NCBI RefSeq assembly: GCF_020055635.1
Contig: NZ_JAIPUT010000031.1
Span: 1 to 48,848 of the forward strand
Source of the DNA: Marivita sp.
GTDB taxonomy: Bacteria > Pseudomonadota > Alphaproteobacteria > Rhodobacterales > Rhodobacteraceae
Direction of reading: 5' to 3'
Length of the DNA stretch: 48,848 bases
The position numbers and the translations under genes were made by a program. A model generated the notes under the pieces. The model searched no databases and was not told where the DNA came from. It worked only from the letters and a program-made list of their open reading frames with translations. Shown here in pieces: positions 1 to 48,848 of this stretch; position 1 is the first letter of the stretch, and each line of letters begins with the position of its first letter.

Positions 1-1624
1 CACCGAGACCGAGGCGCTGCTGCTTGAGCAGAACCTCATTAAGCAGCTCAAGCCGCGCTACAACGTGTTGCTTCGCGATGACAAATCCTTCCCGAACATC
101 CATGTCACGAAACACGCCTATCCGATGATCCACAAGCATCGCGGGGCCAAGAAGGACAAGGGCGCTTATTACGGACCCTTCGCCAGCGCGGGCGCGGTGA
201 ACCGGACGCTCAACCAGTTGCAAAAGGTGTTCCTGCTGCGCAACTGCTCGGACGCGATGTTCGAAAGCCGCACGCGGCCCTGTCTGCTCTACCAGATCAA
301 ACGCTGCTCGGCGCCCTGTGTCGGCAAGATCAGCGAAGCCGACTATGCCGACAGCGTGCGCGACGCCGAACGGTTCCTGTCGGGCAAATCGACCAACGTG
401 CAGGAAACGCTGGCCAAGCAGATGGCGCAGGCCTCGGAAGAGATGGAGTTCGAGCGCGCCGCCGCCCTGCGCGACCGTATTCGCGCGCTCACACAGGTAC
501 AGACGGCGCAGGGGATCAATCCGCGCGGCGTGACTGAAGCGGACGTGATCGCGCTGCATCTGGAGAAGGGGCAGGCCTGCGTGCAGGTGTTCTTCATCCG
601 GGCGAACCAGAACTGGGGCAACCGCGATTTCTATCCGCGTGTCGGGCCGGATGTGGAAGAGGCCGAGGTGCTCGAAGCGTTCCTTGGCCAGTTCTATGAC
701 TCCAAGGAACCGGCGCGCCTGATCCTGCTGTCCCACCCGATCGAGAACGAAGACCTGATGACCGAAGCGCTTTCGGACAAGCTGGGCCGCAAGGTCGAGA
801 TCGCGGTGCCGCGTCGGGGCGAGAAATCGGAACTGGTGGACGGGGCCCTGCGCAACGCGCGCGAGAGCCTTGCGCGGCGGATGGCGGAGACGGCGACGCA
901 GACCAAGCTGCTCAAAGGGCTGGCCGAGGCGTTTGCACTGGACGCGCCGCCCGAGCGGATCGAGGTCTATGACAACAGCCACATCCAGGGCACCAACGCC
1001 GTGGGCGCCATGATCGTCGCCGGGCCGGACGGGTTCATGAAGAACCAGTACCGCAAGTTCAACATCAGGGGGGACGACCTTGTCCCCGGCGATGATTTCG
1101 GGATGATGAAAGAGGTGCTGACCCGGCGATTCAAGCGGTTGCTCAAGGATGATCCGGACCGCGACAAGGGGCTGTGGCCGGACCTTCTGCTGATCGATGG
1201 CGGCGCGGGGCAGGTGTCGGCGGTGCGCGAGATCATGACCGAGTACGGGGTGGAGGATATCGCCATGGTCGGTGTAGCCAAGGGAGTGGATCGCGACGCG
1301 GGCAAGGAAGAGTTCCACCGGTCGGGCCAGCGCCCGTTTGCCTTGCGCCACAACGATCCGGTGCTCTATTTCGTGCAGCGCCTGCGCGACGAGGCGCATC
1401 GCTTTGCCATCGGCACTCACCGGGCCAAGCGGGCCAAGTCCCAGATGGCCAACCCGCTGGACGAGGTGTCGGGTGTCGGCGCGGCGCGCAAACGGGCGCT
1501 GCTGGCGCATTTCGGGTCGGCCAAGGCGGTGAGCCGCGCCAACCTTGCCGATCTCAAGGCGGTTGACGGTGTGAGCGAGGCGTTGGCCGAACGCATCTAC
1601 GCCTTCTTCCACGAAAAGGGCTGA
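1..1624 (+). CDS. uvrC: UvrABC system protein C, 5'-truncated by window edge
   Basis: This is the incision subunit of UvrABC nucleotide excision repair, which cuts on both sides of a lesion held by UvrB. About 540 residues are visible. The reading frame is open from base 2, so the start codon and most of the N-terminal GIY-YIG nuclease lie outside the window. A UVR (UvrB-binding) motif is visible around 409-500 ([18 protein letters not shown]). It is followed by the RNase H-like endonuclease domain with [13 protein letters not shown] near 969-1007 and [10 protein letters not shown] near 1186. A helix-hairpin-helix pair ends the protein ([17 protein letters not shown] and [16 protein letters not shown]). 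Length and domain order fit a normal UvrC. Identification is secure; the N-terminus is unknown. Confidence 0.97.
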
Positions 1625-1629
1625 GGCGT

Positions 1630-1779
1630 TTATTGAATCGACAGGTCGATGTTGAAGTCGCTGGTCGTGCCGGTCTCTTCGTCATTGCCCATGTGATAAA
1701 CGCGGATCGCGTAGATTCCGCAACCCCGAAACGATAGGCCAGTTGTGCGATCCCGCAAAGATCTGTCGCTGTCAGGTCT
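1630..1779 (-). pseudogene. Open-frame remnant resembling a protein C-terminus, no start
   Basis: Reading the minus strand, an open frame of 49 codons ends at TAA 1632-1630 and is bounded upstream by an in-frame TGA at 1782-1780. The last part reads GCGIYAIRVYHMGNDEE, then TGTTSDFNIDLSIQ. This looks like the final beta strands of a secreted protein (G-Y-IRVY-M followed by a hydrophilic loop and a strand). It recalls the C-terminal repeat of PliI-like lysozyme-inhibitor-type proteins, but I am not certain of that family. There is no credible start codon or ribosome site. The frame differs from that of the thioesterase gene, which stops at 1772. I read it as the tail of a gene whose 5' part was deleted; chance coding is the alternative. 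Confidence 0.35.
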
Positions 1780-2203
1780 TCAAACCGGACAGGGTGCGAT
1801 GCACGGTTTCGGAGAGCGGGCTGGGGCGACCCTCCGGGCCCACGTGGACCTGTGCAAAAAAGCCTTCGGCCCCGGCGGTGTTGCTGTCATTGGCAAAGAG
1901 CGCGATCTCGAAACGAAATGACGATGTGCCGATATGCGCAACCCGTAGACCGGCCGTCAGAATGTCGGGAAACCCGAGTTCGGCGTGATATCGACAGCCG
2001 CTTTCCACAACGAGGAACCTGACCGCCTCGGGGCCCCGGATCTCGATGCCCTGATCCATCTGCCACAGGCTGACGGCGGTGTCGAAAAGCGCGTAATAGG
2101 TGGCGTTGTTCAGATGCCCGTATTCGTCATTGTCCTGCCAGCGCGTGGGCAGAATGCGAAATGCGCGATAGTCGGCGCGGATGCCGGGAGGCGTGCGGGA
2201 CAT
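1772..2203 (-). CDS. Acyl-CoA thioesterase of the 4HBT hot-dog family
   Basis: A protein of 143 residues with the YbgC/FcbC-like hot-dog pattern: RWQDNDEYGHLNNATYYALFD near residues 20-40, where the Asp/Asn-rich stretch and H-L-N-N are typical of the 4-hydroxybenzoyl-CoA thioesterase fold. Such enzymes hydrolyse acyl-CoA thioesters in the cytosol; the substrate cannot be read from sequence. The start chosen is the ATG at 2203, which overlaps the stop of the upstream gene as TGATG. This implies translational coupling in a three-gene operon with a TSUP permease and a TIGR02186-type protein. A longer reading upstream would run across the neighbour and has no family similarity. Confidence 0.85.
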   Translation of the reverse strand: MSRTPPGIRADYRAFRILPTRWQDNDEYGHLNNATYYALFDTAVSLWQMDQGIEIRGPEAVRFLVVESGCRYHAELGFPDILTAGLRVAHIGTSSFRFEIALFANDSNTAGAEGFFAQVHVGPEGRPSPLSETVHRTLSGLKT

Positions 2204-2961
2204 CAGCCGGACCGCATCAGCCGGAACGCGGCCGAAGCCCCCCAACCCGCCGCGATGGCGATGGCCAGCGAGAGCAGTCCATAGACGAGGGGTTGCTGTC
2301 TCGACAGGTTGAACAGCCACCGCTCGAGCCCGACCTTGCGCACGTCGATGCTGGTTTCATACATCGACACGACATCGCCGCCGCGGGTGAGGAAGATGCG
2401 GGTGCGGTAATCGCCTTCGGTCAGGTTCGCGGGCATGTCGATCGCGGTGTCGAACAGGGTGGATTCGCGCAGGTCCACAGCCCCTTCCTTGAGCGCGTAA
2501 AGCCCGTTTTCGGTGCGGATTCGGATCACGGCATCGGTGAAGGCCTGTGGTTCGGCCACGTTCATCGGCGCTCCGACAGAGCGGATCGCGCGCGGAATCG
2601 AAATGCTGTGGCGCAGGTCTTCGGTGTCGGAAATCACCTCGTTCCAGGGGGCCGAGGTCGCAACCGCGTAAAAGCTCGGAGCCGCGTCGACATTGACGGA
2701 ATCGACATTCACCCAGATGCCCAGGCGGCGTTCCTTGCGGCGCACCGTCACCGGAACCCGCGGTCCCGAGACCGTGACGATGACCTGCAACGGTTCGGCC
2801 ATGGGGATCGGGGTTTCGCGCTTTATGGCGCCGTAGATGATGATTTCCGATCCGTCGAAATTGGTCGAGATCGAAACCTGGTCCTGGCTCAGGCCAAGCA
2901 CGACCTCTTCGGCACGCAGCGGGGCGGCCAGCAGGGCGAGGAGGATCAGCAGACTGCGCAT
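2203..2961 (-). CDS. TIGR02186 family membrane-anchored periplasmic protein
   Basis: A protein of 252 residues with an N-terminal signal sequence (MRSLLILLALLAAPLRAEE). It has a long beta-rich periplasmic region and one C-terminal transmembrane segment (PLVYGLLSLAIAIAAGWGAS), followed by a short basic tail. The pattern matches the alphaproteobacterial TIGR02186 conserved family, which is usually found beside a TSUP permease, as here. Function is unknown; one membrane anchor and a large outer domain suggest an accessory subunit of the permease. The ATG at 2961 overlaps the stop of the TSUP gene (TGATG), and its own stop overlaps the thioesterase start. The family assignment is from memory of the sequence pattern. 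Confidence 0.8.
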   Translation of the reverse strand: MRSLLILLALLAAPLRAEEVVLGLSQDQVSISTNFDGSEIIIYGAIKRETPIPMAEPLQVIVTVSGPRVPVTVRRKERRLGIWVNVDSVNVDAAPSFYAVATSAPWNEVISDTEDLRHSISIPRAIRSVGAPMNVAEPQAFTDAVIRIRTENGLYALKEGAVDLRESTLFDTAIDMPANLTEGDYRTRIFLTRGGDVVSMYETSIDVRKVGLERWLFNLSRQQPLVYGLLSLAIAIAAGWGASAAFRLMRSG

Positions 2962-3875
2962 CAGTGCCCCTCCGCCGCGCCGATGGTGAACAGCTCGGTC
3001 GGCTGGATGAGGAGGTCGGTCGCGAGCTTGCCGCAAACGACAAGCACCATGATCGCCAGCAGGATGCGCAGCTGTTCGGCCTTGAGCTTGGCTCCGAGAA
3101 TGGCGCCGAACTGCGCGCCCACCACGCCGCCCACCAGCAGCAGCACCGCGAGCACCATGTCGACAGTGTAGTTGGTCGTCGCGTGCAGAAGCGTCGTGAA
3201 AGCGGTCACGAAGATGATCTGGAACAGCGAGGTTCCGACGACCACCTTGGTCGGCATGCCAAGCAGGTAGATCATCGCGGGCACCATGATGAAGCCGCCG
3301 CCGACCCCCATGATGGCGGCAAGCACGCCGACCAGCACGCCCACGATCACCGGCGGGATCACCGAGATATAAAGCCCCGAGGTGCGGAACCGCATCTTGA
3401 AGGGCAGGCCGTGGATCCAGTTGTGCTTCTTGCGCGCCGGGGGCTTGCCAGACTTCGTCTTCCGGATCGCGTTCAGGCTTTCGACGAACATCAACCCGCC
3501 GATGACACCCAGGAAGATCACGTAACAGAGCTTGACCAGCAGATCGACCTGCCCAAGGCTCTTGAGGTAGTTGAACAGCCAGACACCCAGCGCGGCCCCG
3601 ATCAGGCCACCGACAAGCAGAACCGTTCCCATCTTCAGGTCGACGGTCTTGCGCCGCAGATGCGCCAGCACGCCCGAGAAGGACGAGGCGACGATCTGGT
3701 TGGCCTCGGTCGCGACGGCGACGGCTGGCGGAATGCCGATGAAGAACAGCAGCGGCGTCATCAGAAATCCGCCGCCGACGCCGAACATGCCCGACAGCAC
3801 ACCGACGATACCCCCCAGCCCGAGAAGCAGGAATGCGTTGACCGATATTTCGGCGATCGGGAGGTATATCTGCAT
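2961..3875 (-). CDS. TSUP (TauE/SafE) family membrane permease, copy A
   Basis: A membrane protein of 304 residues with about eight helices, arranged as two related halves that each carry the family glycine motif (GMFGVGGGFLMTP near residue 29 and IMGVGGGFIMVPAM near residue 192). TSUP proteins are thought to move sulfur-containing or organic anions such as sulfite, sulfoacetate or thiosulfate; the substrate here is unknown. The ATG at 3875 was chosen because the paralogue immediately upstream begins with the same MQIYLPIAE. An open frame extends much further upstream but crosses the neighbouring gene. There is no good Shine-Dalgarno sequence, and a promoter ends five bases before the ATG. 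It heads the operon with the TIGR02186 protein and the thioesterase. Confidence 0.92.
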   Translation of the reverse strand: MQIYLPIAEISVNAFLLLGLGGIVGVLSGMFGVGGGFLMTPLLFFIGIPPAVAVATEANQIVASSFSGVLAHLRRKTVDLKMGTVLLVGGLIGAALGVWLFNYLKSLGQVDLLVKLCYVIFLGVIGGLMFVESLNAIRKTKSGKPPARKKHNWIHGLPFKMRFRTSGLYISVIPPVIVGVLVGVLAAIMGVGGGFIMVPAMIYLLGMPTKVVVGTSLFQIIFVTAFTTLLHATTNYTVDMVLAVLLLVGGVVGAQFGAILGAKLKAEQLRILLAIMVLVVCGKLATDLLIQPTELFTIGAAEGH

Positions 3876-3910
3876 GTCGTTCTGTAGCCTCAAGGCGGCA
3901 GCCGTTTCAA
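3876..3910 (-). promoter_or_regulatory. Promoter of TSUP copy A, predicted leaderless start
   Basis: On the minus strand, TTGAAA (3910-3905), 18 bases, then TACAGA (3886-3881), then only five bases before the ATG at 3875. Transcription starting 6-8 bases after the -10 box would begin at the start codon itself, consistent with the weak or absent ribosome-binding site. The promoter of copy B has identical geometry, which supports both calls. Confidence 0.5.
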
Positions 3911-4048
3911 GCGTGGATGGATGGCGCGCTGCGACCGTCGAGCAGGGTGTCGGATACCGGGCACAGTGGCGATGGGGCCGGGTCGGAATGCGGGACGGAT
4001 TTGCGTCCGTCCAGGGCCACGGGGCCGTCATCTGCGTCCGCGCCTGCA

Positions 4049-4960
4049 TCACGACCCGATTTCGGAAAGCGAATAGAGCTCGGCCGGCCGGATCGCGAGG
4101 TCGAACGCCAGCTTGGCGCAGACCAGAAGCACCAGCCCGGCCAGAAGGATGCGCAATTGCTCGGCCTTGAGGCGCGCCCCGACCATCGCGCCATATTGTG
4201 CGCCGATCACGCCTCCGATCAACAGGAGAACGGCGAGGATGATGTCGACGGTGTAGTTCGTGGCGGCGTGCAACAGCGTGGTGAAGGCGGTGACGAAGAT
4301 GATCTGGTACAATGACGTGCCGACGACCACCTTGGTGGGCATGCTCAGAAGGTAGATCATCGCCGGCACCATGATGAAACCGCCACCGACGCCCATGATC
4401 GCCGACAGCACGCCGACCGACAGGCCGACCAGCAGCGGCGGGATCACCGAAATATAGAGGCCGGAGACCCGGAACCGCATCTTGAAGGGCATCCCGTGCA
4501 CCCAGGTGTGCTTGCGCCGTTTCGGGGCGGCGCCCTTGCGCGCCTGTCGCAATGCCTGAAGGCTTTCGACGAACATCAGGCTGCCGACGATGCCGAGAAA
4601 GACCACGTAACACAGGTTCACCATCAGATCGACCTGGCCCAGCGTCTTGAGAAGGGTGAAGACGTAGACACCGAGCGCAGAGCCCAGCAGCCCTCCGGCG
4701 AGAAGGACGCTGCCCATGCGGAAATCGACATTGCGTCGCCGGACATGCGGCAGCAGCGCGGAGAAGGACGCGGCGACGATCTGGTTGGCCGAGGTGGCCA
4801 CGGCCACGGCGGGGGGGATGCCGATGAAGAACAGAAGCGGCGTGATGAGAAACCCGCCGCCGACCCCGAACATGCCCGAGAGCAAGCCCACCAGCCCGCC
4901 CAATCCAAGCAGCAGGAAGGCATTCACCGAGACTTCCGCGATGGGCAGGTAGATTTGCAT
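4049..4960 (-). CDS. TSUP (TauE/SafE) family membrane permease, copy B
   Basis: A protein of 303 residues, roughly three-quarters identical by eye to the adjacent copy A across its whole length. It carries the same two glycine motifs (GMFGVGGGFLITP and IMGVGGGFIMVPAM) and the same MQIYLPIAE start at 4960. An in-frame start six codons earlier is possible but is not conserved in copy A. The most divergent parts are the central cytoplasmic loop (around residues 137-152) and the C-terminus, so the pair may differ in specificity or partner. Copy B has no TIGR02186 partner directly after it; the 173-base gap to copy A holds the copy A promoter. Tandem duplication included the promoter. Confidence 0.92.
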   Translation of the reverse strand: MQIYLPIAEVSVNAFLLLGLGGLVGLLSGMFGVGGGFLITPLLFFIGIPPAVAVATSANQIVAASFSALLPHVRRRNVDFRMGSVLLAGGLLGSALGVYVFTLLKTLGQVDLMVNLCYVVFLGIVGSLMFVESLQALRQARKGAAPKRRKHTWVHGMPFKMRFRVSGLYISVIPPLLVGLSVGVLSAIMGVGGGFIMVPAMIYLLSMPTKVVVGTSLYQIIFVTAFTTLLHAATNYTVDIILAVLLLIGGVIGAQYGAMVGARLKAEQLRILLAGLVLLVCAKLAFDLAIRPAELYSLSEIGS

Positions 4961-4995
4961 GGTCGTGCTTAGGCGCAACCTGTCCGGGGTTTCAA
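4961..4995 (-). promoter_or_regulatory. Promoter of TSUP copy B, predicted leaderless start
   Basis: On the minus strand, TTGAAA (4995-4990), an 18-base spacer, then TAAGCA (4971-4966), then five bases before the ATG at 4960. Box spacing and distance to the start match the copy A promoter exactly although the spacer sequence has diverged. No Shine-Dalgarno sequence is visible. Confidence 0.5.
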
Positions 4996-5060
4996 GGGGG
5001 GCGGTGCCGCAAGGCGCGTGCCGGCCCGGACACTGCGCTGCCCGCGGGCCTGACGCGGTG

Positions 5061-5082
5061 GATGAGGCGTCGACGCCTCATC
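5061..5082. repeat. Perfect 22-bp palindrome downstream of the importer operon
   Basis: GATGAGGCGTC followed directly by its exact complement GACGCCTCATC, with the axis in GTCGAC. It lies two bases from a separate hairpin (5085-5102), in the non-coding gap after the last gene of the nucleoside importer operon. It probably contributes to 3'-end formation, but it has no T-run. Confidence 0.6.
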
Positions 5083-5084
5083 GT

Positions 5085-5102
5085 GTTTCCGCTGACGGAA
5101 AC
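5085..5102 (-). terminator. 3'-end hairpin of the GTCA-loop family (copy 1)
   Basis: In the minus-strand sense this reads GTTTCCG-TCAG-CGGAAAC, a perfect seven-pair stem with a four-base loop, beginning 12 bases after the stop of the permease gene. Hairpins with the same TTCCGTCANCGGAA core follow two other genes in this window (33904-33925 and 37185-37200). There is no uridine run, so it may be a transcript-end stabiliser or a weak terminator. Confidence 0.55.
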
Positions 5103-5114
5103 GGGGCCCGACGG

Positions 5115-6080
5115 TCAGCGTTCCTTGACGTAGGGTTCGCCACCCGCGCGTGGCGGGATCGCCTTGCCGACAAAGCCTGCAAGGATCACCACGGTCAGGA
5201 TGTAGGGCAGCGCGTCCATCACCTGCACCGGCACCACGAAAACGCCAAGGTCGATGTTCTGATAGCGCAGCGCCACCGCTTGCAGCAGACCGAAGAGCAG
5301 GCAGGCATAAAGCGCGTACCAGGGCCGCCACTTGGCGAAGATCAGCGCGGCCAGCGCGATGAACCCACGTCCGGCGGTCATGTCCTTGACGAACCCTGCC
5401 TGAAGCGCGGTGGCCAGGTAGGCACCTGCGACGCCGCAGAGGATGCCGCAGATGCCTACCGCCATGTAGCGCAGTCCCACGACGGAAATGCCTGCGGTGT
5501 CCACCGCCTCGGGCGCTTCGCCCACCGCGCGCAGGCGCAGCCCGAACCGTGTGCGGTAGAGCAGCCACCACGTGAGCGGCACCATGAGAAAGCCGAAGTA
5601 GACAAGAATCGAATGGCCCGAGATCAGTTCGGAATAGATCGGTCCCAGAAGTGGCACGCCCGCAAGCGTTTCGGCGCCCGGCAGGATCACCGGTTCGAAC
5701 CGGCCCGCCCCGATCAGCGAGGGGGTGCGCCCGCCCTGGCTGAACCAGTCCTGAGCGATCAAAACGGTCAGGCCCGCTGCGAGAAAATTGATCGCAACGC
5801 CGGAAATCAACTGGTTGCCGCGAAAGGTGATCGAAGCCAGCCCGTGCACCACGGACAGCGCAATCGACGCCAGGATACCCGCGCCCAGCCCCATCCAGAC
5901 ATCGCCGGTGATCGACGCCACGGCGGCCGAGAAAAACGCGGCGGCCAGCATCTTGCCCTCCAGCCCGATGTCGAAGATGCCCGCGCGTTCGGAAAAGAGA
6001 CCGGCCAGGCAGGCCAGCAAGAGCGGCGTGGCAAGGCGTACCGTGCTGTCCAAGACCTGAATTAGCGTCAAGAAGTCCAT
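5115..6080 (-). CDS. Nucleoside-type ABC importer, permease 2 (BMP family system)
   Basis: An inner-membrane permease of 321 residues related to YufQ/NupC and the RbsC/BPD_transp_2 family. The signature SERAGIFDIGLEGKML occurs near residue 30 and GNQLISGVAINFLAAG near residue 108, with about ten hydrophobic segments. It forms the transmembrane channel with the permease encoded just upstream and is powered by the double-ATPase protein. Systems with a BMP-type binding protein are known to import purine or other nucleosides; the exact substrate here is inferred only. It is the last gene of the four-gene operon, 61 bases after permease 1, and is followed by hairpins at 5061-5102. Confidence 0.9.
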   Translation of the reverse strand: MDFLTLIQVLDSTVRLATPLLLACLAGLFSERAGIFDIGLEGKMLAAAFFSAAVASITGDVWMGLGAGILASIALSVVHGLASITFRGNQLISGVAINFLAAGLTVLIAQDWFSQGGRTPSLIGAGRFEPVILPGAETLAGVPLLGPIYSELISGHSILVYFGFLMVPLTWWLLYRTRFGLRLRAVGEAPEAVDTAGISVVGLRYMAVGICGILCGVAGAYLATALQAGFVKDMTAGRGFIALAALIFAKWRPWYALYACLLFGLLQAVALRYQNIDLGVFVVPVQVMDALPYILTVVILAGFVGKAIPPRAGGEPYVKER

Positions 6081-6141
6081 GGTTCAGGTCCTGAATCTTG
6101 CTTGGGAAAGAAGGGGGCTGACGGAAAGAAGCTGCATCGGT

Positions 6142-7272
6142 CTATTCTGCCGGCCCGGACTGGGCTGACCGTCCGTCGGGCCGCGCCGGTTTGCGGAAGG
6201 CGAGAAAGGTCCGTTCCAGCGGCATCCGCACCATGTTGTCGAGCGCTCCGGTGAACAGGATGACAAGCGCCTGGATCACGACGATGAGTTCGCGCGGGAT
6301 ATTGGTCCAGAGCGCAAGCTCGGCCCCGCCCTGATAGAGAAAGCCGAAAAGAAGCGCCGCCAGCAGCACGCCCAGCGGGTGCGATCTGCCCATCAGGGCC
6401 ACCGCGATACCGATGAAGCCCGCGCCCTCGGTCGCGTTCATGACAAGGCGCTCGGCCTCGCCCATCGTGGTGTTGAGCGCCATCATCCCGGCCAGCCCGC
6501 CGGAAATGAGCATGGCGACCACGGTGATCTTGACCGGGCTGATGCCGGCATATTTCGCCCCGGATTCAGAAAAGCCGAAGGCGCGGATTTCATAGCCCAG
6601 CCGCGTGCGCCAGATCAGCAGCCACACGAGGAAACAGGCCAGAACCGCCAGAAAGAAGGTCACGTTGGCCGGCGCGCCACGGAACATCGGTTCCGCCGCG
6701 GTCGAGAACATGTCCTGAAACGTCGGCAGATGCGTGGCCTCGGGAAACCGCGCCGTTGCCGGGTCCATCGCACCTTGCGGGCGCAGCAGGTTCACCAGCA
6801 CGTAGTTCAGTACGGCGGCGGCGATGAAGTTGAACATGATCGTGGTGATCACGATATGGCTGCCGCGCTTGGCCTGAAGATAGGCCGGGATCAGCGCCCA
6901 GAGCGCGCCGAACAAAGCCGCCGACACCGTCGCGCCGACCAGCGCCACGTACCAGTTGGGCCAAGGGATATAGAGACAGGCCAGAGCCACGCCCAACCCG
7001 CCGATCATCGCCTGTCCTTCGCCACCGATGTTGAACAGGCGGGCGTGAAAGGCGATGGCCACGGCGAGACCAGTGAAGATGAAGTTGGTCGCGTAATAGA
7101 GCGTGTACCCCCATCCCGAGGACCGCATCAATGCGCCATCGACCATGAGCTGGAACGCAGCAATCGGGTCTTCGCCGATGCCGATGATCACCAGCGCCGA
7201 CAGCAATGCGGCAAGGATCAGGGAGATCAGGGGGACAAGGACCGCGTCGGCCCAGGCGGGCATCTTATCCAT
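6142..7272 (-). CDS. Nucleoside-type ABC importer, permease 1 (BMP family system)
   Basis: A membrane protein of 376 residues related to YufP/NupB. FHARLFNIGGEGQAMIGG near residue 80 is the family hallmark, and GSHIVITTIMFNFIAA and FSESGAKYAGI follow. Its start ATG (7272) lies inside the end of the ATPase gene, with eight bases shared (ATGGATAA), indicating translational coupling. A GTG three codons earlier and an ATG three codons later are alternatives. The last 20 or so residues are hydrophilic and probably cytoplasmic. It pairs with the next permease to form the translocation pore. Confidence 0.9.
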   Translation of the reverse strand: MDKMPAWADAVLVPLISLILAALLSALVIIGIGEDPIAAFQLMVDGALMRSSGWGYTLYYATNFIFTGLAVAIAFHARLFNIGGEGQAMIGGLGVALACLYIPWPNWYVALVGATVSAALFGALWALIPAYLQAKRGSHIVITTIMFNFIAAAVLNYVLVNLLRPQGAMDPATARFPEATHLPTFQDMFSTAAEPMFRGAPANVTFFLAVLACFLVWLLIWRTRLGYEIRAFGFSESGAKYAGISPVKITVVAMLISGGLAGMMALNTTMGEAERLVMNATEGAGFIGIAVALMGRSHPLGVLLAALLFGFLYQGGAELALWTNIPRELIVVIQALVILFTGALDNMVRMPLERTFLAFRKPARPDGRSAQSGPAE

Positions 7273-9244
7273 CTTTGTCACTTTCCTGCGGGTCGTCTTT
7301 TGCGGGTTTGGGGTTCTTCGGAACCAGCGGGCTCGATTGAGAGATCGTGGCGCTCAGGCTGGCGATGCTGTACGAACCGTTCACCTTGGCCCTGTCATCC
7401 TCTGGCTTTGTCTCGCCGGTTGCGACCTGTTCGTCCTGTGGCTTCGGTTCCACCGGGTCCGGCACGTGCGGCCTTGTTCCTTCGCTCGGATCGGGGCCCG
7501 GTTCGGCGGTCTCGGCGGTCTCGGCGGTCTCGGCGGTTTCTGTCGGTGCCTCCAGAGTGGTCTCCGGGGGGGCCGGGTCCTCCGCCTTTGACGTGTCGTC
7601 CGCCTGCGCCTCGGCTTCCGCCGCTTGCTGCAATTCGGTCTCCGTCAGTGCCATCGGCGATGTCGGCATGTGCGCATGTGCGGTGTCGGTGATCCCGGCC
7701 ATGAGCAGGCCAAGCTCCTGTTCATTGGTCTCTGATGGCAGCCGCTCGCCCATGATCTGCCCGTCGAACATCACCGCGATGCGGTCGGAAAGCGAAAAAA
7801 TCTCGTCCAGTTCGACCGAGACCAGCAGGATTGCCTTGCCCTCGTCGCGCAGCCGGATGATTTGCTGGTGGATGAACTCGATCGCCCCGATATCGACGCC
7901 ACGTGTCGGCTGGCCGACCAGCAGGATATCGGGATTGCGTTCAATTTCTCGCGCCAGAACGATCTTTTGCTGGTTGCCGCCCGAAAAATTCCGCGCCGCC
8001 AGTTTCGGATTGGGCGGGCGCACGTCGAAGCGTTCCATCTTCGCGGCGGCTTCGGTCTGGATCGCCGCATTGTTCATCAGCGGACCAGTCTGGATCTTCG
8101 AATCGCGGTGATAGCCGAAAATCGTGTTTTCCCAAGCCGTGAAGGGCATGATCAGACCTTCGCGGTGACGGTCCTCGGGTACGTGGCCAATGCCGCGGGC
8201 GCGTCGCGATTGCCCGTCCGACCCGGCACCCTTCAGCTCGATCGGCTGACCATTGACGCGGACCGTTCCCGTCGCGTCGGCAATGCCGCCCAGCACCTCG
8301 AGCAGTTCGGACTGGCCATTTCCGGCAACGCCGGCAATCCCGAGGATCTCACCTGCGCGCACCTCAAGAGAAATGCCCTTCAAACGCTCGACACCCTTGT
8401 CATCGACAAGGCGGAGATTTTCGACCTCCAGCACAGGCTGCGCGGGGGTGGCGGGTTTCTTGTCGACCTGCAACAGCACCTTGCGCCCCACCATCATCTC
8501 GGCAAGCCGTTCCGGGCTGGTCTCGGACGTTTCGACGGTCGCGGTCATCTCGCCGCGGCGCATCACCGAAACCGTGTCGGTCGCATTCATGATCTCGCGC
8601 AGCTTGTGGGTGATCAGGATGATCGTCTTGCCCTCTTTGCGCAGATTGTCGAGGATGCGGAACAGGTGATCGGCCTCGGCGGGGGTCAGCACGCCGGTCG
8701 GCTCGTCCAGGATAAGGATGTCGGCCTGCCGGTACAGCGCCTTGAGAATCTCGACGCGTTGCTGGTGGCCGACCGACAGGTTCTCGATCAACGCGTCCGG
8801 ATCGACATTCAGTTCGTATTCTTCCGCCAGATGCTTCAACTGGCCCCGCGCCTTGTTCAGCGAGGGCCGGAGCAGCGGGCCGTCTTCGACGCCGAGGATC
8901 ACATTTTCCAGCACGGTGAAATTCTGCACCAGCTTGAAATGCTGGAACACCATCCCGATCCCGGCCTTGATTGCGGCCTGGCTGTCGGGGATCTGGGTTT
9001 CGGTACCATTGACGAAAATCTGGCCGCTATCGGCTTTGTAAAACCCGTAGAGAATGGACATCAGCGTCGATTTGCCGGCCCCGTTTTCCCCGATGATGCC
9101 GTGGATCGTGCCGGGCTTGACGCGGATCGAGATGTTCTTGTTCGCCTGAACCGGTCCGAAGGCCTTGGAGATGCCCTTCAATTCGATCGCCGGAGCGGCC
9201 TGGGGGCGCATTGACTCGGTCTCGGGGGCTTCAGCGGTTGTCAA
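7265..9244 (-). CDS. Nucleoside-type ABC importer ATPase with long acidic C-terminal tail
   Basis: A protein of 659 residues with two fused ATP-binding domains. The first has Walker A GENGAGKST, signature LSVGHQQRVEIL and Walker B ILILDEPT. The second has the degenerate P-loop GVAGNGQSE, signature FSGGNQQKIVLA and LLVGQPTRGVD, in which glutamate is replaced by glutamine. That asymmetry is normal for sugar/nucleoside importers of this class. The start chosen is TTG 9244, because GGGAG lies six bases before it; ATG 9211 is the alternative. The last 150 or so residues are unusual: low-complexity, acidic and Pro/Thr/Ala-rich, with a TAE tripeptide repeated four times from a 9-bp DNA repeat. Family members normally end soon after the second domain. 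The tail is probably disordered; its role is unknown. Confidence 0.92.
   Translation of the reverse strand: MTTAEAPETESMRPQAAPAIELKGISKAFGPVQANKNISIRVKPGTIHGIIGENGAGKSTLMSILYGFYKADSGQIFVNGTETQIPDSQAAIKAGIGMVFQHFKLVQNFTVLENVILGVEDGPLLRPSLNKARGQLKHLAEEYELNVDPDALIENLSVGHQQRVEILKALYRQADILILDEPTGVLTPAEADHLFRILDNLRKEGKTIILITHKLREIMNATDTVSVMRRGEMTATVETSETSPERLAEMMVGRKVLLQVDKKPATPAQPVLEVENLRLVDDKGVERLKGISLEVRAGEILGIAGVAGNGQSELLEVLGGIADATGTVRVNGQPIELKGAGSDGQSRRARGIGHVPEDRHREGLIMPFTAWENTIFGYHRDSKIQTGPLMNNAAIQTEAAAKMERFDVRPPNPKLAARNFSGGNQQKIVLAREIERNPDILLVGQPTRGVDIGAIEFIHQQIIRLRDEGKAILLVSVELDEIFSLSDRIAVMFDGQIMGERLPSETNEQELGLLMAGITDTAHAHMPTSPMALTETELQQAAEAEAQADDTSKAEDPAPPETTLEAPTETAETAETAETAEPGPDPSEGTRPHVPDPVEPKPQDEQVATGETKPEDDRAKVNGSYSIASLSATISQSSPLVPKNPKPAKDDPQESDKDG
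7502..7537. repeat. Four tandem 9-bp units inside the ATPase gene
   Basis: The unit ctcggcggt is repeated at 7502-7510, 7511-7519, 7520-7528 and 7529-7537, with a base change in the first unit. It encodes Thr-Ala-Glu repeats on the minus strand. Because the unit is a multiple of three, copy-number change would alter tail length without shifting the frame. Confidence 0.85.
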
Positions 9245-9288
9245 GGTAGTCTCCCTGCATCGGTCCTCGGGCCAATTGCCCGATACGA

Positions 9289-9318
9289 TGCGGAGCGACC
9301 GTTTCCAGCCGCTCCGCA
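9289..9318 (-). other. Intercistronic stem-loop between binding-protein and ATPase genes
   Basis: TGCGGAGCG and CGCTCCGCA form a nine-pair stem around a 12-base loop, 24 bases after the binding-protein stop codon. Such hairpins between a binding-protein gene and the rest of an ABC operon are known to protect or attenuate the message so that the binding protein is made in excess. That role is inferred here. Confidence 0.6.
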
Positions 9319-9341
9319 CGCTTGTAAATGTGCCGTTCGGA

Positions 9342-10337
9342 TCAGAAGCTCAGGGCCGGGCAGCTGTCGTTCGACATGTAGTCGTGCACTTCGAGTTCGC
9401 CGCTGGCGATCTTGTCCGCTGCCTCATCGACGGCGGCTTTCATCTCGGCGCTGACCAGTTCCGCATTGTGCACGTCCATGGCATAGCTGACGCCGCCATT
9501 GGCGATGCCCATGACGTTGATCCCGGTTTCAAGCTCGGTGCCCGCCATCATCGCGTCATAGACCGCATTGTCGACGCGCTTCATCATCGAGGTCAGGACC
9601 TGGCCGGGGTGCATGTAGTTCTGGTTGCTGTCCACGCCGATTGACAGGATGCCCTCGTCGGCTGCGGTTTGCAGGACACCCACACCCGTGCCGCCCGCTG
9701 CCGCATATACCACGTCAGCGCCTTGGCTGATCTGCGCCTTGGTCAGTTCCGATCCCTTCACCGGATCGTTCCAGGCCGCTGGCGTCGTGCCGGTCATGTT
9801 GGAAACCACGGTCGCATCCGGGTTCACCGCCTTGACGCCCTGCGCATAGCCACAGGCGAATTTGCGGATCAGCGGGATGTCCATGCCACCGATAAAGCCG
9901 ACAGTGTCGCTTTCGGAGGCCATCGCGGCCATCATTCCGACAAGGTAGCTGCCTTCATGTTCGTTGAAGACAACGGACCGAACGTTCGGCTGGTCGACAA
10001 CCATGTCGATGATGGCGAACTTGGTGTCCGGATAATCCGGGGCCACTTCGCTCAGCACGTTGCCGAAGGCGAATCCTGTCATGACGATGGGGTTGTTGCC
10101 GTTCTCGGCAAAGCGGCGCAGGGCCTGTTCGCGCTGGGCCTCGGACTGAAGCTCGATCTCGCGGAAGGACTCGCCGGTTTCCGTGGCCCAACGCTGCGCA
10201 CCGTTGAAGGCGGCTTCGTTGAAGGACTTGTCGAACTTGCCGCCAAGATCGAAGATCAGGGCCGGCTCGGCGACGGCAGCGCCCGCGGTCAGGGCCAGTG
10301 CGGCGACGGCACTGGAGAGTTTGGTCATGAGGGTCAT
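9342..10337 (-). CDS. BMP family ABC transporter substrate-binding protein
   Basis: A protein of 331 residues with a signal peptide (MTLMTKLSSAVAALALTAG, cleavage near AVAEP). There is no lipobox cysteine, so a soluble periplasmic form is likely, in contrast to the lipoproteins of Gram-positive and spirochaete BMP proteins. Family hallmarks include FDLGGKFDKSFNEAAFNGA near residue 30, FAIIDMVVDQPNVRSVVFNEHEGSYLVG, GFIGGMDIPLIRKFACGY and the ligand-pocket region YAAAGGTGVGVLQTA. BMP proteins bind purine or pyrimidine nucleosides for uptake. The ATG at 10337 is preceded by GGGAG at good spacing. It is first in the operon and is likely the most highly expressed member because of the hairpin that follows it. 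Confidence 0.93.
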   Translation of the reverse strand: MTLMTKLSSAVAALALTAGAAVAEPALIFDLGGKFDKSFNEAAFNGAQRWATETGESFREIELQSEAQREQALRRFAENGNNPIVMTGFAFGNVLSEVAPDYPDTKFAIIDMVVDQPNVRSVVFNEHEGSYLVGMMAAMASESDTVGFIGGMDIPLIRKFACGYAQGVKAVNPDATVVSNMTGTTPAAWNDPVKGSELTKAQISQGADVVYAAAGGTGVGVLQTAADEGILSIGVDSNQNYMHPGQVLTSMMKRVDNAVYDAMMAGTELETGINVMGIANGGVSYAMDVHNAELVSAEMKAAVDEAADKIASGELEVHDYMSNDSCPALSF

Positions 10338-10406
10338 ATGGGGCTCCCAGGTGTTTGACTGCGACGGCGTCGATGTGCCGCCGATGAGATCATGTGATCA
10401 GGTGCA

Positions 10407-10436
10407 ATTAAGGCCGCAGGTGCAGCAAAGGGTCAA
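10407..10436 (-). promoter_or_regulatory. Candidate promoter of the nucleoside importer operon
   Basis: On the minus strand, TTGACC (10436-10431), 18 bases, then CTTAAT (10412-10407), about 70 bases before the binding-protein start. A short inverted repeat, GATCA-TG-TGATC (about 10388-10399), follows the -10 box and could be an operator. The -35 box overlaps the end of rimI. Confidence 0.45.
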
Positions 10437-10900
10437 CCGCTTTTTGTCGTGCAGCCTTGTGACGCTGGCGCATCGCCGGTGTGACCTTGCGCAACGGAGA
10501 GAGAAAGCAGCACTCCATCGTCCTTCGTACCGTCCCGCAAGGTGTAATAGCCCGGACGCGTTCCGATGGGCGCGAATCCCTTCGCGGCATAGAACGTGCG
10601 CGCGGCGCGGTTGCTGGCGGCGACCTCCAGGAACACGCGGCTGATGTCCCGCGTCGCAGCCAGGCGGATGAGCTCTGCCAGGAGCGAGGATGCCAAGCCC
10701 TGCCGTTGCGCATCGGGGTCGGTGGCGATGATCAGGATCTCGCACTCGTCCGCAACCATTTGGGCGATGAGGCCGCCCTGACCTTGGGTCAGAAAATGGA
10801 TGTGCGGCCGCGCCAGCGTTTCCGCGATCTCGGTGGCTGACCAGGGCCGCATGTGCACATAGGCGCGGTCCATGATCTTCGCGAAGGTCTCGGGTGTCAC
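10433..10900 (-). CDS. rimI: Ribosomal-protein-alanine N-acetyltransferase-like GNAT protein
   Basis: A GNAT acyltransferase of 155 residues. The acetyl-CoA binding motif A is visible as DPDAQRQGLASSLLAELI near residues 60-80, followed by the typical RVFLEVAASNRAARTFYAAKGF. RimI acetylates the N-terminal alanine of ribosomal protein S18 and can act more broadly; the position directly after tsaB supports the assignment. It starts with GTG at 10900, overlapping the tsaB stop by four bases (GTGA). The last 20 or so residues are polar and unconserved. Confidence 0.88.
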   Translation of the reverse strand: MTPETFAKIMDRAYVHMRPWSATEIAETLARPHIHFLTQGQGGLIAQMVADECEILIIATDPDAQRQGLASSLLAELIRLAATRDISRVFLEVAASNRAARTFYAAKGFAPIGTRPGYYTLRDGTKDDGVLLSLSVAQGHTGDAPASQGCTTKSG

Positions 10901-11472
10901 GGCAGGATCACCGGAGCGCCCTCGCGCGAAGGCGCCGCGTCAGCCGGCTTGATGTAGAGCGGCTTCGGCCTGTCCGCATCGCGCGCATCGGCCGAAGCCG
11001 CCATTTCCGCCATCGCTGCGACCAGCGCTTCGGGGCCGGGCGCAAGCACCGCATCGGGGAATTCGGAAGCCGCGACAAGCATCGGTGCGCCGCCGGGGGG
11101 CTGCGCATAGATCATGTCGCGCGGCGCGGGAACCGCAGCCGTGGCGCGTGGATGCAGATGCCGAATCGCGTCCAGCGTGGACACGCCGATTGCCGGGATG
11201 CCCAGCCCGAGGGCCAATCCGCGTGCTGCGGAGACGGAAATCCGGATGCCGGTGAAATTGCCGGGACCGACCCCGACACCAAGGCGGGTGAGGTCGGCCC
11301 ATGACTTGCCGTGCTCTGCCAGAAACGATTCGAGCATCGGCATGAGATGTTCCGCCTGTCCGCGCGACATCGCATCGACATGGGTTCCAACGACCCGACC
11401 GTTCGAAAACAAAGCGGCTGCGCAATGCGCAGCCGATGTATCGAACGCCAGAAGTGTCGTGTCAGACGGCAA
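10897..11472 (-). CDS. tsaB: tRNA t6A37 biosynthesis protein TsaB
   Basis: A protein of 191 residues with the ASKHA fold, the non-catalytic partner of TsaD in making threonylcarbamoyl-adenosine at tRNA position 37. Hallmarks are LLAFDTSAAHCAAAL at the N-terminus and GVGVGPGNFTGIRISVSAARGLA near residues 65-85. The start chosen is TTG 11472, which overlaps the end of nfu by 11 bases; no better start gives a full N-terminal strand. It is coupled to rimI downstream by a 4-base overlap. The C-terminal lobe (VLAPGPEALVAAMAEM) is short but normal for alphaproteobacteria. Confidence 0.92.
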   Translation of the reverse strand: MPSDTTLLAFDTSAAHCAAALFSNGRVVGTHVDAMSRGQAEHLMPMLESFLAEHGKSWADLTRLGVGVGPGNFTGIRISVSAARGLALGLGIPAIGVSTLDAIRHLHPRATAAVPAPRDMIYAQPPGGAPMLVAASEFPDAVLAPGPEALVAAMAEMAASADARDADRPKPLYIKPADAAPSREGAPVILP

Positions 11473-12025
11473 CCGGGCGGACCTCTGTCACTTCGGGGAT
11501 ATAGTGGCGCAGCAGGTTCTCGATCCCCATCTTGAGCGTCAGGGTCGAGGACGGGCACCCGGCGCAGGCGCCCTGCATGTGCAGATAGACAACACCGCGA
11601 TCGAAGCCGTGGAAGGTGATGTCGCCGCCATCCTGGGCCACAGCCGGACGCACGCGGCTGTCCAGAAGCTCCTTGATCTGGCCCACGATTTCGCCATCTT
11701 CGCCGGTATGTTCGGCATGTCCCGAAGGCGCTTGCGCGTCACCTGCCATCACCGGATCGCCGGACTGGAAATGCTCCATGATCGCGCCCAGAATCGACGG
11801 TTTCAGGTGATCCCAGTCGCTGTCCTCGTCCTTGGTGACGGTGACGAAATCATGCCCGAAGAACACACCCTTGACGCCGTTGACGCCGAACAGGCGGGAC
11901 GCAAGGGGGGACGCGGACGCGCCGTCGGCCGAGGGAAAATCGGCAGTGCCCATGTCGAGCACGGTTTGCCCCGGCAGAAATTTGAGCGTTGCCGGATTGG
12001 GCGTGGATTCGGTCTGGATAAACAT
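11462..12025 (-). CDS. NfuA/NifU-like Fe-S cluster carrier protein
   Basis: A protein of 187 residues. The N-terminal Nfu_N domain (MFIQTESTPNPATLKFLPG) is followed by a linker and a C-terminal NifU-like domain with the cluster-binding CAGC motif (MQGACAGCPSSTLTLKMGIE near residues 150-170). Two such proteins together hold a [4Fe-4S] cluster for delivery to apo-enzymes in the cytosol. It leads the nfu-tsaB-rimI gene group. A perfect palindrome of the Irr/ICE type lies 57 bases upstream of the ATG, suggesting direct control by iron or heme status. Length and order match the alphaproteobacterial family. Confidence 0.93.
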   Translation of the reverse strand: MFIQTESTPNPATLKFLPGQTVLDMGTADFPSADGASASPLASRLFGVNGVKGVFFGHDFVTVTKDEDSDWDHLKPSILGAIMEHFQSGDPVMAGDAQAPSGHAEHTGEDGEIVGQIKELLDSRVRPAVAQDGGDITFHGFDRGVVYLHMQGACAGCPSSTLTLKMGIENLLRHYIPEVTEVRPVAV

Positions 12026-12081
12026 CGCGTCACCTCCTGATGGCTGAGACTTATATGCGGTGCCGCCGGTTCAGCGTCAAG

Positions 12082-12100
12082 GTTTAGAACAGTTCTAAAC
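12082..12100. promoter_or_regulatory. Irr/ICE-type iron operator upstream of nfu
   Basis: GTTTAGAAC-A-GTTCTAAAC, a perfect 9-1-9 inverted repeat. It fits the TTTAGAA-N3-TTCTAAA pattern known for the Irr iron-response regulator in Rhizobiales and Rhodobacterales. It stands 57 bases before the nfu start, where repression of nfu or activation at a distance are both possible. Confidence 0.7.
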
Positions 12101-12150
12101 TTTCGGCATCTGCGGCGGAGCCCTTCGGTCCGAGGCACGACCCGCCCGGA

Positions 12151-12606
12151 CTAGGTGATCGCTTCGAGCCGTTCTTTCGACAATTCGCCGGGTACGATGG
12201 TGATCGGGATCGGCAGACTGCCGGCGTTTTTGGTCAATTGCGACACCAGCGGGCCGGGGCCCTTCTTGCCGGTGCTGGCGCCCAGAACCAACACGCCGAT
12301 TTCCGGGTCATCCTGGACCTGTGCCACGATTTCGGCCACGGCCTCGCCCTGGCGGATCACCAGTTCGGGATCGACATGCTGCTTGTCGCGCATCCATTTG
12401 GCGAAGACCTCGAAATGCGCGTGGATGCGTTCCCGCGCCTCTTCACGCATGACTTCACCGACACCGATCCAATGATTGAACTCATCCGCCGGGATGATTG
12501 ACAGGATTTCGACACCGCCGCCGGTCTTTGCCGCCCGCATCGCCGCGAACCGCATGGCATTCAGGCATTCGCGGCTGTCGTCCAGCACCACCAGAAATTT
12601 ACGCAT
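12151..12606 (-). CDS. Universal stress protein (UspA family)
   Basis: A protein of 151 residues of the UspA fold. MRKFLVVLDDSRECLNAMRFA at the N-terminus holds the first strand and helix. VLVLGASTGKKGPGPLVSQL and PITIVPG near the C-terminus resemble the G-2x-G-9x-G-S/T nucleotide-binding motif only partly, so ATP binding is uncertain. Its role in stress survival is inferred from the family. The ATG at 12606 has GGGAG upstream; the open frame extends further but without family similarity. It lies on the same strand as nfu but is separated by 125 bases containing the iron box, so it is probably a separate unit. Confidence 0.85.
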   Translation of the reverse strand: MRKFLVVLDDSRECLNAMRFAAMRAAKTGGGVEILSIIPADEFNHWIGVGEVMREEARERIHAHFEVFAKWMRDKQHVDPELVIRQGEAVAEIVAQVQDDPEIGVLVLGASTGKKGPGPLVSQLTKNAGSLPIPITIVPGELSKERLEAIT

Positions 12607-12625
12607 ATGTGTTCTCCCGGCGGCG

Positions 12626-12654
12626 ATCATGACGCAGGAAACAGACCCGTGCAA
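12626..12654 (-). promoter_or_regulatory. Candidate promoter of the universal stress protein gene
   Basis: On the minus strand, TTGCAC (12654-12649), 17 bases, CATGAT (12631-12626), about 20 bases before the ATG. The boxes are acceptable sigma-70-like matches; the evidence is spacing and position only. Confidence 0.35.
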
Positions 12655-12749
12655 CAGGTGTTCGGAGCGGTACCCGCGTCCTGGCGGTGCAAGGCGCATG
12701 GCGGCGGAACCCGTCCCGATCGGGCCTCATCTGCCGCCAATAGTCCGCC

Positions 12750-13610
12750 TCATCCGGAATGAGCCCAATCCCAGTACATCTCGCGCACGCGGCGGGTCAC
12801 CGGGCCGACCTGGTAGGACGTCTCCTCGAACCCGACCACAGGGGTCACCTTGTTCATGTTGCCCGACAGGAACACCTCGTCCGCCGCCTCGAAATCCGCG
12901 AAGGTCAGAACGGTTTCATGCACGTCGGTGCCATCCGCGCGCAGGTTGGTCATGTGCCGTGCCCGGGTGATCCCGGCGAGGAAGGTGCCATTTGCGATCG
13001 GTGTGAAAACCTCGCCATCCTTGACCATGAAGACGTTGGCCGTGGCACTCTCGGCCACGTTGCCCATGGCATCCGTGACCAGCGCATTCTGAAACCCGCG
13101 CGCCCGAACCTCGGCCAGCATCCGCGCGTTGTTGGGATAGAGGCAGCCCGCCTTGGCATTCACCACCGCGCTTTCCAGAACCGGGCGCCGGAACTGCGTC
13201 TTGCCCAGCGACACGCTTGCGGTTTCCGGGGCCATCGGGATCTCTTCAAGGCAGATCGCGAACCCGGTCTTGTTGGCCTGCGGAACGATCGCGGTCTGGT
13301 CGCCGTCTATGGCCCAGTACATCGGCCGGATATAGACCGCGCTGTCCTCGGCGTAGGCGCGCAGCCCATCCCAGACGATCTGGACCATGTCTTCGGCACT
13401 CACCGTGGGTGTGACCATGAGCGCCTCGGCCGACCGGTTCACCCGCTGGCAATGGGCCAGCAGGTCCGGCGCCACACCGTTTACATAGCGCGCGCCGTCG
13501 AACACGCCGCTGCCCAACCATGCGCCATGGTCGGCGGCGTTGATCACGGCGACATCGCCATTGTGCCAGGTGCCGTTGAAATAGGTGTGAATGTTCTTGC
13601 CGGTTGCCAT
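12750..13610 (-). CDS. Branched-chain amino acid aminotransferase (fold-type IV PLP)
   Basis: A PLP enzyme of 286 residues, class IV aminotransferase, interconverting Leu/Ile/Val and their 2-oxo acids with glutamate. The N-terminal FNGTWHNGDVAVINAADHGAW and YIRPMYWA segments, the PLP-lysine region (VVNAKAGCLYPNNARMLAEV, Lys near residue 150) and NVAESATANVFMVKDG are as in the family. The ATG at 13610 has AAGGAGG at ideal spacing. The gene is not in an isoleucine/valine operon. It follows a palindrome array that separates it from the upstream VOC gene. D-amino-acid or 4-amino-4-deoxychorismate specificity is less likely given the length. Confidence 0.87.
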   Translation of the reverse strand: MATGKNIHTYFNGTWHNGDVAVINAADHGAWLGSGVFDGARYVNGVAPDLLAHCQRVNRSAEALMVTPTVSAEDMVQIVWDGLRAYAEDSAVYIRPMYWAIDGDQTAIVPQANKTGFAICLEEIPMAPETASVSLGKTQFRRPVLESAVVNAKAGCLYPNNARMLAEVRARGFQNALVTDAMGNVAESATANVFMVKDGEVFTPIANGTFLAGITRARHMTNLRADGTDVHETVLTFADFEAADEVFLSGNMNKVTPVVGFEETSYQVGPVTRRVREMYWDWAHSG

Positions 13611-13678
13611 GGCGACCTCCTTGTTTTGGCGCGCAGGTTATGTGCGGGGCCGGTGAAGGTCCAGAGCGCGCGCGCGGG

Positions 13679-13770
13679 AAGGTGCTTCGAAGCACCTTGG
13701 GGCAAGCATCTTCGAAGATGCTTTCTCCGCGATTTCGAAATCGCGGCCTCAAGCCTTTTCGAAAAGGCTT
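13679..13770. repeat. Array of four perfect 20-bp palindromes centred on TTCGAA (array 1)
   Basis: Four exact palindromes at 13679-13698 (arm AAGGTGC), 13704-13723 (arm AAGCATC), 13727-13746 (arm CCGCGATT) and 13751-13770 (arm AAGCCTTT), spaced by 5, 3 and 4 bases. Each is 20 bp and symmetric about TTCGAA, yet the arms differ from unit to unit. The array begins 22 bases after the stop codon of the VOC gene and ends 68 bases before the aminotransferase start, both on the minus strand. Array 2 (47429-47520) has the same design. Each unit could form a hairpin in RNA or bind a symmetric protein; there is no T-run. Confidence 0.95.
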
Positions 13771-13792
13771 GGCATGCGTCGAGGTCGCGCTG

Positions 13793-14275
13793 TCAGTCCA
13801 GTTCCTGCAACAGCGCCTCGAGGTCTAGCGGGTGGTTGCCCATGTCCATCTGGCCGTTGGCGTCGCGTGGCCATTCGGCCTCGGGACGGTCGCGGTAGAT
13901 CTCGATCCCGTTGCCATCCGGGTCGCTGAAATAGATCGCCTCGCTTACACCATGATCCGCTGCACCTTCGATCTCGACACCGGCGTCCAGCACGGACTTG
14001 AACGCCTGCGCCAAGGCGGCGCGGTCCGGGTAGAGAAACGCCACGTGAAACAGCCCCGCGCTGCGCTGCGCGGCAGGTGGGCCACCCTTGCTGAACCAGG
14101 TGTTCAGCCCGATGTGGTGGTGATACCCGCCCGCCGACAGGAACGCGGCCTGGTCGCCGTAGTGCTGTGTCACGTCTAGCCCCATCACATCGCGGTAGAA
14201 CGCGATGGAGCGGTCGAGATCGGAAACCTTGAGGTGGACATGTCCGATGGTCATGCCGGGATGTGCCTTGGTCAT
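13793..14275 (-). CDS. VOC family (glyoxalase/extradiol dioxygenase fold) protein
   Basis: A single-module vicinal-oxygen-chelate protein of 160 residues. GHVHLKVSDLDRSIAFYRDVMGLDV opens the first beta-alpha-beta unit; FHVAFLYPDRAALAQA and IYFSDPDGNGIEIYRDRP form the second. Candidate metal ligands are the His of GHVHLKV, a His in the YHHHIGLN stretch or in FHVAFL, and the Glu of GIEIYRD. Resemblance to catechol-2,3-dioxygenase-like CatE/YfiE is stronger than to glyoxalase I. The substrate is unknown. The start ATG 14275 has GGAAAG upstream. The gene stands alone between trpS and the palindrome array. Confidence 0.85.
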   Translation of the reverse strand: MTKAHPGMTIGHVHLKVSDLDRSIAFYRDVMGLDVTQHYGDQAAFLSAGGYHHHIGLNTWFSKGGPPAAQRSAGLFHVAFLYPDRAALAQAFKSVLDAGVEIEGAADHGVSEAIYFSDPDGNGIEIYRDRPEAEWPRDANGQMDMGNHPLDLEALLQELD

Positions 14276-14369
14276 GGTCTTTCCTTTCGACCTCTCTGAC
14301 CAAGCTATGCCTGAGCTCTCATGCGGAAAAGCCCCTGAAGCGCGCAGGTTCTGTGCCTGTGTGCAAAGC

Positions 14370-15413
14370 TTACGACACCATGCCGACGATCTCGTAGGTC
14401 TGCTTGAGGATCGGTGCGGCAATGGTGCGTGCCCGCTCCGACCCCTTGCGCAGAATCGCGTCGATCTCGTCGGGCTGCTGCATCAGCCGCGCCATTTCCC
14501 CCGAGATCGGGGACAGTCTGGCCACCGCGAGGTCCGACAGCATCGGCTTGAATTCCGAGAACGCCTTGCCGCCCACATCGCGCAGCACCGCGTCAACCGT
14601 CTGTTCGGCCAGCGCGGCGTAGATATTGACCAGGTTGCGCGCCTCGGGCCTGCCTTCCAATCCCTTGGCCTCGGAGGGCAGGGCGTCGGGGTCGGTCTTG
14701 GCTTTACGGATTTTCTGCGCAATCGCATCGGCATCGTCGGTCATGTTGATGCGGCTGGCATCCGAGGGATCGGATTTGGACATCTTCTTCGATCCGTCGC
14801 GCAGGGACATGACCCGCGTGGCCGCGCCTTCGATCACCGGCTCGGTGAGCGGAAAGAACTCGGTCTCGAAGTCATGGTTGAACTTGATCGCGATGTCGCG
14901 GGTCAGTTCGAGATGCTGCTTCTGATCCTCGCCCACCGGCACATGCGTGGCGTGGTAGACAAGGATGTCCGCCGCCATCAGGGCCGGGTAGGCAAAAAGG
15001 CCCAAGGACGCATTTTGCTGGTTCTTGCCGGCCTTGTCCTTCCACTGGGTCATCCGCTGCATCCAGCCCATCCGGGCGACGCAGTTGAAGATCCAGGCCA
15101 GTTGCGCGTGTTCGGGCACCTGGCTCTGATTGAACAGGATGGACTGTTCCGGGTCGATCCCGGCCGCGATGAAGCCGGCGGCCAGTTCACGGGTCTGGCG
15201 GCGCAGCGCCTCGGGGTCCTGCCAGACGGTGATCGCGTGCATGTCGACCATGCAGTAGAGCGTCTCGAACCCCTGGCCCTGCATCTCGACAAAACGCTTC
15301 ATGGCGCCAAGGTAGTTGCCCAGTGTCAGCCCTCCGGAGGGCTGGATCCCCGAAAAAACCCGGGGCGTGAACGCGGGAGAGGTTTGGACCCCCTCGGACA
15401 GTGCCGCAGTCAT
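14370..15413 (-). CDS. trpS: Tryptophanyl-tRNA synthetase
   Basis: A class I aminoacyl-tRNA synthetase of 347 residues charging tRNA-Trp. The HIGH-equivalent lies in [19 protein letters not shown] near residues 20-40. KMSKS is intact near residue 200 ([19 protein letters not shown]), and the tryptophan-pocket region [13 protein letters not shown] is present. Length is normal. A clear promoter (15447-15475) lies upstream, and the gene is divergent from the rhomboid-like gene. The first 12 or so residues are an unconserved extension. Confidence 0.97.
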
Positions 15414-15446
15414 GGCAAATCTCCATCTGGCAAAAGTGCTTGCGGT

Positions 15447-15475
15447 GCCTTACCCATGCCCCCAACTGCCGTCAA
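15447..15475 (-). promoter_or_regulatory. Promoter of trpS
   Basis: On the minus strand, TTGACG (15475-15470), 17 bases, then TAAGGC (15452-15447), 34 bases before the start codon. This is a good housekeeping-type match with correct spacing. Confidence 0.55.
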
Positions 15476-15489
15476 GCAAGGGGCCCGCC

Positions 15490-16179
15490 GTGACCCACCC
15501 GCATAATGAATCCCCCCTGAACCCGTTGCCGCCCGTGGTGATCGCGCTGTTCCTCGTGATCGTGGGGATCGAGGTCATGTTCACCCTTGGGACGCGCGGT
15601 CTTCTGGGCGGTCCAGGGGCCGTGGGATGGCGGCTCGAGACGCTGGAGCGCTTCGCCTTTTCCTCCGAAATTCTTGCCTGGATGATGGAGTCCGGTCGCT
15701 GGCCGGTCGAGCATGTGATCCGCTTCGTGTCCTACGCGTTCGTGCATGCGAGCTTTACCCATGCGCTCTTTGCGGGTGTGATGTTGCTGGCGCTCGGCAA
15801 GATGGTCGGCGAGGCGATGGGCAGTTTCGCGGTGATCGTGATCTTCATCGTTTCTGCCGCCGGTGGCGCCCTGGTCTACGCCGTGACCGTCGGTGGCACC
15901 GCGCCGCTTATCGGTGCGTTTCCAGCGGTTTACGGCCTGATCGGCGGGTTCACCTACATGCTCTGGCTGCGGCTGGGGCAACTGGGCGAAAACCAGATTC
16001 GCGCCTTCACGCTGATCGGGATCCTGCTCTTCATCCAGCTGATCTTCGGGCTTCTGTTCGGCCCCAACGCGCAATGGGTCGCGGATATCTCGGGCTTCGC
16101 CATCGGCTTTGCCCTGTCGATCGTCCTGGTCCCCGGAGGCTGGTCGAAACTGGTCGACCGGCTGCGCCAGCGGAACTAG
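15490..16179 (+). CDS. Rhomboid-like membrane protein lacking the catalytic dyad
   Basis: A membrane protein of 229 residues with about six helices and a rhomboid layout: a short N-terminus, a long first loop, VHASFTHALFAGVMLLALGKMVG near residues 85-107, then a glycine-rich helix. Active rhomboids carry GxSG in that glycine-rich helix and a histidine in the last helix (AHxxG). Here the equivalents read GAFP (142-145) and ADISG (198-202), so both catalytic residues appear to be absent. I therefore call it a rhomboid pseudoprotease that may bind, not cut, membrane proteins. The GTG at 15490 has AAGGGG upstream; the open frame before it crosses the trpS promoter. It converges on murJ with a 4-base overlap. 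Confidence 0.7.
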   Translation: MTHPHNESPLNPLPPVVIALFLVIVGIEVMFTLGTRGLLGGPGAVGWRLETLERFAFSSEILAWMMESGRWPVEHVIRFVSYAFVHASFTHALFAGVMLLALGKMVGEAMGSFAVIVIFIVSAAGGALVYAVTVGGTAPLIGAFPAVYGLIGGFTYMLWLRLGQLGENQIRAFTLIGILLFIQLIFGLLFGPNAQWVADISGFAIGFALSIVLVPGGWSKLVDRLRQRN

Positions 16180-17723
16180 GCCTGGCCGCGGCGAAAGGCG
16201 CTTCGGAATTCGCGCAACGAGAACGCGCCGATCAGCTGACCGGTGATCGCGTAGCTGACCATTCCGATGGCGATCAGCGCGGCCAGGGCAATGAACCGGA
16301 CGCCCGACATGGCGAGAAACGGACCAAGGACCACCGTGCTTAGCCAGAGCACACCGCCCATCACCGCGGACGCCAGGCAGACCCGCCAGATGCGGCGCCG
16401 GAACTGGTCATCGAACCGGGCCACGTCGCCCAGCTTGCGGCCGCCCTGCGCCAGCATCCAGACCATGACCCACCCTGCCAGGGTGGTTGCGATGGCAGGC
16501 GCGATCCAGCCGATCACGGGGGCCAATCCGACCGCCACGGCGGCGTTCACGATCATCGCCCAGACAGCGTATCGGAAGGGCGATTTCGTGTCTTCGCGGG
16601 CAAAGAACAGGGGCTGCAGAACCTTCTGCAAGACAAAGGCCGGGAGCCCCAGACCATAGATCGCAACCGCCACCGCGATGGCCGCGGAATCGTCGGCCCC
16701 GGTGGCGCCGCGTTCGAAGAGGACACTGACCAGCGGCAGGGGGATCACCACCAGTGCCACGGCGGCGGGAACGGTCAGCGCCAGGGACAATTCCCCGGCG
16801 CGCGAGAACGCGTGTTTCGCTCCGCTGTCATCCTGCGCGGTCAGGCGTCTGGACAGGTCCGGCAAGAGCACGATGCCGACGGCGATACCGACCACGCCAA
16901 GCGGCAGCTGGTAGAGCCGGTCGGCGGCGTAGAGCCAGCCCACCGCCTTTTCGAAATGCGAGGCAACCTGTTGACCGACAAGCAGATTTATCTGCATCAC
17001 ACCGCCCGCGAGCGCTGCGGGGATGGCGACGACCACAAGCCGTTTCATTTCGGGCGTCCAGCGAGGCCGGGACGGTCTCAGGTGTATTCCGGCGCGGTCG
17101 GCGGCGACCCAGACCAGGGCAAGCTGTGCAAACCCGGCCAGAGGGATTGTCCAGACCAGCCAGAGGATGACCTCGCCGCCGGTACGGGCCGCCCATATCA
17201 TTGAAATGCATACAAAAATATTGAGAAAAACAGGTGCCGCGGCGGCGGCGGCAAAGCGGCCCGTGGCGTTCAGCACACCCGAGAACAGCGCGGTCAGCGA
17301 GATCAGGAGGATGTAGGGAAAGACGATCCTGCCATAGTCCACCGTCAGGTCGAACCGCACGTCGCCGACGAACCCCCCGGCCGTCAGCCAGACAAGAGCG
17401 GGCATGAAGACCATGGCCACCGCGCTGAGGATCAGCAGCACGAAGGCCAGGCCGCTGAGGGCCTGATTGGCGAAGCCGGTGGCGTTATCCTCGGCCTGCA
17501 AACGCTTGGAAAACATGGGAACAAAGGAGGCGTTGAACGCACCTTCGGCAAAGAACCGGCGGAACATGTTGGGCAGGCGAAAGGCGGCGACGAAGGCGTC
17601 CATGACGGGGCCGGGGCCGATGAAGGCAAGGATCAGGACTTCGCGCAGGACGCCCAGAATTCGGCTCATCAGTGTCCAGAAGCCGACGGTGAGGACACCG
17701 GAAATGAGGCGGATCGGTTTCAT
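16176..17723 (-). CDS. murJ: Lipid II flippase MurJ (MviN)
   Basis: A polytopic membrane protein of 515 residues of the MOP superfamily that moves lipid II to the periplasmic face for peptidoglycan synthesis. Typical features are SRILGVLREVLILAFIGPGPVMDAF near residues 21-45, RLPNMFRRFFAEGAFNASFVPMF near residues 48-70, and about 14 helices. Arg near residue 23 and the FAEGAFN motif are functionally important in the family. It overlaps the rhomboid-like gene by four bases at the 3' end. The upstream region contains the CCGTACGG inverted-repeat array shared with the divergent antitoxin gene. Confidence 0.95.
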   Translation of the reverse strand: MKPIRLISGVLTVGFWTLMSRILGVLREVLILAFIGPGPVMDAFVAAFRLPNMFRRFFAEGAFNASFVPMFSKRLQAEDNATGFANQALSGLAFVLLILSAVAMVFMPALVWLTAGGFVGDVRFDLTVDYGRIVFPYILLISLTALFSGVLNATGRFAAAAAAPVFLNIFVCISMIWAARTGGEVILWLVWTIPLAGFAQLALVWVAADRAGIHLRPSRPRWTPEMKRLVVVAIPAALAGGVMQINLLVGQQVASHFEKAVGWLYAADRLYQLPLGVVGIAVGIVLLPDLSRRLTAQDDSGAKHAFSRAGELSLALTVPAAVALVVIPLPLVSVLFERGATGADDSAAIAVAVAIYGLGLPAFVLQKVLQPLFFAREDTKSPFRYAVWAMIVNAAVAVGLAPVIGWIAPAIATTLAGWVMVWMLAQGGRKLGDVARFDDQFRRRIWRVCLASAVMGGVLWLSTVVLGPFLAMSGVRFIALAALIAIGMVSYAITGQLIGAFSLREFRSAFRRGQA

Positions 17724-17783
17724 GTCGGCTCCTTGCGCGTGACGAAGGGGGTAGAGCAGAAATCACCCGGCGAAAAGTGCCTG

Positions 17784-17920
17784 TTGTACGGATGAGCCGT
17801 ACAATCCGTACGGTTCCGGAGCCGAATCCGGCCGATTTCGCCGGTTTGGCTGCTTCGAAGGTAGAAAAAGTGCGGTTCCGTGCGGTTCGTACGGTTGGGC
17901 CGTACGAGTGAACCGTACGG
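17784..17920. promoter_or_regulatory. Duplicated inverted-repeat array (CCGTACGG sites) between murJ and antitoxin
   Basis: Inverted repeat 1 is TTGTACGG-N5-CCGTACAA (17784-17804), followed by the palindrome CCGTACGG (17806-17813). Inverted repeat 2 is CGTACGG-N5-CCGTACG (17888-17906), followed by CCGTACGG (17913-17920). The same two-part module therefore occurs twice about 104 bases apart. YefM-type antitoxins are known to bind palindromes with a TGTACA core, so autoregulation of the downstream antitoxin gene is plausible; control of murJ is the alternative. The remaining bases of 17724-18023 hold no gene that I can support. Confidence 0.65.
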
Positions 17921-18023
17921 AACGCGGTTTTCCTCGTTGTCACCGGATGCCGCGCGGCGCGGTTACGATTTTTCAATCTTTCTGCGCCAGGGTGGCCGGA
18001 CGCGATGGCCCGAGGACCGCAAA

Positions 18024-18305
18024 GTGTTCAGATACAATCTCTCACCGCTCGAGGATATCGGCACCGACTGGCTGCGCAGCCACCTTCGACAGGTGCTGGA
18101 GCAGGTGAATTACCACGAGGCGCGCTTCGCCGTGCTGCGGCGCGGGGTGCCCGTGGCCGGGATCGTGCCGATCACCGAGGCGCGCGCCCTGTTCGAGGCA
18201 ACGCGTGCCGACCGGAAGTATCGTGAACTGCATCGCGAGATGAAGGAGCGGGACGAGACCGTGCTGCGGCAGGCCGTGGCGGAAGCGTCGGACACAACGC
18301 GATGA
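18024..18305 (+). CDS. Phd/YefM-like type II antitoxin, no toxin partner beside it
   Basis: A protein of 93 residues. LRSHLRQVLEQVNYHEARFAVLR and GVPVAGIVPITEARALFEA match the Phd/YefM DNA-binding fold (helix, then the short strands that dock the wing), followed by a charged helical tail (ADRKYRELHREMKERDE) typical of the toxin-wrapping region. The GTG at 18024 is preceded by GAGG at eight bases. The open frame continues to 17880 but lacks similarity there. Toxins usually follow directly, yet only 85 bases separate this gene from the convergent glnD, so it is an orphan here. It may be a stand-alone repressor. Confidence 0.75.
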   Translation: MFRYNLSPLEDIGTDWLRSHLRQVLEQVNYHEARFAVLRRGVPVAGIVPITEARALFEATRADRKYRELHREMKERDETVLRQAVAEASDTTR

Positions 18306-18390
18306 TCACCGCGCGATCAGGCCTTCATTCCGAGTGCGGGCGTCAGGTCCGGGGCGTCAGGATGCGGGCCGCAGGAAAGTCTGGCGAGGA

Positions 18391-21201
18391 TCATTCTTTT
18401 GCGCGCGCGGCGCCTTCGGTGATGGCGGTGCGCAATTTGGCTTCAAGTGATTTCTGTTTGCTGTCGGAATGAAATTTGAGACCGAACATATCCTTCACGT
18501 AGAATGTGTCCACCACCTGTTCGCCATAGGTGGCGATGACGGCGGACGCGATATAGACATTCGCATTGGCCAGGGTCCGGGTCAGGTCGTAGAGCAGGCC
18601 GGGGCGGTCGCGGGTGTCGACCTCGATGATGGTGTAGATTTCGGAACCCTCGTTGTCGAAGGTGATCGAGGTGGGCACCCGGAAGGCGCGTTCGCGTTTC
18701 TTGATCTTGTCGCGCGGTTTCATCGCGTCGCGTGCCACCACTTCACCGCGCAGGGTCTTGCTGATCATGTCCCGGAGCCGCGGGATGCGCACGTCCTCGT
18801 AGGGGGTTCCGTCGCTGTCCTGGATCCAGAAGGCGGCGGTGGCAAAGCCGTCCTTTGACGTGAAGGTGCGGGCATCGACCACGTTTGCGCCGACCAGCGC
18901 CAGCGCGCCCGCGAGCCGCGAGAAGATGCCGGGATGGTCGGCGAGGGCAAAGCAGACCCGGGTCGCGTCGCGGTCTTCGTCGGGATGGATGTCGATGCGG
19001 ATCTCGTCATCGGTGATGCCACGCAGCAGTTCGGCGAAGACCTTGTGGGCGGTGACATGCAGCCCCTGCCAGTAGGGCGGGTAGTGGCGCGCGGTTTCGA
19101 CGCGCAGGTCTCGCGTGTCCCAGTCGGCCAGCGCCGCGCGCAGGGCCTTCTTGGCCTCTGCGCCGCGGTTTTCGCGGTTGAGCGCCTCCATCCCGTCCTC
19201 GAGCGCGCGGCGGGTCTGGCGGTAGAGCGCGCGGATCAGCGCCGCTTTCCAGTTGTTCCAGGTGCCGGGGCCGACGCCGCGGATGTCGCAGACGGTGAGC
19301 ACGCAGAGCAGGTCGAGCCGTTCGCGGGTCTGCACCGCCTTGGCGAAATCGCGCACCGTGCGGGGGTCGGCGATGTCGCGTTTCTGGGCCATGTCGGACA
19401 TCAGCAGGTGGTAGCGCACCAGCCATTCGACGGTGGCACATTCCTGCTTGTTCAGGCCCAGGCGGGGCGCGACCTTGCGGGCGATCTTGGCGCCGAGAAC
19501 CGAGTGATCTTCGTCGCGGCCCTTGCCGATATCGTGCAGCATGAGCGCCAGGTACAGCACCTTGCGGTTGACGCCGGCCTTGAGGATCGAACTTGCGACC
19601 GGCAGGTCTTCTTCGAGATGGCCGTTCTCGATCTCGCTGAGGTGCCAGATGCACTGGATCGTGTGTTCGTCCACCGTGTAGTGGTGGTACATGTTGAACT
19701 GCATCATCGCCACGATCGGTTCGAATTCGGGAATGAAGGCCGACAGCACCCCCAGTTCGTTCATCCGCCGCAGGGCGCGTTCGGGGTTGCCGTGTTTCAG
19801 CAGCAGGTCGAGGAAGATGCGCTGCGCCTCCTTGTCGTGGCGCATGTCCTTGTCGATCAGGTGCAGGTTGGCGCTGATCAGGCGCATGGCGTCGGCGTGG
19901 ATCAGGAGACCGGTGCGCAGGGCTTCCTCGAAGATCCGCAGCAGGTTCATCTTGTCAGCGAGGAATGCGGCGTTGTCGACGATGGCGAGGCGGTTGTTCA
20001 CCACTTCGTAGCCCTCCTTCATCTTCGGCGCGCGCTTGAGGAGCCGCATCAGGAGCGGCGGTTCCTTTTGCTGCGACGCTTCGAGCGACGTCAGGAAGAT
20101 CCGCGTCAGATCGCCGACCGAGGTGGCGTGGCGGAAGAACGCCTGCATGAAGATCTCGACCCCGCGCCGACCGCCCTTGTCGACAAAGCCCATGCGCTCG
20201 GCGACATCGACCTGCATGTCGAAGGTGAGCTGTTCGGTGGCGCGGCCCGAGGCCAGGTGCAGGTGACAGCGCACCGCCCAGAGAAAGTTCTCGGCCTTGA
20301 CGAAGGTGTCGAATTCCTCGGGCCGGAAGATGCCTTTGCGGACCAGTTCGCCGATATCGTCGGTGTGATGCACATATTTTGCGATCCAGAACAGCGATTG
20401 CAGGTCGCGCAGCCCGCCCTTGCCCTCTTTCACGTTGGGTTCGACCATGTAGCGCTGGCCCTGCTTGACGTGGCGGGCGTCGCGTTCGGCGAGCTTGGCC
20501 TCGATGAATTCGCCCTCGGTGCCCTTGAAGAGCGTGTTCCAGAGCTTGTTGTCGAGATCGAGTTGCAGCGGTTCGTGGCCCACCAGGAAGCGCTGTTCGA
20601 GCATCGCGGTGCGGATGGTGAAATCGTCGGCCCCGAGGCGCAGGCAATCCTTCACGGTGCGCGAGGAATGGCCGACCTTGAGTTTGAGATCCCACAGGAT
20701 GTAGAGCATGGATTCGATCACGCTCTCGGCCCAGGCGGTGATCTTGTAAGGGGTCAGGAACAGCAGGTCGACATCGGAAAAGGGCGCCATTTCGCCCCGG
20801 CCGTAGCCGCCGACGGCCAACACCGCCATGCGTTCGCCCTCGGTCGGGTTGGGGTTCCGGTGGATGCGCCCGGTGACGATCTCGAAGGTCAGGGTCACGA
20901 TCTGGTCGGTGAGCCAGGTGTAGCCGCGCGTCACCGGCAACGCCTGGCGCGGCTGCGCGTCGAGCCGTGCGGCGACCGCGGCGCGCCCGGCGGTCTGGGC
21001 GTCCTTGAGCACGGCGACAGTTGCGGCGCGAACGGCGCGTTCGTCCTGTGCCGAGGCAAGGCTTTGCCACAGGTGGTCGCGCAGCGCCGCCACGTCGAGA
21101 ATGTCGGAGAAATCGTCAGGCACCGCGGGGGCCCCTGACGCCTTGATGCGTATCAAGTTCTCAGAAGCCTGCGCCGCCGAAGCCGGATGGGGCTGGGTCA
21201 A
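18391..21201 (-). CDS. glnD: PII uridylyltransferase / uridylyl-removing enzyme
   Basis: The glutamine sensor of the nitrogen control system, a protein of 936 residues that uridylylates or de-uridylylates PII protein GlnB/GlnK. Domains in order: nucleotidyltransferase with GGYGRGEMAPFSDVDLLFL near residues 130-150, a linker helical region, an HD domain (LMLHDIGKGRDEDHS near residues 550-565) and two ACT domains (around 715-800 and 845-920) that bind glutamine. The TTG at 21201 has AGG eight bases before it and lies 41 bases inside the upstream lipoprotein gene; a TTG at about 21156 is an alternative. Length is normal. It converges on the orphan antitoxin gene. Confidence 0.96.
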   Translation of the reverse strand: MTQPHPASAAQASENLIRIKASGAPAVPDDFSDILDVAALRDHLWQSLASAQDERAVRAATVAVLKDAQTAGRAAVAARLDAQPRQALPVTRGYTWLTDQIVTLTFEIVTGRIHRNPNPTEGERMAVLAVGGYGRGEMAPFSDVDLLFLTPYKITAWAESVIESMLYILWDLKLKVGHSSRTVKDCLRLGADDFTIRTAMLEQRFLVGHEPLQLDLDNKLWNTLFKGTEGEFIEAKLAERDARHVKQGQRYMVEPNVKEGKGGLRDLQSLFWIAKYVHHTDDIGELVRKGIFRPEEFDTFVKAENFLWAVRCHLHLASGRATEQLTFDMQVDVAERMGFVDKGGRRGVEIFMQAFFRHATSVGDLTRIFLTSLEASQQKEPPLLMRLLKRAPKMKEGYEVVNNRLAIVDNAAFLADKMNLLRIFEEALRTGLLIHADAMRLISANLHLIDKDMRHDKEAQRIFLDLLLKHGNPERALRRMNELGVLSAFIPEFEPIVAMMQFNMYHHYTVDEHTIQCIWHLSEIENGHLEEDLPVASSILKAGVNRKVLYLALMLHDIGKGRDEDHSVLGAKIARKVAPRLGLNKQECATVEWLVRYHLLMSDMAQKRDIADPRTVRDFAKAVQTRERLDLLCVLTVCDIRGVGPGTWNNWKAALIRALYRQTRRALEDGMEALNRENRGAEAKKALRAALADWDTRDLRVETARHYPPYWQGLHVTAHKVFAELLRGITDDEIRIDIHPDEDRDATRVCFALADHPGIFSRLAGALALVGANVVDARTFTSKDGFATAAFWIQDSDGTPYEDVRIPRLRDMISKTLRGEVVARDAMKPRDKIKKRERAFRVPTSITFDNEGSEIYTIIEVDTRDRPGLLYDLTRTLANANVYIASAVIATYGEQVVDTFYVKDMFGLKFHSDSKQKSLEAKLRTAITEGAARAKE

Positions 21202-22342
21202 GGATGGTCACCTGGTTGTTGCGCACGGTCGCGACTGCGAGTCCGCGCTGATTGGTTCCGTCCGGCAGAAGCCGGAAGACGCCGTTGGCCCCCTGGAAGC
21301 CCGACCCCTGGGTCAGGGCCCGAGCGGTCAGGGCGTCCGAGCGGCCCTGTCTGACCAGCGCGCCAACCGCCGCGATCCCGTCAAAGGCCAGGCCTGCCAG
21401 CGGGTGCGGCTCAGAGCCGAACTGTGCCCGGTAGCGGCTTTCGAACGCCTGTTGGGCGGCCCGGTCGGGCAGTGTGAAATAGCCTCCCTGGGCTCCGGGC
21501 ATCGACAGGATCTGGGCCGGAACATCCCATCGGGCGAGGCCGATGTACTGCGTCGTCGCGGGGTCGATGCCGGCTTCCGGCAGAAGCTGCAGGAGGATGG
21601 GCAGCGCGCCGGCGGCGTTCGAGGTCAGAAAGAGGCTGTCCGCGCCGGTCGAGGCGAGCCGTCCCTGGATGCGCGGCACGGCCGAGGCCACGCCTTCCTG
21701 CGAGAACTGGAAGGATTCGATGCCCGCAACCCGCACGCCGTTCTGGCTGGCCGCGGCCTGGATCGCGGCCTTGCCGAATTCGCCCTCGACATTCTGCGGG
21801 TGGACGATCACCACCGAGCTCTGACCCTGCCGGGAGGCATAGCCGAGCAGCCTGTCGGCGGTGTTGCGGAAGGTCGGGCCAAGCACGAAGACGTTGCCGC
21901 CCGCGATCGAGGCATTGTTCGAGAAGCTGAGGACGTTCACGCCATTGTCGGCCACCGCGACGCCCGCCGCGTTTGCGGCTTCACCGAACAGCGGGCCAAG
22001 GATGATCTTGGCGCCGTCGGCCACGGCGGTTTCGGCCTGCACCGCCGCGCGCCGGGCGTCGCCACCGGTGTCATAGACCCGCAGGTCGATCTGCACCCCG
22101 TCGAGCGAGGCCAGCGCGAGGCGTGCGGCGTTCTCGAGGCTGGAGGCAACGCCGCTGGCGCTGCTGTCGCTGCGCGGAACCAGCAGGGCCACGGGCACGG
22201 GCGCATCGGGGTTCACGCTGGGTCCGGTCCCACTGCCGACGCTGGGCATCATGCCGGGGTCACAGGCGCTCAGACCGACGAAGGCGGCGACCGCCACGGC
22301 TTTGCGCAACAGGTTGCGGGGAATGGACAAAACAGCCAACAT
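21161..22342 (-). CDS. LpoA-like penicillin-binding protein activator lipoprotein
   Basis: A protein of 393 residues with a lipoprotein signal (lipobox LSAC, Cys near residue 27) and a two-lobed periplasmic binding-protein fold of the Peripla_BP_6 type: VALLVPRSDSSASGVASSLENAAR, GPLFGEAANAAGVAVADNGVNVLSF and FDGIAAVGALVRQG. It resembles the C-terminal domain of LpoA, which activates PBP1A from the outer membrane, without the TPR half. The ATG at 22342 has AGGGAG upstream. The gene is divergent from rsmI, the usual arrangement, and overlaps glnD by 41 bases. Amino-acid binding is the alternative function. Confidence 0.85.
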   Translation of the reverse strand: MLAVLSIPRNLLRKAVAVAAFVGLSACDPGMMPSVGSGTGPSVNPDAPVPVALLVPRSDSSASGVASSLENAARLALASLDGVQIDLRVYDTGGDARRAAVQAETAVADGAKIILGPLFGEAANAAGVAVADNGVNVLSFSNNASIAGGNVFVLGPTFRNTADRLLGYASRQGQSSVVIVHPQNVEGEFGKAAIQAAASQNGVRVAGIESFQFSQEGVASAVPRIQGRLASTGADSLFLTSNAAGALPILLQLLPEAGIDPATTQYIGLARWDVPAQILSMPGAQGGYFTLPDRAAQQAFESRYRAQFGSEPHPLAGLAFDGIAAVGALVRQGRSDALTARALTQGSGFQGANGVFRLLPDGTNQRGLAVATVRNNQVTILDPAPSGFGGAGF

Positions 22343-22431
22343 GAAACGTACTCCCTGATCCCGCGCCGAACCGTTTCGCGCGGATTTCCGATTGAGGGCG
22401 ATCATAGTCAACGTGAAAGGCGGGTCCAGAG

Positions 22432-23289
22432 ATGAATTGGCAGACACGCGAGATCGCGCCGGGGCTTTACCTGGTGGCGACGCCGCTGGGCAACGCGCGT
22501 GACATCACGTTGCGGGCGCTCGATCTGCTGGCCGGGGCGGATGTGCTGGCGGCCGAGGACACGCGGTCGCTGCGGCGGCTGATGGACATTCACGGCGTGC
22601 CGTTGGGGGACCGGCCCCTGGTGGCCTATCACGACCACAACGGCGATCGGGCGCGGCCCCGGTTGATGGCGGCGCTGGAGGCGGGGCAGTCGGTGGTCTA
22701 TGCGTCGGAGGCAGGCACGCCGCTGATTTCCGACCCGGGATTCGACCTGATGCGGGCGGCGCTGGAGGCCGGGTATGCCTGTACCACCGCCCCTGGCCCG
22801 ACCGCCGCTGTTGCGGCGCTGACGCTGTCGGGTCTGCCATCGGACCGGTTCCTGTTCGCCGGGTTCCTGCCCAGCAGCTCGGGCAAGCGGAAAACGGCGC
22901 TGGCGGAGTTTGTCGGGGTGCCCGCCACGTTGATCTTCTACGAGTCGCCGAAACGGCTGGGCGCGATGCTGCGCGATGCGGCCGAGGTGCTGGGCGCGGA
23001 TCGCGATGCGGTGGTGTGCCGGGAGTTAACCAAGAAGTTCGAAGAGCGTTGTGCGGGGCGTTTGGCGGATTTATCCTCGAAATATGTCGAGGAGACGCCG
23101 AAAGGCGAGATCGTCGTGCTGATCGACCGGGGCCTTGGCGTGCAGACCGACCAGGCGACGCTGGACGATGCGTTGCGCGATGCGCTCACGCGGCTGTCGG
23201 TCAAGGACGCGGCCAGCGAAGTGTCGAGGATATTCGGTGTGTCCCGGCGCGAGGCCTATCAAAGGGCGATGGCGTTAGGGGAACGTTAG
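22432..23289 (+). CDS. rsmI: 16S rRNA 2'-O-ribose C1402 methyltransferase RsmI
   Basis: A SAM-dependent methyltransferase of 285 residues of the tetrapyrrole-methylase-like class that modifies 16S rRNA C1402 in the decoding centre. GLYLVATPLGNARDITLRALDLL at the N-terminus, AAEDTRSLRRLM, VVYASEAGTPLISDPGF, APGPTAAVAALTLSGLP and FYESPKRLGAMLRDA are all family signatures. The C-terminal helix-turn-helix-like part (LSVKDAASEVSRIFGVSRREAYQRAM) is intact. It heads an rsmI-yraN-gshB gene group on the plus strand. Confidence 0.96.
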   Translation: MNWQTREIAPGLYLVATPLGNARDITLRALDLLAGADVLAAEDTRSLRRLMDIHGVPLGDRPLVAYHDHNGDRARPRLMAALEAGQSVVYASEAGTPLISDPGFDLMRAALEAGYACTTAPGPTAAVAALTLSGLPSDRFLFAGFLPSSSGKRKTALAEFVGVPATLIFYESPKRLGAMLRDAAEVLGADRDAVVCRELTKKFEERCAGRLADLSSKYVEETPKGEIVVLIDRGLGVQTDQATLDDALRDALTRLSVKDAASEVSRIFGVSRREAYQRAMALGER

Positions 23290-23351
23290 ACTTTGATGGG
23301 ATAGGGTAATTCTGGAGTGGCGTGCGTGACGCCAGATGAAAGGCGCGATGG

Positions 23352-23747
23352 ATGCCATTTGATTTTCCGAACGATCCGACATGGTCCGGCGATGTCCGGC
23401 GCACCAATTACCATGCCGGTCTCAGCGCCGAACAGGCGGTTGCCCGGCACTATGCGCGGCAGGGCGCGGTCTTGCGCGAAACCCGATGGCGCGGGCGCTC
23501 TGGCGAGATCGACCTGATCCTTGCCGAGGGTGACAGGATCGTCTTTGTCGAGGTCAAGAAAAGCCGGACCCATGAACAGGCGGTGCAGCGCGTGACGGCA
23601 AAACAGCTGGGACGTATCCTGCGCAGCGCCGAGGATTACCTCGGGTCCTGTCCCAATGGCGCGTTGACCGATGCCCGTCTGGATGTGGCGCTGGTCGACG
23701 CACAGGGGGTGATCGACATCATCCCGAATGCCAGCATGGCGCTGTGA
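23352..23747 (+). CDS. YraN family (UPF0102) endonuclease-fold protein
   Basis: A protein of 131 residues. GLSAEQAVARHYARQGAVLRETRWRGRSGEIDLILAEGD and VFVEVKKSR carry the conserved E-D-ExK residues of a Holliday-junction-resolvase-like nuclease fold. The biological role of the family is not settled. Its position between rsmI and gshB is common in proteobacteria. The start ATG 23352 lies 62 bases after rsmI; the N-terminal 20 residues are longer than in many homologues. Catalytic activity is inferred only from conserved residues. Confidence 0.9.
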   Translation: MPFDFPNDPTWSGDVRRTNYHAGLSAEQAVARHYARQGAVLRETRWRGRSGEIDLILAEGDRIVFVEVKKSRTHEQAVQRVTAKQLGRILRSAEDYLGSCPNGALTDARLDVALVDAQGVIDIIPNASMAL

Positions 23748-23813
23748 TGTCCTGATCTTGCACCCTTGCATGGCTTGCGCCATTAGATGGGCATAGTTTG
23801 CAAGGGGCAGCAC

Positions 23814-24746
23814 ATGAAAATCGCGTTTCAGATGGACCCGATCCAGTCGGTCGATATCAAGGCCGACAGTTCGTTCCGACTGGCCGAGGAGGCACAGGCG
23901 CGCGGGCATGAGCTGTTTTTCTACGGTCCGGACAAGCTGGCCTATGACGAAGGGCGCATCCTGGCGCATGGGCAGCGGTTCACTGTGCAGCGGGTGCAGG
24001 GCGAGCATGTGACGCTGGGTCCGGTGGAGCAGGTGGATCTTGCGGAGTTCGACGTTGTTTGGCTGCGCCAGGACCCGCCGTTCGACATGCATTACATCAC
24101 CTCGACGCATCTGCTGGACCGGTTGAGGGGCAAGGCGCTGGTGGTGAACGATCCGTTCTGGGTGCGGAATTACCCCGAGAAGCTGTTGGTGCTGGATTAC
24201 CCGGACCTGACGCCGCCGACGATGATCGCGCGGGATCTCGAGACGATCAAGGCGTTCAAGGCGCGGCATGGCGACATCATTCTCAAGCCCTTGTACGGCA
24301 ATGGCGGGGCGGGGGTGTTCCGGCTGGATGCCAATGACCGCAACCTGACGTCGCTGCACGAACTGTTCACCGGTTTTTCACGTGAACCGCTCATCGTGCA
24401 GAAATTCCTGCCGGACGTGTGGGCGGGAGACAAGCGCGTGATCCTTGTCGATGGCGACGCGGTGGGCGCGATCAACCGGGTGCCGGCGGAAGGCGAAACG
24501 CGGTCGAACATGCATGTGGGCGGACGGCCCGAGAAGGTCGGGCTGACCGAGCGCGACCTGGAGATCTGCGCGCGGATCGGGCCGCTCTTGCGGGAAAAGG
24601 GGCAGGTTTTCGTCGGGATTGACGTGATCGGCGATTACCTGACCGAGATCAACGTGACCTCGCCCACCGGGATCCAGGAATTGGAGCGGTTCGATCAGAT
24701 CAACGTGGCCGGGGCCATCTGGGAGGCGATCGAGGCGAAGCTCTAG
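23814..24746 (+). CDS. gshB: Glutathione synthetase
   Basis: An ATP-grasp ligase of 310 residues joining gamma-glutamylcysteine and glycine. Features are [21 protein letters not shown] at the start, [22 protein letters not shown], the glycine-rich loop [16 protein letters not shown] near residues 155-175, and [16 protein letters not shown] near the end, which holds Mg and substrate ligands. The ATG at 23814 has AAGGGG upstream. It is the last gene of the rsmI group and is followed by a small GC hairpin with a T-run. Together with the two glutathione transferases and the VOC protein, glutathione chemistry recurs in the window. Confidence 0.97.
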
Positions 24747-24750
24747 GGCG

Positions 24751-24767
24751 GGCCTTGCGGCCTTTTT
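24751..24767 (+). terminator. Short intrinsic terminator after gshB
   Basis: GGCC-TTGC-GGCC followed by five T, starting four bases after the gshB stop and ending before the convergent comM stop. The stem is short (four pairs), so efficiency is doubtful. Confidence 0.5.
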
Positions 24768-24776
24768 CACCTGATG

Positions 24777-26288
24777 TCATCTGGCGCTTTGGGGCAGGCG
24801 GTAGCTGAGCGCTTCTGCGACGTGGTCGCGGGTGATGGCCTCGGTGGCTTCGAGATCGGCGATGCTGCGGGCGACGCGCAGCACGCGGTGATAGCCGCGG
24901 GCCGAGAGGCCGAAACGGTCGGCGGCATTGGTCAGCAGAATGCGGGCCGGATCGTCGAGGGCCGTGGCCTGATCCAGCAGATCGCCTTGCAGATCGGCAT
25001 TCTGGTGCATGTCGGGATGACCCTGAAAGCGCGCGCTCTGGATCGCGCGGGCTGCAACCACGCGTGACGCGATGTCGGCGCTGCTGGCCCCCGAACTGGG
25101 CAGGTCGAGATCGCGAAACGCCACCGGAGGCACGTCGACGCGCAGGTCGAAGCGGTCCATCAGCGGTCCGGAGATGCGGCCCATGTAGTCCTCGCCGCAG
25201 TTCGGCGCGCGCGAGCAGGCGCGGGCGGGATCGCTGAGATAGCCGCATTTGCAGGGGTTGGCGGCGGCGACCAGCATGAAGCGGCAGGGATACTTGATAT
25301 GGGCATTGGCGCGGGCGACCATGACCTCGCCGGTTTCGATCGGCTGGCGCAGGGTTTCCAGCACGGCGCGGGGAAATTCCGGGAATTCGTCCATGAAAAG
25401 CACGCCGTTATGCGCAAGGCTGATTTCGCCGGGTTTGGCGGTGCGACCGCCGCCAACGATGGCGGGCATCGACGCGGTGTGATGCGGTTCGCGGAACGGG
25501 CGTTCGCGCGAGATGCCGCCAGCCTCGATCAGGCCCGACAGCGAATGCACCATGGAGGTTTCCAGCGCTTCGGCGGGGGTCAGCGGCGGCAGGATGCCGG
25601 GCAGGCGGGAGGCCAGCATGGATTTGCCGGAGCCCGGCGTGCCCACCAGCAACACGTGATGGCGGCCGGCGGCGGCGATTTCGAGCGCGCGCTTGGCGCG
25701 TTCCTGGCCCTTGACGTCGCGCATGTCGCGGCTGTCGGGGCTGTGGGTGACTTCGCCCGGGTCGCAGGGCGCCAGCGGGGTGCGTCCGGTCATGTGCTGG
25801 ATCACGTCCATCAACCCCTTGGCGCCGATCACCTGGCAGCCGCCGACCCAGGCCGCCTCTGCTCCGGAAGCGGCGGGGCAGATCAGCGCGCGGTCCTCTT
25901 CAGCGGCAGCCATCGCGGCCGGCAGCGCGCCGATCACCGGCACCAGCGCGCCATCGAGGGAGAGTTCCCCCAGCGCCACGGTATCGGCGACCGCGTCCTT
26001 GGGCAGGATCTCGAGTTCGGCCAGCAGCGCCAGCGCGATCGGCAGGTCGAAATGAGAGCCTTCCTTGGGCAGGTCCGCGGGTGACAGGTTCACCGTGATG
26101 CGTTTCGACGGCAGCGCGATATGCAGCGTCGAGAGCGCACCGCGCACCCGGTCGCGGGATTCCGAAACCGCCTTGTCGGGAAGACCCACCACGGCAAAGG
26201 CGGGCATGCCGGGGGTGATGGCGCATTGCACCTCGACCATGCGGGCGTCGACGCCTTCGAAGGCGACGGTGTAGGCGTGCGCAACCAT
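24777..26288 (-). CDS. comM: YifB/ComM family Mg-chelatase-like AAA+ ATPase
   Basis: A protein of 503 residues. The N-terminal Lon-protease-like domain (YTVAFEGVDARMVEVQCAI, LPSKRITVNLSPADLPKEGSHFDLP) is followed by an AAA+ core with Walker A GTPGSGKSM near residue 218, Walker B LFMDEFPEF, a zinc-like CKCGY-C-C cluster near residue 350, and a C-terminal Mg_chelatase_C region (LSARGYHRVLRVARSIADLE). ComM is known as a hexameric helicase that helps branch migration during natural transformation; many non-competent bacteria also carry it. The ATG at 26288 has GAGGA upstream. Confidence 0.93.
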   Translation of the reverse strand: MVAHAYTVAFEGVDARMVEVQCAITPGMPAFAVVGLPDKAVSESRDRVRGALSTLHIALPSKRITVNLSPADLPKEGSHFDLPIALALLAELEILPKDAVADTVALGELSLDGALVPVIGALPAAMAAAEEDRALICPAASGAEAAWVGGCQVIGAKGLMDVIQHMTGRTPLAPCDPGEVTHSPDSRDMRDVKGQERAKRALEIAAAGRHHVLLVGTPGSGKSMLASRLPGILPPLTPAEALETSMVHSLSGLIEAGGISRERPFREPHHTASMPAIVGGGRTAKPGEISLAHNGVLFMDEFPEFPRAVLETLRQPIETGEVMVARANAHIKYPCRFMLVAAANPCKCGYLSDPARACSRAPNCGEDYMGRISGPLMDRFDLRVDVPPVAFRDLDLPSSGASSADIASRVVAARAIQSARFQGHPDMHQNADLQGDLLDQATALDDPARILLTNAADRFGLSARGYHRVLRVARSIADLEATEAITRDHVAEALSYRLPQSAR

Positions 26289-26386
26289 GGGGCCAGTTCC
26301 TCGTGTCGGCAGAGGGTGCGGCGATCATGGTTGCGAAATGGTTAACGCGGGTCCGCGAAATCTCTTCGACGCGGTTTCGGTCGCTT

Positions 26387-27073
26387 TCAGCTTGGGTCAG
26401 GCCACGGGCGGGTGTCAAACGGCTTGGCGTACCACGGCAAGGTGTCTCCGGTGGTCAGGGCGAGGCTGCGCCAGTCGCGGAACCACGGGTCGGCCAGATG
26501 TGTCTGGACATAATCCCGAGACCCTTGTGACAGCGCCACGTCATAGCCGGCAAATCGCGCCGCGACCGGGGCGAAGGCGATGTCGGCAATGGAATACGTG
26601 CCCAGAAGCCACGGGCCATCCGCGCCGTACCGGTCGCGGGCATAGGCCCAGATCGTCTCGATCCGGGCGATGTCGGCCCGGGTCTCGTCCGAGAGCGGCA
26701 CGTCCTTGTAGGCCGTGCGCAGGTTCATCGGGCATTCGCCGCGCAGCGCTGCAAACCCGGAATGCATTTCGGCGGCAAGCGCCCGGCCGAGCCCGCGCGC
26801 CGCAGGGTCGGCGGGCCAGAGGCCACCATCGGGGTGCCGTTCATGCAGGTCTTCGGCCATTGCCAGCGAATCCCAGATCACGCTGCCTTCGGGTGTCTGC
26901 ATGACCGGAACGGTGCGGGCCGGGGCCAGCGCGCGCAGCTGTTCGGCCACGCCGGTGGAGTTGAAATCGACAAGGTGAATCTCGGGTGTCAGGCCGAGTC
27001 GCCGGAACAGGAGCCAGCCGCGAAGCGACCAGCTTGAATAGGCGTAATCGCCGATGAAGAGCTTATATGTCAT
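26387..27073 (-). CDS. Glutathione S-transferase family protein
   Basis: A protein of 228 residues. The thioredoxin-like N-terminal domain has MTYKLFIGDYAYSSWSLRGW, where Ser in the SSW stretch is the likely glutathione-activating residue, and TVPVMQTPEGSVIWDSLAMAEDL, the cis-Pro and glutathione-binding loop. A helical C-terminal domain ends with GTYSIADIAFAPVAARFAGYD (the N-capping S-x-x-D motif). It belongs to the YfcF-like or maleylacetoacetate-isomerase-like branch; the substrate is unknown. The start at 27073 was chosen by homology because the open frame continues upstream without similarity. It is divergent from rpoH. Confidence 0.88.
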   Translation of the reverse strand: MTYKLFIGDYAYSSWSLRGWLLFRRLGLTPEIHLVDFNSTGVAEQLRALAPARTVPVMQTPEGSVIWDSLAMAEDLHERHPDGGLWPADPAARGLGRALAAEMHSGFAALRGECPMNLRTAYKDVPLSDETRADIARIETIWAYARDRYGADGPWLLGTYSIADIAFAPVAARFAGYDVALSQGSRDYVQTHLADPWFRDWRSLALTTGDTLPWYAKPFDTRPWPDPS

Positions 27074-27222
27074 GCAGGTTGGTCCCGGATTGTCGCGCTT
27101 TCGGGCAACCCTAGCCGGGAGGCCCTTGGTTGCCCAATTGCGAATTGTGCGTGGGGCCATCACCGGAACGAATGAATATGGCCGGACGTTGACGCGGTAT
27201 TGGAACTTTCTTGATGAATCTT

Positions 27223-27252
27223 TGATCCGTGCGCATGCGGCTTGCGTAAAGA
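27223..27252 (+). promoter_or_regulatory. Candidate RpoE (ECF sigma)-type promoter of rpoH
   Basis: TGATCC (27223-27228), 18 bases, then TAAAGA (27247-27252), ending 27 bases before the rpoH start. The -35 hexamer and spacing fit the RpoE-ChrR promoters known from Rhodobacter, which respond to singlet oxygen and drive the group II rpoH gene. No housekeeping-type box is as good in this gap. Confidence 0.6.
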
Positions 27253-27279
27253 GTACAAGTGATAAGATCAGAGGGCGAT

Positions 27280-28158
27280 ATGGCACTGGACTCGTTCAAC
27301 GACCAAACCCTGTCCCGGCGCGCGATGAAAGCGGAGCTGCTGGACGCGGAAACCGAACTCAAGCTGGCCTACGCATGGCGCGACGAGCGCGACGAAGTTG
27401 CGCTGCATCGGTTGATCACGGCCTACATGCGACTTGCCATCTCGATGGCGTCGAAATTCAAGCGCTACGGCGCACCGATGAACGACCTGATCCAGGAGGC
27501 GGGTCTGGGGCTGATGAAGGCCGCGGACAAGTTCGATCCGGATCGCGGTGTGCGGTTTTCGACCTATGCGGTCTGGTGGATCAAGGCGTCGATCCAGGAT
27601 TACGTGATGCGCAACTGGTCGATCGTGCGGACCGGGTCCACGTCGTCGCAGAAGTCGCTGTTCTTCAACATGCGCCGCGTTCAGGCCCGGCTTGAGCGCG
27701 AGGCATCCGCCGAGGGGCGGACGCTTGAAGGCCACGAGATGCGGCGTCTGATCTCGGAGGAGATCGGTGTTCCGCTGCATGATGTCGAGATGATGGAGGG
27801 CCGTCTGTCCGGGTCGGATTACTCGCTCAACGCGACGCAATCGACCGAGGATGAAGGGCGCGAATGGATTGATGCGCTCGAGGATGAAACCGCGCAGGCG
27901 GATGAACGGGTCGAGGAAGATCTCGACCTTGCGCAGCTGCGCCAGTGGTTGATGATGGCGATGAACCAGCTCAACGAACGCGAACGCTTCATCGTGCGCG
28001 AACGCAAGCTTCGGGAAGATGCGCGGACGCTGGAGAGCCTCGGCAACGAGTTGGGGCTGTCCAAGGAGCGGGTGCGTCAGCTTGAAGCCGCGGCCTTTGC
28101 CAAGATCCGCAAATCGCTTGAAGCCCAGAGCCCCGAGGTGCACAACTTCCTCGCATGA
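27280..28158 (+). CDS. rpoH: RNA polymerase sigma-32 factor, RpoHII type
   Basis: A sigma factor of 292 residues. Region 2 carries LITAYMRLAISMASKFKRYG, MNDLIQEAGLGLMKAADKFDP and VRFSTYAVWWIKASIQDYVMRNWSIVR, which includes the DNA-melting aromatics. The RpoH box follows (SSQKSLFFNMRR), and region 4 ends with ESLGNELGLSKERVRQLEAAAFAKIR. The N-terminus (MALDSFNDQTLSRRAMKAELL) resembles the RpoHII group of Rhodobacterales and not RpoHI. In that group RpoHII controls photo-oxidative and thiol stress genes and is itself driven by RpoE, in line with the promoter seen at 27223. The ATG at 27280 has AGAGGG upstream. Its stop overlaps the start of chaN (ATGA). Confidence 0.95.
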   Translation: MALDSFNDQTLSRRAMKAELLDAETELKLAYAWRDERDEVALHRLITAYMRLAISMASKFKRYGAPMNDLIQEAGLGLMKAADKFDPDRGVRFSTYAVWWIKASIQDYVMRNWSIVRTGSTSSQKSLFFNMRRVQARLEREASAEGRTLEGHEMRRLISEEIGVPLHDVEMMEGRLSGSDYSLNATQSTEDEGREWIDALEDETAQADERVEEDLDLAQLRQWLMMAMNQLNERERFIVRERKLREDARTLESLGNELGLSKERVRQLEAAAFAKIRKSLEAQSPEVHNFLA

Positions 28159-28934
28159 GACATGGCTTGATCTGGTGTTTGATCGCCCCCACGGCCCTGG
28201 CCGCTGGGGGCGTTTTCGATGGTGCCGACGTGGTGTTCCTGGGGGAGTTGCATGACAACCCGGCGCACCACGCGCGGCAGGCGGAGTACGTGGCCGAGCT
28301 TGACCCGGCGGCGCTGGTCTTCGAGATGCTGACGCCGGCGCAGGCCGACCGGGTGACGCCGGAACTGATCGCGGATGCGTCGGCGCTGGAGGCGGCGTTG
28401 GGCTGGAACGAGAGCGGCTGGCCGGATTTCTCGATGTATTACCCGATTTTTGCCGCAGCCCCCGAGGCGGCGTATTACGGCGCGGCGGTGCCCCGGGACA
28501 CGGCGCGACAGGCGATGGCCGATGGCATGGCGTCGGCGTTTCGCGGCGATGCCGAGGCATACGGTCTTACCGATCCGTTGCCCGAGGCGCAGCAGGCCGC
28601 GCGAGAGGCGTTGCAATTGTCAGCGCATTGCGACGCGCTGCCCGAGGATATGCTGCCGGTGATGGTGGAAATTCAGCGGCTGCGCGATGCGGAACTGGCC
28701 TATTCGGCGGTGCAGGCGGTCGAGGCGCATGGCGGGCCGGTGGTGGTGATCACCGGCAACGGGCATGCGCGGATGGACTGGGGCGCGCCGACCTATCTGA
28801 TGGCGGCTGAACCGGGTCTGCGCATAGCGTCCCTGGGGCAGGGCGAGGATGGCGACCCGCCCTCAGGGGAGTTCGACCTGGTCGAAACCGCGCCCGCCGT
28901 TGATCGGGGCGATCCCTGCGACGCGTTCCGCTGA
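28155..28934 (+). CDS. ChaN family heme-binding-type protein
   Basis: A protein of 259 residues with an N-terminal signal sequence (HGLIWCLIAPTALAAGG) and the ChaN domain: VVFLGELHDNPAHHARQAEYVAEL near residue 28, ALVFEMLTPAQAD, and VVVITGNGHARMDWGAP near the end. ChaN-like proteins are outer-membrane lipoproteins that bind stacked hemes and assist iron uptake. No clear lipobox is visible here, so a periplasmic form is possible. Translation is coupled to rpoH by ATGA, an unusual pairing that would tie heme handling to the oxidative-stress sigma factor. Confidence 0.85.
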   Translation: MRHGLIWCLIAPTALAAGGVFDGADVVFLGELHDNPAHHARQAEYVAELDPAALVFEMLTPAQADRVTPELIADASALEAALGWNESGWPDFSMYYPIFAAAPEAAYYGAAVPRDTARQAMADGMASAFRGDAEAYGLTDPLPEAQQAAREALQLSAHCDALPEDMLPVMVEIQRLRDAELAYSAVQAVEAHGGPVVVITGNGHARMDWGAPTYLMAAEPGLRIASLGQGEDGDPPSGEFDLVETAPAVDRGDPCDAFR

Positions 28935-28963
28935 TTGAGTTTTGCCGAGCGGCCCCGTAACAA
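28935..28963 (+). promoter_or_regulatory. Promoter of coaBC
   Basis: TTGAGT (28935-28940), 17 bases, TAACAA (28958-28963), 30 bases before coaBC. The downstream sequence AGGCGCA is shared with the atp operon promoter at the same distance from the -10 box. Confidence 0.6.
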
Positions 28964-28993
28964 AGGCGCAGGACCCTGTCAGGACTGTGCCTT

Positions 28994-30187
28994 ATGTTGA
29001 GCGGCAAACGTATCCTTCTGATCATCGGTGGTGGAATCGCGGCGTATAAAAGCCTCGACCTGATCCGCCGCTTGCGCGAACGCGGTGCCGCGGTGACCCC
29101 GGTCATGACGCGGGCGGCAGCGGAGTTCGTGACCCCCCTGTCGGTGTCGGCGCTGGCGGGAGAGAAGGTCTATACCGACCTTTTCGACCTGACCGACGAG
29201 GCCGAGATGGGGCATATCCAGCTGTCGCGGGTGGCCGACCTGGTACTTGTGGCCCCGGCGACGGCGGATCTGATGGCGAAGATGGCGCAGGGGCTGGCGG
29301 GGGATCTCGCGACGACGCTTCTGCTGGCCACGGACACGCCTGTGATGATCGCGCCGGCGATGAACGTGCGGATGTGGGAGCATCCCGCGACGCAGCGCAA
29401 TCTGGCGGTGCTGCGCGGCGATGGTGTGTCGGTGGTGGGTCCGAATGCCGGCGACATGGCCTGCGGCGAATACGGGCCCGGACGGATGGCCGAGCCGTTG
29501 GAGATTGTCGACGCGGTTGTGGGCGCGCTGGCCGACGGGCCATTGACCGGCAAGCGGATCGTCGTGACCTCGGGGCCGACACACGAGCCGATCGACCCGG
29601 TGCGCTATATCGCGAACCGCTCGTCCGGTGCGCAGGGCACGGCGATTGCGGCGGCGCTTCGGGTGCTGGGCGCCGAGGTGGTGTTCGTCACCGGCCCGGC
29701 AGAGGTTTCGCCGCCCGAGGGCGTCGAGGTGGTGCGTGTGAACACGGCGCGCGAGATGCGGGCGGCGGTGCTTGCGGCCTTGCCCGCCGAGGCGGCTGTC
29801 TTCGCGGCGGCGGTGGCGGACTGGAAGGTCATCGCCGCGTCGGACAGCAAGATCAAGAAGGTGGCAGGCGCGCTTCCGGTGCTGGAATTCGAGGAGAACC
29901 CCGACATCCTGGCCGAGGTCGCGCAGATGACGGAGGGGCGACCGACGCTGGTTGTCGGCTTTGCCGCCGAGACAAATGACGTGATCGACAACGCCACCGC
30001 CAAGCGGGCGCGCAAGGGCTGCGACTGGATCGTCGCGAATGACGTGTCGCCGGAGACCGGCATCATGGGCGGATCGGAGAACGCCGTGACGCTGATCTCG
30101 GGTTCCGGGGCCGAGGCCTGGCCGCGCATGGGCAAACACGCGGTGGCGCGGCAATTGGCAGCGCGGATTGCCGAAACGCTGGTCTGA
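28994..30187 (+). CDS. coaBC: Bifunctional phosphopantothenoylcysteine decarboxylase/synthetase
   Basis: A coenzyme A biosynthesis enzyme of 397 residues. The N-terminal flavin decarboxylase (CoaC) shows [63 protein letters not shown] and a [12 protein letters not shown] cysteine loop. The C-terminal synthetase (CoaB) shows [36 protein letters not shown] and [17 protein letters not shown]. Length and both active regions are intact. It has its own promoter just after chaN and is followed by dut and moeB-like genes as a likely operon. Confidence 0.97.
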
Positions 30188-30237
30188 CGACGCGGGCGGG
30201 CCAGTTTGCATATTTGGAAAGAGAAGAAGGGCGGAAC

Positions 30238-30696
30238 GTGGTCACGATTGAGTTGACGTGGGTTGACGGTGCCGACCGGTCTCTGGGGCTGCCGTTCTAT
30301 GCCAGCGCCGGGGCGGCGGGGGCGGATCTGCGGGCGAATTTCCCGGATCGGGGATCGCTTGTCCTCGAGGCCGGCGCGCGAGCCCTGGTGCCCACGGGGC
30401 TGCGCCTGGCGATCCCGGACGGGTACGAGGTACAAATCCGGCCGCGCTCTGGCCTCGCGCTCAAGCACGGCATCACCTTGCCCAACGCGCCGGGAACCAT
30501 CGACAGCGATTATCGCGGCGTGCTGGGGGTGATCGTGATGAATGCCGGGGACGCGCCGTTCGAGATTGCCCATGGCGACCGGATCGCCCAGATGGTCGTG
30601 GCACCGGTGTCGCGCGCGGGGTTCGTCGAGGTCGACGCCCTGTGCGACACGGCGCGCGGCGCGGGCGGATTCGGATCGACCGGGGTGTCGGAATGA
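30238..30696 (+). CDS. dut: Deoxyuridine 5'-triphosphate nucleotidohydrolase
   Basis: A dUTPase of 152 residues. The five motifs are visible: [11 protein letters not shown] (1), [12 protein letters not shown] (2), [20 protein letters not shown] (3), [13 protein letters not shown] (4) and the C-terminal [10 protein letters not shown] (5). It is a homotrimer that removes dUTP and supplies dUMP. The start chosen is GTG 30238; the codons before it (about 30214-30235) form the purine-rich ribosome site GAAGAAGGG, so the longer reading from TTG 30214 is unlikely. It overlaps the next gene by ATGA. Confidence 0.96.
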
Positions 30697-31757
30697 TCGT
30701 CGTTTTCGCCATGGCCGCGGCGCTTTGGGGCCTTGGGGTGGTGATGAAAATTCCCCGGACCGCCCGGCTTTACATGATCGGGCTGTTGTATATCGGGGTC
30801 TTGTTCATCCAGATCGCGCTTCCTTCCGGGCATCCGTTGCGGATGGCGACGGGGGAAAGTGCGGCGCTGTGGATCCTGATCGGCGTCTTCGCGGCCGTCG
30901 CGGTCTTGTACGGGCGTGTCGTCAAGGGGTTGAAGGACCGGGCGCTGATCAAGGAAGAGGCCGAAGCGCCGCGCGCGCCCCGATCCGAGAGTTTCTCGCC
31001 GAGCGAGCTGGAGCGCTATGCCCGCCATATCGTGTTGCGCGAGATCGGCGGACCGGGGCAGAAGGCGCTGCGCAATGCAAAGGTGCTGGTGATCGGCGCG
31101 GGTGGTCTGGGCGCGCCGGCGTTGCAATATCTCGCGGCGGCGGGCGTGGGCACCATCGGGGTCATTGACGATGACGTGGTCGAGAACGCCAACCTGCAAC
31201 GGCAGGTGATCCATCGCGATCAGGATATCGGCATGCCCAAGGTGTTTTCCGCACAGGCGGCGATGCTGGCGCAGAATCCGCATGTCGAGGTTCTGCCCTA
31301 TCACCGGCGGCTGACCGAGGCGGTGGCCGCGGATCTGGTGGACGGCTATGACCTCGTTCTTGACGGGACGGACAATTTCGAGACCCGGTATCTTGCCAAT
31401 CGGGTGGCGGTGGCGGCGGGCAAGCCTTTGATTTCAGGAGCGCTGTCGCAGTGGGAAGGCCAGATCGCGGTCTTTGATCCGGCCTCGGGAGGGCCCTGTT
31501 ACCAGTGCATCTTTCCCGAAGCCCCGGCCGCCGGGCTGGCACCGTCCTGTGCAGAGGCGGGGGTGATCGGGCCGTTGCCCGGGGTGATCGGGTCGATGAT
31601 GGCGGTGGAGGCGGTCAAGCTGATCTCCGGGGCCGGGCAGGCGTTGACGGGCGACATGCTGATTTACGATGCGCTTTGGGGCGAGACGCGCAAGATCGCG
31701 GTCACGCGCCGCGCGGATTGTCCCGTTTGCGGGCAGGCAATGGCGGGTGAGGCCTAG
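30693..31757 (+). CDS. MoeB/ThiF-type E1-like adenylyltransferase with membrane anchor
   Basis: A protein of 354 residues. The first 95 or so residues hold three hydrophobic segments ([48 protein letters not shown]) absent from E. coli MoeB. Then comes the E1-like core with [21 protein letters not shown], the nucleotide loop [37 protein letters not shown], the [11 protein letters not shown] region and zinc cysteines in CYQC and CPVC. Such enzymes adenylylate the C-terminus of MoaD or ThiS for sulfur transfer. No rhodanese domain is present. The ATG at 30693 overlaps the dut stop (ATGA). Which sulfur carrier it serves cannot be told. Confidence 0.88.
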
Positions 31758-31829
31758 CGCGGGGAACCCCGGGCGCGTGGGGCGGTTTTCTTCGGGGCCT
31801 GGGTATGCGCCAGGGCGGTCAGGCACAGG

Positions 31830-31857
31830 TTGCTCCGCCGGGCGGGCATGCTAGGCT
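31830..31857 (+). promoter_or_regulatory. Candidate promoter of the M3 peptidase gene
   Basis: TTGCTC (31830-31835), 16 bases, TAGGCT (31852-31857), 27 bases before the ATG. A fair match only. Confidence 0.35.
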
Positions 31858-31884
31858 TGGCAGGGCACAGCAGGAGAGCGTGAC

Positions 31885-33897
31885 ATGACCAACCCCCTAT
31901 TGACGACATGGGAGGCACCGTTCGCGCTGCCGCCGTTCGAGCGCATCGAGGACGCGCATTTCGCGCCTGCGATCGAGGCGGCGATGGCCGAGGACATGGC
32001 CGAGGTCGAGGCGCTGGCGGCGAACCCGGCGCCGCCGAGTTTCGAGAACACCATCGAAGGGCTGATGCGCACGGGCCAGACGCTCGATCGGGTTCTGGGG
32101 GTGTTCTACAATCTTGCCGGTGCCGATTCGACGCCGCAGCGAGAAGAGATCATGCGGGAGTTTTCGCCGAAACTGGCGGCGCATTCGGCGGCGATCTTTG
32201 GCAACAAGGCGCTGTTTTCGCGGATTGAGCAGGTGTGGCTGGCGCGCGAGGCGTTTGGGCTGACGCCAGAGCAGGACCGCGTGCTGATGCTGGTGCACCG
32301 CAATTTCCTGCGCGCCGGAGCGGCGCTCGAGGGCGATGACGCGGCGCGGATGAAGGAGATCAAGGGACGGCTGGCCACCCTGGGCACGCAGTTCGCGCAG
32401 AACCTGCTGGCGGATGAACGCGACTGGCAGCGGGCGCTGCCGGAGGACGCGCTTGACGGGCTTCCCGGGTTTGTCATCGACGCGGTGCGTGCGGCCGGCA
32501 AGGAGCGGGGCGCGGATGGGCCGGTGCTGACGCTGTCGCGGTCGGTGATCGTGCCGTTCCTGCAATTCTGTCCGAACCGGTCATTGCGCGAGGAGGCGTG
32601 GCGCGCCTGGGTGGCGCGCGGAGAAAACGGCGGAGAGACCGACAACCGGGATGTGGCGGCGGAGATCCTGGCGTTGCGACAGGAGCGTGCAAGGCTTCTG
32701 GGATATGACGATTTCGCGTCCTACAAGCTCGAGACCGAGATGGCGAAGACCCCGGATGCGGTGCGCGGATTGCTGATGGCGGTGTGGGAACCGGCCAAGG
32801 CGCGGGCGCTGGAGGATGCGGCGCTGCTGGAAGAGCGGATGCGGGCGGACGGTGTGAACGGGCCGTTGCAGGCCTGGGACTGGCGCTATTATTCCGAGGC
32901 GCGGCGGCGCGAGGAATTTGCGCTGAACGAGGCGGAATTGAAGCCCTATCTTCAGCTTGACCGGATGATCGAGGCGGCCTTTGCCTGTGCCAACCGGCTG
33001 TTCGGTTTGGACTTTCGGGCGCTGGATGTGCCGCTTTACCACAAGGACGCACGGGCGTGGGAGGTGACGCGCAACGGCCAGCACGTCGCGGTGTTCATTG
33101 GCGATTATTTCGCCCGCGCCTCGAAACGGTCGGGCGCGTGGTGTTCGGCCTTTCGGACGCAGCGCAGGTTTCCCGATGTTCAGGCGCCGGTTGTGGTGAA
33201 TGTCTGCAACTTCGCCAAGGGCGACCCGGCGCTGTTGTCCTATGACGACGCGCGCACGCTGTTTCACGAGTTCGGCCACGCATTGCACCAGATATTGTCG
33301 GATGTGACCTATGACATGATCTCGGGCACCTCGGTGGCGCGGGACTTCGTGGAATTGCCCAGCCAGTTATACGAGCATTGGCTCGAGGTGCCGGAGGTGT
33401 TGCAGGAATTCGCGACCCATGCCGAAACCGGAGAGCCGATGCCGCGCGAGATGCTGGACAAGGTACTGGCGGCGGCGACCTATGACATGGGGTTCCAGAC
33501 GGTGGAATACGTGGCTTCGGCGCTGGTCGATCTGACCTTCCACGAGGGCGATCCGCCAGCCGATCCGATGGCGGAACAGGCGAAGGTTCTGGACGCGTTG
33601 GGGATGCCGAAGGCGATCGTCATGCGTCATGCGACGCCGCATTTCGCGCATGTGTTCACCGGCGACGGGTACTCGTCGGGGTATTACAGCTACATGTGGT
33701 CGGAAGTGATGGATGCCGACGCGTTCGAGGCGTTCGAGGAAGCGGGCGGCGCGTTCGATCCGGCGATGGCGCAGAAGCTGGAAGAGTTCATCCTGTCGAC
33801 GGGCGGGTCCGAAGAGGCGGATGTGCTTTACACCAGGTTCCGGGGGCGGATGCCGGGGGTCGAGGCTCTGTTGAAGGGGCGCGGATTGGCGGCATGA
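31885..33897 (+). CDS. M3 family oligopeptidase (Dcp/oligopeptidase A type)
   Basis: A zinc metallopeptidase of 670 residues that cleaves short peptides in the cytosol. The HExxH signature is present as LFHEFGHALHQILSD near residues 455-470, with the third ligand region just after it (the Glu of FVELPSQLYEHW). The N-terminal helical part (FERIEDAHFAPAIEAAMAEDMAEVEAL) and C-terminal GYSSGYYSYMWSEVMDADAF are standard for the family. No signal peptide is seen. It could be annotated prlC or dcp; I cannot separate these by reading. Twin hairpins follow its stop codon. Confidence 0.93.
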   Translation: MTNPLLTTWEAPFALPPFERIEDAHFAPAIEAAMAEDMAEVEALAANPAPPSFENTIEGLMRTGQTLDRVLGVFYNLAGADSTPQREEIMREFSPKLAAHSAAIFGNKALFSRIEQVWLAREAFGLTPEQDRVLMLVHRNFLRAGAALEGDDAARMKEIKGRLATLGTQFAQNLLADERDWQRALPEDALDGLPGFVIDAVRAAGKERGADGPVLTLSRSVIVPFLQFCPNRSLREEAWRAWVARGENGGETDNRDVAAEILALRQERARLLGYDDFASYKLETEMAKTPDAVRGLLMAVWEPAKARALEDAALLEERMRADGVNGPLQAWDWRYYSEARRREEFALNEAELKPYLQLDRMIEAAFACANRLFGLDFRALDVPLYHKDARAWEVTRNGQHVAVFIGDYFARASKRSGAWCSAFRTQRRFPDVQAPVVVNVCNFAKGDPALLSYDDARTLFHEFGHALHQILSDVTYDMISGTSVARDFVELPSQLYEHWLEVPEVLQEFATHAETGEPMPREMLDKVLAAATYDMGFQTVEYVASALVDLTFHEGDPPADPMAEQAKVLDALGMPKAIVMRHATPHFAHVFTGDGYSSGYYSYMWSEVMDADAFEAFEEAGGAFDPAMAQKLEEFILSTGGSEEADVLYTRFRGRMPGVEALLKGRGLAA

Positions 33898-33903
33898 GCG
33901 GCG

Positions 33904-33947
33904 GACATTCCGTCAACGGAATGTCGCAAACGCATGGATGCGTTTGC
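33904..33947. terminator. Twin hairpins between convergent peptidase and arsR genes
   Basis: Hairpin 1 is GACATTCCG-TCAA-CGGAATGTC (33904-33925), a nine-pair stem of the GTCA-loop family. Hairpin 2, directly adjacent, is GCAAACGCAT-GG-ATGCGTTTGC (33926-33947), a ten-pair stem. They fill almost the whole 52-base gap and can form on either strand, so they probably serve as a shared transcription boundary. No T-run is present. Confidence 0.7.
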
Positions 33948-33949
33948 GC

Positions 33950-34282
33950 TCAGGTGTCCGAGGTCAGGTTTTCGGTCTGCAGGAAGCGCTCGAACGCATC
34001 GAGATTGATCGCTTCGAACTGGCCGAAGGCCTGCATCCAGACGCTGGCGTCTTTGAGAGCGTCCGGTTCCAGCTTGCACCATTTGACCCGGCCGCGTTTT
34101 TCCTGGCTGATGAGACCCGCGTTGGCGAGGATCACCAGATGTTTGGAAATCGCGGCCAGCGACATCTCGAACGGCTCGGCCACGTCGGTCACGGCCATGT
34201 CATCCTCGAGCAGCATCGTCAGGATCTGACGGCGGGTCGGGTCTGCCAGTGCGGCAAAGACAGTGTCGAGGGGTGAGGCCAT
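33950..34282 (-). CDS. ArsR/SmtB family transcriptional regulator
   Basis: A winged helix-turn-helix protein of 110 residues: LDTVFAALADPTRRQILTMLLEDDMAVTDVAEPFEMSLAAISKHLVILANAGLISQEKRGRVKWCKL. The helix-turn-helix and wing are complete. No metal-binding CxC is present in the alpha-3 helix, so it belongs to the non-metal branch that usually accompanies an SRPBCC/AHSA1 gene, but no such gene is adjacent here. A likely operator, TCAAC-N6-GTTGA, lies 31 bases upstream. The gene is divergent from the ATP synthase operon. Confidence 0.9.
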   Translation of the reverse strand: MASPLDTVFAALADPTRRQILTMLLEDDMAVTDVAEPFEMSLAAISKHLVILANAGLISQEKRGRVKWCKLEPDALKDASVWMQAFGQFEAINLDAFERFLQTENLTSDT

Positions 34283-34313
34283 GCGGTGCAGTAGACTGGA
34301 CCCTGTCGGAAAC

Positions 34314-34329
34314 TCAACCAGAAAGTTGA
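34314..34329. promoter_or_regulatory. Candidate ArsR operator (TCAAC-N6-GTTGA)
   Basis: A 5-6-5 inverted repeat 31 bases before the arsR start. It fits autoregulation by this ArsR branch, where AACTTN2-4GGTT-like palindromes are common. It is about 125 bases upstream of the atp promoter, so an effect on that operon is unlikely. Confidence 0.45.
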
Positions 34330-34454
34330 ATATGGGATATGCGCATTTCGTGCGCCGATGCGGCCTGTGACCTATTGGTCGGGCGGTCCGAGAAACATGA
34401 AAAACAGTTGTTTTCCAGTTGCTTGGATGGAGATCGTGCGTCTCTCAAGCTGCC

Positions 34455-34483
34455 TTGACTCGGATCGTGCTGCGCCGTAGCAC
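34455..34483 (+). promoter_or_regulatory. Promoter of the F0 ATP synthase operon
   Basis: TTGACT (34455-34460), 17 bases, TAGCAC (34478-34483), 30 bases before atpI. The following AGGCGCA is shared with the coaBC promoter. This is the best sigma-70-type match in the window. Confidence 0.7.
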
Positions 34484-34513
34484 AGGCGCAACGTTCCAAC
34501 AGGAGTGGAGTGC

Positions 34514-34861
34514 GTGTCCGAAGCCGATCCGAAGCAACGGCTGAAAGAGCTGGAAGCGCGGATCGCGGCGGCCAAGGGCGGCGCCGAGGACAAGCCACAC
34601 CAGGAGGAACATTACAGCCAGGCGCAACAGGGGTGGCGCATGGTGATCGAGATGGTGTCCGGTCTCGGGATCGGATTTGGCATCGGATACGGGCTTGATG
34701 TGCTGTTTGGCACGCAGCCTTTCTTGATGGTGCTGTTTACATTGCTGGGGTTTGCTGCGGGCGTGAACGTGATGATGCGCACCGCCAAGGAATTCCAGGT
34801 CAAGCAACTGGCCAAAGAGGCCGGAGAGAACGAGAGGGATCGACATGGCGACGGAAGCTGA
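34514..34861 (+). CDS. atpI: ATP synthase assembly/accessory protein AtpI
   Basis: A membrane protein of 115 residues with a charged N-terminal half ([21 protein letters not shown]) and two helices ([40 protein letters not shown]) of the AtpI/Gct type. AtpI assists c-ring assembly or Mg uptake. The start chosen is GTG 34514, since AGGAG ends eight bases before it; GTG 34505 overlaps that site. It overlaps atpB by 17 bases. Confidence 0.9.
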
Positions 34862-35603
34862 CGGTCACAGCGACGGCGGGCTGGTGTTCCACCCGATGGA
34901 CCAGTTCATCGTGAAGCCGCTTTTCGGCGACGGCGCGGTGAACATGTTCACCTTTACCAACGTGGCGTTGTGGCTTTTGCTGGCAGTGGCCTGCGTGATC
35001 GCGCTGATGGTGCTGGGCACGTCCAAGCGCGCGCGGGTGCCGTCGCGGACGCAATCCGTGGCCGAGCTGGCCTACGGCTTTGTCTACAAGATGGTCGAAG
35101 ATGTGACCGGCAAGGATGCGGTGAAGTATTTCCCGTATATCTTCACGCTGTTCATGTTCATCGTCTTCTCGAATTTCCTCGCGCTGATCCCGAGTTCCTT
35201 TTCGCCCACATCGCATATCGCGGTGACGGCCGTCCTGGGTTTCGGCGTCTTCATCGCGGTGACGGTCCTGGGTTTCGTCAAGAACGGCGCGGGGTTCCTC
35301 GGTCTTTTCTGGGTGTCGAGCGCGCCGCTGGCGCTGCGCCCGATCCTCGCCATCATCGAGCTGATCTCGTATTTCGTGCGTCCGGTGAGCCACTCCATTC
35401 GTCTTGCCGGCAACATCATGGCTGGCCACGCGGTTCTCAAGGTGTTCGCGGGCTTCGCCGCGATCACGGCGGTCGCGCCGCTGTCGATCCTCGGCATCAC
35501 CGCAATCTATGCACTGGAAGTGCTCGTGGCCTTCATCCAGGCCTACGTGTTCACGATCCTGACCTGCGTGTACCTCAAGGACGCGCTGCACCCGTCACAC
35601 TAA
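34845..35603 (+). CDS. atpB: ATP synthase F0 subunit a
   Basis: A membrane protein of 252 residues forming the proton half-channels. The essential arginine is in [19 protein letters not shown] near residue 185, and the C-terminal helix ends with [41 protein letters not shown] and the following hydrophobic segments are typical of alphaproteobacteria. Sequence and length are normal, with six or so helices. It overlaps atpI at the start and is followed after 60 bases by atpE. Confidence 0.97.
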
Positions 35604-35663
35604 AACACGGTGCGTGACATCACGCACCCTACGCTTCAACTTCCAATCGTAAGGAGAATTCAC

Positions 35664-35888
35664 ATGGAAGGCGATCTCGCACATATCGGCGCAGGCCTGG
35701 CAGCAATCGGTTCCGGCGCAGCCGCAATCGGGGTGGGCAACGTGGCCGGCAACTATCTTGCAGGTGCCCTGCGCAACCCGTCCGCTGCTGCTTCGCAGAC
35801 AGCAACGCTGTTCATCGGTATCGCGTTTGCAGAAGCGCTGGGGATCTTCGCGTTCCTCGTGTCGCTGCTGCTGATGTTCGCCGTCTAA
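35664..35888 (+). CDS. atpE: ATP synthase F0 subunit c
   Basis: A two-helix proteolipid of 74 residues. The first helix is glycine/alanine-rich ([21 protein letters not shown]); the polar loop is ALRNPSA; the second helix holds the proton-carrying glutamate in [15 protein letters not shown] (near residue 58). The ATG at 35664 has AAGGAG upstream. No Na-binding residue set (Gln in helix 1 with ES in helix 2) is seen, so this is a proton-driven rotor. Confidence 0.97.
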
Positions 35889-35973
35889 GCTTCGGACTTT
35901 CATCCTTACGCGCGGGCGGTGCTGCGGTGATGCAGCCCGCCCGATGTAACGAAAAGTTCCGACGGAGGACGAC

Positions 35974-36525
35974 ATGGCAACCGAACCCATCGATCTTGAG
36001 GCCGCAGGAACCTGCGTCGGCCCGGATGGCAGCGCCATCGGAATGCCGCAGCTGTGCGCCGACTGGATGCCGAACCAGATTTTCTGGCTTCTGATCGCGC
36101 TTGCCGCGATTTACTTTGTCCTGTCGCGCATCGCGCTGCCGCGCATTGCGACCGTTCTGGCGGAACGACAAGGCACGATCACGAACGACATCGCCGCTGC
36201 GGAAGATCTCAAGCAGAAGGCGGTCGAGGCCGAAGACGCCTATAACAAGGCGCTTGCCGACGCCCGCTCGGAGGCACAGGCCATCATTGCACAGAACAAG
36301 GCCGAGATGCAGGCTGAACTGGACAAGGCCATCGCCAAGGCGGATGCCGAGATTGCCGCCAAATCGGCGGAATCCGAGAAAGCCATCGCGGAAATCCGCG
36401 CCTCGGCTGTCGAGAGCGTGGAAGCCGTGGCCAAGGATACCGCGGGCAGCATCGTCGCCGCGCTGGGCGGACAGGCGGATGATTCCACTGTCGCTGCGGC
36501 CGTCGACGCACGGATGAAGGGATAA
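35974..36525 (+). CDS. ATP synthase F0 subunit b'
   Basis: A peripheral-stalk protein of 183 residues: an N-terminal extension of about 30 residues, one transmembrane helix ([19 protein letters not shown]), then a long Ala/Glu/Lys coiled coil. It is the diverged b copy found in photosynthetic and Rhodobacterales lineages, where b and b' form a heterodimer. The gene name varies (atpF', atpG, atpX), so none is given. It is six bases from atpF. Confidence 0.93.
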
Positions 36526-36530
36526 GCGCC

Positions 36531-37091
36531 ATGAACCGTATCATGACCATAGCCGCAGCGTCCCTGGCAGCCAGCCCGGCTTTCGCCGCGACCGGCCCGT
36601 TCTTTTCGCTTTCCAACACCGATTTCGTGGTGACCCTGGGCTTCATCGTGTTCATCGCGGTGCTGCTTTACTACAAGGTGCCGACGCTGCTCATGGGCCT
36701 GCTGGACAAGCGCGCCGAGGGCATTCGCAGCGAACTGGACGAAGCCAAGGCGCTGCGGGAAGAAGCCCAGGCGTTGCTCGCGTCCTATGAACGGCGTCAG
36801 CGCGAAGTTCAGGAACAGGCGGACCGCATCATCGCCCATGCCAAGGAAGAGGCCGTTCTGGCCGGTGAACAGGCCAAGGCCGATCTGGAGAAATCCATCG
36901 CCCGTCGCATGGCTGCCGCCGAGGACCAGATCGCATCGGCCCAGGCCAGCGCGGTGAAAGACGTCCGGGATCGTGCGATTGCCGTTGCCATCGAGGCGGC
37001 GCGTGACGTGGTGGCCAAGCAGATGACCGCCAAGGACGCCGCCAAGAGCATCGACGATGCGATCGCGGAGGTGGGGCAGAAGCTTCACTGA
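36531..37091 (+). CDS. atpF: ATP synthase F0 subunit b
   Basis: A protein of 186 residues. The N-terminal hydrophobic stretch (MTIAAASLAASPAFAATG) looks like a cleavable signal sequence and is followed by the anchor helix (FVVTLGFIVFIAVLLYYKVP). Then comes a coiled coil beginning LLDKRAEGIRSELDEAKALREEAQALLASYERRQ, typical of subunit b. It is the last gene of the operon; a strong terminator follows. The F1 genes are not here, as expected for this order. Confidence 0.95.
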   Translation: MNRIMTIAAASLAASPAFAATGPFFSLSNTDFVVTLGFIVFIAVLLYYKVPTLLMGLLDKRAEGIRSELDEAKALREEAQALLASYERRQREVQEQADRIIAHAKEEAVLAGEQAKADLEKSIARRMAAAEDQIASAQASAVKDVRDRAIAVAIEAARDVVAKQMTAKDAAKSIDDAIAEVGQKLH

Positions 37092-37116
37092 GTTTCCAGC
37101 CCGAAGTTTTCGGAAG

Positions 37117-37141
37117 GCCCCGGTTCTTGCCGGGGCTTTTT
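37117..37141 (+). terminator. Intrinsic terminator of the atp operon
   Basis: GCCCCGG-TTCTTG-CCGGGGC followed by TTTTT, 25 bases after the atpF stop. A perfect seven-pair GC stem and T-run: a textbook rho-independent terminator. Confidence 0.95.
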
Positions 37142-37184
37142 CGTTTCCGACGGTTGGAATTGGATGCGGTGAAAGCATCGCGGT

Positions 37185-37200
37185 TTTCCGGTGACGGAAA
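37185..37200 (-). terminator. 3'-end hairpin of the GTCA-loop family (copy 3)
   Basis: In the minus-strand sense, TTTCCG-TCAC-CGGAAA, seven bases after the yggS stop and preceded by GGCCCCG, as in copy 1 at 5085-5102. The stem is six perfect pairs; the flank and loop are shared with the other copy. Confidence 0.55.
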
Positions 37201-37207
37201 CGGGGCC

Positions 37208-37867
37208 TCAGCCTGCGGGCGGGACGCGTTCCCCGAACAGCGCGGAGCCGACACGGATGTGGGTCGCTCCGAAGGCGATGGCCTGTTCGAAATCGTCGCT
37301 CATGCCCATCGACAATTGGTCAAGGCCGTTGCGGTCGGCCAGCTTGCGCAGCAGGGCGAAGTGCAACGAGGGGGTCTCATCCACCGGCGGAATACACATC
37401 AGGCCCCGTATCGGCAGGTCGAGCGCGTGGCATTCCTTGACGAAGGCATCCGTGTCGTCCGGGGCGATCCCGGCCTTCTGGGGTTCTTCGCCTGTATTCA
37501 CCTGAACGAAGAGCGGCGGACACTGGCCCATCTCCTGCGCCAGCCGCGCGAAGGTCTTGGCAAGCTTCGGGCGGTCCAGCGTGTGGATCATGTCGAACAG
37601 CTCGAACGCCTGACGGGCCTTGTTGCTTTGCAGCGGACCGATCAGGTGCAGGTCGATGCCGTCAAAGGTTTCCCGGAAATCCGGCCACTTTCCCGCGGCT
37701 TCCTGGACGCGGTTCTCGCCGAAACTGCGATGGCCTTCCCTCAGGACGGCCTCGACCCGGTCGTTCGGTTGCACCTTGGACACCGCGATGAGGGTGATGT
37801 CTGCCGGGTCGCGCTCGGCCTCTTTGGCGGCCTTGGCGATCCGGGTGGTGATGTCGGTCAATCCCAT
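37208..37867 (-). CDS. Pyridoxal phosphate homeostasis protein (YggS/PROSC)
   Basis: A PLP-binding TIM-barrel protein of 219 residues. PADITLIAVSKVQPNDRVEAVL holds the PLP lysine (near residue 32), with SFGENRVQEAAGKW, LHLIGPLQSNKARQAFELFDMIHTLDR, VNTGEEPQKAGI, GLMCIPPV and LSMGMSDDFEQAIAFGATHIRVGSALFG following. It buffers free PLP and has no known catalytic role. The ATG at 37867 lies ten bases inside the upstream sulfotransferase gene with GGAG eight bases before it; longer readings upstream have no homology. Confidence 0.95.
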   Translation of the reverse strand: MGLTDITTRIAKAAKEAERDPADITLIAVSKVQPNDRVEAVLREGHRSFGENRVQEAAGKWPDFRETFDGIDLHLIGPLQSNKARQAFELFDMIHTLDRPKLAKTFARLAQEMGQCPPLFVQVNTGEEPQKAGIAPDDTDAFVKECHALDLPIRGLMCIPPVDETPSLHFALLRKLADRNGLDQLSMGMSDDFEQAIAFGATHIRVGSALFGERVPPAG

Positions 37868-39327
37868 GCGGTGTCTCCCCATGCGTCGATGAAGGGTTGA
37901 AGCTCGGTCTCGTAGCGCGGCCAGGCGGCGGCCGAGCTTTGGTAGATCGGTTGGCGCACCTGGTGAAGGCTGAGCGTTTTCACGGTGCCGCCCTTTTCGT
38001 GGAAATTCAGGCACTGGTCTTCCCAGGCGAGCCCGGCCGAGGCAATCAGGCTCCGCGCTTTGGTGTCCGGATCGGACACGAGGTCTTCGTAGCGTATTTC
38101 GGCGAAGCGGTCTGGCAATGTCGCGCGCCAATGGGCGATGGCGGCCCGGAAGGCCTTGATGGTCTTGGCGATGGCCGCGAGATCGTTGGTGTAGCGATGT
38201 GTGCCGCCCTTGAAATGATTCTTGTACATCGACAGGGCAATGTCGCGGGGGTCGCGGTGCACGACGATGAAACGCGCATTGGGCAGCGTCGCATGCAAGA
38301 GGCCGTAAATCAGGAAGGCCATGATCGACTTGTCGGTCAGCCAGGGCTTTCCGGGATCGGCATGGCCGCGGTTCTGGGCGGCGAGTTGCGTCGCGAAGCC
38401 GATCAGATCGTCTTTGGGAAGGTCGCATAGGGGACGCATGTCGACTCCAGCGCCGAAACGGGCGTAGGCGGTGCGCAGGGCGGTGGCAATCTCGCCTCCA
38501 GAGTGAACCCTGGAATGGCTGGCGATGATCTGTTCCACGAGCGTGGTGCCGGAGCGGGGCAGGCCGGTCACGAAGATCAGGCCGGGCTGGGTGTCGGGGC
38601 TGTCCGGTACAGGCGACAGGTCTTTCTGCGCGTCGATTACGGCCTGCCATTCAGCGTCGCGGGCATCTGGGTCATCGGGCCAAAGCGCGGCTTGGGCGGC
38701 GTTTGCGCGGTGCAGATGGCCAAAGACCTTGTCGGTCTGTTTCGTGTCCTCCAGCGCTTTGGCCAGCGCGTAGTTGACGTGCATCCTGCCCTGTGGAGAA
38801 AGTTTGGGATTGCTTGCAAGGCGTCGCATCGCCCCGATCAGCGGATCCTTGGGTTTGAACCGGATCGTGGCGGCGAACATGCGGTAGAGTTCGGCATCAT
38901 TCGGGTGCTTTTTCAACAACTTCCGAAAGAGTTTCTCGGATGAGTCGAACTGCCCGATCTGTTGCAGGTAGAGCGCCTTGTCGGCTTGTGGACCGATTGC
39001 GCCGGGTTGTGCGGCGATGTCGGCGTCCATCAGGTCGAGCACGCGGTCGGTATGGCCCGCCGTGCGGTGCGCCTTGAGCGCTTCGGCAAGGATGGCCGGT
39101 TCGCTGGGGCGCAGCGCATGGGCGCGGTCAATGGCGCGGCACCAGGCGTCGACATCGCCCATCCGGGCGGCGATCTGGGCGCGCTTGTAGGGGAATTCGG
39201 CAGCATTGGGAACCTGGAGCGCCAATGCATCAAGCAGCGCAGCAGCTTCGCGCAGCTGGCCATGCTGGGCCAGTCGCAGCGCGCGGTCGTAGTCCGCCTT
39301 GATTTTTGCAGTGGTGCCTGTGGTCAT
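37858..39327 (-). CDS. TPR-containing sulfotransferase family protein
   Basis: A protein of 489 residues. The N-terminal 230 or so residues are TPR-like helices (DYDRALRLAQHGQLREAAALLDALALQVP, YLQQIGQFDSSEKLFRKLLKKHPNDAELYR). The C-terminal half is a PAPS-dependent sulfotransferase with the 5'-phosphosulfate loop FVTGLPRSGTTLVEQI near residue 250 and the 3'-phosphate region FIVVHRDPRDIALSMY near residue 355. It probably sulfates a protein or surface glycan; the acceptor is unknown. The ATG at 39327 is used; an upstream reading crosses the promoter region. It shares ten bases with yggS. Confidence 0.9.
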   Translation of the reverse strand: MTTGTTAKIKADYDRALRLAQHGQLREAAALLDALALQVPNAAEFPYKRAQIAARMGDVDAWCRAIDRAHALRPSEPAILAEALKAHRTAGHTDRVLDLMDADIAAQPGAIGPQADKALYLQQIGQFDSSEKLFRKLLKKHPNDAELYRMFAATIRFKPKDPLIGAMRRLASNPKLSPQGRMHVNYALAKALEDTKQTDKVFGHLHRANAAQAALWPDDPDARDAEWQAVIDAQKDLSPVPDSPDTQPGLIFVTGLPRSGTTLVEQIIASHSRVHSGGEIATALRTAYARFGAGVDMRPLCDLPKDDLIGFATQLAAQNRGHADPGKPWLTDKSIMAFLIYGLLHATLPNARFIVVHRDPRDIALSMYKNHFKGGTHRYTNDLAAIAKTIKAFRAAIAHWRATLPDRFAEIRYEDLVSDPDTKARSLIASAGLAWEDQCLNFHEKGGTVKTLSLHQVRQPIYQSSAAAWPRYETELQPFIDAWGDTAWD

Positions 39328-39366
39328 CCTTGTCCCCTTGGGGACTGTGCTACTTGGCTGTTGCAC

Positions 39367-39399
39367 AAAAGAAAAGAGCGGGCACAAGGCCCGCTCTTT
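39367..39399 (-). terminator. Intrinsic terminator of the porin gene
   Basis: In the minus-strand sense, AAAGAGCGGGC-CTTGT-GCCCGCTCTTT followed by TCTTTT; an 11-pair stem with a 5-base loop, 27 bases after the porin stop. A strong structure suited to a highly expressed gene. Confidence 0.92.
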
Positions 39400-39425
39400 C
39401 CTTAACCAAATCTGGTCAAGAGCTA

Positions 39426-40373
39426 TCAGAAGCTCATGGACAGACCGAAGGAGTAGCTGTCTTCCTGACCGGCTGTATCTTCGCCTTCACCGTAGCCGAG
39501 GTGAGCTGCGAGACCGCCACCCAGGTCGTAGGTTGCTGCGAGACCGAAGCCCGAGCGATCTTCGGAACCGGCGCCATTCAGAGCCCAGTCATCGAATTCG
39601 CCGTAGTTAACACCGACGGACAGAGCGTTCATGGTGTAACCCACGCCGACCGAGTACCATGTCGCGTTGTCCGACTGGCCTTCGATGTCTGCTTCTGCGT
39701 AGTTGATCGCAGCGGAGAAACCACCGGCGAACTTCGCGTCGAGGCTGACACCGATCAGGTCGACGTCTGCGAGTACGTCGCGGTCAACTGTCTGGTAGCC
39801 GAGGCCAACACCGATTGCCGTGCCACCGAAGTCAGTGACATAACGGAGGCCGAGGCCCCAGACCGGATCGTCAACGCCCGAGTCGTCGATTTCAGCGGAC
39901 AGACCGGCTGTGAAGCCAGCTGCGGAGTAGGAGACGCGTGCGATCTGACCGTCGTGCAGACCGTCAAGGCCGGCGTTGCCGCGGTTGTAACCCGCATGCT
40001 CGGTTTCGTCATCCGCGATGGAAGCGCCGGCAAGTGCAGTTTCCTGCAGGGCGGCATCGTATGCGCCGTCCGTGTCGCCCATGTCGAGACGCATTGCGCC
40101 GTAGGACAGGAACCAGGTTGCGCCGTTGTCGTCTGTGTTCGGCAGGCCGCCAGCGACTTCGTCGAGATCGACGGTTGCGCCGAATGCGAGGCCACCGTCG
40201 GATTCGCCGGTCATTGCGAAGAAGACGTCAACGTCTGTGTGGAACTGGGCTTCGTCGCCCCAGCGGTCGCCACCGATAACACCGATTTCGGCGTAACCAG
40301 AGATCGACACTTCGGCTGCTGCGATGCCAGCAGTTGCAACCAGCGCGGTGGAAGCAAGAAGAAGAGTTTTCAT
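39426..40373 (-). CDS. Outer-membrane porin
   Basis: A protein of 315 residues with a signal peptide (MKTLLLASTALVATAGIAAAE) and mature start EVSISGYAEIGVIGG, the form typical of Rhodobacterales general porins. Alternating beta strands run throughout, and the chain ends in the outer-membrane sorting residue Phe (SFGLSMSF). Asp/Glu-rich loops suggest an acidic pore. Codon use is strongly biased towards a limited set (tct, gct-rich stretches on the minus strand differ from neighbours), as expected for high expression. It has a strong terminator and a promoter containing a G7 tract. Confidence 0.93.
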   Translation of the reverse strand: MKTLLLASTALVATAGIAAAEVSISGYAEIGVIGGDRWGDEAQFHTDVDVFFAMTGESDGGLAFGATVDLDEVAGGLPNTDDNGATWFLSYGAMRLDMGDTDGAYDAALQETALAGASIADDETEHAGYNRGNAGLDGLHDGQIARVSYSAAGFTAGLSAEIDDSGVDDPVWGLGLRYVTDFGGTAIGVGLGYQTVDRDVLADVDLIGVSLDAKFAGGFSAAINYAEADIEGQSDNATWYSVGVGYTMNALSVGVNYGEFDDWALNGAGSEDRSGFGLAATYDLGGGLAAHLGYGEGEDTAGQEDSYSFGLSMSF

Positions 40374-40435
40374 GTTTTTCCCTCATGTGTTCGTAAGGCA
40401 CGTACCAAACCGGATGGTCCGGATTAGCTGGAAAC

Positions 40436-40465
40436 TCTATGCTCTTTGGGGGGGCTTGTTTGCAA
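40436..40465 (-). promoter_or_regulatory. Candidate porin promoter with a seven-base homopolymer in the spacer
   Basis: On the minus strand, TTGCAA (40465-40460), an 18-base spacer, CATAGA (40441-40436), about 60 bases before the ATG. The spacer includes seven consecutive C (G on plus strand, 40448-40454). Slippage would alter the spacing of the boxes. Confidence 0.45.
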
Positions 40466-40646
40466 GACAAGGCGCGCCGGCCGTGCCAAGTTCGCCTTCT
40501 GTGATGCTCATTTGCCACAAGCCATGGGGCCGGGTTTCCCCCGAAAGAACACAGCCTTACTGTCCGCGGCCAAGTTCGGCTTGTCGTAATTGGGATCGGC
40601 TAGTATGCAAAGCGAAAGGCAAACAGGCAATCGAGGGCAGTTTCCC

Positions 40647-41153
40647 ATGGACCTTTCACGTTTCAGGACCGGAGTTGGTGTTGCTCTTATCGGTGCGCTT
40701 GTTTCCGGATGCGGCATTTTCGGAGGTGGCGAGCGCGCCCCGGTAGAGACACGGCCGGCAAGCGAGATCGTCGACGAGATCCAGGAAAACCGGCGCCCGA
40801 ACCGTTCGCGGACATCGCTTTTCGACTTCTTCCGCAATCGCAATGACGCCGGTCAGATCGGTGCGGTCAACAAGTATATCTGGAACGCGGCGCTCGAGAC
40901 GCTGGACTTTCTGCCGGTTGAATCGGTCGATCCCTTCACCGGGGTCATCACCACCGGGTACGGCACCCCGCCGGGTGGCGGGCGCGCCTATCGCGCGACG
41001 ATCCTGGTCAACGATCCGGCGCTGGATGCGCGGTCGCTGAACATCGCGCTGATGACGCGGTCCGGTCCGGCCAGTGCCGCAACCGTGCGCGCCGTCGAGG
41101 ATGCGATCCTGACCCGCGCGCGGCAACTGCGCCAGCAGGACAGCCGTTTCTGA
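40647..41153 (+). CDS. DUF3576 family lipoprotein
   Basis: A protein of 168 residues with a lipoprotein signal (GVALIGALVSGCGIFGGG; lipobox cysteine near residue 21) and a DUF3576-type domain: VNKYIWNAALETLDFLPVESVDPFTGVITTGYGTPPGGGRAYRATILV. Function is unknown; a likely envelope protein. In related genomes this family tends to lie just before leuS-lptE-holA, and here a reverse-strand glycosyltransferase gene sits between them. The ATG at 40647 follows GAGGG at about nine bases; ATG 40605 is an alternative that would lengthen the signal region. Confidence 0.85.
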   Translation: MDLSRFRTGVGVALIGALVSGCGIFGGGERAPVETRPASEIVDEIQENRRPNRSRTSLFDFFRNRNDAGQIGAVNKYIWNAALETLDFLPVESVDPFTGVITTGYGTPPGGGRAYRATILVNDPALDARSLNIALMTRSGPASAATVRAVEDAILTRARQLRQQDSRF

Positions 41154-41190
41154 AGCGAGATCACCACGCCGCTGTGGCCAAAGCAGGTGG

Positions 41191-42453
41191 TCAGTCCTGG
41201 GGCAGTTTGATCGGGTGCGCCCGAGCAAGGTCATCGACCCATTTGAGCTGACGAGGCAGGCAGACGCTTTGCAAATCATACCGTTGACGGACGAAACGAC
41301 GGGCATTTGACCCGAGGATATCCCGGTGTTCGCGCGACTCCAGAAGTTCGCAAGTTCGTTCGACCAGCGCGGCTGTGTCGAAGAAATCCACCAGCATGCC
41401 GGTTTCGCCGTGAATGATCGCCTCGCGCACCGGTGCGGTGTCCGAGGCGACGATGGCACATTCGGCGCTCATCGCTTCGAGCAGGGACCATGACAGCACG
41501 AACGGGTAGGTCAGGTAGACATGCACGCTGCTGACCTGGATCATCGACAGGAAGGTCGCGTAGGGGACGCGGCCGAGGAAATGGACCCGTGCCCAATCGC
41601 CATCGGGAATCGCCGGGCGCACCTCGTCGATGAAGATCTGTTTCCATGTCTTGCCCTGCGGCGGCTTGGCGCCATAGCTGGTTTCGTCGCCGCCCAGCAG
41701 AACCACCTGCGCGCGAGGGCGGCGGCGCAGCAGATCGGGCAGGGCGCGCATGAACACGTGATAGCCGCGATAGGGTTCGAGATTGCGGTTGATGAAGGTG
41801 ATGACCTCGTCCCTGGCCGTCACGGTGGTGCCGTCGGTCAGATCGAGGCGGGCGTCGGCATCGGGCCGGACAAGCCTTGTGTCGATGCCGTCATGGCTGA
41901 TCGTGATGCGGCTTTGGTATTTTTCCGGGTAGGTCCCGGCCTGAAACTGGGTCGGGCTGATTCCGGCGTCCATGACCTCTTCGTGCAGGCGGTTGTTGAT
42001 GTTCTTGATGCGCAGACGCAGAGTGTCGCGATCCGGCGTGGTGCTGGGAAATTCCGGATCGAAGCCGGTCTCCTGCTTGCCCGAGCGGTGATAGAGTTCG
42101 CAATACAGGCCAAGCCGCGCGTCGGGCCACACATCCTTGAGAAACAGGCTCTCGCCCCAGCCGTGATGCGCGAGGATCACATCGGGATCGAACCCCCGGT
42201 TGCGCAGCGCCACGGCAGCCTCGTGGCATGCCGAACCCCGGATCAGCTTGGTCTCGAAATCCGCAAGCCAGGGATGGATGCCCGGCGTGGTGCCACGGGC
42301 GACGCCGTAGGGCAGGATCGTGATGCCCTTCCACGTGGTTGATTCCTTGACCTTCGGGGTCAGCACCACAACCTGATCGCCGCGCTTTGCCAAGGCCGGT
42401 CCGAGATGCTTGAACTGGCCGGGAAAATTCTGGTGGATCAGGAGTATCTTCAT
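41191..42453 (-). CDS. Glycosyltransferase family 4-like protein
   Basis: A protein of 420 residues of the GT-B fold. [31 protein letters not shown] begins the N-terminal domain. [38 protein letters not shown] and [55 protein letters not shown] form the donor-binding domain. The E-x7-E-like site is represented by SWSLLEAMS. It likely adds sugar to an envelope polysaccharide, but donor and acceptor are unknown. The ATG at 42453 is preceded immediately by an in-frame GTG. It is divergent from leuS. Confidence 0.9.
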
Positions 42454-42600
42454 CACTCGACCGTCGTTATGTGCTGCAAAAGCGGGTATGACCGCAAAAA
42501 TCCGGCATCACAATGGCGCTGGCGGGGGCAGGACTGGACGATCCTGTGGCATCGGCCTATCACGCGCTGCAACACGCAAGACACCACAAGGACACGCCCC

Positions 42601-45297
42601 ATGTCGCGTTACGACCCATCCGTCATCGAGCCGAAATGGCAGGCCACCTGGGAAGAGCATCAGACGTTCCGCGCCGTGCGGTCGGATGACAAGCCGAAAT
42701 ACTACGTGCTGGAAATGTTCCCGTACCCGTCGGGGCGTATCCATATCGGCCATGTGCGCAATTACACGATGGGCGACGTGATCGCGCGCTACAAGCTGGC
42801 GACCGGGCATAACGTGCTGCATCCGATGGGTTTCGACGCTTTCGGCATGCCGGCGGAAAACGCCGCGATGGCGTCGGGCGGGCATCCGAAGGACTGGACC
42901 TATTCCAACATCGACACGATGGTCAGCCAGATGAAGCCGCTGGGCTTCGGTCTCGATTGGTCGCGCATGTTCGCGACCTGCGATCCGGAATATTACGGCC
43001 AGCAACAGGCGCTGTTTCTCGACTTCCTCGAAGCAGGGCTGGTCTACCGCAAGAACGCGGTGGTGAACTGGGATCCGGTCGACATGACCGTGCTTGCCAA
43101 CGAGCAGGTGATCGACGGCAAGGGCTGGCGGTCGGGAGCCGAGGTGGAGCGGCGCGAGCTGACGCAGTGGTTCTTCAAGATCTCGGACATGTCCGAGGAA
43201 CTGCTGGATGCGCTCGACGGGCTGGACGATTGGCCCGCCAAGGTCAAGCTGATGCAGGCCAACTGGATCGGCAAGTCGCGCGGTCTGCAATTCGCGTTCT
43301 CGACCATCGACGCGCCCGAGGGGCATGACCGGATCGAGGTCTACACGACCCGGCCCGATACTTTGATGGGGGCGTCTTTCGTCGGCATCTCGCCGGATCA
43401 TCCGCTGGCCAAACATCTGGAGAAAGACAATCCGGACCTGGCCGCGTTCAATGCCGAGTGCCGCAAGGGGGGCACCACGGAAGAGGCGCTGGAGAAGGCC
43501 GAGAAGCGCGGTTTCGACACCGGGCTGCGGGTGCGTCACCCCTTTGATACGGCGTGGGAATTGCCGGTCTACGTGGCGAACTTCATCCTGATGGAATACG
43601 GCACCGGCGCGATCTTCGGCTGCCCGGCGCATGACCAGCGCGACCTTGATTTTGCGCGGAAATATGACCTGCCTGTGGTGTCGACCTTTGCGTCGGCCGA
43701 AGACGAAGGCCACACTCTTCCCGAGGATGGCGGGCCGGCCTATGTGCCGCCCAAGACCGAAACAGTGGTCTATCTGCGCGGTTTTGCCGGCGAGACCGAA
43801 CAGACCGGCACGGAAGCGATCGACGCGGCCATCGACTTTTGCGAAAAGAACGGCGTCGGCCATGGCGTGACCAAGTTCCGCCTGCGCGACTGGGGGCTGT
43901 CGCGGCAACGCTATTGGGGCTGCCCGATCCCGGTGGTGCATTGCGATGCCTGCGGCGTGGTGCCCGAGAAGAAAGAGAACCTGCCGATCGCGCTGCCCTA
44001 CGACGAGGATGGCACGGCGATCGACTTCAGCGTTCCGGGCAATCCACTTGACCGGCACCCGTCCTGGCGCAGCTGCCCATGCCCGTCCTGCGGCCAGCCC
44101 GCCACACGCGAGACCGACACGATGGATACGTTTGTCGATTCGTCGTGGTACTTTGCCCGCTTCACCGCGCCGCGTGCGGACACGCCAACCCACATGGCGG
44201 ATGCGCAATACTGGATGAACGTGGACCAGTATATCGGCGGCATCGAACACGCGATCCTGCACCTGCTCTATTCGCGCTTCTTTGCCCGCGCGATGCACAT
44301 CACCGGGCACCTGCCGGAAAAGTGCAAGGAGCCGTTCAATGCGCTGTTTACTCAGGGGATGGTGACGCATGAAATGTATTACACAGGCCATGCAGTGCAA
44401 GATGGCGAAAACTCAATTGTCGCTAGCCTAGTTTATCATTTTCCAGAAGATGTAGTTGTGTTCTCATCTGGTGGTGAGAGAAAAGCCGTCCTTCAGTCTA
44501 GGGTTGACGAGACAGTGACTGACGTAGCTTCAGTTGAAGAGCTTGAAGCACTTTGGAAACTGGACGAGTGGCATAATGCTCGTCACGTTCGTATTCAGTC
44601 TTCTGCAAAAATGTCGAAGTCGAAAAAGAACGTAGTCGATCCTGTGGCCATCATCCAGCAATACGGGGCGGATACCGCGCGCTGGTTCGTGCTGTCCGAC
44701 TCGCCCCCCGAACGGGACGTGGAATGGACCGCCTCGGGCGCCGAAGCGGCCGCGCGCCATCTGGGCCGGGTCTACCGTATTGCGGCAGAGGTGGCCGAGG
44801 CTGAAGAGTCCCCGACAGGGGACGATGAAGCCCTGCTGCGCGAGATGCACAAGGCGATCCATGACGTGACGCTGGGGGTCGAAAGCTTTGGCTTCAACGC
44901 GTCGATTGCGCGGCTTTACGCCTTCACCAACGCGCTGTCGAAATCCAAGGCCGGGTCGGACGCAAAGCGGCAGGCGGCGAAAACGCTGGCACAGCTGATG
45001 TCTCCGATGACGCCGCATTTGTCCGAAGAAATCTGGGCGCTTCTGGGGGGCGAAGGCCTTGTCGCCAATGCGCCCTGGCCGGTGGCCGATCCCGCGATGA
45101 TGGTCGAGGATACCGTGACCCTGCCCATTCAGGTGAACGGCAAGCGCCGGGACGAGATCACCGTGCCCAAGGACATGGACAAGGCCGAGGTTGAAAAGCT
45201 GGCGCTGGCGACCGATGGTGTGAAACGTGCGCTGGATGGCGCCGCCCCCAAGAAGGTGATCGTTGTGCCGGGTCGGATCGTGAATGTGGTTGCATAG
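42601..45297 (+). CDS. leuS: Leucyl-tRNA synthetase with atypical low-GC segment
   Basis: A class I synthetase of 898 residues, longer than the roughly 850-870 usual for the group. HIGH lies in [16 protein letters not shown] (near residue 48), the editing domain (CP1) spans about 225-420 with the threonine-rich [23 protein letters not shown], and KMSKS is near residue 670. Between about 44372 and 44640 the DNA falls to about 45% GC and codons change (many A/T-ending). The protein there ([16 protein letters not shown] onwards) has an expanded leucine-specific domain before KMSKS. The frame is intact. The ATG at 42601 has AAGGA upstream. It is followed by lptE with a 14-base overlap. Confidence 0.97.
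44372..44640 (+). other. Low-GC foreign-looking segment inside leuS
   Basis: By my count 107 of 240 bases (about 45%) are G or C in 44401-44640, in a gene that is otherwise strongly GC-rich. Codons such as AAA, GTA, TCA, TTT and ACT cluster here and return to the local norm at about 44641. The segment encodes the leucine-specific domain and the KMSKS loop. It has no terminal repeats and no stop codons. Boundaries are approximate. Confidence 0.85.
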
Positions 45298-45778
45298 ACG
45301 CAGGGCGCTTTTCGCGCTGTCGGCGCTCTTCGCGGCGGCGGGGTGCGGCTTTGCGCCGGCCTATGGCCCGCAAGGAAGCGCGTCGGTGTTGCAGGACAAC
45401 CTGCGGGTTGCGGCACCGGAACGACGTGACGGATTCCTCATGTCGCAGCGCCTGGAAGACCGGTTTGGCCGAAATGATGCGGGACGCTACGTTTTGACGG
45501 TGACACCGACGATTCGGCAGCAGGGGCTTGCAACCTCGGTCGAGGGCACGACCAATCGGTTTCAACTGATCGGGCGCGCGGATTACGCCCTGCGCGACAC
45601 GCAAACCCAAAGCGTCGTGCGGCAGGGAGTTGTGACCGATTTCACCGGGTTTTCCGCCACGGGATCGACCGTGGCGACACTGGCCGCCGAACGCGACGCC
45701 ACGGCGCGGCTGATGGTGATTCTGGCCGATCAGATCGTGGACCGGCTGATCCTGACGGCTGACGGTCTGCCCGCATGA
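45284..45778 (+). CDS. lptE: LPS assembly lipoprotein LptE
   Basis: A lipoprotein of 164 residues with signal [22 protein letters not shown] (lipobox AAGC, Cys near residue 21). It plugs the LptD barrel during LPS insertion in the outer membrane. GFAPAYG just after the cysteine and the later [14 protein letters not shown]-like segment ([15 protein letters not shown]) are family traits. The start at 45284 overlaps leuS by 14 bases and its stop overlaps holA (ATGA), keeping the leuS-lptE-holA order common to alphaproteobacteria. Confidence 0.9.
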
Positions 45779-46800
45779 AACTTTCCCCGCGCGATGCGTC
45801 GGGATACTTTGCCCGACCCGACCGGGACAGGACCGGCATCCTGATCTATGGCGAAGACGCGATGCGGGTCGCTTTGAAGCGGCAGGAGTTGATCGCGGCG
45901 CTGATCGGGCCCGAAGGCGAGGGCGAGATGCGGCTGACAAGGATTTCGGCGGCGGAGCTGCGCAAGGAACCAGCGCTTCTGGGCGATGCGATAAAATCGG
46001 TGGGGTTCTTCCCCGGGCCGCGGGTCGCGTTTGTCGAAGAGGCCAATGACTCGGTAATCAAGCCGGTCACGGCAGCGGTCGAGGACTGGCAACCCGGCGA
46101 TGCGCAGATCGTCGTGACGGCGGGTCAATTGCCGGCCAAGTCGGCCCTGCGCAAGCTGTTCGAGGGGCATTCCAACACCTATGCGGCGGCCTTGTACAAC
46201 GATCCGCCCAGCCGCGCCGAGATCGAGGCGGACCTGGCGCGGGCGGGCTTGGCCCGGCCTGATGGCGCGGCGATGGAGATGCTGACGGCCCTGTCGCGCG
46301 AGATCGATCCCGGCGATTTCCGTCAGACGCTCGAAAAGATTGCGCTGTACAAGCTGGGCGATGCCGGGCCGCTGACACCGGAGGAGGTGACGCTCTGCGC
46401 GCCGGGATCGACGGAAGCCGATCTGGATGATGTGCTCAACATCGTCGCGGAAGGGCGCACCGGCGAGATCGGTCCGGTGATGGCACGGCTGGAGGCGCAG
46501 GGCACGGCGGCTGTGACACTGCTGATCATGGCGACACGGCATTTCCGGGCCTTGCACAGTGCGGCGTCGGATCCCGGCGGTGTCGGGCAGGGCATGGGGC
46601 GGCTGCGCCCGCCAGTCTTTGGCCCGCGCCGGGATCGCATGTCACGGCAGGCCTCGGGCTGGGGCATGTACCGGCTGGAGCAGGGATTGCAGATGCTGCT
46701 GGAGACCGACCTGTTGCTGCGGTCTGCCGGGCAGCACGGGCCAGCGCTGGCGATCGTGGAACGGGCGTTCATCCGGCTGGCGATGCTGGGGCGCAGATAG
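45775..46800 (+). CDS. holA: DNA polymerase III delta subunit
   Basis: The delta subunit of the clamp loader, 341 residues, which opens the beta clamp. GILIYGEDAMRVALKRQELIAAL opens the inactive AAA+-like domain (no Walker A lysine, as normal for delta). VKS-like AIKSVGFFPGPRVAFVEEAND and SALRKLFE follow, and C-terminal helices include EIGPVMARLEAQGTAAVTLLIMATRHFRALH. Length is normal. It is coupled to lptE by a 4-base overlap. The C-terminal MYRLEQGLQMLLETDLLLR is the typical final helix pair. Confidence 0.94.
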   Translation: MKLSPRDASGYFARPDRDRTGILIYGEDAMRVALKRQELIAALIGPEGEGEMRLTRISAAELRKEPALLGDAIKSVGFFPGPRVAFVEEANDSVIKPVTAAVEDWQPGDAQIVVTAGQLPAKSALRKLFEGHSNTYAAALYNDPPSRAEIEADLARAGLARPDGAAMEMLTALSREIDPGDFRQTLEKIALYKLGDAGPLTPEEVTLCAPGSTEADLDDVLNIVAEGRTGEIGPVMARLEAQGTAAVTLLIMATRHFRALHSAASDPGGVGQGMGRLRPPVFGPRRDRMSRQASGWGMYRLEQGLQMLLETDLLLRSAGQHGPALAIVERAFIRLAMLGRR

Positions 46801-46839
46801 GATTTGCCCGGGCAGAGGTCCGGCTTTGGGGGGACGACG

Positions 46840-47424
46840 ATGTACAGACTGGTGGGAAATCGGGCGACGCGGGCATTTCGACCCTTGTGGATGCTGGAAG
46901 AACTGGGTGTGCCCTACGAGCATGTGCCCGCCGCGCCGCGCTCCGAAGAGGTGCGCGCGCTCAGCGCGTCCGGCAAGGTGCCGGTGCTGGTGGACGGAGA
47001 GGATGTGATTTCCGATTCGACAGCGATCCTGACCTATCTCGCGGACAAGCATGGGGCCTTCACGCGGCCTGCGGGAACGGTGACCCGCGCGCGGCAGGAC
47101 GCTTGGACATTCCGCGTGCTGGACGAGGTGGATGCGCTCCTGTGGACCGCGGCGCGGCACAGCTTCATCCTATCGGAAGACCAGCGCGTGCCTGCGGTGA
47201 AGGACAGTCTCAAGACCGAGTTCGCGCGGAACCTTGACCGGATCGCGGCGGACCTGTCGTCGGATTGCCTTGCGGGCGATGACCTGACGGTGCCGGATTT
47301 CCTGCTGGCGCATTGCCTGGGCTGGGCGCGGAACGCGGGCTTCCCGGATGCGCCAGAGGTGCTGGTGGAGTATCTGCGGCGGTTGCGGACCCGTCCTGCC
47401 TTTGAGCGCGCGGCGGCGCTGTGA
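46840..47424 (+). CDS. Glutathione S-transferase family protein
   Basis: A protein of 194 residues. The thioredoxin-like N-terminal domain shows YRLVGNRATRAFRPLWMLEELGVPYEHVP, then SGKVPVLVDGEDVISDSTAILTYLADKHG with the cis-Pro and DS glutathione-binding motif. The C-terminal helical domain has DDLTVPDFLLAHCLGWARNAGFP, with TVPDF at the N-capping box. The start chosen is ATG 46840 after a G-rich ribosome site. The substrate is unknown. It is followed five bases later by palindrome array 2, and then by formate dehydrogenase. Confidence 0.9.
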   Translation: MYRLVGNRATRAFRPLWMLEELGVPYEHVPAAPRSEEVRALSASGKVPVLVDGEDVISDSTAILTYLADKHGAFTRPAGTVTRARQDAWTFRVLDEVDALLWTAARHSFILSEDQRVPAVKDSLKTEFARNLDRIAADLSSDCLAGDDLTVPDFLLAHCLGWARNAGFPDAPEVLVEYLRRLRTRPAFERAAAL

Positions 47425-47428
47425 GCCG

Positions 47429-47520
47429 AAGGGCTTTCGAAAGCCCTTTCTGACGCGGTTTCGAAACCGCGTGAAAAAGCGCGTTCGAACGCGCTTGCAC
47501 AAGCCATTTCGAAATGGCTT
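47429..47520. repeat. Array of four perfect 20-bp palindromes centred on TTCGAA (array 2)
   Basis: Exact palindromes at 47429-47448 (arm AAGGGCT), 47453-47472 (arm ACGCGGT), 47477-47496 (arm AAGCGCG) and 47501-47520 (arm AAGCCAT), each separated by four bases, giving a strict 24-base period. All are symmetric about TTCGAA. The first begins four bases after the glutathione transferase stop. Relative to the upstream gene the order (AAG unit, CGCG unit, AAG unit, AAG unit) equals that of array 1. The following 132 bases up to formate dehydrogenase hold no gene that I can support. Confidence 0.95.
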
Positions 47521-47652
47521 GCACCGCCCCTGTCGGAGAGAATTGTTCGCATCGGAAACGGCACAGCCGCAAATCCGCGCCAAACTGTCGGGATTGTTGA
47601 TCCAAGCAACCCCCGGAATGCGGTTAGAGTGACCGCGACACAGGAGACCGCG

Positions 47653-48848
47653 ATGACTGACACGATCACCTTCAGGTTGGACGGGAGAGAGGTTGAGGCC
47701 CGGCGGGGCGAGACCATCTGGGATGTTGCGCATGGGCGGGGTCTGGTGATCCCGCATCTGTGCCACAAGCCTGCGCCCGGCTATCGTGCGGATGGCAATT
47801 GCCGGGCCTGCATGGTGGAGATCGAGGGCGAACGGGTTCTGGCGGCGTCCTGCATCCGCGAGCCCTCCGAAGGCATGGTGGTCACGACCGACAGCGCCCG
47901 CGCGACATCCGCCCGCAGGATGGTCGTGGAAATGCTGCTGGCGGATCAGCCCGAACGCGATGCATCGCATGACAAGTCCTCGCATCTCTGGGACATGGCT
48001 GACGCGAATGGCGTGACGGAAAGCCGTCTGCCGACGCTCGAGGTCGAGCGCATTCCGCTGCTCGATGACAGCCACGTGGCCATGCGGGTGAACCTCGATG
48101 CCTGCATCCAGTGCGGTCTGTGCGTGCGGGCCTGCCGCGAGGTTCAGGTGAACGACGTGATCGGCATGGCGGGGCGCGGGCATGATGCCTACCCGGTGTT
48201 CGATTTCGACGATCCGATGGGCGAATCCACCTGTGTGGCCTGCGGTGAATGTGTGCAGGCCTGCCCCACCGGGGCGCTGATGCCCGCAACCGTGCTGGAC
48301 GACGCGCAGCAGGGCGACAGCAAGGATTACGACAGCGAGGTCGAAAGCGTCTGCCCGTTCTGCGGGGTCGGCTGCCAGGTGTCGCTCAAGGTCAAGGACA
48401 ACCGCGTTGTCTATGTCGAGGGCATCAACGGGCCGGCCAACGAAGGCCGGCTTTGCGTCAAGGGGCGGTTCGGGTTCGACTACATCCACCACGATCACCG
48501 CCTGACCAAACCGCTGATCCGGCGCGCGAATGCGCCTGCCAAGGGGTTGAACGTCGATCCGAACAACTGGCAGGAGGTGTTCCGCGAGGCGTCCTGGGAC
48601 GAGGCGATGGATGTCGCCGCCAAGGGGCTCAAGGGCCGGGGCCGCGAGGTTGCGGGCTTCGGATCGGCCAAGTGCACCAATGAAGAGGCGTATCTCTTCC
48701 AGAAGTTCATCCGGCAGGGCTTTGGCCACAACAATGTCGATCACTGCACGCGGCTGTGCCACGCGTCCTCGGTTGCGGCTTTGTTGGAAAACGTCGGATC
48801 GGGGGCTGTGACGGCCACCTTCAACGAGATCGAGAACGCGGACGTGGC
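47653..48848 (+). CDS. Formate dehydrogenase alpha subunit, 3'-truncated by window edge
   Basis: About 398 residues are visible; the frame is open to the last base. Domains in order: an N-terminal [2Fe-2S] ferredoxin-like domain (HLCHKPAPGYRADGNCRACMVE); two [4Fe-4S] clusters (CIQCGLCVRAC near residue 153 and CVACGECVQAC near residue 195); then the molybdopterin oxidoreductase domain with its own cluster (CPFCGVGC and GRLCVKGRFGFDY). HCTRLCHASS contains the metal-ligand cysteine, so the enzyme is Cys- and not selenocysteine-dependent. This order matches NAD-linked FdsA/FdhF-type alpha subunits that oxidise formate to CO2. The ATG at 47653 has AGGAG upstream. No fdsG or fdsB lies before it; partners, if any, must be downstream. 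Confidence 0.93.
   Translation, partial: MTDTITFRLDGREVEARRGETIWDVAHGRGLVIPHLCHKPAPGYRADGNCRACMVEIEGERVLAASCIREPSEGMVVTTDSARATSARRMVVEMLLADQPERDASHDKSSHLWDMADANGVTESRLPTLEVERIPLLDDSHVAMRVNLDACIQCGLCVRACREVQVNDVIGMAGRGHDAYPVFDFDDPMGESTCVACGECVQACPTGALMPATVLDDAQQGDSKDYDSEVESVCPFCGVGCQVSLKVKDNRVVYVEGINGPANEGRLCVKGRFGFDYIHHDHRLTKPLIRRANAPAKGLNVDPNNWQEVFREASWDEAMDVAAKGLKGRGREVAGFGSAKCTNEEAYLFQKFIRQGFGHNNVDHCTRLCHASSVAALLENVGSGAVTATFNEIENADV

Follow-up and report, generated by a model that had tools for sequence, protein, structure and literature searches.

The DNA analysed here (the window, 48,848 nucleotides from Marivita sp.) contains two arrays of four palindromic hairpins, and these belong to a dispersed set of about 40 copies in the genome, placed just after genes. 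Comparison of sequences identifies the copies as one family, with a recurring architecture and hairpin order and a place after stop codons, in which the two arms of a hairpin change in pairs between orthologues. On the basis of these observations, we hypothesise that the arrays are a REP-like dispersed element of Rhodobacteraceae, acting as a direction-independent hairpin barrier at gene 3' ends; we give this reading a probability of about 0.5.

Table 1. Positions of the hairpins of both arrays, the genes upstream of them and a further hairpin pair in the window.
Feature	Position	Strand	Remarks
Array 2, hairpin 1	47429..47448	.	AAGGGCTT, loop TCGA; perfect palindrome; fits the unit 1 type of oriented arrays
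Array 2, hairpin 2	47453..47472	.	CG type, ACGCGGTT; perfect palindrome
Array 2, hairpin 3	47477..47496	.	AAGCGCGT; perfect palindrome
Array 2, hairpin 4	47500..47521	.	22 bp, AAGCCATT/AATGGCTT; perfect palindrome
Array 1, hairpin 1 (canonical order)	13750..13771	.	AAGCCTTT; arms identical in orthologue G394
Array 1, hairpin 2	13727..13746	.	CG type, CCGCGATT; arms identical in G394
Array 1, hairpin 3	13704..13723	.	AAGCATCT; in G394 arms same, loop changed
Array 1, hairpin 4	13679..13698	.	AAGGTGCT; arms identical in G394
Glutathione S-transferase-like gene upstream of array 2	46840..47424	+	Pfam GST_N_3 1.1e-13
VOC/glyoxalase-family gene upstream of array 1	13793..14275	-	Pfam Glyoxalase 9.6e-19
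Possible two-hairpin cousin, other cores	33905..33946	.	between two convergent ORF ends, centres 22 apart

A palindrome scan of the window finds array 2 to be four perfect palindromes (47429-47521) with centre spacings of 24, 24 and 24, which bears out the sequence-only reading of a second four-palindrome run with an exact 24-base period after the glutathione S-transferase (GST) gene. The same reading gave the two arrays a shared design. This holds for the four palindromes and for the order of the hairpins, which along the upstream gene is A-type, CG-type, A-type, A-type in both, but not for the period, since the centres of array 1 are spaced by 25, 23 and 24 and not by exactly 24. All eight 5' arms are different, as had been noted. 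The window contains 10 perfect palindromes of at least 18 bp, compared to 0.36 expected from base composition, and 8 of them are in the two arrays. The hexamer TTCGAA occurs 21 times, against a mean of 11.9 in shuffled sequence (1 of 100 shuffles as high). RNA folding gives four hairpins for both arrays, with z of -4.9 and -4.2. In the window, no match to an Rfam family attains the gathering score, and an Rfam search of four array loci gave a single match, under the gathering score (30.5 of 67 bits, E 0.043). Elsewhere in the window there is a lone 22-bp perfect palindrome, GATGAGGCGTCGACGCCTCATC (5061-5082). The two hairpins at 33905-33946 are also perfect, with TGAGCGGCGG before them and CGCTCA after, and are perhaps a cousin with unrelated arms.

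The GST-like gene, whose start was chosen as the ATG at 46840 by reading the sequence, has a stop codon ending at 47424, and the first unit of array 2 begins 4 nt downstream. The 20-bp units of array 1 end 22 nt from the stop codon of the VOC gene, in line with the statement that both arrays start within about 22 bases of a stop codon. A detoxification regulon was considered but is not supported: of 56 upstream genes listed, 20 were scanned, and the only GST or VOC genes among these are the two in the window, and the link to glutathione and VOC genes, which had been remarked on as possibly accidental, does look like chance. Between array 1 and the next minus-strand gene (13611-13672), a promoter-like TGGACC-17-TAACCT was read by eye; it is largely retained in orthologues without the array.

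The picture of two loci has to be replaced, since the window's genome (G000; 4.94 Mb, 192 contigs) has about 40. The pattern TTCGAA-N14-24-TTCGAA occurs in it 63 times, a few of these matches not being arrays, compared to once for the reversed control pattern. The stretches fetched from it contain 41 clusters of two to five perfect hairpins, of which 39 are of array type and two have quite different cores. A covariance model, R1, was built from seven G000 arrays; its alignment holds 7 of the 9 four-unit arrays then known, leaving out one that was misaligned by MAFFT and one with another order. R1 gives 83 matches in G000 at E<=10, both strands counted, and 78 at E<=0.001.

All 17 Marivita genomes, including that of the window, match R1 at E<=0.001. 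At a threshold of 1e-8, R1 has matches in 28 of 394 genomes sampled from the family (27 of 393 genera). Among 142 genomes of a sample of the class the model matches the window's own alone, at least one of the other 141 being in the same family. In both scans the filters were strict and only a few candidates were scored for each genome, and the lack of a match is therefore no proof of absence. Most arrays outside G000 were fetched using patterns that require TTCGAA. The pattern scan of named records, which also required AAG and CTT ends and linkers of 3-5 nt, found at least 111 stretches, and the 80 matches listed are in Rhodobacteraceae or in metagenome bins labelled near them, with one exception. 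The genera among the matches listed are Marivita, Nioella, Tropicibacter, Roseovarius, Histidinibacterium, Shimia, Ruegeria and others. The exception is a two-hairpin array on a contig labelled Enemella evansiae (L204, about 3890-3935), which would be due to contamination or transfer. One genome (G035) has only 2 spaced TTCGAA pairs but at least 10 array-model matches; another (G191) has 45 such pairs yet no array-model match at 1e-6, and contains either another repeat or an array type that the model misses. A blastn search with array 2, whose short palindromes make a weak probe, gave no match in 72,556 plasmid records.

In its canonical form the element spans about 98 bp and has four hairpins in a recurring order of types, each with an 8-bp stem and a 4-nt loop that is mostly TCGA, separated by linkers mostly of 3-5 nt. 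Several of the arrays first seen as pairs are four-unit arrays in which the other loops are TCCA, TGCA, TGGA or TGAA, and the unit is therefore an 8-bp stem with a 4-nt loop that need not be palindromic. Among 171 arrays distinct by sequence (orthologues included), 78 have four units, 64 two, 23 three and 6 five, and the TTCGAA core, which is symmetric on both strands, is present in 438 of their units. Array detection needs at least two perfect stems; this inflates the share of perfect stems, but should not affect the ratio of G-T to A-C.

The position of the CG-type hairpin was used to orient 59 four-unit arrays, so that unit 2 is of CG type by construction. The preferred A-type arms in Marivita and the named genomes are AAGGCC-like in unit 1, AAGCGC-like in unit 3 and AAGSCG-like in unit 4. 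The second and third hairpins of array 2 carry the commonest arms of their positions in G000, namely ACGCGGTT (7 of 18) and AAGCGCGT (9 of 18). Units at the same position differ at 2.07 of 8 bases and units at different positions at 2.69, and in a test confined to A-type hairpins none of 200 within-array permutations reaches this. The unit order proposed from the two window arrays thus stands as far as positions are non-random, but its direction along the gene is not fixed: codirectional four-unit arrays read ACAA in 16 cases and AACA in 9. Similarly, the arms do differ, as proposed, but not freely, having preferred types by position and, in three other genomes discussed below, by lineage.

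The five or six bases just outside the arrays are G-rich at the 5' side and C-rich at the 3' side, with G making up about half to four fifths per position in the majority of positions. This is found at stop-codon and start-codon sides alike, and these bases therefore look like part of the element. Pairing between the two ends is possible. A closing helix between the two flanks was examined and rejected, as pairing array by array equals that of shuffled pairs, with no covariation. Two five-hairpin arrays on different contigs (L052:2454 and L053:2513) share four hairpins and part of the flank and have an end hairpin that is wholly different in both arms, a duplication with one whole hairpin exchanged.

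Genes around the arrays were called using our own codon-usage script. Of the 171 distinct arrays, 65 are in convergent and 84 in codirectional gaps, with 4 in divergent gaps, 4 overlapping a called gene and 14 at a contig edge; gaps of 60-400 nt at the same loci, array gaps included, number 373 codirectional, 137 divergent and 115 convergent. The median distance from array to stop codon is 10 nt (214 ends). These figures support, across the whole set, the link to stop codons that had been claimed. Within Marivita, 5 and 6 nt are the most frequent distances, with 19 each of 132 ends (orthologues counted). The distance from stop codon to first hairpin has apparent modes at 0-1, 5-6 and 10-11 nt (duplicates included), a spacing near half a helical turn.

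In the seven G000 arrays all 217 stem cells pair, one of them as G-U, and 17 of 31 stem pairs have changed on both sides, which none of 500 shuffles equals. A stronger test is provided by orthologous Marivita loci, which were identified by both flanks and form 22 clusters with a flank identity of about 78-92%. Paired changes were counted in 20 of these, leaving out two with whole-unit turnover, and also 16 gapped and 3 replaced units. Out of 1232 stem pairs, 1156 are unchanged, 45 have Watson-Crick changes on both sides, and 31 are broken (5 G-T, 5 A-C and 21 other), whereas about 1 paired and 118 single-sided would be expected if bases changed independently at the same rate. When each locus, position and new state is counted once, there are 30 paired and 29 broken, with paired change in 16 of the 20 clusters. 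Base change amounts to 5.0% in stems, 11% in loops, 45% in linkers and 23% in flanks; the linkers are nearly randomised.

Both window arrays illustrate this. Hairpin 4 of array 2, AAGCCATT/AATGGCTT here, is AAGCCCTT/AAGGGCTT in G397, G398 and G399, a paired A-T to C-G difference, and hairpin 1 of array 1 has a paired T-A to A-T change in G397; in G394, array 1 has kept all its arms with one loop changed. From one species to another, a change in one arm of a hairpin thus tends to be accompanied by a change in the other, so that it is pairing itself that is being preserved. This supports the proposal of a shared architecture whose arms have diverged under a pairing constraint. Unpaired substitutions in orthologues, which had been named as counting against that proposal, do occur, as do hairpin deletions, but they are far fewer than chance predicts. 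A richness of paired changes in transversions was considered as a sign of template switching and discarded, the flanks and linkers having a similar transition/transversion ratio.

A search with the VOC protein gives 10 close orthologues, the window's own included. Read by eye, the array is whole in G000 and G394 and is reduced to hairpins 1 and 4, some of them decayed, in G395, G397, G404 and G408, in agreement with the prediction of an inner deletion. No array was seen at the VOC locus of G396 and G398, which have the closest VOC proteins, and it is therefore dispensable there. In G403 and G405 the array's place holds a remnant or a different inverted repeat (also read by eye). At the GST locus there are four hairpins in G000, G397, G398, G400 and G403, of which G397, G400 and G403 have broken stems. 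Four are present also in G399, which was identified by its flanks and has no match in the GST protein search; in the other orthologues remnants or nothing were seen. Orthologues with unpaired change or deletion thus mark the element as dispensable at a given locus. The pattern of presence and absence at the two loci within Marivita looks like loss of old copies rather than new insertion. The GST orthologue of G404 (L119) contains a hybrid hairpin resembling hairpins 2 and 3 fused at their common TTCGAA core, which suggests a deletion between cores.

Some genomes have arms of their own. In Tropicibacter alexandrii (G330) unit 2 is mostly ACGCAAAT or ACGCGTCT, and in the 15 arrays of G312 that were examined hairpins 1, 3 and 4 nearly always have GTCGAC cores; the arrays of both genomes are the best model matches there. 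The seven arrays of G035 have an identical hairpin 1 in six cases and an identical hairpin 2 in all seven, and the loop TCGA always in hairpins 1 and 4 and never in 2 and 3. The mean number of arm differences per 32 nt within a genome is 4.6 in G330 (21 arrays), 3.4 in G312 (13) and 3.4 in G035 (7), compared to 6.9-11.6 between genomes. The pattern fails for G000 (16 arrays), where it is 8.4 within the genome, no less than the 7.6 to G035. Linkers differ even between copies with identical arms. In G330, G312 and G035 there has been either a recent spread of copies whose linkers are free, or a recogniser that keeps the arms. A bolder and rather doubtful suggestion is that the four hairpins form a barcode, with lineage-specific arm sets, that is read hairpin by hairpin by a trans-acting factor, which would make the arrays a new class of repeat. 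In that case the copies of a genome would change together as the specificity of the factor shifts, and arm pairs, loop and order would be a genome-wide co-evolving recognition code at gene 3' ends. A comparison of 265 arrays gives, with Marivita-Marivita pairs set aside, 148 pairs that have a neighbour in common (homologous and in the same role) and 32 that have both in common, although some pairs are one genome under two labels and arrays are partly counted twice. At one Marivita locus (L052), arrays with wholly different arms are found also in Mameliella (L174) and in G346 (L297).

As a barrier at gene 3' ends, the element would stall or end transcription, and/or block 3' exonucleases. Most units are identical to their reverse complement. 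Transcripts of either direction would therefore fold into the same hairpins, and a single element could act for the two genes of a convergent pair. At 5-6 nt past the stop codon, a first hairpin falls in the footprint of the terminating ribosome, and for this reason the redundancy given by several hairpins in a row would be useful, with the following hairpins doing the work. Copies would spread within lineages by some agent, and would later be lost through deletion of inner hairpins and decay. Several results weigh against the barrier: there is no U-tract and no strand-specific wobble, no array was seen at the VOC locus of G396 and G398, broken pairs nearly equal paired ones when distinct states are counted, and the flanks pair no better than shuffled ones. 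Ordinary intrinsic (rho-independent) terminators would likewise place stable, GC-rich hairpins immediately downstream of stop codons in convergent and codirectional gaps, and the different inverted repeat read by eye at the same place in the VOC orthologues of G403 and G405 would fit such an explanation. However, T makes up 13% of the 10 nt after the array and at least five T are present in only 4 of 198 ends, and with no U-tract the array is not a standard intrinsic terminator. Furthermore, only about 40 gene ends in the window's genome have an array, 28 of the 394 family genomes match the model, and terminators have no need of position-specific unit types, all of which makes this explanation very improbable.

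The hairpin might alternatively act as DNA, as a single-stranded or cruciform substrate of a transposase, nuclease or chromosome protein, with gene 3' ends being where insertions are tolerated; single-stranded REPs are the substrate of TnpA-REP. On the transcribed strand of codirectional arrays there are 9 G-T, 6 A-C and 35 other mismatches in 3544 stem pairs, and in convergent arrays 6, 7 and 15 in 2960. G-T is therefore hardly commoner than A-C and there is no strand-specific wobble, whereas a function in RNA only, from one strand, should tolerate G-U; the counts fit a DNA hairpin, or an element for which folding is needed from either strand. A DNA hairpin would also suit the symmetry of the TTCGAA core on both strands, the arms shared more within than between genomes in three genomes, the inverted G-rich and C-rich ends, and a unit order not fixed to gene direction. 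Against this, both window loci in Marivita look old and lost, not newly filled, and no transposase was identified, Y1_Tnp being present in 4 of the 17 Marivita genomes and arrays in all 17. In addition, the loops of orthologues change without symmetry, and a double-stranded dyad centre is therefore not needed. We regard action as DNA as possible though somewhat unlikely. It is less probable still that the arrays have no function, and that template-switch (quasipalindrome) mutation in replication keeps the arms complementary by copying one into the other. Such mutation has been proposed as a source of perfect hairpin stems, which it would also maintain, and of loop inversions (PMC8794818), and would account for paired changes far above the prediction of independence and for the reverse-complementary loops TTGA and TCAA at one orthologous hairpin (cluster 1). 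It leaves unexplained why the arrays lie at stop codons, why their unit types recur in order at a given spacing, why the loop is conserved, and why stems change four to five times less than flanks, and we consider it unlikely.

For REP-like repeats, which have been known for a long time, there is no agreed function. The arrays give dozens of copies per genome together with orthologues in several species. Their paired arm changes separate selection on pairing from selection on sequence. The question of RNA or DNA becomes testable in this family, using counts of G-U and A-C on the transcribed strand, and copies that are intact, reduced to two hairpins or lost form natural series at a single locus. 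A search of the open literature, with subscription journals outside its scope, found among the papers listed none that describes this repeat in its title or the start of its abstract, and the repeat may be in print. Rhodobacter, Marivita and Roseovarius do not occur in the main text of RepRanger (PMC12306157).

REP elements are short extragenic palindromes that are present in many copies, clustered, and mainly between convergent or codirectional genes (PMC3733652, PMC8266576). The arrays resemble REP elements and BIMEs in being multi-copy and extragenic, with the same placement at gene ends (149 of the 171 distinct arrays are in convergent or codirectional gaps). Unlike the REPs and BIMEs associated with RAYT/TnpA-REP (GTAG REPs), they have four ordered hairpin types rather than pairs of REP and inverted REP, and perfect stems with compensated arms. 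Nor is there a consistent GTAG tag, which is found at 23 of 530 array ends and 10 of 1688 unit ends; the excess over random 12-mers (6 of 530) is perhaps due to TAG stop codons there, and some arrays are counted twice among the 530 ends. A RAYT as the spreader is not supported by the Y1_Tnp counts given above (G000 is one of the four genomes), and two loci of roughly 3.3 kb around the Y1 genes of G000 contain no array. Close to the Y1 transposase genes of G000 (L276, around 2823) there is one CTACCGGC...GCCGGTAG hairpin with GTAG at its end, which has the look of an ordinary REP.

CGTC-tagged REPs, including Rickettsia palindromic elements, are reported not to flank tyrosine transposase genes, and REP-rich genomes have the same gene-end distribution; frequent G-T stem pairs were taken as a sign of function in RNA (PMC3733652). 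The arrays are like them in having no consistent tyrosine transposase and a similar gene-end distribution, and unlike them in that G-T stem pairs are rare. The CGTC tag is at 9 of the same 530 array ends, rarer than in random 12-mers of the same loci (37 of 530). As both tags and the transposase link fail, the array is best described as a REP-like variant, and not as a REP. In the class of tandem or bidirectional hairpin terminators without a U-tail, the stop codon is directly followed by several stable hairpins that can be used from both sides. The arrays share these features with that class, and differ from it in their ordered hairpin types and genome-specific arm types. HRC-8-4 and uORFC-8-2 are structured motifs found by comparative genomics in Rhodobacterales, the same bacterial order as the arrays; unlike the arrays, they have mainly one gene context each (cco operons and cysS), and include U-runs (PMC8632094).
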